From Thiomicrospira sp. WB1 (lineage in GTDB: Bacteria > Pseudomonadota > Gammaproteobacteria > Thiomicrospirales > Thiomicrospiraceae): a stretch of DNA of 64,000 bases. The translations under genes and the position numbers were made by a program. The first letter of the stretch is position 1, and every line of letters begins with the position of its first letter. The stretch lies in NCBI RefSeq assembly GCF_001507535.1, contig NZ_LQBN01000004.1, positions 62,001 to 126,000 of the forward strand, given 5' to 3'. The notes under the pieces are model-generated. The model worked only from the letters and a program-made list of their open reading frames with translations. It was not told where the DNA came from and did no database searches. Positions 1 through 64,000 of this stretch are shown here, one piece after another.

Positions 1-181
1 TCGCAATCCCGGTCATCAAACCGGTAGCGTTGACAAAGGTTTCTTCGGCAAACAGCGCAAACACCGGAAAAATCATGAACAACCCGAGCATCCGGGTGGA
101 AAAGATACCGGCGATGGACAAGGTGGCGCGTTTCTCCAGCGCCGACATTTGTCTTGGTGCGTCCGAGACGGGTTGACTCAT
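1..181 (-). CDS. MFS transporter, N-terminal fragment (cut by window edge)
   Basis: The frame starts at an ATG at 181 with an AGGA about seven bases upstream and runs off the left edge, giving about 60 residues. A polar head of about 20 residues is followed by a hydrophobic helix with STRMLGLFMIFPVFALF (residues 28-44), which resembles the first transmembrane helix of major facilitator superfamily permeases. In many gammaproteobacteria an MFS gene is divergent from uvrA in the uvrA-MFS-ssb neighbourhood, and the position here fits that pattern. The substrate cannot be inferred from this fragment. The family call rests on one helix and on context. Confidence 0.68.
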   Translation of the reverse strand, partial: MSQPVSDAPRQMSALEKRATLSIAGIFSTRMLGLFMIFPVFALFAEETFVNATGLMTGIA

Positions 182-218
182 ACGAAATCCTGACGTTTCA
201 GAAATTGGAAAATGCGTT

Positions 219-247
219 ATTATAGCATTGATTCCGATGCATCCCGA
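219..247 (-). promoter_or_regulatory. Possible promoter of the MFS gene
   Basis: On the minus strand a perfect TATAAT (219-224) is preceded by TGC, an extended -10. The hexamer 17 bases upstream (TCGGGA, 242-247) is a poor -35. The predicted transcript would start about 30 bases before the MFS ATG. Confidence 0.35.
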
Positions 248-370
248 GCTTGCGTCGACCATCGTCTTGCGTCAAAGGCCTTCGCAGGTCCTTCACTCAC
301 AATGCACTGAGTTGGGGCCGCTTCCAGCGGGCTGACTTGAGCAAGCGTTTCAATCCAGGAGACGACCTGC

Positions 371-1081
371 ATGTCAACCAAACTGCCATGGCCCCGCCCC
401 TTCATTACCCTAAGCCTGATTTTGACCGGCCTGCTCATCGGGCCAACGGTCAACGCCGACCCGCACCGGGTGCACTTTGAATCCACCGTGACCGAGACAG
501 TGATGCCCGACACCTTTGTGGTCACATTGCGTGCTTACGAAGAAGGCCCGGACGCGACCCAGGTCAGCCGAGCCATCAATCGGCGCATGCAACAGGCGCT
601 CAACCGGGCCAAACGCTTTGCCGACATCACCATGCAAACCGAAGGCTACCGCGTGAGCCCGGTTTATGATCGCCAACACCAGCTGACACACTGGCGCGGC
701 CAGCAACGCCTGCGCCTGACAACCCAGGCCCCTTCTCAATTAAGCCAATTGTTGCAACAACTGGAATCGAGCTTGCAGTACCAACACCAATCCTACCGGC
801 TGTCAGACGCGCGGCTTGAGACGATGCGCGCTCAGTTGTTAACCCAAGCCACAAAGCACTACCGAGACAAAGCGCAATCGCTGGCGCGTTTGTTGGGCCA
901 TGACCGATTTAAGTTGGCCGAGACCCGGATCGACCCCATACAGGGGCTTAATGCCCCCCCTCGACCAATATTGGCTCGCAGCCTGTCTGAAACCTCGCGC
1001 AATGCAGAGCCAGCGATCGAAGCCGACGCCGTGACGCTGACCCAGACCATTCGCGGCGTCATGGTGTTGCCTGATTCGTGA
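371..1081 (+). CDS. SIMPL domain-containing periplasmic protein (DUF541)
   Basis: The protein has 236 residues. Residues 1-29 look like a signal peptide (basic start, hydrophobic ITLSLILTGLLIG, cleavage after VNA), so it should be exported to the periplasm. The mature part opens with a beta-rich stretch VTETVMPDTFVVTLRAYEEG and continues with alternating strands and helices, as in SIMPL/DUF541 (YggE-type) proteins, whose role is poorly defined. The start at 371 has AGGAG about nine bases upstream. It stands alone between the divergent MFS gene and uvrA, with about 75 bases before uvrA. Family assignment is by overall pattern and is moderately sure; the function is unknown. Confidence 0.62.
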   Translation: MSTKLPWPRPFITLSLILTGLLIGPTVNADPHRVHFESTVTETVMPDTFVVTLRAYEEGPDATQVSRAINRRMQQALNRAKRFADITMQTEGYRVSPVYDRQHQLTHWRGQQRLRLTTQAPSQLSQLLQQLESSLQYQHQSYRLSDARLETMRAQLLTQATKHYRDKAQSLARLLGHDRFKLAETRIDPIQGLNAPPRPILARSLSETSRNAEPAIEADAVTLTQTIRGVMVLPDS

Positions 1082-1101
1082 CCCCAGGATCGAAGCAGAG
1101 C

Positions 1102-1128
1102 TTGCTGCGTGAGTGGATTTGTTATAAT
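1102..1128 (+). promoter_or_regulatory. Probable uvrA promoter
   Basis: A perfect TATAAT (1123-1128) preceded by TGT forms an extended -10. The nearest -35-like hexamer is TTGCTG (1102-1107), but its 15-base spacer is short. No LexA-type CTGT-N8-ACAG operator is visible between this site and the uvrA start. Confidence 0.45.
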
Positions 1129-1157
1129 CAATGATTTGATTTCATAACAGGTTTCCC

Positions 1158-3974
1158 ATGCTCGAAAACATCGTTGTTCGCGGCGCACGCACGCACAATC
1201 TCAAAGACATTGACGTGACCCTGCCCCGTGACAAACTGATTGTCATGACCGGTCTGTCAGGCTCAGGCAAATCCTCTCTGGCCTTTGATACCATCTATGC
1301 CGAGGGCCAGCGCCGTTACGTTGAATCGTTGTCCGCCTATGCCCGTCAGTTTTTGTCGGTCATGGAAAAGCCCGACATCGATCACATTGAAGGGCTGTCA
1401 CCGGCCATTTCGATCGAGCAGAAATCGACCTCTCACAACCCGCGCTCCACCGTGGGAACGGTCACGGAAATTTACGATTACCTGCGTCTGCTCTATGCCC
1501 GCGCCGGGACGCCACGCTGTCCGACGCATGGCTGTGATCTGGAAGCCCAGACCGTGAGCCAGATGGTTGACCATACCCTCACCCTGCCCGAAGGGACCAA
1601 ATGCCTGTTGATCGCCCCGGTCATTCGAGGCAAAAAAGGCACGCATCAGAACCTGCTGGACGAGCTGCAGGCACAAGGCTTTATCCGCGCCCGCATCGAC
1701 GGCAAACTGCAGGAACTGGGGGGCGGCATTGAGCTGGACAAAAATCAGGAACACGACATTGAAGTGGTCATCGATCGCTTTAAAATCCGGGCCGACCTGA
1801 AGCAGCGCCTGGCCGAATCGTTTGAAACCGCCCTGCATCTGGCAGACGGACTGGCGCAAGTGGTGCCCATGTCCGACGAAGACGACTTTGAGCTGCTGTT
1901 TTCGGATCGCTTCTCCTGCCCGCACTGTGGCTATGCCGTCACCGAGCTGGAACCTCGCATCTTTTCGTTCAACAACCCACGTGGCGCTTGCCCGACCTGT
2001 GATGGGCTGGGCATGAAACAGACCTTTGATCCGGACCGCGTGGTCATTCACCCGGAGTTGAGTCTGGCTGGAGGCGCCATACGCGGCTGGGATCGGCGAC
2101 ATAAGTACTATTACGATCTACTCAAAGCCGTCGCCGATTTCTATGAATTTGACATGGAAACGCCCTGGGAAGACTTGAGCAAAAAACAGCAGGACCTCAT
2201 TCTATGGGGGTCTGGTCGCAAAAAACTGCCTTTGCCCCATGGGCGTTACAGTGCCACCCGTCGATTTGAAGGCGTGATCCCGAACATGGAACGCCGCTAT
2301 CTGGAAACCGAGAGCAAAGCCGTGCGCGACGAGCTGGAACGTTATCGCGTGTCCCATGTTTGCCAGGCCTGCCATGGCACACGTCTTAACGAAGCGGCCC
2401 GCAATGTGTTTGTGGCTGAGCGAACCCTGCCGTCCTTGACCGAACTGCCGGTGGGCGAATTGCACGACTTTTTTGAAACGCTGGCGCTTGAAGGCAGCAA
2501 AGGCAAAATTGCCGAAAAAATTATCAAGGAAATCCACGAGCGCCTGTCGTTTCTGGTCAATGTCGGTCTCAACTACCTCAATCTCAACCGCAGTGCGGAC
2601 ACCCTGTCAGGTGGCGAAGCCCAGCGTATCCGCCTGGCCAGCCAGATCGGTGCCGGCCTGGTCGGCGTTATGTACGTGCTGGATGAGCCGTCCATCGGGC
2701 TGCATCAGCGCGACAACGATCGTTTGCTCAACACACTGACTCGTCTGCGCGATCTGGGCAACACGGTGATTGTGGTAGAACACGACGAAGACGCCATCCG
2801 GGCTGCGGATTATGTGCTCGACATCGGCCCCGGAGCGGGGCTGCACGGCGGCAAAATCATGGCCAGCGGCACGCCGGAAGAAATCATGGCCTCGCCCGCT
2901 TCGTTGACCGGCCAATACCTGAGCGGTCAACGTGCCATTGCCATTCCCGAAAAACGACTGACGCCTTCTGACAAGTTTCTGGTGATTGAAGGCGCGCACG
3001 GCAACAACCTCAAAGAGGTGACACTGGAACTGCCAGCCGGCCTTTTGACCTGCGTGACCGGAGTGTCCGGGTCCGGCAAATCCACTCTGATCAACGAGAC
3101 CCTGTCCAAAATTTCGGCCAACGCCCTGAACAAGGCGCAGCTTCAGCCTGCGCCCTACCGCAAAGTGCACGGACTGGAACACTTTGACAAGGCGGTCAAC
3201 ATTGACCAAAGCCCCATTGGGCGCACGCCGCGTTCCAACCCGGCCACTTACACGGGCCTGTTTACCCCCATCCGGGAGTTGTTGGCGGCCACGCCCGAAG
3301 CACGCACCCGCGGCTATACCCCGGGACGGTTCAGCTTCAATGTCAAAGGCGGCCGCTGTGAAGCCTGTCAGGGGGATGGGGTAATCAAGGTGGAAATGCA
3401 CTTTCTGCCCGATGTGTTTGTCACCTGTGATGTCTGTCAGGGCGCACGCTACAACCGTGAAACCCTTCAGGTTGAATACAAGGGCCACAACATTCACGAC
3501 ATTCTGGAAATGACGGTGGAAGATGCACGGGCTTTTTTCGACGCCATTCCCATGCTGGCACGCAAACTGCAAACGCTGATGGACGTAGGCCTGGGTTACA
3601 TCAAACTCGGTCAAAGTGCCACTACCCTCTCCGGCGGCGAAGCACAACGTGTCAAACTCGCACGAGAGCTGTCCAAGCGCGATACGGGCAGCACCTTGTA
3701 CATTCTGGATGAGCCGACCACCGGACTGCATTTTCACGACATTGACCTGCTGCTGAAAGTGATCCGTCACCTCCGGGATCAGGGCAACACCGTCGTGGTA
3801 ATCGAACACAATCTGGATGTGATCAAAACGGCTGACTGGCTGATCGACCTGGGCCCGGAAGGTGGTTCCGGTGGGGGCCACATCATTGCCACCGGCACAC
3901 CGGAGACCGTCGCAGACACCCCGGGGTCTCATACCGGTCATTATCTGAAACCATTGCTGGCCCCTTCAAAATGA
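1158..3974 (+). CDS. uvrA: UvrABC excinuclease subunit A
   Basis: This is the damage-recognition ATPase of nucleotide excision repair, which acts as a dimer and loads UvrB at lesions. The 938 residues match the usual length (about 940). Two ABC modules are visible. The first has Walker [10 protein letters not shown] (about residue 32) and signature LSGGEAQR (about 485). The second has Walker [10 protein letters not shown] (about 637) and signature LSGGEAQR (about 825). The family's zinc-binding cysteine pairs appear at CPHC/CPTC (about 253-280) and CEAC/CDVC (about 733-760). The frame is complete and no key residue is missing. Its TGA overlaps the ATG of the DUF2927 gene (ATGA), so the two are probably translationally coupled. 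Confidence 0.98.
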
Positions 3975-4771
3975 CCAGGCCTGGTCAAATTGCCAGCTTA
4001 TCGGCGGCGGTGATGTTCGGGGTGATTGGACAGTGCTGGGCCCAGCCAACCAACAGCCATCTGTTGAACTGGCAGGACCCGGCCTACATTGAATCGTCAT
4101 TTTATAAGATCGCATTGAACAATGAATACCAGAAAGGTGGACAGCCTTTACGCCGCTGGGAAAGCCCTATTCGCTATCACATACAGTATGATGACCTGCC
4201 CCCCAACGCAATGGTCAATGAGCTGGTTTCGACGCATTTTCAGCACTTAGCTGACATCACGGGCGTGAGCATTCGTCCGGCGAATGATGTCGCCCCCAAT
4301 TTTCGGATCGTTCTAACCCGGGACGAAACCTACCAGCAAGCCATCCAACGTTATACACCTGCTAGCACGCCCAATCTACACCTGGACAGCAACTGCATGG
4401 CCAACATTCAGGTCAGCGCAACCGGTCAGATTACTCAGGCACAGGTTGTGATTCCACTGGATCATGCAATGAGCCGCGGGCTGCTCCCCGCTTGCGTGGT
4501 CGAAGAGCTTACCCAGTCGATGGGCCTGCCCAATGATGCCGATGATGTCACCCCCAGCATTGCCAATGATGCCAGTCGCCTGGATCTGCTGACCGGGCTC
4601 GACTATGTCTTTCTGAAGTTGCTCTATCACCCGCAATTGCATGCAGGCATGAAACGGGCCGACCTGCAACAAAAGATCCCGGGCATTCTGCACGAATTTG
4701 CTCAGACAAAACTGATTCAGCGCGCTGCCCACACCGTCAATCAATCAGGACTTTATCGCCTGCTTTATTGA
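3971..4771 (+). CDS. DUF2927 domain-containing secreted protein
   Basis: The 266-residue protein begins with a likely signal peptide (residues 1-24, ending QCWA). It carries the DUF2927 hallmark [15 protein letters not shown] (175-189), a protease-like EELTQ segment, followed by a conserved [18 protein letters not shown] region. The function of DUF2927 is not established; the family has been compared to zinc-metalloprotease folds, but the classical HExxH is absent here. The ATG overlaps the uvrA stop, and codons 2-5 lie in a copy of the repeated palindrome (3973-3986), so the palindrome makes up the 5' end of the gene. A start at the internal ATG (residue 15) would destroy the signal peptide and is less likely. 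The 3' end overlaps tcdA by seven bases, tail to tail. Confidence 0.72.
3973..3986. repeat. Palindromic element copy 1 (GACCAGGCCTGGTC)
   Basis: A 14-bp perfect palindrome at the start of the DUF2927 gene, encoding residues 2-5 (TRPG) of that protein, with its first G shared with the start codon. It is one of eight copies of the core ACCAGGCCTGGT in the window. Confidence 0.85.
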
Positions 4772-5499
4772 TCCTCTGCCAGCGTTTCAATCACAAACCC
4801 TGCCAGCATCAAACCAAAGATGCCCGGCATGTAACTGGCGGTCCCGTTGACCACACGACCTCTGGCCCCGTCAATGGTTTCCATCGGGCCTGGCGGACGC
4901 GGCGTTTCAGAGGAGAACACCACCGGTACCCCCTGACGAATCCCACGCTTTCGAAGTCGCTGGCGAATTTGTCTGGCCAGACCGCACGAATGGGTTTTAA
5001 ATAAATCGGACAAGTGAATCGCGCCCGGATTGGTTCGTCTGCCCGCGCCCATGCTGGAAGCAATCGGCACCGACAAACGAATGGCTGACTCAATCAAAGC
5101 AACTTTGCAGTTCAAGCTGTCGATGGCATCAATGACAAAATCATACTTCTCATCCGTTAGAAACGCGTCCATTTGGTCCGCTTCCAAAAAGCGAGACTGG
5201 GTCATGACCTCACAGGCCGGGTTAATGAAACGAATACGTTCAGCCATCACCTCGGTTTTTTGCTGTCCCAACGTATTGCTTAATGCCACAATCTGTCGAT
5301 TTAAATTTGACGGAGAAACACGGTCATGGTCGACCAGGGTGATCCGTCCGACACCTGCTCGCGCGATGGCCTCAGCCGCAAAGCCCCCAACGCCGCCCAC
5401 CCCAGCGATTAAGACGTGGGCGCTACGAAGCCGTGCCAACGCCAACTCTGAAAACACCAAAGCGCTGCGCTCAAACAAACCGGAAACCAAACTATCCAT
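4765..5499 (-). CDS. tcdA: tRNA threonylcarbamoyladenosine dehydratase (TcdA/CsdL)
   Basis: This is a ThiF/MoeB/E1-like enzyme that uses ATP to cyclise t6A37 of tRNA to ct6A. The 244 residues show the nucleotide-binding glycine motif GVGGVGG (33-39), then LVDHDRVSPSNLNRQ with the arginine that contacts ATP in E1-like folds. The zinc-binding CxxC pairs of ThiF/MoeB are absent, which favours TcdA over ThiF or MoeB. The family-typical GVPVVFSSE and a C-terminal glycine-rich hydrophobic helix are present. The start overlaps the stop of the upstream TatD gene by eight bases, so the two are probably coupled. Confidence 0.88.
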   Translation of the reverse strand: MDSLVSGLFERSALVFSELALARLRSAHVLIAGVGGVGGFAAEAIARAGVGRITLVDHDRVSPSNLNRQIVALSNTLGQQKTEVMAERIRFINPACEVMTQSRFLEADQMDAFLTDEKYDFVIDAIDSLNCKVALIESAIRLSVPIASSMGAGRRTNPGAIHLSDLFKTHSCGLARQIRQRLRKRGIRQGVPVVFSSETPRPPGPMETIDGARGRVVNGTASYMPGIFGLMLAGFVIETLAEDQ

Positions 5500-6274
5500 C
5501 CTTAGACACCTTCATAAATAAACGACGGCTATTTTGCCATAAATGAGCTTTCAATCGGCTTACAGGCATCGACAAATGTTGTGCCATACAGTCGATCAAT
5601 TGAGACACTTTACCCAACTGCTCACTGCATTTTGGATCATCCGAGTCAGGTTGCGCGTCCGATTCAATCACCAGGGAGTCCAGGCCAATGGCTTCGACAA
5701 TTTGGTGATAACGTCGGGCATTGGGATTCAGATAGGTCGGCCCCACACCAATCAAGAACCCTTCATCCACAAATTGCTTTGCCATCTCAGCCCCACCGGA
5801 AAAGCCGTGCATGATGCCTCGCACCCCAGAAAACTCGGAGGATTTGAATAGACGAAGCATCTCATTCCATGCCTTAAAACAATGCAGGGAAACCGGACGA
5901 TCGTAATGCACCGCTAGGGCCAGCTGCCGCTCAAACCAGTCCATCTGCATGGATAGAGGCTGGCGGTCAACGATGGATTTATCCAACCCGATTTCACCAA
6001 TTGTGGCGTATGGATGGGTTTGCAGAAGGTTGGCAAGATAACTCATGACCACTTCGAGCGAGTCAGATTCGTGTTCGATGAACCAGGGATGCACGCCAAT
6101 GGCAGGGACGATATTCTGGGTAAATTGTGCCAGATGGAGGGTTTCAAGACTGTCTTTGAGCGTGGTACTGACTGCTAGGTAGGCTTGCGCTGGTAGCGAA
6201 GGAGCAAACGTTTTGGTGTCAGTGGATTTCGGCACTACACACCAAGCTAAATGAGCGTGGGTATCAAATATCAT
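5492..6274 (-). CDS. TatD family metal-dependent hydrolase
   Basis: The 260-residue protein has the TatD TIM-barrel metal ligands in order: DTHAHL (4-9), GEIGLD (93-98), SLHCF (His131), MHGFSG (His156) and IESDA (Asp206). TatD-type enzymes are metal-dependent DNases or phosphodiesterases. The proper paralogue (TatD, YcfH or YjjV type) cannot be settled from sequence alone; the length and loose N-terminus suggest a YjjV-like member. The start lies about five bases beyond the rplQ terminator, and the gene overlaps tcdA, so it may depend on read-through from the alpha operon or on a promoter inside it. Confidence 0.85.
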   Translation of the reverse strand: MIFDTHAHLAWCVVPKSTDTKTFAPSLPAQAYLAVSTTLKDSLETLHLAQFTQNIVPAIGVHPWFIEHESDSLEVVMSYLANLLQTHPYATIGEIGLDKSIVDRQPLSMQMDWFERQLALAVHYDRPVSLHCFKAWNEMLRLFKSSEFSGVRGIMHGFSGGAEMAKQFVDEGFLIGVGPTYLNPNARRYHQIVEAIGLDSLVIESDAQPDSDDPKCSEQLGKVSQLIDCMAQHLSMPVSRLKAHLWQNSRRLFMKVSKDG

Positions 6275-6278
6275 GAAT

Positions 6279-6303
6279 AAAAAAGCCAGCTGATGCTGGC
6301 TTT
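6279..6303 (-). terminator. Intrinsic terminator of the alpha operon
   Basis: On the minus strand the stem AAAGCCAGC / GCTGGCTTT with a four-base loop is followed by a T run, immediately after the rplQ stop. It closes the 31-kb ribosomal/RNA polymerase block. Confidence 0.85.
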
Positions 6304-6306
6304 GAT

Positions 6307-6696
6307 TTAGGCTTCTTCCTGAGCTTCGTCGTCTTGGATGGGTCGGTCCACCAATTCAACAAAGGCCATCGGTGCGTTGTCACCAGGGCGATAACCGCAT
6401 TTTAGAATACGGATGTATCCGCCTGGACGGGATTCATAACGCGGTCCCAGTTCAGAAAAAAGTTTACCCACAGCGGCTTTGTCACGCAGTCGTGAAAAAG
6501 CGAGACGACGGTTATGAACCGAGTCTTCTTTCGCCAGAGTAATGAGAGGTTCGGCTACACCGCGCAGTTCCTTGGCCTTGGCGACCGTTGTCTTAATCAT
6601 CTCATGTTCAAACAGAGACGCTGACATGTTACGGAACATCGCTTTACGATGTGAGCTGTTTCGATTTAATTTACGACCACTTTTACGATGACGCAT
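6307..6696 (-). CDS. rplQ: 50S ribosomal protein L17
   Basis: L17 sits near the peptide exit tunnel of the large subunit. The 129 residues begin [12 protein letters not shown], followed by the conserved [10 protein letters not shown] and [16 protein letters not shown], which identify the family at once. The length agrees with the usual 120-130, with an acidic tail (QDDEAQEEA). It is the last gene of the alpha operon, 15 bases after rpoA, and is followed by an intrinsic terminator. Confidence 0.98.
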
Positions 6697-6711
6697 GGTT
6701 TATCCTTTAAA

Positions 6712-7701
6712 TTACGCTGTCTCTCTGCTCACCAGGCTGGAAGGCGGCCAGTTTTCAAGTTTGGTGCCCAAACCTAGCCCGCGTTGAGCCAATACATCTT
6801 TGATTTCCTGCAGAGATTTTTTACCCAGGTTCGGTGTTTTCAGCAAGCTGGACTCGGCACGTTGAACCAAGTCACCGATGTAGTAAATTTGCTCGGCTTT
6901 CAAGCAATTGGCAGAACGCACGGTCAATTCGAGATCATCAACAGGCTGAAGGAAGATCGGATCAAACTCACTTTCTTCCTCTTCCTGAACCACAATTTCT
7001 TTATGCTTCAAATCGACAAATGCGACCAGCTGATAGTGCAGAACCGTTGCAGCCTGTTTGATGGCTTCTTCCGGCCCTAAAGTGCCGTCGGTAACAACGT
7101 TCAAAATCAGTTTGTCCAGGTCTGTCCGTTGCTCAACCCGTGCACTCTGCACTTCGTAGCTCACGGTCTTGACAGGGCTGTAGCTGGCATCCAGTTTCAA
7201 AACACCAATGCTGGATGAATCATTATCTAAATCCTGCACAGCGGCCTGATAACCAATCCCTTTCTGCACTTTCAAGGTCATGTTCAATTCGGCATCATCG
7301 CTCAAGTGCGCGACCACCAAATCCGGGTTCATTACCTCGGTATCATGATTCAATTGAATATCACCCGCTGTCACGACTGCTGGCCCTTTTTTTGAAAGGG
7401 TCAGTTCAGCGGAATCAGATTCGTTCAATTTCACTGCGACCTCTTTCAGGTTAAGCAGTATTTCCATGACATCTTCACGAACCCCTTCAATGCTTGAGTA
7501 CTCGTGCAAAACACCGTCAATCTGGGCTTCGACAATGGCCGCACCTGGCATGGAAGACAAAAGAATTCTTCTTAAAGCGTTCCCCAGAGTGTGACCAAAC
7601 CCACGCTCCAATGGTTCAAGCGTTACACGGCTATGAAACTCACTGACTGTCTTAATGTCTACTAAACGTGGCGTTAGTAGCTGCTCTAACATCTCTTGCA
7701 T
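6712..7701 (-). CDS. rpoA: DNA-directed RNA polymerase subunit alpha
   Basis: The alpha subunit nucleates RNA polymerase assembly and contacts UP elements and activators. The N-terminal domain holds [18 protein letters not shown], and the C-terminal domain holds RSANCLKAE, the DNA- and activator-binding helix corresponding to R265/N268 in E. coli. I chose the ATG at 7701, which has GGAGAGA about seven bases upstream and gives 329 residues, exactly the E. coli length. A longer frame from a TTG at 7722 would add seven residues that include the ribosome-binding site. It lies between rpsD and rplQ, the standard alpha-operon order. Confidence 0.98.
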
Positions 7702-7729
7702 TAGAAGTTCTCTCCGTGTCAAAGGGGGT

Positions 7730-8350
7730 TTACTTAGAGTAAAGCTCTACAATCAGGTGTTCAGCGATGTCTGCTGACAGATCGGAACGATCCGGTACTG
7801 ATTTGAAAACACCTTCGAACTTGGAGGAATCCACTTCTACCCAGTTAACGTGTCCGGCCTGAGAAGCCAACTCCAATGCAGACGCGATACGACTCTGGTT
7901 GCGTGATTTTTCACGAATGCTGACCACATCGCCTGCATTGACTTCATACGAAGGAATGTTCACTGACTGTCCGTTAACCTGCACTGACTTGTGCGAAACC
8001 AACTGTCTTGCTTCGGCACGTGTTGACGCAAATCCCATACGATAAACAACATTATCGAGCCGGCTCTCCAACAACTGAAGCAGGATTACACCCGTCGAAC
8101 CTTTTCGACGATCGGCTTCTTTGTAGTAGGAACGGAATTTCTTTTCCATCACGCCATACATACGGCGAACTTTCTGTTTTTCACGCAGCTGAAGGCCGTA
8201 CTCGGTGACGCGCTTACGCCCAGCACCGTGCTGACCTGGCAACTGATCGATCTTACACTTTGATTCGATGCTGCGAACACCGCTCTTCAAGAAAAGATCA
8301 GTGCCTTCGCGACGTGACAGTTTACATTTTGGACCAATATATCTAGCCAT
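7730..8350 (-). CDS. rpsD: 30S ribosomal protein S4
   Basis: S4 is a primary 16S rRNA-binding protein that starts assembly of the 30S body. The 206 residues match E. coli in length. The sequence starts [16 protein letters not shown] and contains the S4 RNA-binding domain with [20 protein letters not shown] and [11 protein letters not shown]. In E. coli S4 is also the translational repressor of the alpha operon; whether that holds here is not shown by the sequence. It lies between rpsK and rpoA. Confidence 0.98.
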
Positions 8351-8365
8351 CTTTTACCTCTGAAT

Positions 8366-8755
8366 TTATACGCGACGTTTTTTCGGCGGACGGCAGCCGT
8401 TGTGAGGAATCGGCGTCACATCGGAAATGGATGTGATTTTGAAGCCGACACTGTTCAACCCTCGAACGGCTGAATCCCGACCTGGCCCTGGTCCTTTTAC
8501 CATGACGTCCATATTTTTAACGCCATAATCGGTTGCCATTTGGCCGGCACGTTCCGCCGCTACCTGCGCCGCGAATGGCGTGCTTTTTCGCGACCCGCGA
8601 AAACCGCTACCACCTGAGGTAGCCCAGCACAACGCATTACCTTGACGATCGGTAATCGTAATAATGGTGTTGTTAAACGTTGCGTGAACATGGGCAACAG
8701 CGTCGGTTACGACCTGTTTCGTCTTCTTTTTAACTCGTGAATTTGCTTTTGCCAT
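8366..8755 (-). CDS. rpsK: 30S ribosomal protein S11
   Basis: S11 forms part of the 30S platform near the E site and the Shine-Dalgarno helix. The 129 residues show the family core [33 protein letters not shown] and the basic tail [17 protein letters not shown]-like end ([15 protein letters not shown]). The length equals that of E. coli. It sits between rpsM and rpsD in the alpha operon. Confidence 0.98.
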
Positions 8756-8775
8756 ATTTCATCTCTAAATTTTGC

Positions 8776-9132
8776 TTAACGCTTGATAGGTTTTTTAGGA
8801 CCCTTGCGAGTACGCGCGTTGTTTTTAGTACGCTGACCTCTCAAAGGCAAGCTGCGACGATGACGGATACCGCGATAGCAGCCCATATCCATCAGACGCT
8901 TAATGTTCATGGTCACTTCACGGCGCAAATCGCCTTCAATTCGATAATTTGTGACTTCTGAACGAATGGCTTCGAGTTGTTCTTCTGTTAGTTCTCGAAC
9001 TTTGGTAGTGGGTGCAATTTTAACGGCCTCGCAGATTTTCTGCGAAGTTGTCTGCCCTACACCGTAGATCGATCTCAATCCAATAACGATGTGTTTATTT
9101 ACTGGAATGTTTACGCCGGCAATACGTGCCAT
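8776..9132 (-). CDS. rpsM: 30S ribosomal protein S13
   Basis: S13 is a head protein of the small subunit that contacts the P-site tRNA and the B1 intersubunit bridge. The 118 residues start [16 protein letters not shown], carry the helix-two-turns-helix segment [15 protein letters not shown], and end with the basic tail [18 protein letters not shown]. It has GGAG upstream of the ATG. It is the first gene of the alpha operon here: the gene normally placed before it, rpmJ, is missing between secY and rpsM. Confidence 0.98.
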
Positions 9133-9171
9133 GTTGCGCTCCTTGACTATCCATCTACCGAAAAACGAGCG

Positions 9172-9200
9172 ATTATACTCATTTCAGGAATTAATTACCA
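9172..9200 (-). promoter_or_regulatory. Possible alpha-operon promoter with overlapping dyad
   Basis: On the minus strand a perfect TATAAT (9172-9177) lies 17 bases downstream of a weak -35, TGGTAA (9195-9200). The -35 is half of a perfect dyad TTACCA-G-TGGTAA (9195-9207). The site is about 40 bases before the rpsM start and lies in the secY-rpsM gap. Confidence 0.45.
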
Positions 9201-9210
9201 GTGGTAACTT

Positions 9211-9227
9211 AAATTTGGATCAAATTT
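9211..9227. repeat. AT-rich inverted repeat behind secY
   Basis: AAATTTG-GAT-CAAATTT is a 7-bp inverted repeat directly after the secY stop and next to the TTACCA dyad. It has no T run, so it is not a convincing terminator. Confidence 0.5.
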
Positions 9228-9230
9228 ATG

Positions 9231-10541
9231 TTACCGCCCTTTTAAGTTTGCCTTCTTCATCATGCTTTCGTACTGACCCGATTGCAGATGCGCTTGTATG
9301 TTGGTCATAAAATCCATCACCACAATCACAATGATCAGTAGCGAGGTTCCGCCAAAATAAAACGGAACATTCCAATACAGGATCAGAAATTCCGGCAGCA
9401 AACAGACAAGCGTAATGTAGATCGCACCAGCCAGAGTCAATCGGCTCATGATGGTGTCAATCTTACGAGCTGTTTGTGGACCAGGACGTACTCCCGGCAT
9501 AAAGGCGCCAGATTTCCGCAAATTATCCGCTGTTTCATTTGGGTTAAATACAATCGCTGTATAAAAGAAACAGAAGAAAATGATGGCGGCTGCATAAAAC
9601 ACGATATACAAAGGTTGGCCAGGGGACATTGTGGTTGCAATGTCCTTCAACCATCCCAGATTTTCAGCACTGCCGAACCATCCACCCAAGGTTGCAGGGA
9701 ACAAAATAATACTGGAAGCGAAGATGGGAGGAATCACCCCGGCCATGTTCAACTTCAGTGGCAAATGCCCTTCTTGTCCACCGTACATTTTTCGTCCACG
9801 CATGCGCTGTGCATAGTGAATGGGAATACGACGTTGTCCGCGCTCAACAAAGACCACGAAGGCAATGACCGCAAACACAAGTGCAAGCAGTACAAAAGCC
9901 GTGATGGCGTGCAGAGCACCCGTATTAACTTGTTCAAACGTCCCACCTAAAGCTGACGGCAATCCGGCAACAATACCAGCAAAGATGATCAGAGAGATCC
10001 CATTGCCAATGCCACGCTCAGTAATTTGCTCACCCAGCCACATTAGAAAAATGGTTCCGCTCACCAGTGTTGTCACGGCGATGACTTTGAACAAGAAGCC
10101 TGGCTCGACCACAACGGACATACCGTTAACATTTTGCGATTCCAGCGCGATTGACACACCTATCGCCTGGAAAGTCGCCAAAACGACGGTCCCATAACGT
10201 GTGTACTGAGTAATTTTGCGTCGCCCGGCTTCGCCATCTTTTTTAAGCTGTTCAAGCTTCGGCGAAACGACCGTTAGCAACTGCATGATAATCGCAGCCG
10301 AGATATAAGGCATGATCCCTAATGCCAAAATCGACAGTCGCTCCAAAGCACCACCTGAAAACATGTTAAACATGTCCAGGATCGTGCCTTGCTGCTGCTC
10401 AAACATCGCCGCCAGCGCGACCGGGTCAATCAATGGAACAGGGATATGAGTCCCTAATCGGTAAACGATCAACGCACCCAGAACGAAAAAGATCTTTTGG
10501 CTCAGGCCACTGCTAGCAGAGTTGTCTGGAGCTTGACTCAT
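9231..10541 (-). CDS. secY: Preprotein translocase subunit SecY
   Basis: SecY forms the protein-conducting channel of the Sec translocon in the inner membrane, with SecE (encoded at 35.5 kb) and SecG. The 436 residues contain about ten hydrophobic helices. Family landmarks include [25 protein letters not shown] near residues 57-80 and the cytoplasmic loop [20 protein letters not shown]. The C-terminal KKANLKGR is typical. It follows rplO by two bases and ends the spc operon. rpmJ, which commonly follows it, is not found downstream. Confidence 0.98.
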
Positions 10542-10543
10542 AA

Positions 10544-10978
10544 TTATGCTTCTACCGATCCGCCAGCAGCTTCAATCGCAGCTTTTGCACCGGCTGTCGC
10601 TTTCAGACCCGACACTTTCACTGCTTTTGTCAATTCACCACTGTTAATGATTTTGACGGTTTTGATGTTTTTGTTAACAACATTCGCCGCCTTCAGAGCC
10701 GTCAAATCCACAACATCCGCATCGATCTTGGACAAAGTGTCCAATCGAATTTCGGTGGTCGTCATCGCCATTTTGGAAGTAAAACCAACTTTCGGCAAAC
10801 GACGCTGCAAAGGCATTTGACCGCCTTCAAAACCAACTTGTGGCTTTCCACCTGAACGTGACTTTTGACCTTTGTGGCCACGGCCAGCCATTTTTCCGTT
10901 GCCGGAACCTGGACCTCGGCCTTTACGCTTTGCGTCTTTCTTTTCACCATCAGCCGGTGAGAGAGTGTTTAAAAACAT
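10544..10978 (-). CDS. rplO: 50S ribosomal protein L15
   Basis: L15 is a late-assembly large-subunit protein. The 144 residues begin [21 protein letters not shown] and continue with the glycine-rich basic extension [24 protein letters not shown], which winds through 23S rRNA, then the globular domain with [17 protein letters not shown]. The length equals the family norm of about 144. It follows rpmD in the spc operon. Confidence 0.98.
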
Positions 10979-10979
10979 G

Positions 10980-11168
10980 TTACGCTTCCTCGACTTTCAG
11001 CAAATAGGAAACTTTGTTGATCATGCCTCGATTTTCAGGCGTATCAACAACGGTGACCGAATGATTAATTTTTCGTAACCCCAAGCCTGAAACACAAGCC
11101 TTGTGTGAAGGAAGGCGTCCAATGATGCTTTTGACCAGAGTTACTTTCACTGATTTGTTTTTCGACAT
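10980..11168 (-). CDS. rpmD: 50S ribosomal protein L30
   Basis: This small large-subunit protein has 62 residues from the ATG at 11168 ([20 protein letters not shown]), with AGGTG about six bases upstream. A GTG nine bases further up would overlap the rpsE stop and is less likely. The [14 protein letters not shown] pattern is diagnostic for L30. One base separates it from the rpsE stop, so the two genes are probably coupled. Confidence 0.96.
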
Positions 11169-11169
11169 A

Positions 11170-11679
11170 TCATTCACCTAAAATTTCTTCAACCGACTTG
11201 CCACGCTTGGCAGCAATCGACTCTGGGCTACGCATGCCAGTCAAAGCGTTGACCGTAGATCGAACAACGTTAACTGGACGAGTGGTGCCAACACATTTGG
11301 CAAGAACGTCCTTCACACCAGCTGCTTCGAGTACAGCACGCATCGCACCACCTGCGATGATCCCTGTCCCGTCGGAAGCTGGCAACAAGACGATATTGGC
11401 TGCGCCTTGTTTAAAGTTAATTGGGTACTGCAAAGTGCCATTGTTCAAATGCACGGGCTTCATGTTAATGCGAGCCTTTTCCATGGCTTTTTTGATCGCC
11501 ACGGGTACTTCATTGGCTTTGCCACTGCCATAACCAACTTTGCCTTCGCCATCGCCAACGACTGTCAGTGCAGAGAAACCGAATACACGACCACCCTTAA
11601 CGACCTTTGCGACACGACGAACAGAGACCAGCTTCTCAACCAGTCCTTCTTGACCATCCTGTAATTCTTTTGAAGACAT
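11170..11679 (-). CDS. rpsE: 30S ribosomal protein S5
   Basis: S5 sits at the mRNA entry channel and influences decoding accuracy. The 169 residues include the N-terminal double-stranded RNA-binding domain ([37 protein letters not shown]) and the C-terminal domain with [20 protein letters not shown]. The length is standard. It lies between rplR and rpmD. Confidence 0.98.
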
Positions 11680-11693
11680 TGTGATCCCTTCTC

Positions 11694-12047
11694 TTAAAAC
11701 TTAAGACCGTTTTCCCGAGCGGCGTCTGCCAACTCAAGAACGCGACCGTGATATTTGAAGCCAGACCGGTCAAAGGCAACTTTCTCAATGCCTGCAGCTT
11801 TCGCTTTCTCGGCAATGGCTTTCCCTACGACTTTGGCAGCTTCCTTGTTACCAGTCGCGGACACCTGTTTTTTAATGTCGGCCTGAACGGTAGAGCTCGA
11901 AGCCAGAATGTTTGCACCACTCTGGTCAATCAACTGGGCATAGATATGCTTTGGCGTGCGATGCACGCTTAGACGCACTGCGCCTTGATTTGACAATTTT
12001 GCCCGAAGTTTTTTTGCTCTACGCAGTCGGGTTGTTTTCTTTTCCAT
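11694..12047 (-). CDS. rplR: 50S ribosomal protein L18
   Basis: L18 binds 5S rRNA in the central protuberance. From the ATG at 12047 the protein has 117 residues, the E. coli length, beginning [18 protein letters not shown] and carrying [17 protein letters not shown]. Two ATGs lie in tandem (12050 and 12047). The GGGA upstream is better spaced for the second. It lies between rplF and rpsE. Confidence 0.96.
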
Positions 12048-12062
12048 CATCTGTCCCAACCT

Positions 12063-12596
12063 TTATTTCTTCTTAGCTTCTTTTCGCAGAATATACTCGT
12101 CCGCATACTTAATACCCTTGCCTTTGTATGGCTCAGGTGGACGATAACTTCGAATTTCTGAAGCGACCTGCCCAACGGCTTGCTTGTCTGCACCTTTGAC
12201 AACAATTTCTGTGTTGCTAGGCGTTTCAACCGTAATGCCTTCAGGCAACTCGTGAGCAACGGGGTGAGAAAAACCGAGTGTAAGGTTCAAAACGCGTCCT
12301 TGAGCCTGGGCACGGTAACCAACACCGACCAGCTGCAATTTTTTTTCAAACCCTTCGGTTACACCTAGCACCATATTATTGATGTTAGAGCGAACCGTGC
12401 CGGCTTGAGCCCAGGCTTTTTTGCTATCATCATTCGGATAAACACTGATGACGCCAGACTCTTCCTTGACAGTAACCACCTGGTTAAATTGCCCGGTTAG
12501 ATTGCCCTTGCTACCTTTCACGGAAACTGAATTTCCGTTAATCGATACGTCAACACCTGAAGGGATGGTGATAGGAGATTTTGCAATTCTAGACAT
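12063..12596 (-). CDS. rplF: 50S ribosomal protein L6
   Basis: L6 lies near the GTPase-associated centre of the 50S subunit. The 177 residues form the two repeated L6 domains: [21 protein letters not shown] opens the first, and [22 protein letters not shown] opens the second. The signature [14 protein letters not shown] is near the C-terminus. The length is that of E. coli. It follows rpsH in the spc operon. Confidence 0.98.
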
Positions 12597-12605
12597 ACGA
12601 TTCTC

Positions 12606-13001
12606 CTATGCTACGTAACACATGATTTCGCCACCAATACCAGCTTGGCGCGCTTCACGGTCAGACATAATTCCCTTGGATGTGGATACTACTGCCACAC
12701 CAAGCCCACCAATCACTTTCGGCAATTCGTTTTTGTTTTTGTAAACACGCAAACCAGGACGACTAACACGCTTTAGCATCTCAATCACAGGTTTGCCTTC
12801 GAAATATTTCAAATCAACCGACAGCTGCGCAATGCCATTATCATCGCTGACGTGATAGGCATTCACGTAGCCTTCATTAGCCAATACTTGCGCCACCGCC
12901 TTTTTTACTTTGGAAGACGGCATCGTTACTTTCGCGTGCCCAGCAAGCTGGCCATTACGAATACGGGTTAGCATATCAGCTATTGGATCAGACATACTCA
13001 T
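12606..13001 (-). CDS. rpsH: 30S ribosomal protein S8
   Basis: S8 is a primary binder of the central domain of 16S rRNA. The 131 residues begin [18 protein letters not shown] and end with [20 protein letters not shown], both characteristic. In E. coli S8 represses spc-operon translation by binding near rplE; a corresponding structure was not identified here. It lies between rpsN and rplF. Confidence 0.98.
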
Positions 13002-13013
13002 AAATATTTATCC

Positions 13014-13319
13014 TTACCAACTTGCTTTTCTTAATCCAGGAACATCACCTTGCATTGCGAGCTTGCGCAACATATTACGTGACAAACCAAATTTTCTATA
13101 AACGCCATGTGGGCGACCTGTCAAACGACAACGATTTTGTTGACGAACAGGGGATGCATTGCGAGGCAGCTTTGCCAGCTTATCCATCGCATCCATACGC
13201 TCCTCATAGCTCAAAGACATATCCACCGATGCCTTTTTTAACTCAGCTCGCTTGTTGGCGTATTTTTTCACCATCTTTGCGCGCTTCTTTTCTCTTTCGA
13301 TCATGGATTGTTTCGCCAT
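13014..13319 (-). CDS. rpsN: 30S ribosomal protein S14, zinc-independent type
   Basis: S14 belongs to the small-subunit head. The 101 residues are the long C-minus form: the four zinc-binding cysteines of the short zinc-ribbon type are absent. The conserved region [20 protein letters not shown] followed by [12 protein letters not shown] identifies it. It lies between rplE and rpsH, and no alternative copy is present in the window. Confidence 0.98.
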
Positions 13320-13328
13320 AAGAAACCC

Positions 13329-13871
13329 CTACTGTTTTTTGAATGGGAAGTTAAAGGCTTCCAGAAGCGCAAGGGCTTCATCGTTATTTTCCGCAGTCGT
13401 CGCAAAACTGATGTCCATGCCACGAATCTTATCGACTTGCTCGAATTCGATTTCCGGAAAAATAATTTGTTCTTTAACACCCAGATTGTAATTGCCGCGG
13501 CCGTCAAAGGCGGTACGCTTCACGCCCTGAAAATCTCGCACACGCGGCAACGCAATATTGATCAGACGATCCAAAAACTCATACATTTTTGCACCGCGCA
13601 ATGTCACTTTACAGCCCAATGGATAACCATCTCGCACCTTGAAACTGGCGACGGATTTACGAGCTATCGTCTTCATTGGTTTCTGACCTGTGATTCGTTG
13701 CATGTCTGAAATCGCATTTTCCAGAACTTTTTTATCACCGATCGCTTCGCCCACACCCATGTTGACAGTAATTTTGGTCAACTTAGGAGCCTGCATTACT
13801 GACTTATAGCCAAACTTCTCAACCAGGCTGGGTACAATCTGCTCTTGATATAATTTTTGTAGTCGTGCCAT
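13329..13871 (-). CDS. rplE: 50S ribosomal protein L5
   Basis: L5 binds 5S rRNA and contacts the P-site tRNA. The 180 residues begin [20 protein letters not shown] and contain [19 protein letters not shown] and the C-terminal [21 protein letters not shown]. The length is one residue above E. coli. It lies between rplX and rpsN. Confidence 0.98.
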
Positions 13872-13883
13872 ATCTCAACCTGC

Positions 13884-14198
13884 TTATTGGTCTACCACGT
13901 TGCCATTGGACTTGAAGAAACGAACTTTCTTTTCGCCTTCAAATCGGAAGCCAACGCGATCCGCTTTTTTTGTTTCTGGATTGTACAAAGCGACATTTGA
14001 AACATGAATGGGCATTTCTTTAGAAACGATCCCGCCCTGTTCCCCTGTCATTGGGTTGGGCTTAACATGTTTTTTTGCCAGATTGATACCATCCACAAGT
14101 AACTTACCGTCTTGCATCACCTTGGAAACCGCTCCGCGCTTCCCCTTATCTTTGCCTGCAATAACGATAACCTCATCACCTTTTCTTAGACGATTCAT
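13884..14198 (-). CDS. rplX: 50S ribosomal protein L24
   Basis: L24 initiates 50S assembly. The 104 residues open with the KOW motif [20 protein letters not shown], and continue with [22 protein letters not shown], typical for the family. It follows rplN by nine bases in the spc operon. Confidence 0.98.
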
Positions 14199-14207
14199 TT
14201 TCGTTCC

Positions 14208-14576
14208 TTATATAACTTCTGGAGCCAGTGAGACAATTTTCATAAACTTGTCATTACGCAGTTCACGGGTTACCGGACCAAAGATACGAGTCCCGATCGG
14301 CTCTTCTTTATTGTTAAGAATCACTGCGGCATTACCGTCGAATTTGATTTTCGAACCATCCGGGCGCCGAACACCTTGGGCAGTGCGAACCACAACGGCA
14401 TTGTAAACGTCACCTTTCTTAACTTTTCCTCGAGGTGCGGCCTCTTTAACTGCCACCTTAATGACATCACCCACACCAGCGTAGCGGCGCTTTGAGCCAC
14501 CTAGCACTTTAATGCACTGGACTTTTCTTGCGCCGCTGTTATCAGCGACATCCAGAACGGTTTGCATTTGAATCAT
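14208..14576 (-). CDS. rplN: 50S ribosomal protein L14
   Basis: L14 takes part in the B8 bridge with the 30S subunit and binds the silencing factor RsfS. The 122 residues begin [20 protein letters not shown] and contain [21 protein letters not shown] and [20 protein letters not shown]. It is the first gene of the spc operon, about 95 bases downstream of a good promoter. Confidence 0.98.
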
Positions 14577-14609
14577 GATGGAACTCCATCCAAATTAAGT
14601 AACACGAAA

Positions 14610-14654
14610 ACCGCCAAAACAGCCAGTTCCTTTTGGCTTAGCTGTTAAGGCGGT
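14610..14654 (-). promoter_or_regulatory. Leader hairpin of the spc operon
   Basis: The transcript from the spc promoter would fold ACCGCC-TT-AACAGC against GCTGTTTTGGCGGT. That gives two 6-bp helices separated by a 2x2 mismatch, followed by TTTTCG. It sits between the promoter and rplN and could be an attenuator or a protein-binding site. No ligand is identified. Confidence 0.5.
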
Positions 14655-14668
14655 AAAAAATTGCGGCT

Positions 14669-14696
14669 ATTATATCAGTAATTAAATGAGTTGCAA
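14669..14696 (-). promoter_or_regulatory. spc operon promoter
   Basis: On the minus strand TTGCAA (14691-14696) and a perfect TATAAT (14669-14674) are separated by 16 bases, in the 124-base gap between rpsQ and rplN. This separates the spc transcription unit from the S10 operon. Confidence 0.72.
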
Positions 14697-14700
14697 GTAA

Positions 14701-14964
14701 TTACAACTTAGCCTTTTCATCAACAGAAACAAGCGTCCATGATTTGTTTTTAGAAATGGGCGCACATTCTGAGATGGTTACCTGGTCACCAACACCACAA
14801 GTATTGTCAGCGTCATGAGCCATAATTTTTGTTGATTTACGAACGAATTTTTTATACTTCGGGTGTTTGATAAATCGATCGGTTTTGACAACGATCGACT
14901 GCTGCATGCCATTACTGACAACGACACCTTGAAGTGTACGAGGTTTCTTTTCTGTACCAGCCAT
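14701..14964 (-). CDS. rpsQ: 30S ribosomal protein S17
   Basis: S17 is a primary 16S rRNA-binding protein of OB fold. The 87 residues contain [34 protein letters not shown] and [19 protein letters not shown], all diagnostic. It is the last gene of the S10 operon, one base after rpmC, and is followed by the spc promoter. Confidence 0.98.
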
Positions 14965-14965
14965 T

Positions 14966-15154
14966 CTATTTACTCACTTTCTCTCGAATGATGGTTTTAA
15001 CACGTGCAACATTGCGACGCACTTTCTTCAACTCTGCTGTGTTTGAGAGTTGACCCGTTGCATGCTGCATTCTCAAGTTGAATTGCTCCTTGGCCAGCTC
15101 ATCCAACTGACCCCGCAACTCATCAACCGTTTTTTCTCTTAACTCTGACGTCAT
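14966..15154 (-). CDS. rpmC: 50S ribosomal protein L29
   Basis: L29 is a two-helix protein at the tunnel exit, where signal recognition particle and trigger factor dock with its neighbours. The 62 residues include [24 protein letters not shown] (split here as an N-terminal helix) and the C-terminal [13 protein letters not shown]. It abuts rplP directly and is followed by rpsQ after one base. Confidence 0.97.
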
Positions 15155-15568
15155 TTACATCACCGTTCTAGTTACGAATTGTGTCTTAAAAGGTAATTTT
15201 GCAGCTGCCAGCTCAAATGCTTCTCTAGCAACTTTTTCATCGACGCCCTGCATTTCATACAGAACACGACCAGGCTGAACTTGAGCAACCCAGTACTCGA
15301 CGCTACCTTTACCTTTACCCATCCGCACTTCTAGCGGCTTATTTGTAATCGGTTTGTCTGGAAAGACACGAATCCAAATCTTAGCACCACGCTTTACTTT
15401 TCGAGTCATAACTCGACGAGCTGCCTCGATCTGACGTGAGGTCATTCTTCCGCGCTCCATGGCTTTAAGGCCATATTCGCCAAAACTGATTTTATTCCCA
15501 ACATTGGCTAGACCGCGGTTACGTCCTTTTTGCACCTTTCTGAATTTGGTTCTTTTAGGCATCAACAT
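15155..15568 (-). CDS. rplP: 50S ribosomal protein L16
   Basis: L16 helps to position A-site tRNA near the peptidyl transferase centre. The 137 residues begin [19 protein letters not shown] and include [17 protein letters not shown] and [20 protein letters not shown]. The arginine corresponding to the hydroxylated Arg81 lies in this conserved stretch. Length and start are standard. It lies between rpsC and rpmC. Confidence 0.98.
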
Positions 15569-15582
15569 AACTAATATTCCTT

Positions 15583-16266
15583 TTATTTACGGCCTTTCTT
15601 GCCTTTGCCTTTGTTGTCGGAATCCACCATCGAGATCTTTTCCAGTTTTTCTCCGTTAAAGATCCAGACTTTGACACCAATGATGCCGTAAGTGGTGTTG
15701 GCCTCAAAGGCGGCATAATCGATATCAGCGCGCAGAGTATGCAACGGCACACGCCCTTCTCTGTACCATTCAGCACGTGCAATTTCGGCACCATTCAAAC
15801 GCCCGGAAACATGAACTTTGATGCCTTGAGCACCCAGTCGCATCGCATTCCCTACCGCACGCTTCATAGCACGACGGAACTGAATGCGTTTTTCCAACTG
15901 CTGAGCAATGCTTTCAGCAACCAGTCGGGCATCCAGCTCTGGCTTCTTGATCTCTTCGATATTGATATTGACAGGCAAACCGGTTTTGGCAACAAGAAGC
16001 TGCTTCAATTTCTCAATATCTTCACCTTTTTTACCAATAACAACGCCTGGACGAGCCGTATGGATGCTGATACGAATGCCATTGGCAACTCGTTCGATAT
16101 TAATTTTGGAAACGGACGCATGCTTGAGCTTTTCTCTCAACATGTCTCGGATTTCAACGTCACTGACGAGAAAATCAGAATAGGCTTTGCTGTCCGCGTA
16201 CCAACGTGCATTCCAGTCTTTTGTAATACCCAGTCGAATACCAACGGGTTGAACTTTCTGTCCCAT
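15583..16266 (-). CDS. rpsC: 30S ribosomal protein S3
   Basis: S3 helps to form the mRNA entry tunnel and has helicase activity with S4 and S5. The 227 residues begin [20 protein letters not shown], contain the KH domain [15 protein letters not shown], and the C-terminal region with [12 protein letters not shown]. The lysine-glycine tail (KGKGKKGRK) is typical. It lies between rplV and rplP. Confidence 0.98.
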
Positions 16267-16278
16267 GCTTAAATCTCC

Positions 16279-16611
16279 TTACTTTTCGCCAACAGCGACG
16301 GTAATATGACTGATTCGCTTAAGAATACGATTTCCGCGCCCTTTAGCTCGCGCACGCATGCGCTTCATAATCGGTCCTTCGTTGACGTAAGCTTGGGTTA
16401 CCTTCAACTCGTCAATATCCGCACCCTCATTATTCTCTGCATTCGCAATGGCTGAGTTGAGTACTTTTCCGATCAGACCAGCAGCTTTTTTATCACTGAA
16501 GGCCAGCATATTAACAGCTGTTTCAACGTCCTGACCACGAATCATGTCAGCCACCAATCTCGCTTTTTGAGGAGAAATACGGGCAAATCGATGTGTTGCA
16601 CTTACTTGCAT
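16279..16611 (-). CDS. rplV: 50S ribosomal protein L22
   Basis: L22 lines the peptide exit tunnel, and its beta-hairpin is a site of macrolide resistance. The 110 residues include [17 protein letters not shown] and the hairpin segment [21 protein letters not shown], shown here without deletions. The length equals that of E. coli. It lies between rpsS and rpsC. Confidence 0.98.
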
Positions 16612-16622
16612 GTCCTTTCTCC

Positions 16623-16895
16623 TTATTTCGATTTCTTATCGGCTGCATGACCACGGTAGGTACGGGTCATTGAAAACTCACCCAGCTTATGTCCGACCAT
16701 ATTTTCGGAGATATAAACGGGAATGTGCTCTTTTCCATTATGAACCGCAATCGTCAAGCCAATCATGTCCGGCAGGATCATTGAACGGCGCGACCAGGTT
16801 TTAATGGGACGTTTGTTACCAGATTCTTGTGCCTCAATCACCTTCTTTGCAAGGTGATGATCTACAAAAGGTCCTTTTTTAACTGAACGTGGCAT
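16623..16895 (-). CDS. rpsS: 30S ribosomal protein S19
   Basis: S19 lies in the head of the 30S subunit and contacts S13. The 90 residues begin [19 protein letters not shown] and include [20 protein letters not shown] and [21 protein letters not shown]. It lies between rplB and rplV in the S10 operon. Confidence 0.98.
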
Positions 16896-16906
16896 GGTGT
16901 CCTTCC

Positions 16907-17734
16907 TTATTTATTTCGACGGCGTACGATCATATTCTCAGTACGCTTATTACTACGGGTTTTCTTACCTTTGGTCGGAACACCCCAAGGCGTAACTGGG
17001 TTACGACCACCGGATGTACGCCCTTCACCACCACCATGAGGGTGATCAACCGGGTTCATGGCCACACCTCGGACGGTTGGTCGCACCCCTTTCCAGCGTT
17101 TGGCACCCGCTTTCCCCAATTTCTTAAGTGAGTGCTCGCTGTTGCCGACTTCACCAATCGTTGCACGACAATCAGCCAGAATCTTACGCATCTCACCTGA
17201 GCGCATTTTCAGCAAAACATAGGCTCCATCACGGCCAGCGATTTGTGCCGATGCACCAGCTGATCGTGCGATTTGCGCACCTTTTCCTGGTCGCATCTCA
17301 ACCGCATGAATAATGGTACCGACCGGAATATTTCTCAGCGGCAACGCATTCCCCGCACGAATTGGAACGTGTACCCCGGATGATACTTCATCCCCGACTT
17401 TAACGTTGCGAGGAGCAAGAATGTAACGGCGCTCACCATCTGCATACTTCAACAATGCAATATGGGCTGTACGATTTGGGTCGTATTCCAGGCGCTCTAC
17501 AACGGCAGAAACACTGTCCTTGTTACGCTTGAAATCAATTTTGCGGTAATGCTGCTTGTGACCACCACCTTTGTGGCGAACGGTAATGCGTCCACTTGAA
17601 TTACGCCCGCCTTTTTTGGATTTCTTCTCCAAAAGTGCTGCGTGAGGCTTCCCTTTATGGAGGTCAGGCTCAACCACACTTACCACAAAACGACGTCCTG
17701 GTGAAGTTGGTTTGGATTTTTTAATAATCGCCAT
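16907..17734 (-). CDS. rplB: 50S ribosomal protein L2
   Basis: L2 is the most conserved large-subunit protein and is needed for subunit joining and peptidyl transfer. The 275 residues include [21 protein letters not shown] and the C-terminal signature [21 protein letters not shown], whose histidine is the one implicated in activity. Length is within two residues of E. coli. It lies between rplW and rpsS. Confidence 0.98.
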
Positions 17735-17745
17735 CGTTATCCCCT

Positions 17746-18042
17746 TTATTCTGCACCGGCGAAGTCAATTTCTTGACCCGGCGCCAGACGCACTACGGCT
17801 TTTCTGATGCCATTTCTTTTACCAGCCCGGCCTCGGAAAAACTTGGTTTTTCCTTTGATGTTAATCATATTAACCGACTGCACCTTCACCTCGAACAACT
17901 GTTCGACGGCCTTTTTTACTTCAGGTTTTGTGGCATCAGGCGTCACTTTAAAAATGTACTGGTCCGACGCATCCGCCAAATTGGCAGATTTCTCAGACAC
18001 ATGAGGAGCCAGCAAAACTTTCATCAATCGTTCGTTTGTCAT
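17746..18042 (-). CDS. rplW: 50S ribosomal protein L23
   Basis: L23 is the docking site for trigger factor and SRP at the exit tunnel. The 98 residues begin [20 protein letters not shown] and contain [22 protein letters not shown] and [13 protein letters not shown]. Its start overlaps the rplD stop by four bases (ATGA), showing coupling. Confidence 0.98.
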
Positions 18043-18659
18043 CCCAATCTCTCCTCAAGCTGTTTCAGTGCACCTTGAGTCAGCACTACAGACTGATAAC
18101 CGACCAGGCTTACTGGATCTATCGACGCAACGTCACTGACGGCTGCTTCATACAAATTGCGTGACGACAGGAACAAATACTCATCAAAATTCTCAGTCAC
18201 GACCAGCGCATCTTTTACGTTTAACGTAGACAGCTTCTCTTTAAATTCTTTCGTTTTTGGCGCTGATACCGCAAAGTCATCAACAACAACCAAACGATCG
18301 GTTCTGGCCAATTCAGACAAGATCGAACGCATGGCACCGCGATACATTTTTTTATTCACTTTTTGTGAAAAGTCACGGTTATGACCTGGGAAGGCACGAC
18401 CGCCACCGACCCACACTGGTCCACGTGTCGTACCCGCTCGCGCTCGGCCGGAACCTTTTTGCGCCCATGGCTTTGCGCCACCGCCGCTTACGGCTGAACG
18501 ATTTTTTTGTGCTTTTGTGCCAGAGCGCGCGCCTGCCATATAAGCATTCACAACCTGATGAACCAGGGATTCATTAAAAGGAGTGCCAAACACTGACTCA
18601 GACACATCCAGTGAACCCGATGATTTACCAGTTTGAAGTTCAATTAGTTCTAAATTCAT
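18039..18659 (-). CDS. rplD: 50S ribosomal protein L4
   Basis: L4 reaches into the exit tunnel and in E. coli represses its own S10 operon by attenuation and translation block. From the ATG at 18659 the protein has 206 residues (MNLELIELQTGKSS), with AAGGTG six bases upstream. A tandem ATG at 18662 is closer to the ribosome-binding site. The extended loop GGAKPWAQKGSGRARAG and the segment SQKVNKKMYRGAMRSILSEL identify it. Longer frames run into rplC and are not credible. A terminator-like hairpin in the rpsJ leader makes L4-type attenuation plausible. Confidence 0.97.
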   Translation of the reverse strand: MNLELIELQTGKSSGSLDVSESVFGTPFNESLVHQVVNAYMAGARSGTKAQKNRSAVSGGGAKPWAQKGSGRARAGTTRGPVWVGGGRAFPGHNRDFSQKVNKKMYRGAMRSILSELARTDRLVVVDDFAVSAPKTKEFKEKLSTLNVKDALVVTENFDEYLFLSSRNLYEAAVSDVASIDPVSLVGYQSVVLTQGALKQLEERLG

Positions 18660-18669
18660 CATGCTCACC

Positions 18670-19308
18670 TTACTTAATTGCCTTACGAACAATAACAGTG
18701 CTGCCTTTCGCTCCTGGCAATGCACCTTTGATCAAAAGCAGTGATTTGTCAGCATCCACCTTGACCAGCTCAAGATTTTGAGTAGTCTGGCGAACATTAC
18801 CCATCTGACCCGCCATCTTTTTACCTTTAAAGACACGCCCAGGGGTTTGGTTCTGACCGATCGAACCAGGAGCACGGTGAGCAAGCGAGTTACCGTGGGT
18901 AGCGTCTTGCATATTAAAATTATGACGCTTCACACCACCTGCAAATCCTTTACCTTTTGTGATACCGGTGACATCAACGATTTTGGCTTCTGCCAAACGC
19001 TCAACAGAAATCTCTGTACCGACTTCCAATCCTTCGAGCTCAGTTTCAGCCTCAACACGGAATTCCCACAAACCAGTGCCAGCTTCAACACCAGCCTTAG
19101 CAAAATGTCCTGCCATTGGCTTATTGACACGACCAGCGTGCTTTTGACCCATTGTGACCTGAACGGCATCATACCCATCTACATCAGCGGTTTTGAGCTG
19201 TGTAACACGGTTGCTATCAACTTTCACAACGGTAACAGGAATAGAAACCCCATTCTCATCAAAAACACGAGTCATGCCTTCTTTGGTTCCTACTAGACCA
19301 ATACTCAT
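18670..19308 (-). CDS. rplC: 50S ribosomal protein L3
   Basis: L3 nucleates 50S assembly and reaches the peptidyl transferase centre. The 212 residues begin [20 protein letters not shown] and contain [19 protein letters not shown] and the loop [20 protein letters not shown], which includes the glutamine methylated by PrmB in E. coli. The length is standard. It follows rpsJ after a 68-base gap with inverted repeats. Confidence 0.98.
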
Positions 19309-19335
19309 TTTGTTACCTCATTATTATGTAACCAT

Positions 19336-19359
19336 TAACTATTACGATTGATAGTTAAC
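19336..19359. repeat. Inverted repeat in the rpsJ-rplC gap
   Basis: TTAACTAT and ATAGTTAA form an 8-bp stem with an 8-base loop. No T run follows, so a processing or regulatory RNA hairpin is more likely than a terminator. Confidence 0.45.
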
Positions 19360-19376
19360 TAGAAACAGCCCAGTCT

Positions 19377-19688
19377 TTATCTGAGCTCTAACTGCACATC
19401 AACACCGGCTGCCAGATCAAGCTTCATCAACGCATCAACGGTCTTATCCGTCGGGTCAACAATGTCCAGCAGACGCTTATGAGTACGCAGCTCATACTGA
19501 TCTCGTGCATCCTTGTTCACATGCGGTGAGATCAATACAGTAAAACGCTCTTTACGGGTCGGCATTGGAATCGGCCCTCTTACTTGAGCACCTGTTCGCT
19601 TTGCAGTTTCCGTAATTTCACGAGCAGACTGATCAATCAAACGATGATCAAATGCCTTCAAGCGAATACGTATATTTTGAGTCGCCAT
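19377..19688 (-). CDS. rpsJ: 30S ribosomal protein S10
   Basis: S10 is a head protein of the 30S subunit and, as NusE, a transcription antitermination partner of NusB. The 103 residues from the ATG at 19688 ([20 protein letters not shown]) match E. coli in length. An upstream in-frame start would add seven residues with no family support. [21 protein letters not shown] is diagnostic. It heads the S10 operon, downstream of a promoter and a leader terminator. Confidence 0.98.
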
Positions 19689-19707
19689 AATCTTTTTCTC
19701 ATATTTC

Positions 19708-19744
19708 AAAAAAAGAAAAGCAGTGGCGTAGAACTACCACTGCT
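19708..19744 (-). terminator. Attenuator-like terminator in the S10 leader
   Basis: On the minus strand AGCAGTGG / CCACTGCT (8-bp stem, with a further 3-bp inner helix) is followed by TTTCTTTTTTT. It lies between the S10 promoter and the rpsJ start, so the operon's own transcripts must pass it. Confidence 0.68.
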
Positions 19745-19758
19745 CATTGAGGTTGCGG

Positions 19759-19787
19759 ATTCTAGCAATTTAGCTGCTAGAAATCAA
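19759..19787 (-). promoter_or_regulatory. S10 operon promoter
   Basis: On the minus strand TTGATT (19782-19787), a 17-base spacer and TAGAAT (19759-19764) preceded by TGC make a strong extended promoter. A 7-bp dyad TCTAGCA/TGCTAGA (19761-19781) covers the spacer and part of the -10. Confidence 0.75.
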
Positions 19788-19808
19788 GCATTTATCACCG
19801 AGGTTTTA

Positions 19809-20999
19809 TCACTCGATAATTTTTGCGACCACACCCGCACCAACGGTACGACCACCTTCGCGAATCGCGAAGCGCAGACCTTCGTCCATGGCGATTGGCG
19901 CAATCAGCTCAACCGTCATTTGAACGTTGTCACCCGGCATAACCATTTCGGTACCAGATGGCAGCTCACAGGCACCGGTTACGTCAGTCGTACGGAAATA
20001 GAACTGTGGACGATAGCCCTGGAAGAATGGTGTGTGACGACCACCTTCGTCTTTGGACAGAACATAAACTTCCGCTTCAAACTTGGTGTGCGGGGTGATG
20101 GTACCTGGCTTGGCCAGTACCTGACCACGCTCGATGTCTTCACGCTTGGTACCACGCAACAGGATACCTACGTTGTCACCGGCTTCACCCTGGTCCAGCA
20201 GCTTACGGAACATTTCAACGCCCGTAACAGTGGTTTTCTGGGTGTCACGGATACCAACGATTTCGATCTCTTCACCAGTTTTGACTACACCAGACTCCAC
20301 ACGACCGGTGGCAACGGTACCACGACCCTGGATGGAGAAGATGTCTTCAATTGGCATCAGGAAGTCTTTGTCGGTGTCACGCTCTGGCGTTGGGATGTAT
20401 TCATCCAGCGCATCAACCAGACGACCAATGGAAGGTTCACCAATTTCTGAGGTGTCGCCTTCGATGGCTTTCAGCGCTGAGCCCATGATCACTGGTGTGT
20501 CGTCACCTGGGAAGTCGTACTCGTCGAGCAGTTCACGCACTTCCATTTCGACCAGTTCCAACAACTCTTCGTCGTCAACCATGTCGGCTTTGTTCAGATA
20601 CACAACGATGTAAGGGACACCTACCTGACGCGACAGCAGGATGTGCTCACGTGTTTGAGGCATTGGGCCATCCGCGGCAGAACAGACCAGGATCGCGCCG
20701 TCCATCTGGGCGGCACCGGTGATCATGTTCTTAACATAGTCAGCGTGTCCTGGGCAGTCAACGTGCGCATAGTGACGCGTCTCTGATTCATATTCAACGT
20801 GCGCTGTGGAGATGGTGATACCACGCTCACGCTCTTCCGGTGCGTTATCAATCCCGGCGTAGTCTTTGGCTTCACCGCCAAACTTTTTGCCCTGTACAAT
20901 TGTCAGCGCCGCTGTAAGAGTTGTCTTACCATGGTCAACGTGACCAATCGTACCAACGTTTACGTGCGGCTTATTACGTTCAAACTTTTCCTTTGCCAT
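19809..20999 (-). CDS. tufA: Elongation factor Tu, copy A
   Basis: EF-Tu delivers aminoacyl-tRNA to the ribosome as a GTP complex. The 396 residues carry the P-loop [14 protein letters not shown] (19-32), [12 protein letters not shown], the G4 motif NKADMVDD and domains 2-3 ending [11 protein letters not shown]. It follows fusA in the str operon and precedes the S10 promoter. The coding sequence appears identical at base level to the second copy at 36109-37299, with similarity ending within a few bases of the stop and start codons. This suggests continuing gene conversion. Confidence 0.98.
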
Positions 21000-21023
21000 A
21001 ATAAGTTTCCTTCCTTAAGTGAA

Positions 21024-23126
21024 TTACTCGCCTTTCTGAGATTTTGCAATAATCTCTTCCTGGACATTATTCGGTGCGTCTGCGTACTTGTCAAAGACCA
21101 TGGTGTAGGCCGCTCGACCTTGCGTCAGAGAACGCAACTGAGTGGCATAGCCGAACATCTCTGCCAGAGGCACTTCCGCTTTCAGCTTTTTGCCGGTCGG
21201 AATATCGTCCATGCTCTGAACCAGACCACGGCGACGGTTCAAGTCACCCATGACATCACCCATGTAATCTTCCGGGGTGGTCACTTCAACAGCCATCATT
21301 GGCTCAAGAATGACTGGATTGGCTTCTTTTACACCGTTTTTGATCCCCATACTGGCAGCGACTTTAAACGCGGTTTCGTTCGAGTCAACATCATGGTAAG
21401 AACCATCAAACAACGTCACTTTGACATCCACCATTGGATAACCGGCGATCACACCGTTTTCAAGCTGTTCTTGACAACCTTTTTCAACCGATGCGATGTA
21501 CTCTTTTGGCACCACACCACCGACAATCTGGTTGACAAACTCAAAGCCTTCGCCTGGCTCTTGCGGTTCGATCTTAAGCACGACGTGACCATATTGGCCT
21601 CGACCACCTGACTGACGAACAAATTTACCTTCCGCTTCAACGCCTTTTTTGATCGTTTCACGGTATGAAACCTGTGGCGCACCAACATTGGCTTCAACAT
21701 TGAACTCACGCTTCATTCGATCGACCAAAACATCAAGGTGAAGTTCACCCATACCTGACATGATGGTCTGACCCGTTTCTTCATCCGTACGGACTTGGAA
21801 TGAAGGATCTTCTTGCGCCAATTTCTGCAGCGCAATCCCCATCTTCTCCTGGTCGGATTTGGTTTTTGGCTCCACCGCGATCGAGATAACTGGATCCGGG
21901 AACTCCATACGCTCAAGAATGATTTTTTCTTTTGGATCACAGAGTGTGTCGCCTGTGGTCGTATCTTTCAGACCCACCGCACAAGCGATATCACCGGTCC
22001 GCACTTCTTTAATCTCTTCTCGTGAGTTGGAGTGCATCTGCAGAATACGCCCAACACGCTCACGCTTATCCTTAACGGTATTCTGAACCGGATTACCAGC
22101 TTCCAGCACACCTGAATAAACACGGAAGAACGTCAAGGTCCCCACGTAAGGGTCAGTCATAACCTTAAATGCCAACGCAGAGAAAGGCGACTTATCAGAA
22201 GGTTCACGCGTGCTCGGTGTTCCGTCTTCAAGCTCCCCTTCGATCGCAGGTACATCAACCGGAGAAGGCATGTAGTCGATCACGGCATCCAGCAAAGCTT
22301 GTACACCCTTGTTCTTAAAGGCGGAACCACAGAACATTGGGACAATTTCAACGTCAACACAACGCTTACGGATACCTGCTTTGATATCCTCTTCAGACAA
22401 CTCACCTTCTTCCAGGTACTTGTCCATCATTTCTTCAGAAGACTCTGCAGCCGCTTCAATCATCGCTTCGCGATATTCTTCTGCCGTTTCTTTCAGATCA
22501 TCAGGGATTTCTTCATAATCGAATTCAACCCCCATATTCTCTTCTTTCCAGTAGATGGCCTTCATTTTGACCAGATCCACCACGCCGCGGAATTCATCTT
22601 CCGCACCGATTGGCAGCTGCATCGGAACAGGGAATGCACCCAGACGCGTTTTTACTTGATCGACCACGTTGTAGAAGTTCGCACCGGCTCGGTCCATTTT
22701 GTTAACAAAGCCCATGCGCGGAACGCCATACTTATCAGCCTGGCGCCAAACAGTTTCGGACTGAGGTTCAACCCCACCCACCGAACAGAAACAAGTCACT
22801 GCACCATCCAGCACACGCAAGGAACGCTCGACTTCGATTGTGAAGTCAACGTGACCAGGGGTATCAATGATATTCACACGGTGCTCAGGGTACTGTTGCG
22901 CCATACCTTGCCAGAATGTTGTGGTCGCAGCAGAGGTGATGGTAATCCCACGCTCCTGCTCCTGCTCCATCCAATCCATCACAGCGCCACCATCATGCAC
23001 TTCACCGATTTTGTGTGAAATGCCTGTGTAAAACAGAATTCGTTCTGTGGTTGTTGTTTTACCGGCGTCAATGTGAGCCATGATGCCGATATTGCGATAT
23101 CTCTCTAAGGGAGTTCGACGTGCCAC
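21024..23126 (-). CDS. fusA: Elongation factor G
   Basis: EF-G drives translocation and, with RRF, ribosome recycling. The 700 residues show the P-loop [14 protein letters not shown], the switch [27 protein letters not shown], and the domain IV segment [14 protein letters not shown]. The start codon is GTG (23124-23126), with AAAGG about eleven bases upstream, which may limit its initiation. A terminator-like hairpin separates it from rpsG, so expression depends on read-through or an unseen promoter. Confidence 0.98.
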
Positions 23127-23150
23127 TTTAATAAACCTTTTAGTTGAATG

Positions 23151-23179
23151 AAAAAAACAAAGGCCCGATAAAGGGCCTT
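23151..23179 (-). terminator. Intercistronic terminator between rpsG and fusA
   Basis: On the minus strand AAGGCCC-TTTATC-GGGCCTT is followed by TGTTTTTTT, about 25 bases before the fusA start. It has the form of a full intrinsic terminator inside the str operon. Confidence 0.72.
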
Positions 23180-23186
23180 GATCGGA

Positions 23187-23660
23187 TTACCAACGAAAAT
23201 GTGAGAAAGCTTTGTTCGCTTCAGCCATTCTATGGGTATCTTCTTTTTTCTTAATCGCCGCGCCGCGATTTTCCAGCGCGTCTGACAGTTCGCCTGCCAG
23301 GCGAAGCATCATGCCTTTCTCGCTTCGTTTACGAGCAGCTTCCACCATCCAACGCATGGCCAAAGCCGTTTTACGTTCGGCGCGAACTTCAACAGGCACT
23401 TGATAGGTGGCCCCACCGACACGACGCGACTTTACCTCAACCATCGGACCAACATTTTCCAGCGCTTCTTCGAGAAGCTTGGCATGTTCGCCACCTTTTT
23501 TGCGGTCAACAACAACATCCAATGCACCGTAAACAATTTTCTCGGCCACGGATTTTTTGCCGCTGTACATGATCATATTGACAAATTTTGTCAGAGTGGT
23601 GCTTCCAAATTTTGGATCGGGCAACACTTGTCTTTTAGGTATTTCTCTTCTTCTCGCCAT
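23187..23660 (-). CDS. rpsG: 30S ribosomal protein S7
   Basis: S7 is a primary binder of the 3' major domain of 16S rRNA and in E. coli represses its operon. The 157 residues begin [20 protein letters not shown] and include the helix [20 protein letters not shown]. It follows rpsL after 67 bases and is followed by a terminator-like hairpin before fusA. Confidence 0.98.
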
Positions 23661-23727
23661 TCTTACTCTTCCGGTATAAATTTACACGATTGATTGCAAA
23701 ACGTATGGGTCAGAGTTCCACTTGGGA

Positions 23728-24102
23728 TTAACTCTTAGGACGCTTCGCACCGTACTTAGAACGACCTTGTTTACGCCCATCCACACCAGCACAGTCCAGC
23801 GAACCGCGCACTGTGTGATAACGCACACCAGGTAAGTCTTTCACACGACCCCCGCGAATTAGAATCACGGAGTGCTCTTGCAGATTGTGCCCTTCACCAC
23901 CGATGTATGAAGAAACTTCATACCCGTTGGTCAAACGGACACGTGCAACTTTACGTAGGGCAGAGTTTGGCTTTTTAGGCGTTGTTGTATAAACGCGCGT
24001 ACAAACACCACGTCGCTGAGGACAGGCTTCAAGCGCCGGTACATTGGACTTCTTTGGCTTGTCTTTACGCGGCTTACGCACCAACTGGTTAATAGTAGCC
24101 AT
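23728..24102 (-). CDS. rpsL: 30S ribosomal protein S12
   Basis: S12 controls decoding accuracy and is the classic streptomycin target. The 124 residues include [16 protein letters not shown] and [17 protein letters not shown]. Both lysines whose mutation gives streptomycin resistance in E. coli (Lys43 and Lys88 equivalents) are present, so the wild-type sensitive form is expected. It is the first gene of the str operon, about 80 bases after a strong promoter. Confidence 0.98.
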
Positions 24103-24181
24103 TAATCTTTACTCCATCATAAACTGATTGTTTTACCATCATTTTTCGAGGCGAACTGCCCCTATTAAACAAGGTTGTGGG

Positions 24182-24210
24182 ATTTTAGTGACCCCACGCC
24201 CTCATGTCAA
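24182..24210 (-). promoter_or_regulatory. str operon promoter
   Basis: On the minus strand a perfect TTGACA (24205-24210), a 17-base spacer and TAAAAT (24182-24187) lie in the rpoC-rpsL gap. It is one of the best sigma-70-type promoters in the window. Confidence 0.82.
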
Positions 24211-24220
24211 GCATAAGTTT

Positions 24221-24243
24221 TTGAATTATCAATAACAATTCAA
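24221..24243. repeat. Inverted repeat after rpoC
   Basis: TTGAATT and AATTCAA form a 7-bp AT-rich inverted repeat that overlaps or abuts the rpoC stop region. There is no T run, so it is at most a weak terminator for rpoBC. Confidence 0.35.
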
Positions 24244-27200
24244 CTACTCTGCAGCCCCACCTTCTGGCGAGTCTGTTTCGGTTGACGAAATATCAGCCTC
24301 AGCCATTTCGGTTTCAGAGGCTTCCAATTCGGCGTTTTCTTCCGCCGCAGCCATGAAGGCTGCCAATTCTTCCTGGGTTTTTTCCTGCGCGGTTTTTCTC
24401 GCTTGGTGATAAGCAAACCCTGTCCCCGCCGGAATCAATCGACCCACAATCACGTTTTCTTTCAGGCCGACCAGCTTGTCTTCCTTGCCACTGACAGCGG
24501 CTTCGGTCAAGACACGCGTTGTTTCCTGGAAGGACGCCGCGGAAATAAAGGATTCCGTTGCAAGCGATGCTTTCGTGATGCCCAGCAGAATACGATCATA
24601 AGTGGCTTCCACTTTGCCTTCTGCTTGCAGACGTTCGTTTTCTTCCAGAACCCGTGCGTATTCAGCTTGTTCGCCACGAATGAAACTGGAATCACCCGGT
24701 GATTTAATTTCCACCTTACGCAACATCTGGCGAACGACCGTCTCAATGTGCTTATCATTGATACGCACGCCCTGCAGACGGTAAACGTCCTGCACTTCGT
24801 CCACGATGTATTCGGTCAGCTTTTCAACGCCTAGCAAACGCAGAATGTCGTGTGGGTTCGCATTGCCATCCACCACAATGTCGCCTTTTTCAACGCGTTC
24901 CCCCTCGAACACATCGACCGAACGCCATTTTGGAATCAGAGTTTCATGTTGCTCACCACTGTCCTGAGTAATGACAAGACGCTGCTTCCCTTTGGTTTCT
25001 TTCCCGAATCCAACCACGCCACTGACTTCCGCCATGATGGCTGGCTCTTTTGGCATACGGGCTTCGAACAAATCGGCAACGCGAGGCAGACCACCGGTAA
25101 TATCCTTGGTTTTTGACGATTCCTGTGGGATACGCGCCAAAATATCGCCTGCGCCGACGCGATCGTTTTCGTTGACCACAATCACTGAGTTTTCCGGCAG
25201 GTAATACATCGCAGGCGTCTGTGTTCCGGGGAAGCAAACGCCCTTACCGTCATCACTCACAAGCTGGATATACGGACGCAGGTCTTTTGAGGCGCTGGTA
25301 CGCTCTTTGGCCCCTTTCACCACATAAGTAGTCAAACCTGTCAGCTCATCGGTATGCTCTTCAACGGTGCCTTCAAAATTACCGAACTGGATGACCCCTT
25401 CGGCTTCCGTGATCACGGGGTGGGTATGAGCATCCCACGTGGCCAGAACCGCACCCGATGTCAGCTCCACACCGTCGTCAACATTCAATGCCGCACCATA
25501 CGGAATTTTGTAACGCTCTTTTTCACGCCCCATTTTATCCAGGATTGAAATCTCTCCGGAACGGGCGGTTACCAGAAGCTGACCTTCCGAGTTCTTAATG
25601 GTTTTCAGGTTGTCGAACTTCACCTTACCTTCGTGCTTCACTTCGACCTGACTCTGTGCGGTTGAAGCGGAAGCGGTCCCACCAATGTGGAAGGTACGCA
25701 TGGTCAACTGAGTGCCTGGCTCACCAATGGATTGCGCAGCCATGACACCGACGGCTTCACCGATGTTCACTTCGTGACCACGTGCTAGGTCACGGCCGTA
25801 ACACTGACGACACACACCAAAACGCGTTTCACACGTAATCGATGATCGAACGTGCACGACATCCACACCGGACGCGTCAATATCACTGACCAGGCGCTCA
25901 TCCAACATGGTGCCTTTGCTGACGATCAGATTGCCTTCCTGGTCAATCACATCTTCTGCAACCACACGGCCGAGAATTCGCTCTTTGAGCTCTTCGACCA
26001 CTTCACCACCTTCAACGTGTGCCGTCATGCGGATGCTGCGATCGGTCCCGCAATCGTCTTCAGTGACGACCACATCCTGTGCCACATCAACCAGGCGTCG
26101 CGTCAAATAACCGGAGTTGGCGGTTTTCAGAGCGGTATCGGCCAAACCTTTCCGCGCACCGTGCGTCGAAATAAAGTACTGCAGAACGTTCAACCCTTCA
26201 CGGAAGTTCGCCGTGATCGGCGTTTCGATGATGGAACCATCCGGTTTGGCCATCAGGCCACGCATCCCGCCCAACTGACGCATCTGCGCCACCGAGCCAC
26301 GGGCTCCGGAATCAGCCATCATGTAAACCGAGTTAAACGACGTCTGCTGGGCTTCATTCCCCTCAGCATCCTTAACGGTTTCATACTGCAGATCATCCAT
26401 CATCGACTGGGTGACCAGTTCGTTGGTATGCGACCAGATGTCGACCACTTTGTTGTAACGTTCACCTTCCGTCACCAAGCCCTGAGCAAATTGCTTCTGA
26501 ATCTCAGTCACCTGCTCATGAGCACGCTCGATGATTTCTTCCTTGTTGTCCGGTACCAGCATGTCGCCGGAACAGAAAGACAGACCCGCCAAGGTCGACC
26601 ATTTAAAGCCGGCATACATCAGCTGGTCGGCAAAAATCACGGTTTCCTTCGGTCCCAGAATTCGGTAACACGCATTCAGCGCCTTGGAAATGTTCTTTTT
26701 GGTCAGATTGACGTTAATCAGATCAAAGCTCAAGCCCTCTGGCAGAATGCGCAACAACATCGCACGGCCTGCAGTGGTATCCACCATCTGATGCACCACT
26801 GATTCAACGCCCGAATCGTCTCTTACCGTCTGGTCAAGTTTCAGCTTGATACGGGTATGCGGGTGCACCACCTTCGCTTCCAGCGCACGCTCCACTTCCA
26901 TCCAGTTAGCAAACGCTTTGCCTTCGCCCTGGGCGTTGATGGCTTCACGGGTGATGTAGTACAAGCCCAGTACCACGTCTTGAGACGGTACGATGATGGG
27001 ATCACCATTGGCCGGCGACAAAAGGTTGTTGGTCGACATCATCAAAGTACGAGCTTCCAACTGAGCTTCCAGCGACAGCGGGACGTGAACCGCCATCTGA
27101 TCCCCATCAAAGTCGGCGTTGAAGGCCGAACATACCAGTGGGTGCAGGTTGATTGCCTTGCCCTCGATCAGAACCGGCTCAAATGCCTGGATCCCCAGAC

Positions 27201-28491
27201 GGTGAAGCGTCGGTGCCCGGTTCAGTAATACCGGATGTTCACGAATGACTTCGTCCAGCACATCCCAGACTTCCGGCAAGCTTTGCTCTACCATTTTCTT
27301 AGCGGCTTTAATCGTGGACGCCATGCCACGCTTTTGCAGTTTGCTGAAAATGAAAGGCTTAAACAGCTCCAGCGCCATTTTCTTTGGCAGGCCACACTGA
27401 TGCAGACGCAGTGACGGGCCAACCACGATCACGGAACGGCCGGAATAATCGACACGCTTACCGAGCAGGTTCTGACGGAAACGTCCCTGCTTGCCTTTGA
27501 TCATATCCGCCAGCGATTTCAACTGTCGTTTATTGGTGCCGGTGACGGCACGACCGCGACGGCCGTTATCCAACAGCGAATCCACAGATTCCTGCAACAT
27601 GCGTTTTTCGTTGCGCACGATGATGTCGGGCGCCATCAGATCCAGCAATCGCTTAAGACGATTGTTTCGATTGATCACACGACGATACAGGTCGTTCAGG
27701 TCGGACGTTGCGAAACGGCCACCATCCAGCGGCACCAGTGGACGCAACTCTGGCGGCAGCACAGGCAGCACGTCCAGAATCATCCATTCAGGCTTGTTCC
27801 CGGACTGCAAAAAAGAATCGATCAGCTTTAGGCGCTTGGAAATTTTCTTCTGCTTGGTTTCAGAATTGGTCGCGTCCATCTGCTCGCGCAGCTCAGCCGC
27901 ATCGGCTTCCAGATCAATCGACTGAAGCATTTTCTTGATCGCTTCCGCGCCCATTTGTGCTTCAAACTCGTCACCGTACTCATCCAGCGCATCGAGGTAC
28001 TCTTCCTCGCTCAGCAACTGCCAAGGTTCAAGCGGCGTCAGGCCTGGGTCGACCACCATAAAAGCTTCAAAATACAGGACGGCTTCGATTTCTTTGAGCG
28101 TCATATCCAAAATCAGGCCAATGCGAGATGGCAATGATTTCAGAAACCAGATGTGCGCGACCGAGGTCGCCAGGTCGATGTGCCCCATGCGTTCACGACG
28201 CACTTTTGACTGAGTGACCTCAACCCCACATTTTTCACAGATGACACCACGGTGTTTCAAACGCTTGTATTTGCCACACAAACATTCAAAGTCACGAATG
28301 GGGCCAAAGATCTTGGCGCAGAACAAACCATCACGCTCCGGCTTGAAGGTACGGTAGTTGATGGTTTCCGGTTTTTTCACCTCGCCATACGACCAGGAAC
28401 GAATCTTCTCAGGTGAAGCAAGCGTGACTTTGATCGTATCGAAATCGTTCGATACATTCTGTTTTTTCAAAAATCCCAATAAATCTTTCAT
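24244..28491 (-). CDS. rpoC: DNA-directed RNA polymerase subunit beta'
   Basis: The beta' subunit holds the catalytic magnesium and the clamp. The 1415 residues include the first zinc site [20 protein letters not shown] (about 70-90), the catalytic loop [12 protein letters not shown] (about 458-470), and the second zinc site [19 protein letters not shown] (about 885-905). It is slightly longer than E. coli (1407), with an acidic tail rich in Glu and Ala. Its ATG overlaps the rpoB stop as TAATG, so translation is coupled. Confidence 0.99.
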
Positions 28492-31400
28492 TATTCTTGC
28501 TCCAACTCAATATCAATCCCCAAGGCACGAATTTCTTTGCGCAATACGCTGAAGGATTCAGGAATACCAGGTTCCATGTATTCGTTGCCATCGACAATAT
28601 TTTTGTACATGCGTGTACGACCGGCGAGGTCATCGGATTTGACCGTCAGCATTTCCTGCAGAGTAAACGCCGCACCATAGGCTTCCAGAGCCCAGACTTC
28701 CATCTCACCGAAACGCTGACCGCCAAACTGAGCTTTACCGCCCAATGGCTGCTGTGTCACCAGACTGTAAGGTCCGGTCGAACGGGCGTGCATCTTGTCA
28801 TCAACCAGGTGGTTCAGCTTGAGGTAATACATATAACCGACGGTCACAGGTCGATCAAACGCTTCACCACTGATGCCGTCGAACAAGGTCATCTGACCGG
28901 ATTCAGGCAAGTCTGCCAAGCGCAGCAATGCTTTAATCTGATCTTCCGACGCACCATCGAAAACCGGTGATGCCATAGGCACACCTTTTCTCAAATTGCC
29001 CGCCAACTCCATGATTTCATCGTCGGTGAGCTGGGCAAAATCCACATTCTGCCCTTGCGTCTCGTTATAGATCTGATGCAGGAAGCCGCGCAATGTTTTG
29101 ATGTCTTCCTGCTGCTTGAGCATGGCGTCAATTTTTTCGCCCAAACCGGCGGCGGCCAACCCAAGATGCGTCTCCAGAATCTGACCCACGTTCATCCGCG
29201 AAGGAACCCCCAGAGGGTTCAGACAGATGTCCACCGGGCGCCCGGTTTCATCAAACGGCATGTCCTCGATCGGACAGATACGCGAAATAACACCTTTGTT
29301 CCCGTGGCGGCCTGCCATTTTGTCACCCGGCTGGATGCGACGCTTCACGGCCACATACACCTTGACCATTTTGGACACACCGGGCTGCAGGTCATCGCCT
29401 TGAGTGAGTTTCTTTTTCTTCTCATCAAACGCGGCATTCAGTTCGGCTTTTTTATCCGTCAGTTGCTGCTCAAACGCTTCCAGCTGAGCCGCCAAGGCAT
29501 CGTCTTTGACGTTGGCTTTGAGCCACTGATCCCGTTCGGTCTTTTTCAACCAGGCCTGGTTAATTTTGGTGCCATCCACCAGTGTCTGACCGTTCAACAA
29601 CTCTTCCACACGCGCATGAATGTCTTCAAACAGAATGCGGTACTGTTCATCGATGTCCTTACGCACGGCCTGCAACTCATCTTCCTGAATCGACAGCGCG
29701 CGCGCATCTTTCTTCACACCTTCACGGGTAAAGACCTGAACGTCAATAACGGTCCCTTCCACGCCTTTACCAACGCGCAGAGACGTATCTTTCACGTCGG
29801 AGGCTTTTTCACCGAAAATGGCACGCAGAAGCTTTTCTTCCGGTGTCAGCTGGGTTTCGCCTTTTGGCGTCACTTTACCGACCAGAATGTCGCCTTGCTT
29901 GACCTCTGCGCCCACATAAACGATCCCGGACTCATCCAGACGTGATAAAGCGGCTTCGCCCACATTCGGGATATCGGACGTCACTTCCTCCGGCCCCAGT
30001 TTGGTGTCACGCGCCAGACAGGTCAGTTCTTCAATGTGAATACTGGTGTAGCGGTCATCGCGCACCACTTTTTCAGACACCAAAATGGAATCTTCGAAGT
30101 TGTAGCCGTTCCACGGCATAAAGGCGATGCGCATGTTCTGACCAATTGCCAGCTCACCCAGATCCGTTGAAGGCCCATCGGCCAAGACATCACCACGGGC
30201 AACCGCATCACCGGCTTTCACAATCGGCTTCTGGTTGATACAGGTATTCTGGTTGGAGCGCTGGTATTTCACCAGGTTATAAATATCCACCCCGGTTTCG
30301 CCTTCGGCGATTTCATCGTTATTGGCGCGCACCACAATCCGTGCAGCGTCGGATGAAATGATCTCACCGCCACGGCGCGCCACCACCGTGACCCCCGAGT
30401 CGATCGCAACGGTTTTTTCAATCCCGGTGCCGACCAATGGCTTGTCGGCACGCAATGTTGGTACCGCCTGACGCTGCATGTTCGAGCCCATCAAGGCACG
30501 GTTGGCATCATCGTGTTCCAGGAACGGAATCAGAGCCGCTGCCACCGAAACGATCTGCTTGGGCGAGACGTCCATGTAGTTGATTTCGTTGGACGGTGAC
30601 AGAGTAAACTCGTTCTGGTGACGACATGAAATCATTTCGTCCACGAACTTCCCGTCTTTGTCCAACTGGGCACTGGCCTGAGCGATCACATACTGGGATT
30701 CGTCAATGGCCGACACGTATTCCACTTCTTCGGTGACCTGACCATTAACGACCTTGCGATAAGGGGTTTCCAGGAAGCCATATTCATTGGTTTTGGCATA
30801 AATCGCCAAGGTGTTGATCAGGCCGATGTTCGGCCCTTCCGGAGTTTCGATCGGGCAGACACGACCATAGTGAGTCGGGTGCACGTCACGCACCTCAAAA
30901 CCGGCACGTTCACGCGTCAACCCGCCTGGCCCCAATGCCGAAACGCGACGTTTATGCGTCACTTCCGACAGAGGGTTGACCTGGTCCATAAATTGTGACA
31001 ACTGGCTGGAACCAAAGAACTCTTTGATTGCCGCCGAGACCGGCTTGGCATTGATCAGATCCTGAGGCAACAGGTTGTCGGTTTCTGCCTGATTCAAGCG
31101 TTCCTTGACCGCACGTTCAACTCGGACCAACCCGACACGGAACGCATTTTCGGCCATTTCACCCACGGCACGGATACGACGGTTACCCAGTGTATCGATG
31201 TCATCCAGTGTGCTCAGACCATTACGGATATTGATCAATTCCTTGACCACATCAATCACATCATTGTTTTCCAGAACCAGCGCACCGTCATTTTTCTTGC
31301 GGCCCAAACGACGGTTCAGTTTCATCCGACCCACAGACGATAGGTCATAACGAGCTTCATCAAAGAACAAGCTCTGGAATAATGCCTCGGAGGACTCTTG

Positions 31401-32552
31401 TGTTGGTGGCTCACCCGGACGCATCATGCGGTAAATCTCAATCTGCGCATCCAGCGGTGAAGCCGTGGTGTCCAGATTCAGGGTATCGGAAATGTAAGAA
31501 CCGTTTTCCAGATCATCCACAAATAGACAACGGAAAGAGAAATTCTTCATTCCTTTCAGAGTTGCCAGCAAATCGGGCTGGATCATTTCATTCGCACGTG
31601 CAACCAGCTCACCGGTTTCGTCGTTCATGATCCCGGAAGACAAAATGCGACCGATCATGAAATCATCAGGCACTTCAACCTGCTCCACACCGGCTTCCCG
31701 AATTTTCTTCACATCGCGTGCGGTGATTTTTTTGCCTTCTTTGACCACCACATCCCCATTGGACGCAGCCAGATCGAACGGCGCGTTCTGCCCTTTCAGC
31801 TTGCCTGCATCAATGTCATGCAAGACCTTACCGTCTTTGATATGGAAATTCAGGTGATCAAAGAAGGTGTCCAGGATTTCCTCGTTGGAATATCCCATTG
31901 CTCTGAGCAGGATAGAGACGGGGAGCTTACGACGACGGTCAATGCGGACATACAGACAGTCGTTATGATCGAACTCGAAATCCAACCAGGAACCGCGATA
32001 AGGAATGATCCGTGCATTAAACAATGTCTTACCGGATGAGTGAGATTTCCCTTTATCACTGTCGAAAATCACACCAGGAGAGCGGTGCAACTGAGTCACA
32101 ATCACTCGCTCGGTCCCGTTGATCACAAAGGTACCGTTTTCGGTCATCAGCGGGACATCACCAAGATAGACCTCTTGCTCTTTCACGTCTTTTACCGGAC
32201 GCTTACCCGCCGGGGCATCTTTGTCGAACAACACCAGGCGCATTTTCACACGCAGAGGTGACGAATAGGTGACCCCACGCTGTTTACACTCTTTGACATC
32301 AAATTCAGGCTGACCCATGGTATAACTAACATATTCCAGGTCAGCGGTGCCTGCCACACCATGAATCGGAAACACAGATGAAAAAGCGGCGTGCAAGCCC
32401 ATCATCTGACGTTGAACGGGCTTTTTCTCCTGTTGCAGAAATTCGTTGAACGATTTTTTCTGCAGGGAAAGCAGGTAAGGCACATCCAGAATGGATGGCT
32501 GTGTGGCAAAATCCTTGCGGATGCGTTTCTTTTCAGTCAAAGAATAGGACAT
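28491..32552 (-). CDS. rpoB: DNA-directed RNA polymerase subunit beta
   Basis: The beta subunit forms half of the active-site cleft and the rifampicin pocket. The 1353 residues have gammaproteobacterial architecture. The rifampicin region reads [17 protein letters not shown], then [13 protein letters not shown]. The residues equivalent to D516, H526 and S531 are wild type, while N518 of E. coli is valine. The gene follows a terminator-like attenuator and a leader hairpin after rplL. One copy of the window's repeated palindrome lies in the frame (29548-29561), encoding NQAW. Confidence 0.99.
29548..29561. repeat. Palindromic element copy 2 (AACCAGGCCTGGTT), inside rpoB
   Basis: A 14-bp perfect palindrome with the core ACCAGGCCTGGT. 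On the coding strand it reads as NQAW within rpoB. This copy could be chance within a conserved gene. Confidence 0.8.
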
Positions 32553-32582
32553 CGGTTACCCCAACATTCACATATAAGATAC

Positions 32583-32606
32583 GAAACCGGATCTTGATCG
32601 GGTTTC
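32583..32606. repeat. Leader hairpin upstream of rpoB
   Basis: Two 11-base arms (GAAACCGGATC / GATCGGGTTTC) pair with one mismatch around a tiny loop, ending about 31 bases before the rpoB start. It could be an RNase processing site, as the rplL-rpoB region is in E. coli. Confidence 0.45.
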
Positions 32607-32681
32607 AGCCAATGCATAAAAGAGTAATAACAGCAGATACCTCTGGCTGCGATTCATCACACTTTTACACACTTACAAACA

Positions 32682-32710
32682 AGAAAAGGCCGGCGTCGGA
32701 AACGCCAGCC
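32682..32710 (-). terminator. Attenuator between rplL and rpoB
   Basis: On the minus strand GGCTGGCGT / ACGCCGGCC (9 bp with one G-T pair) is followed by TTTTCTTGTTTG. A partial terminator at this position is known in E. coli and lowers rpoBC relative to rplJL. Confidence 0.65.
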
Positions 32711-32736
32711 AAATCGCTTAAAAACGGGCTTGAAGC

Positions 32737-33108
32737 TTACTTAACTTCGACTTCAATACCAGCTTCTTTCAGCTCTTCTGCCAATTTTTCAGCTTCTTCC
32801 TTGTCCACACCTTCTTTCAGTGTAAACGGTGCTGATTCAACCGCAGCTTTCGCTTCTTTCAGACCCAGGCCAGTCGCGCCACGAACGGCTTTGATCGCCG
32901 CAACTTTGTTGTCGCCTGCGCCTGTCAGGATCACATCAAACTCAGTCTGTTCTTCGGCTGCCGCACCCGCGTCACCACCAGGGCCTGCAACGGCGACTGC
33001 TGCCGCAGAAACACCAAATTTTTCTTCCATTGCTTCAACCAGTTCAACCACTTCCATGATTGACATGTTCGCAACGGCTTCCAGAATATCGTCTTTAGAA
33101 ATTGCCAT
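32737..33108 (-). CDS. rplL: 50S ribosomal protein L7/L12
   Basis: L7/L12 forms the flexible stalk that recruits translation factors, and is the only multicopy ribosomal protein. The 123 residues consist of an N-terminal dimerisation helix pair, an Ala/Gly-rich hinge ([14 protein letters not shown], about 35-50), and the C-terminal factor-binding domain with [23 protein letters not shown]. It follows rplJ by about 46 bases. Confidence 0.98.
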
Positions 33109-33154
33109 GTTATTACTTCCTTAAATTAATCACGTTTGAAGAGTCGAAGCCGAT

Positions 33155-33652
33155 TTAGGCAGCTTCTTCTTTCTGCTCTTTGACTGCGTTGAGACCGCGT
33201 GTCAGTTTCGCCACTGGCTCTTTCATCACATACAACAACTTGCTCAAGGCTTCGTCGTATGTCGGCAACGCCGCGATGCTCGCCAAGTGAGATGCGTCCA
33301 GCACACCATCCCCAATTGACAAAGAACGAACCACCAGGGCTTCGTTATCTTTTGCAAAGTCTTTAAACACTCGTGCCGCTTTACCCAGTTCCTCGCCGGA
33401 AAAGGCAAAAACCAGTGGGCCACTGAATGTATCCGCCATGTCTTCAAATGGCGTGCCTTGCACGGCACGTTTGGCCAGGGTGTTTTTCACAACACGAACC
33501 GTAACCTTTTCTTCACGCGCCTTGATACGAAGGTTAGTCATCTGTTCAACAGTCAATCCGCGATATTCAGCCGCAACCATAGAGCCAGACTCTGCAATCA
33601 CTGCAGACAGCTCTTCGACGACGGCTTTTTTACCCTCGATATTGAGTGCCAT
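33155..33652 (-). CDS. rplJ: 50S ribosomal protein L10
   Basis: L10 anchors the L7/L12 stalk and in E. coli autoregulates the operon as the L10-L12 complex. From the ATG at 33652 the protein has 165 residues, with a perfect GGAGG five bases upstream. An upstream extended frame runs into the regulatory leader and is not credible. The sequence begins MALNIEGKKAVVEELSAV and contains MVAAEYRGLTVEQMTNLR. The leader before it is of the L10 type. Confidence 0.97.
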   Translation of the reverse strand: MALNIEGKKAVVEELSAVIAESGSMVAAEYRGLTVEQMTNLRIKAREEKVTVRVVKNTLAKRAVQGTPFEDMADTFSGPLVFAFSGEELGKAARVFKDFAKDNEALVVRSLSIGDGVLDASHLASIAALPTYDEALSKLLYVMKEPVAKLTRGLNAVKEQKEEAA

Positions 33653-33657
33653 ATAAC

Positions 33658-33790
33658 CTCCAAAACAGCTTGAATCATCAAGCTCTTCCATCTACGCAGG
33701 CTTAAAACGATTAAGAGCCCCAACGGTGCTCACCTGCGGTCTGAGATGGGCGCTCACTCAATCAAGTCGTACTTAATCTAAGGAGACCCA
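33658..33790 (-). promoter_or_regulatory. L10-type mRNA leader
   Basis: The rplA-rplJ gap on the minus strand contains AGACCGCAGGTGAGCACCG, followed about 25 bases later by GCCTGCGTAGATGG, whose GCAGG/CCTGC elements pair. This recalls the E. coli rplJ leader bound by the L10-L12 complex (Rfam L10_leader). A further stem near 33660-33690 (AGCTTGATGATTCAAGCT) precedes the ribosome-binding site. Confidence 0.72.
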
Positions 33791-33815
33791 ACTCTTTTTT
33801 GCCGAAGCAAAATCT

Positions 33816-34505
33816 TTACAGACTGGACTGATCCACCTGGATACCAGGCCCCATCGTGCTGGAAATGGAAATCTTCTTCAGGTAAGTCCCTTTCGCAGCA
33901 GACGGCTTGGCTTTCACCAAATCATCAACCAGTGCATTCAAATTCTCTTTCAGTTTTTCCGGTTCAAAATCAACCTTGCCGATGGCCGCGTGAACGATCC
34001 CTGCCTTATCGGCACGGAAACGGACTTGGCCAGATTTGGCATTCTTGATGGCCGTCGCAACATCGGGTGTGACCGTGCCGGTTTTTGGGTTCGGCATCAG
34101 ACCACGTGGCCCCAAAACCTGGCCCAGCATCCCGACGACGCGCATTGCGTCCGGTGAGGCAATCACCACATCAAAATCCATCATGCCACCTTTGACCTCG
34201 TCGGCCAGGTCTTCCATGCCTACGAAGTCCGCACCGGCGTCTTTGGCCGCCTGCGCATTGGCATCACCAGTAAAGACGGCAACACGCACTTCTTTACCAG
34301 TGCCGTTTGGCATGACCGTCGCACCACGTACAACCTGGTCCGATTTACGTGGATCAATGCCCAAGCGAACCGCGACTTCAACCGATTCGTTGAATTTTGT
34401 GTTGGACAGCTCTGAAATCAGAGAAAAACCTTCCAGAACGGGATAGGCTTTGGTTGTGTCCACTTTTTCTGCGAACAACTTTTGTCTTTTCGTCATCTTC
34501 GCCAT
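33816..34505 (-). CDS. rplA: 50S ribosomal protein L1
   Basis: L1 forms the mobile L1 stalk at the E site and in E. coli represses the L11-L1 operon. The 229 residues include [38 protein letters not shown]-type sequence ([19 protein letters not shown]) and [18 protein letters not shown]. It follows rplK by four bases. Confidence 0.98.
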
Positions 34506-34509
34506 GCCA

Positions 34510-34938
34510 TTACCCCTCTACTACTAAGCCCATGCTGCGAGCAGAACCCGCAATGATTTTGACGGCTGCGTCCAAATCGTTGGCATTCAGATCCGCCATT
34601 TTGGTGTTGGCGATTTCTTCCAACTGCGCGCGTGTCACAGTGCCGACCTTGTCTAGGTTTGGCACACCGGAACCACTCTTGATCCCAGCTGCTTTTTTCA
34701 GCAGGATTGACGCTGGCGGGGTTTTGGTAATAAACGTAAAGCTACGGTCGTTGTAGACCGTGATGACCACTGGCACTGGCAGATTTTTTTCAATGGACTG
34801 CGTTTCTGCGTTAAACGCTTTACAGAACTCCATGATGTTCACGCCATGCTGACCCAGGGCCGGACCAACCGGCGGACTTGGGTTGGCATTCCCAGCAGGA
34901 ACCTGCAACTTAATATAGGCTTCAATTTTCTTAGCCAT
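34510..34938 (-). CDS. rplK: 50S ribosomal protein L11
   Basis: L11 binds the GTPase-associated rRNA region and is required for RelA activation and thiostrepton action. The 142 residues contain [20 protein letters not shown], with the proline-rich switch, and [12 protein letters not shown]. The C-terminal rRNA-binding domain ends with [10 protein letters not shown]. The length equals that of E. coli. Confidence 0.98.
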
Positions 34939-34989
34939 AACATCTCCTTTCGGGTTCGAACGTCTTTCGACTCCCCAGTTACACTACAC

Positions 34990-35523
34990 TCAGTCTTTTT
35001 CGACTTGAGTAAACTCCAACTCCACAGGGGTCGAGCGCCCAAAAATCAGCACCGACACCTGCAGCTTGTTCTTGTCGTAATCCACGCGATCCACCACCGC
35101 TTCAAACTCCTTGAAGGGGCCATCGATCACGCGCACCATTTCACCCGGCTCGTAGATCACCTTCGGCTTAGGCTTATCCACACCGTCTTCAACTTTCTGA
35201 AGAATCCGTTCCACTTCCTTCTTGGAAATGGGGGCTGGCCGATCCGACGTCCCGCCAATAAAACCCATGACCTGCGGAACGCTTTTCACCAAGTGCCAGG
35301 TCTCATCGTTCATTTCCATCTGCACCAGCACATAGCCGGGGAAAAACTTACGCTCGGAGGTGCGCTTCTTGCCGTCACGAATCTCAACGACCTCTTCCGA
35401 AGGAACCAGCACCTGGCCGAACATATCCTCCAGCCCGGCGCGCTCGACGTACTCCGCCAAACTCTTCTTCACTTTGTTCTCATAACCGGAATAGGCGTGG
35501 ACCACATACCATCTCTGAGCCAT
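34990..35523 (-). CDS. nusG: Transcription termination/antitermination protein NusG
   Basis: NusG tethers RNA polymerase to Rho or to the ribosome (through S10). From the ATG at 35523 the protein has 177 residues, with the NGN domain ([31 protein letters not shown]) and a C-terminal KOW domain ([19 protein letters not shown]). It starts directly after the secE stop (TGATATG), so the two are coupled. Upstream starts would overlap secE. Confidence 0.98.
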
Positions 35524-35524
35524 A

Positions 35525-35908
35525 TCAACCACCTTGACCTGTTAACAACTGCACTGCCCACAAAAAGAACATATCCACCAACCACAGGAAGATACCCATC
35601 AGAATCACCACCACAAAGACGATCAACGTCATTTGCACGGTTTCCTGACGTGTTGGCCATATAACCTGCTGAACTTCCTTTTTGGCCAGCGATACATAGC
35701 GAAACCAGGATTTACCCTTTTCAGACTGGTAAAACACCCAGCCCGAAATTGCCACACCGGCCAGCAACCCCAGCACACGCACCACAGCATGCTGCTCGGC
35801 GTAGTAGTAATAACCCACCACAGTCAGGGCAAGAATCGCCAATGCCAGCAGGATTTTCGGCTTATCCAGTGCAGACAGATCATTTTGATCGTTCGATTTT
35901 TGACTCAT
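35525..35908 (-). CDS. secE: Preprotein translocase subunit SecE
   Basis: SecE stabilises the SecY channel. From the ATG at 35908 the protein has 127 residues, as in E. coli, and has the three-helix gammaproteobacterial form (hydrophobic segments at about 18-36, 42-62 and 92-118). The conserved [19 protein letters not shown]-like amphipathic region ([14 protein letters not shown]) precedes the last helix. A TTG nine bases upstream would add three residues only. It lies between tRNA-Trp and nusG. Confidence 0.96.
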
Positions 35909-35960
35909 AAGACTCAATCTTGAAATAAAAACGACCTGTCAAAACAGGCCGCTTGAATAA

Positions 35961-36037
35961 TGGCAGGGGCAGAGGGACTCGAACCCCCAACACTCGGATT
36001 TGGAATCCGATGCTCTACCAATTGGAGCTATACCCCT
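35961..36037 (-). tRNA. tRNA-Trp (CCA)
   Basis: A 77-base cloverleaf on the minus strand. AGGGGTA pairs with TGCCCCT in the acceptor stem, the anticodon loop reads TTCCAAA with anticodon CCA, the T loop is TTCGAGT, and the 3' CCA is encoded. It lies between tufB and secE. Confidence 0.97.
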
Positions 36038-36058
36038 AGAATTCGGAACCGTCTTGCG

Positions 36059-36087
36059 AAAAAAAAGGGGATTATACATCCCCTTTT
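36059..36087 (-). terminator. Terminator after tufB
   Basis: On the minus strand AAAAGGGGAT and ATCCCCTTTT form a 10-bp stem followed by a run of eight T. Outer arms TTGCGAA/TTCGCAA (36053-36100) may lengthen it. It separates tufB from tRNA-Trp and secE. Confidence 0.85.
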
Positions 36088-36108
36088 CTTAATTCGCAAG
36101 CGCGTTTA

Positions 36109-37299
36109 TCACTCGATAATTTTTGCGACCACACCCGCACCAACGGTACGACCACCTTCGCGAATCGCGAAGCGCAGACCTTCGTCCATGGCGATTGGCG
36201 CAATCAGCTCAACCGTCATTTGAACGTTGTCACCCGGCATAACCATTTCGGTACCAGATGGCAGCTCACAGGCACCGGTTACGTCAGTCGTACGGAAATA
36301 GAACTGTGGACGATAGCCCTGGAAGAATGGTGTGTGACGACCACCTTCGTCTTTGGACAGAACATAAACTTCCGCTTCAAACTTGGTGTGCGGGGTGATG
36401 GTACCTGGCTTGGCCAGTACCTGACCACGCTCGATGTCTTCACGCTTGGTACCACGCAACAGGATACCTACGTTGTCACCGGCTTCACCCTGGTCCAGCA
36501 GCTTACGGAACATTTCAACGCCCGTAACAGTGGTTTTCTGGGTGTCACGGATACCAACGATTTCGATCTCTTCACCAGTTTTGACTACACCAGACTCCAC
36601 ACGACCGGTGGCAACGGTACCACGACCCTGGATGGAGAAGATGTCTTCAATTGGCATCAGGAAGTCTTTGTCGGTGTCACGCTCTGGCGTTGGGATGTAT
36701 TCATCCAGCGCATCAACCAGACGACCAATGGAAGGTTCACCAATTTCTGAGGTGTCGCCTTCGATGGCTTTCAGCGCTGAGCCCATGATCACTGGTGTGT
36801 CGTCACCTGGGAAGTCGTACTCGTCGAGCAGTTCACGCACTTCCATTTCGACCAGTTCCAACAACTCTTCGTCGTCAACCATGTCGGCTTTGTTCAGATA
36901 CACAACGATGTAAGGGACACCTACCTGACGCGACAGCAGGATGTGCTCACGTGTTTGAGGCATTGGGCCATCCGCGGCAGAACAGACCAGGATCGCGCCG
37001 TCCATCTGGGCGGCACCGGTGATCATGTTCTTAACATAGTCAGCGTGTCCTGGGCAGTCAACGTGCGCATAGTGACGCGTCTCTGATTCATATTCAACGT
37101 GCGCTGTGGAGATGGTGATACCACGCTCACGCTCTTCCGGTGCGTTATCAATCCCGGCGTAGTCTTTGGCTTCACCGCCAAACTTTTTGCCCTGTACAAT
37201 TGTCAGCGCCGCTGTAAGAGTTGTCTTACCATGGTCAACGTGACCAATCGTACCAACGTTTACGTGCGGCTTATTACGTTCAAACTTTTCCTTTGCCAT
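36109..37299 (-). CDS. tufB: Elongation factor Tu, copy B
   Basis: The 396-residue product is identical to that of the copy at 19809-20999, and by eye so is the DNA. The same P-loop, G4 and domain 2-3 motifs are present. It is the distal gene of a tRNA-Tyr-Gly-Thr-tufB unit, as in E. coli, and is closed by a strong terminator. The flanks differ sharply from those of the other copy. Confidence 0.98.
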
Positions 37300-37370
37300 G
37301 ATGCAAACTCCGTGTAAACAGCGACAGACTCGTTGACCAGGTCCGCCAGATTCTCATTTCGAAACTAAAA

Positions 37371-37446
37371 TGGAGCTCTCAACCAGGATCGAACTGGTGA
37401 CCTCATCCTTACCATGGATGCGCTCTACCAACTGAGCTATGAGAGC
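37371..37446 (-). tRNA. tRNA-Thr (GGT)
   Basis: A 76-base cloverleaf on the minus strand with acceptor GCTCTCA/TGAGAGC, anticodon GGT in the loop ATGGTAA, T loop TTCGATC and an encoded CCA. It is the third tRNA in the tyr-gly-thr-tufB unit, 71 bases before tufB. Confidence 0.97.
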
Positions 37447-37505
37447 AAATATCAAAAGGTCCTCACGCCCGACCACATGGCAGCCGAGCCTGAGAACCCA
37501 GAATT

Positions 37506-37580
37506 TGGAGCGGGTAAGGGGAATCGAACCCCTATCATCGGCTTGGAAGGCCGAGGTAATAGCCTTTATACGATACCCGC
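37506..37580 (-). tRNA. tRNA-Gly (TCC)
   Basis: A 75-base cloverleaf on the minus strand with acceptor GCGGGTA/TACCCGC, anticodon TCC in the loop CTTCCAA, T loop TTCGATT and an encoded CCA. Confidence 0.97.
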
Positions 37581-37589
37581 AAATTAAAT

Positions 37590-37674
37590 TGGTGGAGGGT
37601 AGAAGATTCGAACTTCTGAAGGCGAAGCCAGCAGATTTACAGTCTGCCCCCTTTGACCGCTCGGGAAACCCTCC
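37590..37674 (-). tRNA. tRNA-Tyr (GTA)
   Basis: An 85-base type II cloverleaf on the minus strand with acceptor GGAGGGT/ACCCTCC, anticodon GTA in CTGTAAA, a long variable arm and an encoded CCA. It is the first gene after the promoter. Confidence 0.97.
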
Positions 37675-37691
37675 AATCAAATTGTGTGGGT

Positions 37692-37719
37692 ATTCTATCG
37701 ATTCCTAAGTTCATGTCAA
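37692..37719 (-). promoter_or_regulatory. Promoter of tRNA-Tyr-Gly-Thr-tufB
   Basis: On the minus strand a perfect TTGACA (37714-37719), a 16-base spacer and TAGAAT (37692-37697) lie just before tRNA-Tyr. The bases after the -10 (ACCCACACAA) are not the GC-rich discriminator usual for stringent control. Confidence 0.8.
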
Positions 37720-37748
37720 CCATGCGAACAAACTTTTTGCGCGAGCGA

Positions 37749-38234
37749 CTACAAAGCGAAGTCCAAGCGATCCTGGTAGGCATCCATCGCTTTTTGCGCA
37801 CAACGCTCGTCTATATCGCCACCGGGTGCGCCGCTGACGCCAATCGCCCCGATGGTTGTCCCACCGGCCACGATGGGCAAGGCCCCCACCATCACAATCA
37901 GACCATCAATGTGATTAAGCTCTTGGCGGATGTCTTCCCGCATCGCGCGGAACTGTCCCGATTTCAAACCGGACATAATGGTCATGTTGGCCTTTTCCTG
38001 TGCAATCTGCAGGGTGTACTGAGCGGCCAGGTCATCCCGCATGGCACTGCGTAAAAGGCCGTGGCGGTCCACCACTACGGCACTCACCTGGTACCCTTCC
38101 TCCCGACAAGCCTCAACACTGGCCATCGCCAGATCATTGGCCAACCCCAACCCGATGCTTTTTGTGGTAACCACATCATTGGCCGACGCCGCTGACAACC
38201 ACCCCATCATGAGCAACCAACCCAGCTTTTTCAT
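37749..38234 (-). CDS. Secreted GlcG/HbpS family heme-binding-like protein
   Basis: From the ATG at 38234 (GGGAG seven bases upstream) the product has 161 residues, with a signal peptide ending at SAASA (about residue 18). The mature part matches the GlcG/HbpS (DUF336) fold, with VVVDRHGLLRSAMRDDLAA and the C-terminal glycine-rich IGAIGVSGAPGGDIDERCA. Family members bind heme or cobalamin, but heme ligation is not shown by the sequence. Longer open frames upstream lack family support. It lies between the tRNA cluster and truC, which is divergent. Confidence 0.75.
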   Translation of the reverse strand: MKKLGWLLMMGWLSAASANDVVTTKSIGLGLANDLAMASVEACREEGYQVSAVVVDRHGLLRSAMRDDLAAQYTLQIAQEKANMTIMSGLKSGQFRAMREDIRQELNHIDGLIVMVGALPIVAGGTTIGAIGVSGAPGGDIDERCAQKAMDAYQDRLDFAL

Positions 38235-38266
38235 CTGATTCTCCCTTTGCACAACGTTTGACGTTT

Positions 38267-38272
38267 TATAAT
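38267..38272 (+). promoter_or_regulatory. -10 element upstream of truC
   Basis: TATAAT lies only six bases before the ATG at 38279. A transcript starting from it would begin at or near the A of the start codon, a leaderless arrangement. The -35 region is poor. Confidence 0.4.
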
Positions 38273-38278
38273 ACGGGC

Positions 38279-39028
38279 ATGCACACCGTCTGTCAGCGCC
38301 AGAACTTGAAAATATTGCACAACGATGCCGCCTTGGTTGCCATTCACAAACCAGCGGGGTTGCTGGTGCACCGAACGCACTTGGATCGGGAAACCCGTGA
38401 TTTCGCATTGCAAATGACCCGTGACGCCATTGGCGCGCCGGTCTGGCCGGTTCATCGCCTCGACAAGGCCACCTCCGGCTTACTGGTGTTCGCCAAATCG
38501 CCTGCCATCGCTCGCGCGCTGAACCAAGCTTTTACCAGCCGAGAGGTACACAAACACTATCTCGCCATCTGTCGTGGCTGGCTGGCCGAATCCGGTGAAA
38601 TCGACCGACCGCTCAAAGCCGACAACGCGAGTCAACCCAAACCGGCACTGACCCACTACCAAACCCTGGCAACGGCACTGGTCGACCACCCAATGGGCCG
38701 GTTTGAACAACAACGCTACAGCCTAGTCTCCCTGACGCCTGTCACCGGGCGCAAACACCAGCTTCGCCGCCACCTGAACCACATCGGACACCCGATCATT
38801 GGGGATGTGGCGCATGGTGATCGTCACCACAATCATTTTTTCTACCAATGGCACGGGCATCATCGCTTGTATCTTGCCGCCACCAAGCTGAAGCTGTCAC
38901 ACCCAGAGACCGGTCAACCACTCTCTTTGCGATCCCCGCTTGAGCCCAGCTTTCAGTCAACGCTGACGACGCTCGACTGGCGGCCCCTGCAGCCCCTGCC
39001 CACCTCCTTTTTTGACCAGGCCTGGTGA
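38279..39028 (+). CDS. truC: tRNA pseudouridine(65) synthase TruC-like
   Basis: The 249-residue protein belongs to the RluA/TruC family: the motif HRLDKATSG holds the catalytic aspartate (Asp62), and the family's VTGRKHQLRRHLNHIGHPIIGD is present, together with HHRLYLAAT typical of TruC. TruC converts U65 of tRNA-Ile(1) and tRNA-Asp to pseudouridine in E. coli. The start is uncertain: the ATG at 38279 has no ribosome-binding site and directly follows a -10 element, while a TTG at 38306 fits the family N-terminus. The last codons (DQAW, then TGA) lie within a palindromic element. Confidence 0.82.
   Translation: MHTVCQRQNLKILHNDAALVAIHKPAGLLVHRTHLDRETRDFALQMTRDAIGAPVWPVHRLDKATSGLLVFAKSPAIARALNQAFTSREVHKHYLAICRGWLAESGEIDRPLKADNASQPKPALTHYQTLATALVDHPMGRFEQQRYSLVSLTPVTGRKHQLRRHLNHIGHPIIGDVAHGDRHHNHFFYQWHGHHRLYLAATKLKLSHPETGQPLSLRSPLEPSFQSTLTTLDWRPLQPLPTSFFDQAW
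39015..39026. repeat. Palindromic element copy 3, end of truC and -35 region of bioA
   Basis: ACCAGGCCTGGT encodes the last residues (DQAW) of TruC. Its centre lies about 41 bases before the predicted bioA start of transcription, where class II activators bind. Confidence 0.8.
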
Positions 39029-39048
39029 TTTTGGCTTGATGCCAGACG

Positions 39049-39054
39049 TATAAT
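39049..39054 (+). promoter_or_regulatory. Probable bioA -10 element
   Basis: A perfect TATAAT lies 38 bases before the bioA ATG. The -35 region (TGATTT, 17 bases upstream) is weak and overlaps the palindrome, which suggests activation or repression at this site. Confidence 0.5.
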
Positions 39055-39091
39055 GCTAGCCATTGACCCATTATTCATCTAGAGAGGCGAC

Positions 39092-40390
39092 ATGACTGAC
39101 TGGCAATCCTTACAAGCCTTCGACCGCGATCACATCTGGCACCCGTACGCCCCCATGCCCAACCCCCAATCACCGCTGGCCGTTCAATCGACCCAGGGCA
39201 GCCGGATCACGCTGGCCGACGGGCGCACGTTGATTGACGGCATGAGCTCCTGGTGGGCTGCCATACATGGTTATAACCACTCCGACATCGTCGCAGCCAT
39301 GCACCACCAGATTGAGGTCATGCCTCACATTATGTTCGGCGGCCTGACCCATCAGCCCGCCATCGATCTGGCGCAGAAACTGGTATCGCTCACGCCTGAA
39401 GGCTTGGAAAAAGTCTTTTTTGTTGACTCCGGTTCGGTGGCGATGGAAGTCGCCATCAAAATGGCCCTGCAATACCAGATTAGCCGTGGCAAACCCTCAA
39501 AGAGCCGACTGCTCAGCATCAAAGGCGGCTATCATGGTGACACCATTGCCACCATGGCACTGTGTGACCCGGACAACGGCATGCACACCACCTTTGGCCC
39601 ACTGCTGCCTCAGCACTTTTTTGCGCCCCGACCCAATCCCGGCATGATCAACACCGATGACAGCGACATCGAAGCACTGGAAGCCATATTGGCCACCCAT
39701 CATGACGAAATTGCCGCGCTCACACTGGAACCCATCATTCAGGGCGCAGGCGGCATGCGCCCGTATCGACCGAGCTACCTGAAACAGGCGCGCGCCCTGT
39801 GTGATCACTATAACGTCCTATTGATTGCGGATGAAATCGCGACCGGCTTCGGACGCACCGGCGAGTTGTTTGGCTGCAACTGGGCCGGCATCACACCCGA
39901 CATCATGGCGCTGGGCAAAACCCTGACCGGCGGACACATTACCCTTGCCGCGACGCTGGCAACCGAAACGGTGAGTCGCACCATCAGTCAGGGTGATCCC
40001 GGGTTGCTCATGCACGGCCCGACCTACATGGGCAATCCACTGGCCTGCGCCACCGCCAGCGCCAACATCGATGTGCTACTCAACAGTCCCTGGCAGGCCA
40101 ACATCGCCCGCATCGAACACCATTTCCAATCCCAGCTGACCCCCCTCAAGTCGCATGAGGGCGTAAAAGATGTGCGCATCCTGGGCGCCATTGCTGCGGT
40201 GGAACTTGACGCGGGCCACCTCGGCCCGCGCATTCAGGACCTGGCCGTCGAGCAGGGTGTCTGGCTGCGCCCCTTCGGTGCCTTGATCTATACCATGCCC
40301 GCCTACAATATGCCTGACCCCAGCTTGAGCCAGCTGACCGACGGCATGGTCGCCGCCATCACTCAAGCATTAGACGAGGCCCAGTCATGA
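39092..40390 (+). CDS. bioA: Adenosylmethionine-8-amino-7-oxononanoate aminotransferase
   Basis: BioA makes 7,8-diaminopelargonate from KAPA in biotin synthesis, with SAM as amino donor and PLP as cofactor. The 432 residues begin with the family's WHPYAPM segment and include GMSSWWAAIHGYNH and the PLP-lysine region ALGKTLTGGHI (Lys about 275). The start has GAGAGG six bases upstream. The stop overlaps the next gene's start (ATGA), so they form a unit. bioD lies at 49.2 kb; bioBFC are not in the window. Confidence 0.96.
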   Translation: MTDWQSLQAFDRDHIWHPYAPMPNPQSPLAVQSTQGSRITLADGRTLIDGMSSWWAAIHGYNHSDIVAAMHHQIEVMPHIMFGGLTHQPAIDLAQKLVSLTPEGLEKVFFVDSGSVAMEVAIKMALQYQISRGKPSKSRLLSIKGGYHGDTIATMALCDPDNGMHTTFGPLLPQHFFAPRPNPGMINTDDSDIEALEAILATHHDEIAALTLEPIIQGAGGMRPYRPSYLKQARALCDHYNVLLIADEIATGFGRTGELFGCNWAGITPDIMALGKTLTGGHITLAATLATETVSRTISQGDPGLLMHGPTYMGNPLACATASANIDVLLNSPWQANIARIEHHFQSQLTPLKSHEGVKDVRILGAIAAVELDAGHLGPRIQDLAVEQGVWLRPFGALIYTMPAYNMPDPSLSQLTDGMVAAITQALDEAQS

Positions 40391-41490
40391 CACAGCCCCT
40401 GCTTCCGGAAGACGCCAATGCGTTTGGCGATTTTTTGGATCTGCTCAAAGCCCTGATTCGCCAACCCAGTGTGGTCGGCGCCGAGCATGCGTTTTTTCGT
40501 GTCCTGCAACGAGAACTGGAAGAACGTGGCGCTCAGGTTACCTGGTATGAAGGCTTATTGGTTGCCCAAGGCAACCAGCCCGACCGCTGCCATTTTTCCG
40601 CGCACATTGATCGCCACGGCCTGGTCTGCACCGGACCCAATGAATTTCAGTTCGCCGCCTTCGTCGCGGGCAAACGCACCAACCTGCTGGGGACCGATGT
40701 GGCCAATGAGCTAAAAGAAACCCTGATGAACCGCTTCGACGCCACCCCCGTTCTGGCCTATGAACCCTGGTCCGGTGCCTATCGCGGCGCTGGGCTGATC
40801 GACAACGCCTACATCTGCGAATACCGTAACAACCTGATTTTTGAAGTGGAAGGACTGGAGCACCTGGTTGCGGGCACCCCCGTGGGCTTTTCCGATCGCC
40901 TGCGCGTGGATCAGGGCATGCTGTCCGGGCAGCTCGACAACGTGCTCACAGCCGCAATGCTGGTGCATCTTTTCAGCCTGGGGTATGAAGGCACGGCGTT
41001 CTTCACCGCCGAAGAGGAATCGGGCGGCAGTTGGCGTTATCTGTTGGAATGGTACCGCCGTTTCGGCAAGCCCACCAACCAACTTTATGTGGTCGACACC
41101 AGCCCTTACCGCAACCGCGAAGAAGCCGACAAGCAATGGATCACATTGCGCAATCGGGACGAGCACGCCGAATTCAACCCTCAAACCACCGGACAGGTGG
41201 CGCAACTGTGTCACCAGCATGCCATTTCATTTGGCTTCAAGGACCACTACATTGAACAGCTCAACCAGCAGCGCTTAGGGTCCAACCGCCAGGCCCAAAG
41301 TCTGGGGCGAACCGAACTGGGACGCATCCTGGCCAACGCCGACGGCCTGGTGGACGGCACCACCATTCAGATTCCCACCACTGGCTATCACACCATGAAT
41401 GAAACGGCCTCCGTACAAGCCTGTCAGGCGTTCCTGACCCTGCTTCGAGCGATTGAGGCTGATCCAGCCGAACCGGCAACGCAGACCTAA
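40387..41490 (+). CDS. M42-like zinc aminopeptidase
   Basis: The 367-residue protein has all five metal ligands and the catalytic glutamate expected of M42/M20 peptidases: His73 and Asp75 (SAHIDRHG), Asp184 (GQLDN), Glu209-Glu210 (TAEEESGG), Asp237 (VVDTS) and His335 (GYHTMNE). It should be a cytoplasmic dizinc aminopeptidase or amidohydrolase. It overlaps bioA by four bases, which implies coupled translation, yet no role in biotin synthesis is known. The gene ends at a 32-bp perfect palindrome. Confidence 0.75.
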   Translation: MTQPLLPEDANAFGDFLDLLKALIRQPSVVGAEHAFFRVLQRELEERGAQVTWYEGLLVAQGNQPDRCHFSAHIDRHGLVCTGPNEFQFAAFVAGKRTNLLGTDVANELKETLMNRFDATPVLAYEPWSGAYRGAGLIDNAYICEYRNNLIFEVEGLEHLVAGTPVGFSDRLRVDQGMLSGQLDNVLTAAMLVHLFSLGYEGTAFFTAEEESGGSWRYLLEWYRRFGKPTNQLYVVDTSPYRNREEADKQWITLRNRDEHAEFNPQTTGQVAQLCHQHAISFGFKDHYIEQLNQQRLGSNRQAQSLGRTELGRILANADGLVDGTTIQIPTTGYHTMNETASVQACQAFLTLLRAIEADPAEPATQT

Positions 41491-41517
41491 AACTGACCAG
41501 GCCTGGTCAGTTTTAGG
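41486..41517. terminator. 32-bp perfect palindrome, probable bidirectional terminator (element copy 4)
   Basis: The 12-bp core with matched flanks forms a perfect 32-bp palindrome (CCTAAAACTGACCAGG and its complement) between the convergent peptidase and OsmC genes. Its ends encode the last codons of both genes, and the TTTT runs on each side fit a two-way terminator. Confidence 0.75.
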
Positions 41518-41929
41518 ATTTTGGCGAGTAAATCCGATAATCGTGCGTCAACTCCACGCTGTTTTCCAGCATTTTGGAAACGGAGCAATATTTTTCCGCC
41601 GAGAGGTTCACGGCGCGGGCGACTTTTTTCTCGTTCAGGTCATCGCCATAGACGTGAAAACGCACATGAATTTTGGTAAAGACTTTGGGAATGCTCTCGG
41701 CGCGCTCGCTGATCAGTTCCACCTCACAGTCGGTCACGGCCTGTTTGCTTTTTTGCAGCATCATCATCACATCGATGCTGGTACAACCGCCCAGTCCCAG
41801 CAACACCATTTCCATCGGCCGGGGGCCCTGATTTTCGCCGCCGACTTCGGGCGCCGCGTCCATCACCACATCATGACCGCTGTCGGTGTGCCCACAAAAC
41901 TGCATGTTTTTCTGCCAAGAGATTTTCAT
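41513..41929 (-). CDS. OsmC family peroxiredoxin-like protein
   Basis: The 138 residues carry the two redox cysteines of OsmC/Ohr proteins: Cys49 in GLGGCTSIDV and Cys115 in AEKYCSVSKML. Members reduce organic hydroperoxides; this one resembles the short OsmC (YhfA-like) group. It is transcribed leftward after trpC with a 37-base gap and no terminator seen, so it may share the trp transcript. The stop lies in the convergent palindrome. Confidence 0.85.
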   Translation of the reverse strand: MKISWQKNMQFCGHTDSGHDVVMDAAPEVGGENQGPRPMEMVLLGLGGCTSIDVMMMLQKSKQAVTDCEVELISERAESIPKVFTKIHVRFHVYGDDLNEKKVARAVNLSAEKYCSVSKMLENSVELTHDYRIYSPKS

Positions 41930-41966
41930 GATCTTCCCTTATCCATTTTTTGCATTTTCTCAGGCG

Positions 41967-42773
41967 CTACTGAAACATCGCCTGCAACGCCGCCCCCGGA
42001 TCTTCGGCCCGCATAAAGGCTTCCCCGACCAGGAAGCTGTTGACCTGATGCGCGCGCATTCGAGCCACATCTTCGGGTCCCAAAATACCGCTTTCGGTGA
42101 TCACAATACGATCCTCCGGAATCTTCGAGAGCAGGTTCAAGGTGGTCTCAAGCGATACCTCAAAGGTGTGCAGGTCGCGGTTGTTGATGCCGATCATCGG
42201 TAACGGCAAGCGCAAGGCCCGTTCCAGTTCTTCTTCATTGTGCACTTCCACCAGCACATCCAATCCTAACTGCATCGCAGTTTCGGTCAACTCATACATC
42301 TGAGCATCGCCAATGGCGGCCGCTATCAGAAGGATGCAATCCGCGCCCATCAACCGGGCTTCATATACCTGATAGTCGTCCACAATGAAATCCTTGCGGA
42401 TGATGGGCAGATCAACGGCGGCGTGAACCTGCTGCAGGTACTCACTTGATCCCTGAAAAAAATCCCGATCGGTCAACACCGACAGACAGGCAGCGCCATG
42501 GCTGGCATAGCTTTCGGCAATCGCAACCGGGTCAAAAGGGTCTCGCAACACGCCTTTGCTGGGCGAGGCTTTTTTGATTTCGGCGATCACCGCCGATTCG
42601 CCGGCATCCAGCTTGGCTTGCATGGCATCGGCAAACCCCCTCGTGGGCGAAGTGGTCATCATCATCGCTTTCTGCTTGATTTCACGCAATGGCATTTGCT
42701 CACAGGCTGCCTGAATTTCTTCCAGCTTGCGGAAAATAATTTTTTTGAGAATATCAGGGGTATAGGTTGGCAT
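41967..42773 (-). CDS. trpC: Indole-3-glycerol phosphate synthase
   Basis: TrpC closes the indole ring in tryptophan synthesis. The 268 residues show the TIM-barrel motifs [17 protein letters not shown] (phosphate and catalytic lysine region), [36 protein letters not shown] and [15 protein letters not shown]. It is monofunctional: no TrpF (phosphoribosylanthranilate isomerase) part is fused. It follows trpD by 44 bases and ends the operon. Confidence 0.97.
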
Positions 42774-42817
42774 AAATGGTTCCGTTCAAACTAATCGGTA
42801 CAATCGGGCGGTGCGGT

Positions 42818-43840
42818 TCAATCCAGGGTCTGAGTCAGGGCAATAAACGCCTCAAAGCGTTGGCGAACTTCACCACTGGCCAGCAGCTCGCGTGCTTTTT
42901 CCACGCCATCTGCATAGGAGTCGGCCAGACCTGCGACATAAATCGAGGCCCCGGCATTCAGACAGACAATGTCAGCCGCCGCCGAGTGGTCGTTATTAAA
43001 CACGGCTTTGATGATGTTGAGGCTGTCTTGGGCGGAATCGATGCTCAGCTCAGACAAGTCCGGATGATCCATGTCGTAATCGGACGGGTCGATCTGCCAG
43101 CGTTTGATTCGCCCGCCTTTGAGTTCTGCCACCTCGGTCACACTGGCAATACTGATTTCATCCAACCCGTCCTGGGCATGCACCACCATCACATGCTCGG
43201 ACCCAAGTGAGCGCAACACCTCGGCGAAAGTATCCAGCAGATCGGGATCAAACACACCCAACACTTGGGACGGCGCATTGGCCGGATTCGCCAGAGGCCC
43301 GAGAATGTTAAACAGAGTGCGCACACCCAACGTTTTGCGAACGCCCATCACATGCTTCATGGCCGAATGATGAGCCGGGGCATACATAAAGCCCACACCT
43401 AATTGTTCCACGCACTGCGCCACCGATTTAGGTGACAGGTCCAGATTCACACCCGCTTTTTCCAGCACATCCGCGCTGCCCGACGAACTCGACACGGAAC
43501 GGGCGCCGTGCTTGGCCACTTTCGCACCGGCGGCGGCGGCCACAAACGCACAGGCGGTGGAAATATTAAACGTATTGGCCCCATCGCCGCCGGTGCCACA
43601 GGTGTCGACCAGGTGTGCCTTGTCATGAATGGGCACATGGGTGGCCAGCATGCGCATCACTGAGGCCGCGGCGGTGATTTCTTCCGGGGTTTCGCCCTTG
43701 CTGCGCAGCGCCACCAGAATACCGGCCACCTGAATGGGGTCGGCTTCACCGGCCATGAGCGTATGCATGACCCATTCCATCTGCTCGCTGGTCAGATTTT
43801 TATGTTGAATCAGTTGATTGAGCGCGTCTTTCAATTGCAT
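42818..43840 (-). CDS. trpD: Anthranilate phosphoribosyltransferase
   Basis: TrpD joins anthranilate to PRPP. The 340 residues show the signature TCGTGGDGANTFNIST with the PRPP loop, KHGARSVSSSSGSADVLE, and the C-terminal domain. Unlike E. coli TrpGD it is not fused to the glutaminase, which is encoded upstream as trpG. It lies between trpG and trpC. Confidence 0.97.
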   Translation of the reverse strand: MQLKDALNQLIQHKNLTSEQMEWVMHTLMAGEADPIQVAGILVALRSKGETPEEITAAASVMRMLATHVPIHDKAHLVDTCGTGGDGANTFNISTACAFVAAAAGAKVAKHGARSVSSSSGSADVLEKAGVNLDLSPKSVAQCVEQLGVGFMYAPAHHSAMKHVMGVRKTLGVRTLFNILGPLANPANAPSQVLGVFDPDLLDTFAEVLRSLGSEHVMVVHAQDGLDEISIASVTEVAELKGGRIKRWQIDPSDYDMDHPDLSELSIDSAQDSLNIIKAVFNNDHSAAADIVCLNAGASIYVAGLADSYADGVEKARELLASGEVRQRFEAFIALTQTLD

Positions 43841-43892
43841 GCTTCACTCCTTCGGCCACAGGGCCATGGGTCTGGGAACAAACCGGGGCCAA

Positions 43893-44480
43893 TCAGCCCG
43901 CGTGTTCCGTCAAAAAGTTGGACAGCATCCGGTGACCCTGATCCGTCAAGATCGATTCCGGGTGAAACTGCACCCCTTCAACGGGCAAATCGGTGTGGCG
44001 CACGCCCATGATCTCATCCAGCGTCCCGTCCTCGGATTGCGTCCAGGCGGTGACCTCCAGACAGGCCGGCAAACTGTCCTGTGCCAACACCAGCGAATGA
44101 TAGCGCGTGGTTTCCACCGGATTGGGCAGCCCAGCAAAGACGCCCACATCATGATGATAAACCGGCGAGGTTTTGCCATGCATCACCTGCTTGGCACGCA
44201 CCACCTCAGCGCCAAACGCTTGCCCAATGGCCTGATGCCCCAGGCACACGCCTAAAATCGGAATCTTACCGGCAAAATGCTTAATCGCGGCCACCGAAAT
44301 TCCCGCTTCCGTCGGTGAGCAAGGGCCGGGCGAAATCACCAGATAGGTCGGCGCGAGCGCTTCGATCTGATCCAGCGTGATCTGGTCGTTGCGGTGGACC
44401 ACCACCTCCTGCCCCAGTTCCCCAAAATACTGCACCAGGTTATAGGTAAACGAATCGTAATTGTCGATCATTAACAGCAT
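43893..44480 (-). CDS. trpG: Anthranilate/aminodeoxychorismate synthase glutaminase subunit
   Basis: The 195 residues form a class I glutamine amidotransferase domain supplying ammonia to TrpE (and possibly PabB): [20 protein letters not shown] at the start, catalytic Cys79 in [14 protein letters not shown], and the His-Glu pair in FHPESILT near the end. It lies nine bases after trpE and before trpD. Such stand-alone proteins often serve both tryptophan and folate synthesis. Confidence 0.95.
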
Positions 44481-44489
44481 GTCAAATCC

Positions 44490-46019
44490 TCAGCTCGGGC
44501 GCGATGACGAATCATGGGGATGACGGGTCTGCAAGCCCCGGTTGACGAAAGCGGCGGCTTTGAAAATCGCTCGCCCCTTGTTCAGGGTTTCATCCCATTC
44601 GGATTGCGGATCGGAATCGGCCACCACACCAGCACCTGCCTGTACAAACAGACGACCGTCTTTGATTACCGCGGTGCGGATGGCGATGGCGGTGTCCATG
44701 TTGCCGTGCCAGCCCAGGTAGCCAACCGCCCCCGCATAGACCCCGCGTTTGACCGGTTCCAGTTCATTGATGATTTCCATGGCACGGATCTTGGGCGCGC
44801 CGGACACGGTGCCCGCCGGGAAGGTGGCGCGCAGCACATCCATGGCCGACAAACCGTCTTTCACCCGACCATCGACATTGGACACAATGTGCATCACATG
44901 CGAATAACGCTCCACCACCATCTTTTCGGTCAGCTCAACACTGCCGGTTTGGGCAATGCGTCCGACGTCATTGCGACCCAGATCAATCAACATCAAGTGC
45001 TCGGCCCGCTCTTTGGGATCGGCCAGCAGATCCGCTTCCATCTCGCGATCCTGCTGCGGCGTCTGACCACGACGTCGGGTGCCGGCAATCGGCCGCACAG
45101 TGACCTTGCCCGCTTCCAGACGCACCAGAATCTCAGGCGAAGAACCCACGACATGAAAATCCCCCAAATCCAGAAAAAACATATAGGGCGACGGATTCAA
45201 ATAACGCAATGCCCGATACAGAGCCAGAGGCGGATGATCAAACGAGGCTGACATCTGCTGGGAGATCACCACCTGCATGGCGTCGCCCGCCAGAATGTAC
45301 TCCTTGATTTGGGCGGCGGCGTCTTTGAAGGCCGCTTCACCAAAACTGGAGACAAAATCCGACTCCTGCAATTCCGGGGCCGCCGCCATCGGCTCCGATG
45401 GCGGCAGAGGGGCATGAATCCGGGCGGCAATCTCATCCAGGCGTGTTTGTGCCTTTGACCAGGCCTGGTCGGTTTTGGCATCGGCATGCACTATCACATG
45501 CACCTGGCCGCTGAGGTTGTCAAACACCACCAATTCCGTGGAGACCATCATCACGATGTCCGGTGCCCCAATGTCATCCTGCCTCGGTGTGGTGCCCTGC
45601 AAACGCGGTTCGACGTATTCAATGCTGTCGTAACCGAAATACCCGACCAAACCACCGGTAAACACGGGCAAACCGGTTTGTTGAGGGACATTAAATCGTG
45701 CCTGAAACGCTTCCAGCCAGGCCAGCGGGTCCTGCGTGGCCTGCTGTTCGACCAGGGTTTCTTCGCCCTCGGCGGAGCGCTCGGTCACCGAGACCACTGA
45801 GCCCGTGACACTGACCCGCTGACGGCACGGCAAGCCGATGATGGAATAACGTCCCCACTGGTCTCCGCCCTGAACCGATTCCAGCAGGTAGGTATAAGGG
45901 GCGTTGGCCACTTTGTGGTACACGCTCAGCGGGGTGTCGTAATCCGACAGAATAGTGCGCATCACCGCGACCTTGTCATAGCCCTCGGCGGCCAGGCGTT
46001 CAAATTGGGTCTGATCCAT
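44490..46019 (-). CDS. trpE: Anthranilate synthase component I
   Basis: TrpE converts chorismate and ammonia to anthranilate. From the ATG at 46019 the protein has 509 residues; an ATG two codons upstream (46025) is too close to its ribosome-binding site. The chorismate-binding domain carries the segments [38 protein letters not shown] and RSVEITQT-free tail. The tryptophan-feedback [18 protein letters not shown] lies near the N-terminus. Codons for TDQAW fall in a palindromic element (45457-45470). It follows gph by 28 bases with no room for a leader-peptide attenuator. Confidence 0.96.
45457..45470. repeat. Palindromic element copy 5, inside trpE
   Basis: GACCAGGCCTGGTC is a perfect 14-bp palindrome in frame within trpE, encoding DQAW, the same residues as the truC end and nearly the same as in rpoB. 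Confidence 0.82.
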
Positions 46020-46053
46020 AGTCATTTCCAGCGTTTAAAAGGCAACCGTCAAA

Positions 46054-46740
46054 TTAAGACGCCGCCTCGATCCAGTTTGACAGTTCAGCAAACGAGTCCA
46101 TCACCGCGTCCGGGTTATAATCACGAATGTCTTCCCCATGATTATAGCCGTAAGTCATGCAGAAGATATGAAACCCGGCGGCCCGGGCGGCTTTCACATC
46201 CGACTGCGAATCACCAATCATCAACGCATTTTCAGGGGAAACCCCCAGCTGTTGCGCAGCATGCAGCAGTGGCATCGGATCGGGCTTTTTCCTGGCACAG
46301 GTGTCCCCACTGACCACCACCTCAAAATAGTCACGCAGCCCCTTATCTTCGAGCAGCGGCAAGGTAAAGTCAGCGGCTTTGTTGGTGACACAAGCCAGAC
46401 GGTAGCCCTGCGCCTTCATCCAGTCCAGCCCTTGGACAACGCCTTCGTAAACACAACTGCGCTGTGACGTGTTTTCTTTGTACAACGCCAGAAACAAAGG
46501 ATAGGCTTTTTCCATGAGTGCGGGCTCGGGCGTGCCATCCAGATCATTGGTCAGAGCTCGCTCGACCAATCGCTGCACCCCATTGCCGACCCAGTTGCGC
46601 ACGGCCGCTTCGCCCCGCTCGGGCAAGCCGAGTTGCTTCATCATTTCGTCGGTGCAATACGCCAGATCCGGCACACTGTCGATCAAGGTCCCGTCCAAGT
46701 CAATCAAGACAAAGCCGGGCGTAATTTTGGCTGTTAGCAT
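46054..46740 (-). CDS. gph: Phosphoglycolate phosphatase
   Basis: Gph removes phosphate from 2-phosphoglycolate, a product of RuBisCO oxygenation and of DNA repair. The 228 residues belong to the HAD superfamily: LIDLDGTLIDSVPDL (nucleophile Asp14 and Asp16), VTNKA (motif II) and MIGDSQSDVKAARAAG (motifs III-IV). It lies between rpe and trpE, a common gammaproteobacterial order. In an autotroph it would serve to salvage phosphoglycolate. Confidence 0.95.
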   Translation of the reverse strand: MLTAKITPGFVLIDLDGTLIDSVPDLAYCTDEMMKQLGLPERGEAAVRNWVGNGVQRLVERALTNDLDGTPEPALMEKAYPLFLALYKENTSQRSCVYEGVVQGLDWMKAQGYRLACVTNKAADFTLPLLEDKGLRDYFEVVVSGDTCARKKPDPMPLLHAAQQLGVSPENALMIGDSQSDVKAARAAGFHIFCMTYGYNHGEDIRDYNPDAVMDSFAELSNWIEAAS

Positions 46741-46784
46741 TCGGTTTTTCCAAACTTAATCCGAGCCGAGGCCCGTTCTTACAA

Positions 46785-46813
46785 ACACAAAGCGCCAGCA
46801 TTGGCCGGCGCTT
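46785..46813 (-). terminator. Weak terminator after rpe
   Basis: On the minus strand AAGCGCC / GGCGCTT with an inner paired region is followed by TGTGTTTG, a poor T run. A second hairpin (GGGC-A-TGCGG / CCGCA-C-GCCC, 46829-46854) lies closer to rpe. Together they may reduce rpe read-through into gph. Confidence 0.45.
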
Positions 46814-46868
46814 CAAAATTAAGATGCAGGGCATGCGGGTAGGGCCGCACGCCCGAGAGGATCGGCAT

Positions 46869-47573
46869 TTACGCTTTCGCCAACTCGTCTCGCATCTGCT
46901 GAATCACCGTGTCATAACGATTGGCGTCGCTGCTCTGCGCTTTGCCGAAGATGCCTGACCCGGACACGAACGTATCGCAACCAGCGGCCGCCACTTCGGC
47001 GATGTTGTCCACTTTTACGCCGCCATCGATTTCAAGACGAATGTCACGCCCCGACGCATCAATCATTTCACGCGCGGCCTTGAGCTTGTCCAGCGCCTGC
47101 GGAATGAACGACTGGCCACCGAAACCGGGATTCACCGACATAATCAGAATCATGTCGATTTTATCCAGCACATGATCCAGATAGCTCAGGGGCGTGGCCG
47201 GGTTAAAGACCAGACCGGCCTTGCAGCCCTCGTTTTTGACCAATTGCAACGAGCGGTCAATGTGCTCGGAGGCTTCCGGGTGAAAGGTAATGTAGTCGGC
47301 GCCGGCGCTGGCAAAATCACCAATAATGCGATCCACTGGCTTGACCATCAGGTGCACGTCCATCGGCGCTTTCACACCTTCGCGATCCATGAAATTTTTC
47401 AGTGATTCCGCCACCAGCGGCCCAATGGTCAGATTGGGCACGTAGTGATTGTCCATCACGTCAAAATGCACCACATCGGCACCGGCCGCGATCACATCCT
47501 TCACGTCCTTGCCCAATTGCGCAAAATCCGCTGACAGAATCGACGGGGCAATCCAGTTTTCTTGTTTTGCCAT
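46869..47573 (-). CDS. rpe: Ribulose-phosphate 3-epimerase
   Basis: Rpe interconverts ribulose-5-phosphate and xylulose-5-phosphate in the Calvin and pentose phosphate pathways. The 234 residues form the TIM barrel with [47 protein letters not shown] and [11 protein letters not shown], with all metal ligands. It starts the rpe-gph-trpEGDC series and lies divergent from the psiE-like gene. Confidence 0.98.
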
Positions 47574-47615
47574 GCTTGGCTCCTTATCCTTGATTCCAAA
47601 ATATTAATTCCGCAC

Positions 47616-47621
47616 ATTTTA
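47616..47621 (-). promoter_or_regulatory. Probable rpe -10 element
   Basis: On the minus strand TAAAAT is preceded by TGC (extended -10), about 42 bases before the rpe ATG. The -35-like TTCAAA is weak. Confidence 0.45.
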
Positions 47622-47684
47622 GCAGAAAGCGCCTTTTTTTGAATCAGTTCTTTGCACAAACCCGCCTCATCCCCTGCCTTTTTA

Positions 47685-47696
47685 ACCAGGCCTGGT
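47685..47696. repeat. Palindromic element copy 6, between divergent rpe and psiE
   Basis: ACCAGGCCTGGT lies in the 224-base intergenic region with TTTTT on one side and AAAAA on the other. It is about 100 bases upstream of the psiE-like start. The region otherwise holds the rpe -10 and no other clear signal. Confidence 0.82.
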
Positions 47697-47797
47697 AAAA
47701 ATCGGTTGCAATGGTTTTCAAAACACCACAATTCCGCTAATATCCAAGCCATTGATGACAGCGCAATTATTTTCTCAGCAGAGCCAAGGGGGCGCCC

Positions 47798-48262
47798 ATG
47801 CAAGAAGACCATTTTCCGGGATTACGGTCGGTCAAGCGCGGCATTCGTATCATTGAGGTCATTGGCCTGATCGTGATTGCGATCGCCACCGTCATTGCCT
47901 CTCTCACGGAAATCTGGAGCATGATCGACCGATTGGATGTCACTCTCGGCGATCTGCTTTTGATGTTTCTTTATCTGGAAGTGCTGGCGATGGTTGCCAT
48001 CTACCTGGATTCAGGCAAGCTCCCGATACGCTTTCCCATGTACATTGCCATCATCGCGTTGGCGCGTTACCTGATTCTTGAGATGAAAAACCTCAGCGAA
48101 TGGGAAATGATTGTTGTGGCGCTGACCATGCTGACGGTGGCCGCCGCCGTGATCGTCCTGCGCTATGGTCACTTAAAACTGCCCTATGACGATCGTAAGC
48201 GCCTGGAAGAAAATTTACGCAAACTGCCCGAAAAAAATCCGGCCGGCCCTGATTCGCCTTAA
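47798..48262 (+). CDS. PsiE-like phosphate-starvation-inducible membrane protein
   Basis: The 154-residue protein has four hydrophobic segments (about 18-38, 48-70, 75-95 and 102-122) and the PsiE-family stretch LLMFLYLEVLAMVAIYLDSG followed by LPIRFPMYIAIIALARYLIL. Its biochemical function is unknown; in E. coli psiE is phosphate- and cAMP-regulated. The C-terminal basic tail is probably cytoplasmic. It is followed after 12 bases by purC. Confidence 0.82.
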   Translation: MQEDHFPGLRSVKRGIRIIEVIGLIVIAIATVIASLTEIWSMIDRLDVTLGDLLLMFLYLEVLAMVAIYLDSGKLPIRFPMYIAIIALARYLILEMKNLSEWEMIVVALTMLTVAAAVIVLRYGHLKLPYDDRKRLEENLRKLPEKNPAGPDSP

Positions 48263-48274
48263 ACGGAGTAAGCC

Positions 48275-49162
48275 ATGCACGCTTTATATAAATCTCAACT
48301 GACCAGTCTGCCCCTGCTCAATCAGGGCAAAGTGCGCGATCTTTATGACCTGGATGACGACCATATGCTGATCGTCACCACGGATCGGATCTCCGCTTTT
48401 GATGTAGTGCTGCCCACCCCAATCCCCGGCAAAGGGAAATTGCTCACCGAAATGGCCCGTTTCTGGATGCATCAGACCGAGAGCATTCTGCCCAACCAGT
48501 TGGCCGAAGACGTTATTCTGGCCGACCATCTGACGCATGACGAACTGGCGCAAATGGATGGACGCGCCATGGTGGTGCGCAAACTCAAGCCATTACCGGT
48601 GGAAGCGATTGTCCGCGGCTACCTGGTGGGGTCGGGCTGGCAGGAATACCAACAGACCGGTCAGGTCTGTGGTCACACTTTGGCGAAAGGCTTGAAGCTG
48701 GCCGAAAAGCTGCCTGAACCGCTCTTTACGCCCTCCACCAAGGCCGAGGTCGGTGAGCATGATGAAAACATTGATTTTCAGGCCGTGGTCGACCTGATCG
48801 GCCAGTCAAAGGCCGAAGCCATCCGCGACCTGAGTTTGAAGCTTTACCGCTTCGCAGCCGATTACGCCCAACAACGTGGCATCCTGATTGCCGACACCAA
48901 GTTCGAATTTGGTGAAGACGCCGAGGGACGTATCCACCTGATTGATGAAGCCCTCACACCTGACAGCTCCCGATTCTGGCCAGCATCGACCTACACAGTC
49001 GGGGAAAATCCACCCAGCTTTGATAAACAATACATTCGCGACTACCTGCTGAGTCTGGATTGGGACAAAACCGACCCGGGTCCGGAACTGCCACAAAAAG
49101 TCGTGGAAAAAACGCTGGAAAAATATCAGGAAGCTGAATCACGACTGATGGACAATGCGTGA
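48275..49162 (+). CDS. purC: Phosphoribosylaminoimidazole-succinocarboxamide synthase
   Basis: PurC adds aspartate to CAIR in purine synthesis. The 295 residues match the longer SAICAR synthase form (about 300) and show GKVRDLYDLDDDHMLIVTT, ISAFDVVLPTPIPGKG, VEAIVRGYLVGSGWQEYQ and LIDEALTPDSSRFWPAS. It follows the psiE-like gene by 12 bases and overlaps bioD by eight, so all three may be co-transcribed. Confidence 0.97.
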   Translation: MHALYKSQLTSLPLLNQGKVRDLYDLDDDHMLIVTTDRISAFDVVLPTPIPGKGKLLTEMARFWMHQTESILPNQLAEDVILADHLTHDELAQMDGRAMVVRKLKPLPVEAIVRGYLVGSGWQEYQQTGQVCGHTLAKGLKLAEKLPEPLFTPSTKAEVGEHDENIDFQAVVDLIGQSKAEAIRDLSLKLYRFAADYAQQRGILIADTKFEFGEDAEGRIHLIDEALTPDSSRFWPASTYTVGENPPSFDKQYIRDYLLSLDWDKTDPGPELPQKVVEKTLEKYQEAESRLMDNA

Positions 49163-49844
49163 CTGTCTTCCCGCTTCGCTGACCGACTGGCTCGATCGTC
49201 TCAATCAGGGCGAACTACCCGGTGTGTTTGTCACCGGCACCGATACCGACGTCGGCAAGACCTATGTTTCCGCCCGTCTTTTGCGCGATTTATCCAGACG
49301 CGCCCAAAGCCGAACATTGGCCCCCAGAAAACCGGTGGCATCCGGCTGCCTGGTTGATGCCAAGGGTCATCTCTGGTCCGAGGACATCGAACACCTCTAC
49401 CAGGCCTGCCAGGGCAATGTTCCCAGACACAGCATTGGCCAACATCTCTACCAGCCTGCCATTTCACCCGCGCGCGCAATCGAACAGGCAGGCGATGCAT
49501 TGACCCTGTCTGACTTGCTCTCCGCCTGCGAAGCTTCCCCCACGTCTCTACGATGGGTCGAGGGGGCCGGAGGCTTTTACTCCCCTTTGACCCCGGATGC
49601 GCTCAATGCCGACCTGGCTTGCGCACTCGGCTTTCCGGTCCTGCTGGTCGTTGCCAATCGGCTCGGCTGCCTTAACCAGTGCCGACTGACACTGGAAGCC
49701 ATCCAACACCACGGCTTGACCGTGGCCGGTGTGATTCTCAATGACGTACTGACGGAGGCTGACCCTGACAACGCCGAAGATGTGCAATCTATGCTGCCAC
49801 CCTCAACTTTTTTTGCCCATTTGCCCCACCAACCGACTCGGTAA
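49155..49844 (+). CDS. bioD: Dethiobiotin synthetase
   Basis: BioD forms the ureido ring of dethiobiotin from DAPA, CO2 and ATP. The 229 residues have the P-loop TGTDTDVGKTYV (27-38), the substrate loop RKPVASGC, and EGAGGFYSPL. Its ATG overlaps the purC stop (ATGCGTGA). It lies about 9 kb from bioA, so the biotin genes are scattered. A bidirectional terminator separates it from fba. Confidence 0.93.
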   Translation: MRDCLPASLTDWLDRLNQGELPGVFVTGTDTDVGKTYVSARLLRDLSRRAQSRTLAPRKPVASGCLVDAKGHLWSEDIEHLYQACQGNVPRHSIGQHLYQPAISPARAIEQAGDALTLSDLLSACEASPTSLRWVEGAGGFYSPLTPDALNADLACALGFPVLLVVANRLGCLNQCRLTLEAIQHHGLTVAGVILNDVLTEADPDNAEDVQSMLPPSTFFAHLPHQPTR

Positions 49845-49913
49845 CCCCCAGCGCTTCCATTCAGACAGGTCATGAATGCGATTGGTGAGTACCAATCTGT
49901 TGGTGCCAGACAC

Positions 49914-49943
49914 AAAAAAACCGGGCAATGCCCGGTTTTGTCT
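49914..49943. terminator. Bidirectional terminator between bioD and fba
   Basis: AAAACCGGGC-AAT-GCCCGGTTTT forms a perfect 10-bp stem with T runs on both strands (49914-49920 and 49936-49945). A second hairpin GGCCGCT/AGCGGCC (49948-49964) lies on the fba side. Confidence 0.9.
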
Positions 49944-49984
49944 TTCAGGCCGCTCAAAGCGGCCGCATCCAAACGTTGTTTGGA

Positions 49985-51049
49985 TTATTTAACGCGCTGA
50001 TCCAGCTCGCCCGCCGCATAGCGACGCTGCATTTCTTCCAGACCCAGTGATTTGATCTTGGAAGCGTGGCCAGCACAACCAAACGCTTCGAAACGCGCTT
50101 TACAGATTTCTGACATCGCGTCCTGAGCGGCTTTCAAGAACTTACGAGGATCGAAGTTGGCCTGATTTTCAGCCAGGTGCTTACGAACCGCACCCGTGGA
50201 AGCCATACGCAAATCCGTATCGATGTTCACTTTGCGCACACCATGCTTGATGCCTTCAACGATGGCATCAACCGGCACACCAAAGGTCTGACCCATGTCA
50301 CCGCCGTAGTTGTTGATGATTTCCAACCATTCTTCCGGAACAGAGGAAGAACCGTGCATCACAATGTGTGTATCCGGAATACGCTCGTGAATCTCCTTGA
50401 TGCGGTCGATACGCAGCACATCGTCAGACGGCTTGGAGGTAAACTTGTAAGCACCGTGAGAGGTACCCACGGCAACCGCCAGCGCATCCAGATTGGTTTT
50501 CTTAACGAAATCTGCCGCTTCTTCCGGATCGGTCAGCAACGCGTCCATGTCCATTTTCTCATCGGAACCATGACCATCTTCTTCGCCCATCATGCCGGTT
50601 TCCAGTGAACCAAGACAACCCAGTTCACCTTCCACAGAAACACCGGCAGAGTGTGCAATGTCAACCACGGTACGGGTCACATCAACGTTATACTCATAGC
50701 TGGCCGGGGTCTTCATGTCCGCTTCCAGAGAACCGTCCATCATAACCGAGGTAAAGCCGGACTGAATCGCACGCGTACAAACGCCTGGATCGGAACCGTG
50801 ATCCTGGTGCATGACGATTGGAATTTCAGGATACATTTCAGTCGCTGCTTCAATCAGATGACGCAGGAAAGGTTCACCCGCATATTTACGCGCACCAGCA
50901 GAACCCTGCAGAATAACTGGCGAATCAACGGCTTTGGCCGCTTCCATAATCGCACGGACCTGTTCCATGTTGTTCACGTTGAATGCCGGCATACCGAAAC
51001 CGTGTTCGGCGGCATAATCCATCAGTTCACGAAGTGTAATCATCGCCAT
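49985..51049 (-). CDS. fba: Class II fructose-bisphosphate aldolase, Calvin-cycle type
   Basis: The enzyme joins glyceraldehyde-3-phosphate and dihydroxyacetone phosphate, and in autotrophs also forms sedoheptulose bisphosphate. The 354 residues contain the zinc-ligand motif HQDHGSD (81-87), [31 protein letters not shown] and NIDTDLRMA, matching the CbbA/Calvin subtype. The start has GGAG eight bases upstream. It has its own promoter and closes the tkt-gap-pgk-pyk-fba series. Confidence 0.96.
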
Positions 51050-51089
51050 ATGCGTGACTCCTCTATTAGTTTAAAAAAACATTCCAGCC

Positions 51090-51117
51090 ATTCTAGCAGT
51101 GTCCAGTGGCTTTACAA
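51090..51117 (-). promoter_or_regulatory. fba promoter
   Basis: On the minus strand TTGTAA (51112-51117), a 16-base spacer and TAGAAT (51090-51095) preceded by TGC. It lies in the pyk-fba gap, about 40 bases before the fba ATG, and gives fba independent transcription. Confidence 0.72.
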
Positions 51118-51165
51118 CCCTGAACAATGCTGAAATTCTGTGCGTCTCATTCTTTAAAATCCCGC

Positions 51166-52608
51166 TTATGGGACTTTGACAATCTCCATCTGGTTGGTGC
51201 CACCCATTTTCCCTCGGGCCTGACCGCGCGTCACCAATACCTGATCGCCGGTGGACACAACACCTTTTGATTTAAGCTCATTCAGAATACCCGCCTGTAC
51301 TTCGTCATCCGACAAACCACTGTAATCCACACTGGTCGGGTAAACCCCACGATACAGGGTCACTTTGCGGCGGGTGTCGATGTGCGGTGTCAGCGCAATG
51401 ATCGGAATGCCCGAGCTGATCCGTGACATCAGCAATGGGGTGTTGCCGGATTCGGTGAGCGCGGCAATGCATTTCACATCAAAATGGTTGGCCGCGTACA
51501 TCGCTGACATGGCGATGGTTTCATCAATGGCGGTAAACGACTCATCAATGCGGTGCGTGGATTCACGCGTGCTACGGGTCTGCTCCGCTTCGTGGGCAAT
51601 GCCAGACATGGTCTCAATCACCAGACTCGGTGAATGACCGGTGGCGGTCTCACCAGAGAGCATCACCGCATCCGACCCATCCATAACGGCGTTGGCAACG
51701 TCAAAGACTTCCGCCCGAGTCGGAATCGCATTTTCGATCATGGTTTCCATCATTTGTGTGGCCGTGATGGTGATGCGATTTAACTGGCGCGCACGCTTGA
51801 TCATTTTCTTCTGCAAGGCTGGCAATTGAGCATCGCCAACCTCAACGCCCAGGTCGCCGCGGGCGATCATAATCACATCAGAGGCCAGAATAATGCTGTC
51901 CAGGGTAAAGTCATCATTGACCGCCTCGGCGCGCTCGATTTTTGACACAATGCTACAGATCAGGCCGGCGTCTTCCGCCAGAGAGCGACATTCTTCCACA
52001 TCCTCCGCACTGCGCGGGAACGACAGCGCCAAGTAATCACATTGAATTTTGGCCGCCGTCAGGATGTCTTCTTTGTCTTTTTCAGTCAGTGCCGCGGCGG
52101 ACAAGCCGCCTCCCAGCAGATTGATGCCTTTGTTGTTGGACAGGTCACCGCCGACCACAACCGTGCAGTTGACACGCTCGCCTTCGACATTGTCCACATC
52201 CAGCACCACTCGGCCGTCATCCAGCAACAGACGATCGCCGGACTTGACGTCATGTGGCAGGCTGGGGTAGGTCAGCCCTACCTCACTCTGGTTGCCTTCA
52301 TTGGGATCAACATTATTGTCCAGCGCGAACTTATCGCCTTTCTCGAGGTAAATTTTGCCTTCAGCAAATCGGGCAATACGGATTTTAGGCCCTTGTAGGT
52401 CGACCAGGATCCCGACTTCACGGTCCAGACGAGCGGACAGTTCACGCACCTCTTTGGCGCGCTGAATCTGTTCTTCCGCCTGTCCGTGGGACATATTGAT
52501 GCGGACCACGTCCACACCAGCCTTGATCATGCGTGCCAGTTCCCCTTCCCGATCCGTGGCTGGGCCCAGCGTTGCAACAATTTTTGTACGTCTTAAACCA
52601 GATGGCAT
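51166..52608 (-). CDS. pyk: Pyruvate kinase
   Basis: Pyruvate kinase makes pyruvate and ATP from phosphoenolpyruvate. The 480 residues contain RRTKIVATLGPATDREGEL, VDVVRINMSHGQAEE, IMIARGDLGVEVGDAQLP and AVMLSGETATGHSPSLV, with an intact C-terminal allosteric domain. Its location within the Calvin-gene cluster is typical of Thiomicrospira-like autotrophs. A long hairpin lies in the leader upstream. No terminator separates it from fba. Confidence 0.97.
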   Translation of the reverse strand: MPSGLRRTKIVATLGPATDREGELARMIKAGVDVVRINMSHGQAEEQIQRAKEVRELSARLDREVGILVDLQGPKIRIARFAEGKIYLEKGDKFALDNNVDPNEGNQSEVGLTYPSLPHDVKSGDRLLLDDGRVVLDVDNVEGERVNCTVVVGGDLSNNKGINLLGGGLSAAALTEKDKEDILTAAKIQCDYLALSFPRSAEDVEECRSLAEDAGLICSIVSKIERAEAVNDDFTLDSIILASDVIMIARGDLGVEVGDAQLPALQKKMIKRARQLNRITITATQMMETMIENAIPTRAEVFDVANAVMDGSDAVMLSGETATGHSPSLVIETMSGIAHEAEQTRSTRESTHRIDESFTAIDETIAMSAMYAANHFDVKCIAALTESGNTPLLMSRISSGIPIIALTPHIDTRRKVTLYRGVYPTSVDYSGLSDDEVQAGILNELKSKGVVSTGDQVLVTRGQARGKMGGTNQMEIVKVP

Positions 52609-52676
52609 ACGTTATGTTTTCCTTTGACTTGAATCTTGTGTCTGCTTCAATTCGGGAAGAAACAAGATGTCTCGCG

Positions 52677-52715
52677 AAATAAACTCATGTTCAGGCGAAC
52701 GCCTGAAGTTTATTT
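52677..52715 (-). promoter_or_regulatory. Long hairpin in the pyk leader
   Basis: An inner 8-bp stem TTCAGGCG-AA-CGCCTGAA is extended by outer arms AAATAAACT/AGTTTATTT with a four-base bulge. It lies between the pgk terminator and the pyk start (about 70 bases upstream of it). It may be a leader RNA structure or a weak terminator. Confidence 0.5.
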
Positions 52716-52757
52716 ACCGAGCCATCCTCATGTTTTCTTCCACACCAGACAAGAACA

Positions 52758-52787
52758 TAAAAGGGCCGGGCCAAAACAGCCCGTCCC
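52758..52787 (-). terminator. Terminator after pgk
   Basis: On the minus strand GGGACGGGC / GCCCGGCCC (one A-G mismatch) is followed by TTTTATG. It lies between pgk and pyk. Confidence 0.65.
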
Positions 52788-52800
52788 AGCATTCCAGCGC

Positions 52801-53982
52801 TTACTTCTGCGCTGCTTTTTCCAGCATTTCCACCGCGGGCAGTTTTTTGCCTTCCAGGAACTCCAGGAAAGCACCACCACCGGTTGAGATGTACGACACT
52901 TTGTCTGCGATGTCGTATTTATCAATCGCTGCCAGGGTGTCACCGCCACCAGCAATGGAGAAGGCATCGGATTCGGCAATCGCCATGGAAATGGCTTTGG
53001 TGCCTTCGCCGAACTGATCGAACTCAAACACACCGACCGGCCCGTTCCAGACCACGGTGCCAGCGTTTTTGATGATTTTCGCCAGTTCCGCGGCAGAATC
53101 CGGACCAATATCGAAAATCATGTCGTCGTCTGCCACGTCGGTCACAGGCTTGGTTTCCGCTTTGGCGTTCTCCGAAAACTCTTTTCCGCATACGACATCC
53201 GAAGCCAATGGGATCGCCGCCCCACGGGATTCCATGATCTCGTTCAATTTTTTACAGGTTGGCACCAGATCGGTTTCAGACAGGGAGTTGCCAACATTAT
53301 GGCCTGCCGCTTCGATGAAGGTGTTGGCGATGCCACCCCCCACAACCAGCTGGTCCACTTTTTCCGACAGGGATTCCAGCACTGTCAATTTGGTTGAAAC
53401 CTTGGAGCCACCAACGATGGCCACCATCGGGCGTTTTGGCTCATGCAGGGCTTTGCCCAGTGCTTCCAACTCAGCCGCCAGCAATGGTCCGGCACAGGCA
53501 ACGGGCGCATACTCACCCGCCCCATGGGTAGAGGCCTGGGCGCGGTGGGCGGTACCAAATGCATCCATGACATAGATGTCGCACAGTGCCGCGTATTTTT
53601 TGGAGAGTTCAACGTCGTTCTTTTTCTCACCAACGTTGAAACGCACATTTTCCAACAGGACGATTTCGCCTTCGGCCACGTCCACATCGCCGTCCAGATA
53701 ATCTTTCACCAGGCGAACGTCTTTGCCCAGTTTTTCTGACAAATCCGCCGCCACTGGGGCCATGGAAGATTCCTGATCGAATTCACCTTCAGTCGGACGC
53801 CCAAGATGAGACATCAGCATCACTTTGGCACCGGCTTCGGCAGCCATTTTCATGGTCGGCAAGGAAGCACGAATCCGTGCATCCGACGTCACTTTGCCAT
53901 TTTTAACTGGCACGTTCAGATCTTCGCGAATCAATACGCGCTTACCTGCCAGATCCAGGTCAGACATTTTCAATACAGACAT
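52801..53982 (-). CDS. pgk: Phosphoglycerate kinase
   Basis: Pgk phosphorylates 3-phosphoglycerate in the Calvin direction. From the ATG at 53982 (GAGG about seven bases upstream) the protein has 393 residues. It shows [11 protein letters not shown], the [12 protein letters not shown] motif, [12 protein letters not shown] and the C-terminal [13 protein letters not shown] 20-residue longer frame upstream contains the terminator region and has no family match. Confidence 0.97.
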
Positions 53983-54085
53983 AAACCGTCCTCTTTTTAA
54001 CGTTTGAGCCCAATGGGCCGGGATCATTGTGATTGTGTTCACTTATAGGGACGACGTGAATCATCCACATAAGCCAGCACAAGCG

Positions 54086-54117
54086 AAAAAGCCATCGGGC
54101 CCAGGAAGGCCCCGATG
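54086..54117 (-). terminator. Terminator after gap
   Basis: On the minus strand CATCGGG / CCCGATG with additional inner pairs is followed by GGCTTTTTCG. It lies about 15 bases after the gap stop. Confidence 0.75.
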
Positions 54118-54131
54118 ACAAACTCAACGAC

Positions 54132-55139
<1,008 letters not shown>

Positions 55140-55154
55140 TTACTCCTGAAATTC

Positions 55155-55166
55155 ACCAGGCCTGGT
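55155..55166. repeat. Palindromic element copy 7, upstream of gap
   Basis: ACCAGGCCTGGT lies in the tkt-gap gap, about 19 bases upstream of the gap ATG and just before its ribosome-binding site. Confidence 0.82.
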
Positions 55167-55206
55167 CAAAACCGGCCCGGCTTTGGGTTACGTTAAAACT
55201 TAAAAA

Positions 55207-57195
55207 TTATCCGATCAGTGCGTTTGCGCGCTTGACCACGTTTTCAACCGTGAAGCCAAATTCTTCGAACAAGGCAGGCGCAGGCGCCGATTCACCGAAG
55301 GTGGTCATACAGACGATGTCACCATCCGTGCCCACATACTTGTACCAGGAATCCCCAGTACCGGCTTCGATCGCCATGCGCTTCACACCTGGGGTCAGAA
55401 CGCTGTCACGATAGGCCTGATCCTGCTCGTCAAACACGTCTGTGGACGGCATGGAAACCACGCGAACGTTCTTGCCAGACATTTGCGCCGCGGCGTCCAT
55501 GGCCAAGCCGACTTCGGAGCCGGTCGCAATCATAATCAGGTCCGGCGTACCGTCACAATCTTTCAGGATGTAGCCGCCTTTTTCGATGTTTTTGACCTGC
55601 TCAGGCGTACGCTCCATTGGCTCCAGACCCTGACGGGAGAAGACCAATGCCGTCGGCGCATCGCCACGCATCACCGCCATCTTCCAGGACACCGCGGTTT
55701 CCACGGCGTCACAGGCACGCCAGGTTTGGAAGTTTGGAATCACACGCATGGTCGCCATCTGCTCAACTGGCTGGTGCGTTGGGCCGTCTTCACCCAGACC
55801 AATGGAATCGTGGGTGTAAACATAGATGGTGCCGATTTTCATCAGGGCCGACATACGCAGAGCGTTGCGCATGAACTCCATGAACATAAAGAAGGTGCCG
55901 CCGAAGACCTTAAAGCCACCGTGCAGCACCATGCCGTTCATCATGTGCGCCATGCCAAATTCACGCACGCCCCAAGACAGATAGTTGCCGTTGGCATGCG
56001 CGTGATTGATTTTCTTGGTGCCCGACCAGTTGGTCAGGTTAGACCCGGTCAAATCGGCTGAACCACCGAACAATTCCGGCAACAGACCACCAACGTGTTC
56101 AATCGCGCTCTGAGACGCCTTACGCGAGGCGACTTTTGGCATGTCTTTTTGAGTGTTGGCAATGAACTTGTCCATTTCCACTTCAAAATTGGCCGGCAAT
56201 TCGCCTTTCAAACGACGTTCGAACTCGGCTGCTTCTTTCGGGAATTCTTTGCGATAGGCTTCAAACGCCTCGTTCCAGGCCGCTTCGTCCTTGGCGCCCT
56301 GCTCGCTGTGGTCCCAACCGCTGTAGACATCTTCCGGCACGTGGAATGGCTCGTGGTCCCAACCCAGGTTTTCGCGCGTCAGCTTGATTTCCTCGTCGCC
56401 CAGCGGGGCACCGTGGCAGTCGTGTGAGCCGCACAGGTTTGGCGAACCAAAACCGATGGTGGTGCGGGTACAGATCAGGGTTGGCTGATCGCCATTGGCT
56501 TTCGCTTCGACGATGGCCTTGTTGATCGCATCCGCATCGTGACCGTCCACGTCACGAATGACCTGCCAGCCGTACGACTCGAAACGTCCGGCCGGGTCTT
56601 TTTCCATCCAGTCATCGATGTGGCCATCAATGGAGATGTTATTGTCATCCCAGAAGGCAATCAGTTTGCCCAGACCCAAGGTCCCGGCCAGCGCTGCCGA
56701 TTCATGCGACAGGCCTTCCATTAGACAGCCATCGCCCATGAAGACGTAAGTGTTGTGGTCAACAATGGTATGACCCGGCTTGTTGAACTGAGCCGCCAGC
56801 GTGCGCTCGGCAATCGCCATACCAATCGCGTTGGCAATCCCCTGACCCAGGGGACCGGTGGTGGTTTCGATGCCGTCGGCATAGCCGTATTCCGGGTGAC
56901 CGGCGGTTTTGGCGTGCAGTTGACGGAATTGCTTAATGTCGTCCATCGACAGATCAAAACCGGTCAAGTGCAGCAATGAATACAGCAACATGGAACCGTG
57001 ACCGTTGGACAGAACAAAACGGTCGCGATCGGCCCAGTTGGCATTTTTCGGGTTGTACTTCATGTGGTCATTCCACAGCACTTCCGCAATATCCGCCATG
57101 CCCATCGGGGCACCCGGATGACCGGACTTGGCTTTTTGGACCGCGTCCATGCTCAAGACACGAATCGCATTGGCTAGTTCTCTACGGGTTGGCAT
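55207..57195 (-). CDS. tkt: Transketolase
   Basis: Transketolase moves two-carbon units in the Calvin and pentose phosphate pathways using thiamine diphosphate. The 662 residues include [17 protein letters not shown], the TPP-binding [12 protein letters not shown] and [10 protein letters not shown], and [18 protein letters not shown]. The start has GGGGAG about eight bases upstream. It is the first gene of the cbb-type cluster, downstream of a promoter and a long leader. Confidence 0.98.
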
Positions 57196-57234
57196 TAAAC
57201 AACTCCCCTAAGTTATAAAAAATTCGGTATGACC

Positions 57235-57338
57235 ATCGGTGCCAGCAGCAGGCCCGCCCCGGCAAAAATTCAGGGCAAAACAGCGCTAACTACTTCATTT
57301 TACTGGCAGAGTGCATGGTTTTTGATACAGGCACCGAT
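57235..57338. repeat. 9-bp inverted repeat spanning the tkt leader
   Basis: ATCGGTGCC (57235-57243) and GGCACCGAT (57330-57338) are exact complements separated by 86 bases, in the tkt leader. They could form the base of a large RNA stem-loop. This may be chance. Confidence 0.35.
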
Positions 57339-57354
57339 CGTAAATTGGAGCAAC

Positions 57355-57383
57355 ATTCTCTCTTAAAAAACCATTTTCATCAA
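57355..57383 (-). promoter_or_regulatory. tkt (Calvin cluster) promoter
   Basis: On the minus strand TTGATG (57378-57383), a 17-base spacer and GAGAAT (57355-57360). It lies in the 410-base gap between tkt and the rhodanese gene and implies a leader of about 150 bases. No clear CbbR box was made out. Confidence 0.55.
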
Positions 57384-57605
57384 GTTTTCTTATTTTTTGC
57401 ACGTCCGCTTACCAGGTCCAAATCCAAACATTGACAGCTCTCAGACGGCTCAAATGGCACCCTAACCGCCCCAGATGACAAAGGCGTGAATTTTCGAGTA
57501 CCCATGAATTTTTTGTGAAAACCGACACGGAATCACCGCTTTTAACCCTAATATGCTAGGATTTCAATCAGTCATACGCTTTTTAACTCAACCAGGAGAC
57601 GTACG

Positions 57606-58046
57606 ATGCCACTTCGACTTAAAGACTTTGTGCAAACCGCCAAAGACCATGTCAAAGAAATCACCTGCGATCAAGTGGCCGACTATCAGGCGCGCGGCTA
57701 CAAGCTGCTCGATGTTCGCGAAGCCGCGGAATACCTGGGCGGGACCATTCCCATGTCCCTGCACATCCCCCGCGGCCTGTTGGAACCCAAATGCGATCCG
57801 GACTTTCCCGGCCATGAAGCGCAGTTGAGCAACCCGGACCAGCCCTGGATCATTTTCTGTCAGGCAGGCGGGCGCGGCGTACTCGCAGCCTACACCCTGC
57901 AGCAGATGGGGTTTACCGACGTGGTCAATCTCGCTGGTGGTTTCGGCGCCTGGAAAGAATTTGGCGGCGACATGGAATGCCCACCGACCGAAGACGGCCT
58001 AATGCGTTGCGACCACCCGTGGAATCCGGGCTACATCAACAACTGA
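57606..58046 (+). CDS. Rhodanese-like domain protein
   Basis: The 146-residue protein is a single rhodanese domain: LLDVREAAEYLGGTIP, and the active-site loop IIFCQAGGRG with Cys85. Such proteins transfer sulfane sulfur to cyanide or thiols; in a sulfur oxidiser a sulfur-carrier role is possible, but this is inference. It stands alone, divergent from tkt, with AGGAG eight bases before the ATG. It ends at a palindromic bidirectional terminator. Confidence 0.85.
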   Translation: MPLRLKDFVQTAKDHVKEITCDQVADYQARGYKLLDVREAAEYLGGTIPMSLHIPRGLLEPKCDPDFPGHEAQLSNPDQPWIIFCQAGGRGVLAAYTLQQMGFTDVVNLAGGFGAWKEFGGDMECPPTEDGLMRCDHPWNPGYINN

Positions 58047-58072
58047 TCCTTGCCCGCTGAGTCTTTGTTTTC

Positions 58073-58102
58073 TGCTTTTTGACCAGGCCTGGTCAAAAAG
58101 CA
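58073..58102. terminator. 30-bp perfect palindrome, probable bidirectional terminator (element copy 8)
   Basis: TGCTTTTTGACCAGG and its complement form a perfect 30-bp palindrome around the 12-bp core, between the convergent rhodanese and RND genes. Poly-T flanks on both strands suit two-way termination. Confidence 0.78.
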
Positions 58103-58109
58103 TTCAACC

Positions 58110-61100
58110 TCAGCGTTCAAGCACATCCCGCCGCCTCTGTCGCGCATGCTCATAAAACGACAACGCGGCCGGGATCACCATCAGAATCAGCACCGTGGAA
58201 AATGCCAGGCCAAAGGCGATGGATGTGGCCATGGGGATTAGAAATTGCGCCTGCAACGACGTTTCAAACAATAGCGGTGTCAACCCGGCGATGGTGGTCA
58301 GAGAGGTCAGCAACACCGCCCGAACCCGTTGCACCGAAGCCTCTTCAAGCGCTTCACTGACGCCCATGCCCTGTTCACGTAAATGTTTGTAAAACGTGAC
58401 CAGAATAATCGAATCATTGACCACAATCCCAGACAGCCCGAACAGCCCGAACAGGGACAGAATGGTCAAATCAATGTTCAAAAGCCAGTGACCGGTAATC
58501 GCGCCGATCAGGCCAAACGGAATCGCCATCATCACCACCAGTGGCCAGACATAAGAGCCAAACACCCAGGCCAACACGATGTAAATCATCGACAGGCCGA
58601 TCACCAGACCAATTTTCATGTCGCCCATGGTTTCCGACTGCTGAGCCCGCTGCCCCTCCAACGAATAGCTCAGACCATAACGCTGTACCAGCTCAGGCAA
58701 GATTCCCTGCTCCAATTCAGCCAGAATGCGATTGGCATTGTTGAGGGTTTTGTCCACTTCGCCCACCACAGTCACCGCCAGACGACCATCCACATGGCGC
58801 ACCACATCAAACCCGCGCTGAGTCCGCCAGTCAGCCACCGTGCTGAGCGGCACTTTTTCGCCCTCCGGCGTTGTCACTCGAAAGCGCGACAAGGTGGCAA
58901 AACGAGCCTGCTCAGCGCGCGGCAACTGCAGCCGCACCTCCACTTCATCCACACCATCGGTAAAAATCTGCACCAGACGACCGGAAAAAGCATCCCCGAG
59001 CTGACGGCCGAGTGAGGCATACGTAAAGCCCAGCGCCTTGCCTTGCGGGGTCAGTTCGTATACGAGCTGATCGCGCCCATAAGGCAAGTCATCACGCACC
59101 CCAGAGACCCCTTCAATCTGATCCAGAACCGCCTGAAGGTCCAGCGCGGCCCGTTTGAGCGCCCGCGGCTCCGCACCCCAGAGGCGCACATCAATATCAC
59201 TCCCCGGCGGGCCCATTCGCGGCGATTCAATCGTGAGCACATCCAGCCCCGGTACCGTCCCGGCGCGCTTCTCCCATTCTCGTATCAGCGCTTCATTGCG
59301 CGTCTCACGCTGATCGGAATCCACCAGTTCGATGTTCACACTGCTGAAATTCGCCCCTTGCTGGCGTGCGGTTTCGTTGTAATGCACCACGGCCGTTTTG
59401 ACAATGCCCGGTTCCAGGGCCTGTTCGGCCTCAAGCAACGCCTGGTACAACCGATCCGCATAGCGCGCACTGACTTCGGGCGGAGTCCCGGCGACAAAAC
59501 GTGCATCCGCATTCAGTTTGGTGGACTCCGGCGACGGGAAAAATACAAACGCCAGACGTCCTCCGGCCAGCAGTCCCACCACCAGAATCATCATTGCCAG
59601 GGTGCTCGCCATGGCAATGCCTCGGTGCGCCAGCACCCAGCGCACCGCACAACGAAACGGCCCATTGCGCCAACGGTCGAACCCGGACTCCAACCGATCA
59701 CGAACACTGCCGGGCTTAACCGGTTGGACGCGCGTCAACGCCATGCGCAAATGCCCGGGCAGGACCACGAAACTCTCGACCAGCGAGGCAAAAATCACCG
59801 CAATGATCACCAGCGGGATCGCAAACAGAATATTGCCCACTTCGCCCCCGACCAGCATCAAAGGCAAAAACGCCGCCACCGTTGTAATCGAAGCCGCCGT
59901 GACCGGGGGCAACATCCGGTGCGCCCCGCCTTCCGCCGCCCTGAGTGCCGACTCGCCACGTTCATGGTGCGCCAGCGCATCTTCCCCGACCACAATCGCA
60001 TCGTCCACAATGATGCCCAGCGCCATGATCAAGGCAAACAGACTCATCATATTGATTGAGCCACCGGCCAGATACATCACCATTAGGGTCATCATGAACG
60101 ACACGGGGATGCCCACCGCCACCCAGAAGGCCACCCGGCCATGCATAAATAAATACAGAATGAGGACCACCAGAATCAGGCCGCCGATGCCATTATTGAC
60201 CAGCAGCATAATGCGCTCGTTCACTAACGACCAGGTTTCATCATAAACCTTCAGTGTCAGATCCGGCGGCAAGCTGGAACGGGTCTTGGTCAGCCACTGC
60301 TGCATCACCTCGAACGACACCAGTGTGTCGCCGTCTTCGTCACGCATCAACCGCATTTCCACCGCCGGGGCACCGTCCACCATCAACTGGGGACTGTTTT
60401 TCATGACCCGGCGTTCAATCTGCGCCAACTCCCCCAGACTGACCCGTTCGTGATCGCCTTGCACCCAGCTCAGCTGGGAAAAGGCTTTCGGCGTCCGTGC
60501 CTGTTCAATCGCACGGATATCACGGGCGGAATCGGCATCCCCAAGGGATCCGGCCGGTAAATCCACACTCATGCCGTTGATCCGATCAGCCAACTGCTCA
60601 AAGGTCAGCTCATGCGCCTCCAGTTGTTCCTGGGACACCTCAATCGCCACTTCCTCATTGGGCAGACCCGTGAAATTAATCTGGTCGATCCCGGCATCCA
60701 GCAATTCACGCTCAAAACGACGCACCCAGGGTCGCAATGCGTCACGGTCACCCCCCTGATGAATCACCAGCAGCCGTGCCACCGGCTCATAGCGCACCAC
60801 ACGTTGCACAATCGGTTTTTCAGCGTCCTGAGGAAGATTGCGCAACTCACTGACACGCTGATTGACCTCATCCATGACCTCGATCATGTCCGTGCCTTCC
60901 TGGAATTTAAGCGAGAGTGTGGCCATGCCCAGAGAGGAGGTGGAGGTCATCTCATCCAGAGACTGAACGTTGCGCAATACCCGCTCAAGCGGCTCCGTGA
61001 TCGAAGTTTCCACATCCTCGGCATTGGCCCCGGGCCACACCACTTGCACCGTGGCCACGTCGAGCTCAAAATTCGGGAAAAATTGCACGTTCATTTTGAT

Positions 61101-61241
61101 CAGGGCCACAAGCCCGGAAAGAATCATGATGATCATCACCAGATTCGGCGCGACCGGATGCCGGGCAAATCGCCCGATCAAGCCATAAGATCTGTTTTCG
61201 CCCGCTGGCTGAGAAGGGTGCGCCGAATCCGCTGCACTCAT
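58110..61241 (-). CDS. RND family efflux transporter permease
   Basis: The 1043 residues have the AcrB-like arrangement of twelve helices and two large periplasmic loops. TM4 has the paired aspartates in GIIVDDAIVV (about 409-418), needed for proton transfer. TM10 has LSGIVVNDSII, so the lysine equivalent to AcrB Lys940 is not where expected. It is paired with the membrane-fusion protein gene, which it overlaps by four bases; no TolC-type outer-membrane gene is nearby. Substrate is unknown. Confidence 0.93.
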   Translation of the reverse strand: MSAADSAHPSQPAGENRSYGLIGRFARHPVAPNLVMIIMILSGLVALIKMNVQFFPNFELDVATVQVVWPGANAEDVETSITEPLERVLRNVQSLDEMTSTSSLGMATLSLKFQEGTDMIEVMDEVNQRVSELRNLPQDAEKPIVQRVVRYEPVARLLVIHQGGDRDALRPWVRRFERELLDAGIDQINFTGLPNEEVAIEVSQEQLEAHELTFEQLADRINGMSVDLPAGSLGDADSARDIRAIEQARTPKAFSQLSWVQGDHERVSLGELAQIERRVMKNSPQLMVDGAPAVEMRLMRDEDGDTLVSFEVMQQWLTKTRSSLPPDLTLKVYDETWSLVNERIMLLVNNGIGGLILVVLILYLFMHGRVAFWVAVGIPVSFMMTLMVMYLAGGSINMMSLFALIMALGIIVDDAIVVGEDALAHHERGESALRAAEGGAHRMLPPVTAASITTVAAFLPLMLVGGEVGNILFAIPLVIIAVIFASLVESFVVLPGHLRMALTRVQPVKPGSVRDRLESGFDRWRNGPFRCAVRWVLAHRGIAMASTLAMMILVVGLLAGGRLAFVFFPSPESTKLNADARFVAGTPPEVSARYADRLYQALLEAEQALEPGIVKTAVVHYNETARQQGANFSSVNIELVDSDQRETRNEALIREWEKRAGTVPGLDVLTIESPRMGPPGSDIDVRLWGAEPRALKRAALDLQAVLDQIEGVSGVRDDLPYGRDQLVYELTPQGKALGFTYASLGRQLGDAFSGRLVQIFTDGVDEVEVRLQLPRAEQARFATLSRFRVTTPEGEKVPLSTVADWRTQRGFDVVRHVDGRLAVTVVGEVDKTLNNANRILAELEQGILPELVQRYGLSYSLEGQRAQQSETMGDMKIGLVIGLSMIYIVLAWVFGSYVWPLVVMMAIPFGLIGAITGHWLLNIDLTILSLFGLFGLSGIVVNDSIILVTFYKHLREQGMGVSEALEEASVQRVRAVLLTSLTTIAGLTPLLFETSLQAQFLIPMATSIAFGLAFSTVLILMVIPAALSFYEHARQRRRDVLER

Positions 61242-62530
61242 AAACGCCCCCCAAGCTCAGAACGCTCGGAGGCAACGTTTTCCTTGATCGAGACTTTCAA
61301 TCCGCCCACCGCGTTGGGCAAATGAGTGGTGACCAGGCGTTCGCCTTCTTTGATCTCCCCTTGCAGCAAAGCCCAGGTCTGACCGGCCTGCTCCGTTTGC
61401 CCCAACAGCGTCACCCGACGCGGTTGAAGACGACTCGCTTCCACCACATACACCCGGTCGGTGCCATAGAGCGCGGAGTAAGGCACGGCAAACACCCCTT
61501 CGTGTTTAGGTAGATGCAGGGTCGCCGAAAGCAAATCACCGGGACGCAAATAGGTCAGCGCCGCTGGCAAGGCAAAAAATCCGTCCACACCGCTGGCCGA
61601 AGCTTCCCCATCCAATCGTATCAGCGGCAGAAAAACCTCCCCATCCGGCGTTTCAAAAGTGGCTTGGACATTGGTTTCAGACGCCTGAGCCCGGTACAGC
61701 CCCTTTAAATGCTCACGCGGCAGACGAGCGCGCAACACCAGTGAATTCAAATCATAAAAGCGCATTAACGTCGCACCGGCGCTGACTCGATCCCCGGGGG
61801 ACACCGACACCGAAGCCACTCGCCCATCAAACGGGGCGTCGACAATGCCTCGCTCACGATTCATTTCGGCCTCGCGTACATTCGCCTTGGCTCGCTTTTG
61901 CTGTGCTGCCAGCTTCGCCAGGGTGGTCTCATGTTGTTCAACCGCAAGCCGGGCCGTCACCACGGCGTACTCCTGACGTGCCAGCGCCTCCCGAGCCTGA
62001 TCCACAGCAGATTCCGACACTAAGTCCCGCTTGAGAAGGTCCTGATTACGTGCCAACTCGGTCTCTTTGAGCGCCAGAATTTTCTTTTCACGCACCAGTT
62101 TTTTTCGGTTGGCTGTTTGAGTCAACATCTGGGCGGAGCGCTGTGCCTCGATGTCTGCCAACTCGGCTTGCGCCCGAGCAAGTGGCACCGACAGATCCAC
62201 CCCATCCAACGCCAGCAGGCGCTCACCTTTGCGAAACGCCTCACCCGCGAGCAGCGGACGCTCTGCCACCACACCGGTTACCGGTGACGCCAGTGTGACC
62301 ATCTGCTCCGACTCGACTCGCCCGTAGAGGCTTTGGGATGGCGACAACGCCTGACGCTGCAAAGACAAGACCGACACGGGCCACACCTTCTCTTCCACTG
62401 TGGCTTGTGGCGCATCCGGCTTGGTGGCTTTGAGCAGCACAAATATCAGGATCGCGCCCAGCACAATCAATACAGGCCAGACAATCGACTTCAACTGAGC
62501 AACACGGCGGGCAGACAAAGGGTTGGGCAC
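61238..62530 (-). CDS. RND efflux membrane-fusion (periplasmic adaptor) protein
   Basis: From a GTG at 62530, with AAGGA seven bases upstream, the protein has 430 residues. It has an N-terminal membrane anchor (about 17-34), a barrel-sandwich region (PVTGVVAERPLLAGEAFRKG), a coiled-coil hairpin (about 95-220) and a beta-barrel region (GIVDAPFDGRVASVSVSPGD). An in-frame ATG at 62662 gives a longer N-terminus, but a promoter lies inside that extension, so the extension is probably not translated. It overlaps the permease gene by four bases and forms an operon with it. Confidence 0.88.
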   Translation of the reverse strand: MPNPLSARRVAQLKSIVWPVLIVLGAILIFVLLKATKPDAPQATVEEKVWPVSVLSLQRQALSPSQSLYGRVESEQMVTLASPVTGVVAERPLLAGEAFRKGERLLALDGVDLSVPLARAQAELADIEAQRSAQMLTQTANRKKLVREKKILALKETELARNQDLLKRDLVSESAVDQAREALARQEYAVVTARLAVEQHETTLAKLAAQQKRAKANVREAEMNRERGIVDAPFDGRVASVSVSPGDRVSAGATLMRFYDLNSLVLRARLPREHLKGLYRAQASETNVQATFETPDGEVFLPLIRLDGEASASGVDGFFALPAALTYLRPGDLLSATLHLPKHEGVFAVPYSALYGTDRVYVVEASRLQPRRVTLLGQTEQAGQTWALLQGEIKEGERLVTTHLPNAVGGLKVSIKENVASERSELGGRL

Positions 62531-62611
62531 GAGGGAATCCTTGATTGATACGAAGAAGCCTGGACGCGCAAACGCGAGCGGTCTTGCTTCACACGTCAGA
62601 TAAAAAGGATC

Positions 62612-62639
62612 ATTATAAGGACTTCCCGACACCACACAA
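62612..62639 (-). promoter_or_regulatory. Promoter of the efflux operon
   Basis: On the minus strand TTGTGT (62634-62639), a 16-base spacer and a perfect TATAAT (62612-62617). A start near 62605 precedes the GTG start at 62530. Confidence 0.65.
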
Positions 62640-62708
62640 TAACCGTCGTGCGCGCAGCGCATAAGAAAATCCTATTGTCCTGCATCAAAAGATTCACAAA
62701 CATAAGGC

Positions 62709-62736
62709 TTGCATCGGCCCCATCCATAAATACAAT
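62709..62736 (+). promoter_or_regulatory. Promoter of the DUF3365 cytochrome gene, with overlapping inverted repeat
   Basis: TTGCAT (62709-62714), a 16-base spacer and TACAAT (62731-62736). A 7-bp inverted repeat ATCCATA/TATGGAT (62722-62744) covers the -10 and the start site, as a repressor operator would. A further perfect palindrome GAAAATATTTTC lies at 62751-62762. Confidence 0.6.
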
Positions 62737-62787
62737 CTATGGATAGATTAGAAAATATTTTCCAACCAACGCACCGAAGGAGTCGTT

Positions 62788-63342
62788 ATGAAAAAAACAT
62801 GGATCGCAGCCACCATTGTGGCAGGTTTGAGCACACAGGCATGGGCCACCCCCACTCATGACGAAGCACGTCAGCTGGTCAAAAGCTATATGGGGCAACT
62901 CAAGCCCGAGCTGAAAAAAGGCATGAAAAACGGAGGGCCGGTCAATGCCATTGATGTTTGCCACACCAAGGCACCTCAGATTGCAGCTGACCTGAGCGAG
63001 CAAAGCGGCTGGCACATCAACCGCGTCAGCCTTAAGCCACGAGCGAAATCGGCTCAGCCCGATGCCTGGGAAGAAGAAGTGCTGACAAAATTCAACCAGC
63101 AGCTGGCAGAGGGGACCAACCCGAAGAAAATCGAGTTCTCACAAACGGTGATCGTCAATGGCGAAAAGCAGTTTCGTTACATGAAGGCCATTCCCACCGG
63201 CAATATCTGCCTGGCCTGTCATGGCACCGATGTCAAAGCACCGGTTAAAGAAGCCATTGCCAAACACTATCCACAGGACCAGGCAACCGGCTATGAAAAG
63301 GGAGAATTACGGGGTGCCTTCAGCTTTACTAAGCCGCTCTGA
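62788..63342 (+). CDS. DUF3365-domain c-type cytochrome
   Basis: The 184-residue protein has a signal peptide (residues 1-20, ending QAWA) and one CxxCH heme site, CLACHG (141-146), with a second conserved pair DVCHTKAP (Cys58-His59). This matches DUF3365 (Tll0287-like) proteins, which bind a single heme and are thought to be redox or gas sensors or electron carriers. It should be periplasmic. It is divergent from the efflux operon and is followed by its own terminator. Confidence 0.85.
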   Translation: MKKTWIAATIVAGLSTQAWATPTHDEARQLVKSYMGQLKPELKKGMKNGGPVNAIDVCHTKAPQIAADLSEQSGWHINRVSLKPRAKSAQPDAWEEEVLTKFNQQLAEGTNPKKIEFSQTVIVNGEKQFRYMKAIPTGNICLACHGTDVKAPVKEAIAKHYPQDQATGYEKGELRGAFSFTKPL

Positions 63343-63367
63343 TCAAGCGTCTAACCGCCTTCAATCG

Positions 63368-63391
63368 AAACGCGCTACGGCGCGTTTTTTT
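63368..63391 (+). terminator. Terminator after the DUF3365 gene
   Basis: AAACGCGC-TACG-GCGCGTTT forms an 8-bp stem followed by a run of seven T. It ends the cytochrome transcript just before the convergent transporter gene. Confidence 0.88.
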
Positions 63392-63395
63392 ATGG

Positions 63396-64000
63396 TCACT
63401 GACGGTCCGATGGGTGACAGCAATCCCCACACGCCTGACGACAACATGACTTGGATTCAATTTCCCACTGATGATGCCCGGGCTGATGTCGAAAACTGAG
63501 CGGCTCCTGATGCACACTGATGTCTGCATCCCCAAAGCGTGCATGCAAGGCATCGGTCACCTCTTCCGCAATCGCATGGGCTTTGTGCAGGCACATCATA
63601 TCTTCCAGCTCCAGATCAAACTGGATCATCACTTTGGGACCGGAGCGATAGGTCCGCAAGTCATTAAACCCTTCCACACTCGGGTTGGACAAAATAATGT
63701 CACGAATCGCATCGCGGTCGGCTTCAGGCAGCTCACGGTCCAACAACTGATTGGCACTGTTTAAGGCAAGACGAACAGCCTGATAGCCGACCAGCGCCCC
63801 GATCAGAAGCCCCAGTGTGGCATCGATCCAACCGTATGCCGCCAAAAGAAGCCCGACCAGCACCGCTGCGTTGGCGCCGAGATCGGTCATGTAATGCCAG
63901 GAATCGGCCATCACCGCCGTGGAACCTGTGACCCGGACCACATAACGTTGAAACGCAACCAGAAGAAAGGTCAGCAACATCGCCCCGGCCATGACCCAGA
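63396..64000 (-). CDS. Cation diffusion facilitator (FieF-like), 5' end beyond window
   Basis: The fragment gives the last 200 or so residues, with no start in the window (the frame continues past 64000). It contains the transmembrane metal-site helix VMADSWHYMTDLGANAAVL, a further helix, and the C-terminal cytoplasmic domain with LRTYRSGPKVMIQFDLELED and ISVHQEPL. This is the CDF family pattern, closest to FieF, which exports Fe(II)/Zn(II) by proton antiport. The tail after HQEP is cysteine- and histidine-rich, unusual but unexplained. Confidence 0.85.
   Translation of the reverse strand, partial: WVMAGAMLLTFLLVAFQRYVVRVTGSTAVMADSWHYMTDLGANAAVLVGLLLAAYGWIDATLGLLIGALVGYQAVRLALNSANQLLDRELPEADRDAIRDIILSNPSVEGFNDLRTYRSGPKVMIQFDLELEDMMCLHKAHAIAEEVTDALHARFGDADISVHQEPLSFRHQPGHHQWEIESKSCCRQACGDCCHPSDRQ

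Follow-up and report, generated by a model that had tools for sequence, protein, structure and literature searches.

An iterated palindromic word with related dialects in Thiomicrospira and its relatives, a candidate DNA uptake sequence that is extended into hairpins at some gene ends

Introduction

What is the role of a perfect palindrome that takes in the ends of two convergent genes? The question arises at positions 41486-41517 of a 64,000-nucleotide stretch of the Thiomicrospira sp. WB1 genome (contig NZ_LQBN01000004.1, positions 62,001 to 126,000), hereafter the window. An earlier note on this DNA had paired the palindrome with a second one of the same core at 58073-58102, described poly-T flanks on each strand of both, and suggested that the element had been adopted as a two-way terminator. 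Here, we describe the two palindromes, the word at their centre, and its distribution and dialects in related genomes, and we weigh what such a word might be for.

Results

Both palindromes proved to be perfect. The first (CCTAAAACTGACCAGGCCTGGTCAGTTTTAGG, 32 bp, 41486-41517) holds the 12-mer ACCAGGCCTGGT at 41496-41507. Both convergent stop codons lie within it, that of a plus-strand gene without a Pfam or NCBIfam match (40387-41490) in the left arm and that of a minus-strand OsmC-family gene (41513-41929) in the right arm. An A-tract lies 5' and a T-tract 3' of the core, which is true of both strands. On either strand the sequence folds into a 14-bp stem with a four-base loop and U's within and 3' of the 3' arm, and the best 8 nt after the core contain four (plus) and five (minus) T's. 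Like an intrinsic terminator, this is a hairpin with an A-tract and a U-tract, which makes the site a plausible bidirectional terminator.

The second palindrome (TGCTTTTTGACCAGGCCTGGTCAAAAAGCA, 30 bp, 58073-58102, 12-mer at 58082-58093) shares the core and also sits at a convergent junction, between the ends of a rhodanese-domain gene (58046) and an RND permease gene (58110). Its polarity is reversed, the core being preceded by T's and followed by A's on each strand, so the poly-T flanks attributed to both palindromes exist at 41486-41517 only. The palindrome is followed by TTCAACC on the plus strand and GAAAACA on the minus strand, and its hairpin thus lacks a U-tract in either direction. As it nevertheless folds well, it may protect transcript 3' ends rather than terminate transcription. 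Neither palindrome was in the terminator-like list. Comparison with the same junctions in the nearest relative, G005, showed the core kept at both and the arms changed. At 41486-41517 the 12-mer is identical and the arms are partly changed, while at 58073-58102 the core is retained (12/12), the inner flanks agree at 2/10 and 6/10 positions, and the arm polarity differs.

The 12-mer is present in 400 copies in the 2,279,450-base genome, compared to none for a control with its letters reversed. Within the window, 12 sites match the core with at most three mismatches, compared to a mean of 2.46 for shuffles, none of which (n = 100) reached 12. A 464-kb sample, consisting of the window and 20 spaced stretches and 86% coding, contained 78 copies, and the next commonest 12-nt palindrome occurred three times. 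Sites with one mismatch were likewise in excess (26 versus a mean of 1.6 and a maximum of 7 for 20 shuffled palindromes), 16 of them differing at the outermost base, while those with two or three mismatches were not (32 versus 27.3 and 249 versus 261.4). No sequence shared beyond the core and its A/T tracts was apparent among the copies listed. Both polarities of these A or T runs occur in the window's genome and in G005, and A-core-T predominates in the G002 and G008 samples.

When genes were called by a simple script instead of a curated annotation, 33 of the 78 sampled copies were genic, 43 intergenic and two at an edge. The genic copies, which include those in rpoB and trpE, use two reading frames (22 and 11 copies) and never the third. 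In the window, copies lie inside the RNA polymerase beta subunit gene (29549..29560 in 28491-32552, minus strand), at the 3' end of a pseudouridine synthase gene (39015..39026 in 38279-39028, plus strand) and inside trpE (45458..45469 in 44490-46025, minus strand). The copy at 3974..3985 was classed as edge, yet it lies just past the ATG of a DUF2927 gene (3971-4771), overlapping the end of a UvrA-like gene (1158-3974). Besides the T-core-A palindrome at 58073-58102 and the A-core-T palindrome at 41486-41517, two intergenic copies were found, one (47685..47696) between divergent genes of the ribulose-phosphate epimerase (minus strand) and PsiE (plus strand) families and one (55155..55166) beside a glyceraldehyde-3-phosphate dehydrogenase gene (54132-55136, minus strand). 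Elsewhere in the window, positions 9100-9197 on the minus strand match the Rfam alpha-operon ribosome binding site just above its gathering score (38.8 versus 38).

All six window copies that could be aligned to G005 keep the whole 12-mer, namely those at 29549, 45458, 47685, 55155 and the two palindromes. For the other two of the eight, at 3974..3985 and 39015..39026, no alignment to G005 was obtained. As background, 16% of all aligned 12-mers are identical between the two genomes, and 28% of those classed as intergenic. In the reverse comparison, ten copies in 80 kb of G005 comprised six that are shared, one aligned to word-free sequence and three that did not align. The trpE copy has no counterpart at the corresponding aligned position of more distant relatives.

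We next asked how often a copy is extended into a hairpin, defined as a perfect palindromic extension of at least 6 bp per arm in the 464-kb sample. This was the case for ten of the 45 non-genic copies and none of the 33 genic ones (p = 0.004). Six of the ten are at convergent junctions, three at tandem and none at divergent ones, with one unassigned. Since hairpin extension is confined to DNA outside genes, the data support co-option of the word at gene ends. In one sampled copy (L052:13693), a T7 run follows a GC-clamped stem. Among contexts with a gene end at most 150 nt upstream (n = 43), the downstream side was T-rich in 14 and A-rich in 16. Enrichment at convergent junctions (10/60 versus 27/327, p = 0.054) is by itself only suggestive. 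Adoption of the element, as the earlier note had proposed, fits a genome-wide word that is extended only outside genes. Termination as its general role does not fit, given the 33 genic copies and the mixed polarity, and would at most be a secondary use by a minority of copies.

To place the word taxonomically, we surveyed 55 genomes. Six of ten congeners carry 93 to 515 copies of the 12-mer and four carry none; thirteen of 23 other family members have 2 to 660 and ten have none; the 21 genomes from other families have 0 or 1. Among 62 genomes of the order, 27, all from one family, have at least 100 copies of the 10-mer core CCAGGCCTGG, five have 15 to 44 and 30 have fewer than 10. The core was found once in the 68 of 80 named loci regarded as lying outside the group (996,005 bases; one of them, Sulfurivirga, may belong to it).

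The four congeners without the palindrome instead contain the related, non-palindromic words AAAATCTRCCAGGYTGGG or AAAAATCGCCAGGGGTGG: AAAATCTRCCAGGCTGGG in G004, AAAATCTRCCAGGTTGGG in G010 and G001, and AAAAATCGCCAGGGGTGG in G007 (6 in 40 kb). These dialects were read from samples of 100 kb each (G004, G010) or 40 kb each (G001, G007), and whole-genome counts refer to CCAGGYTGGG only. This word occurs 331 times in G004, 371 times in G010 and 403 times in G001, and none of the other eight genomes of the genus has more than 15 copies. In nine of 11 stretches from the four congeners the words are found in both orientations, and in two in one only; the genome totals of CCAGGYTGGG per orientation are 196 versus 207, 143 versus 188 and 169 versus 202. 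A strand-biased motif of the Chi or KOPS type was rejected, as orientation is not consistently biased within stretches. A single-gene tree (trpE, 21 genomes), weak at several of its deep forks, groups the four non-palindromic species into one clade (91/93, a little below the level that the tool marks as strong support), next to the NCCAGGCCTGGN clade.

Further forms occur in the family. G031 contains ACCGGCCGGT 24 times in 60 kb, 14 of these as TACCGGCCGGTA, while AACAGGCCTGTT and AGCAGGCCTGCT are favoured in G021 and G025 (about 20 kb each). No word was found in 80 kb of G012 and 40 kb of G018. A Thiotrichales MAG locus (L146) has CAGGCCTG 12 times in 21 kb and no CCAGGCCTGG, and this is probably another dialect. 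In G016 (L074, L090-L092), a AAAAGTCGGGGACC-type word occurs six times in 80 kb and may represent either a further word or a terminator present in several copies.

Different dialects are also found at the same genomic place. In gapped local alignments, an intergenic place near trpE carries a palindromic word in G005, G008, G006, G003, G002, G009 and G013, a non-palindromic word in G004, G010 and G001, and none in the window's genome. At a coding site, in a pyridoxal-dependent decarboxylase gene (Pfam), the word lies in frame, carriers and non-carriers align without a gap, and the encoded residues are altered. Genomes with the word read ELPGLV (G008, G006, G003, G009, G002, G025, G021), G004 reads ELPSLVDF and carries its own dialect, and those without it read ELPVLV or ELPVIV (G010, G001, G033, G013). 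G025 and G021 are closer to G008 in the decarboxylase (93.7% and 88.9% identity) than in trpE (79.4% and 78.6%). They may therefore owe this gene (in L067 and L068) to transfer between genera and not be independent carriers.

Among the first 100 of the 400 places listed, there is a copy-free gap from C1:209,049 to 292,354, which has a chance of about 2 × 10−4 for 400 random sites. The 80 kb sampled within it (L175-L178, C1:210001-290000) hold no copy and have a GC content of 0.446 to 0.487; the other stretches, of which one overlaps the gap, range from 0.499 to 0.579. Genes for a TrwC relaxase, type II secretion, PhoX and an RTX-repeat protein are found there. The region is probably an acquired island.

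As for the competence machinery, ComEC is encoded in 32 of 34 family genomes (not in G023 and G027) and in most of the class. Matches to the pilin-type N_methyl domain PF07963 number two or three in the four non-palindromic congeners and six to ten in seven palindromic genomes. In the window's genome and G005 (L206, L207), one cluster contains several pilin-like genes that resemble each other (GFTLVEIAI..LVI starts), a higher number than in the other five genomes read. A pilin as receptor candidate was considered from the gene order of this one cluster in seven genomes, and none was linked to the word. As the difference follows one clade and may partly reflect a secretion-type cluster, we do not draw a receptor from it.

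Discussion

Dedicated uptake words have been described for Neisseriaceae and Pasteurellaceae (PMC7811141, PMC13020248). The DNA uptake sequences (DUS) of Neisseriaceae are described as having dialects that follow phylogeny around a shared core, with some members lacking any (PMC3630211), and an atypical distribution in integrative elements (PMC7371117). Reuse of DUS and of the uptake signal sequences (USS) of Pasteurellaceae in terminators has been reported (PMC13020248). USS are not palindromic, come in two dialects and have a predicted minor-pilin receptor (PMC12616744). The receptors of uptake words are type IV minor pilins, ComP and, as a prediction, ComN.

We suggest, with a probability of just under 60%, that ACCAGGCCTGGT and its A/T tracts are the local dialect of a family-wide, iterated DNA uptake sequence. 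In natural transformation, the word would be a tag of self bound by a surface receptor. Recombination biased by uptake would enrich copies and maintain them in place, a change of the receptor would shift the dialect between species, and some non-genic copies would have grown into hairpins at which transcript 3' ends are formed or protected. We take uptake sequences as the best mechanism because the dialects, the absence from the island, the lack of strand bias, the genic copies and the differences in place match what is described for the DUS of Neisseriaceae (PMC3630211, PMC7371117, PMC1939737). As in a DUS or USS, the word is over-represented both in and between genes (400 copies, control 0; 33 of 78 sampled ones genic) and related species have related dialects, different ones standing at orthologous sites without an insertion at the coding site examined. 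Orientation is mixed along the chromosome, within 20-kb stretches as well, which can be judged from the non-palindromic dialects only, and depletion in recently acquired DNA is seen on one sampled island, the 80 kb of lower GC with the TrwC relaxase. The intact state of six out of six alignable copies in G005, the excess of one-mismatch sites and the presence of ComEC in 32 of 34 family genomes also agree with an uptake role, although ComEC is not specific, being found in most of the class.

Other observations fit an uptake word less well. Two- and three-mismatch sites are not in excess, and G012 and G018 have ComEC and yet no word in the 80 and 40 kb sampled. The word is palindromic in most carriers, whereas known uptake words are described as non-palindromic (PMC1939737), and 400 copies per 2.28 Mb is a lower density than the about 1900 in N. 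meningitidis (PMC3630211). Palindromic form and lower density are real departures from the known uptake words. The word resembles the DUS of Neisseriaceae, of which a genome has hundreds to thousands of copies, in its hundreds of copies, related dialects, members without it, island depletion and plausible use in terminators; it differs in belonging to another class of bacteria and in these two departures. The USS of Pasteurellaceae have an A/T-rich flank beside a short core, as found here, and two dialects, but they are non-palindromic and their core letters are unrelated. In Campylobacter jejuni, a methylated palindromic site is used for DNA discrimination. We give even odds to the word being a third, independent DUS family of the Thiomicrospira-Thiomicrorhabdus group, palindromic in most carriers and non-palindromic in one clade. 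A literature search found no report pairing 'uptake sequence' with Thiomicrospira or Thiomicrorhabdus within the collection searched, the 12-mer ACCAGGCCTGGT was absent among the matches listed in a search by letters, and the accessible text of a Hydrogenovibrio genome paper (PMC6501319) contains neither 'uptake sequence' nor 'competence'.

The main rival is a site for an intracellular protein involved in chromosome organisation or segregation, comparable to SlmA, Noc or MatP, with a specificity that drifted between species. A palindromic core with symmetric A/T tracts would suit a dimeric protein, and the copies prefer intergenic DNA and are spread over the sampled chromosome. We consider this unlikely in view of the hundreds of copies, as sites of this type are not known to be so numerous, and of the non-palindromic forms in one clade, which occur in both orientations within stretches. 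Those same forms are unfit for a palindromic methylation site, as would be needed if the word, like HIP1 of cyanobacteria, arose or persisted through an orphan DNA methyltransferase together with mismatch repair. HIP1 and the alternate HIPs are also highly iterated palindromes with alternate words in relatives, but are described as accompanied by cognate methyltransferases (PMC4390886). Of the two methyltransferase families searched, neither tracks the word: PF00145 is found neither in the window's genome nor in G005 and other carriers, and PF01555 is absent from G005, G006, G008, G009, G013 and G019 and represented in the window's genome by a sub-cut-off match interrupted by a stop. A HIP1-like origin thus appears improbable to us.

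Similarly doubtful is that the word is primarily a transcription terminator or 3'-end hairpin. The anatomy at 41486-41517 and the extended palindromes, which are non-genic only and in six of ten cases at convergent junctions, speak for it. Yet 35 of the 45 non-genic copies have no extension of at least 6 bp, A-rich downstream sides are about as frequent as T-rich ones, the reversed 58073-58102 palindrome is without a U-tract, and dialects elsewhere are non-palindromic. We reject termination as the main role on the genic copies and the polarity, and retain it as a secondary one. Finally, a small mobile element inserting its own copies could leave many near-identical copies in and out of genes. 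We rejected it, leaving it hardly any probability, as the decarboxylase coding site aligns gap-free between genomes with and without the word; the copies listed also have no apparent common sequence beyond the core and A/T tracts.

Should the uptake sequence reading fail, there would still be a genome-wide word to explain, whose dialects occupy the same sites. If it is true, uptake tags arise repeatedly, with a further family and many dialects, palindromic and not, and a receptor able to read a symmetric site would be implied. The different dialects at the same genomic sites would then be a natural record of changes in uptake specificity. Comparison across the group would help to find receptors and to tell whether the tags persist through selection or through biased uptake, and these sulfur-oxidising bacteria might become accessible to transformation.
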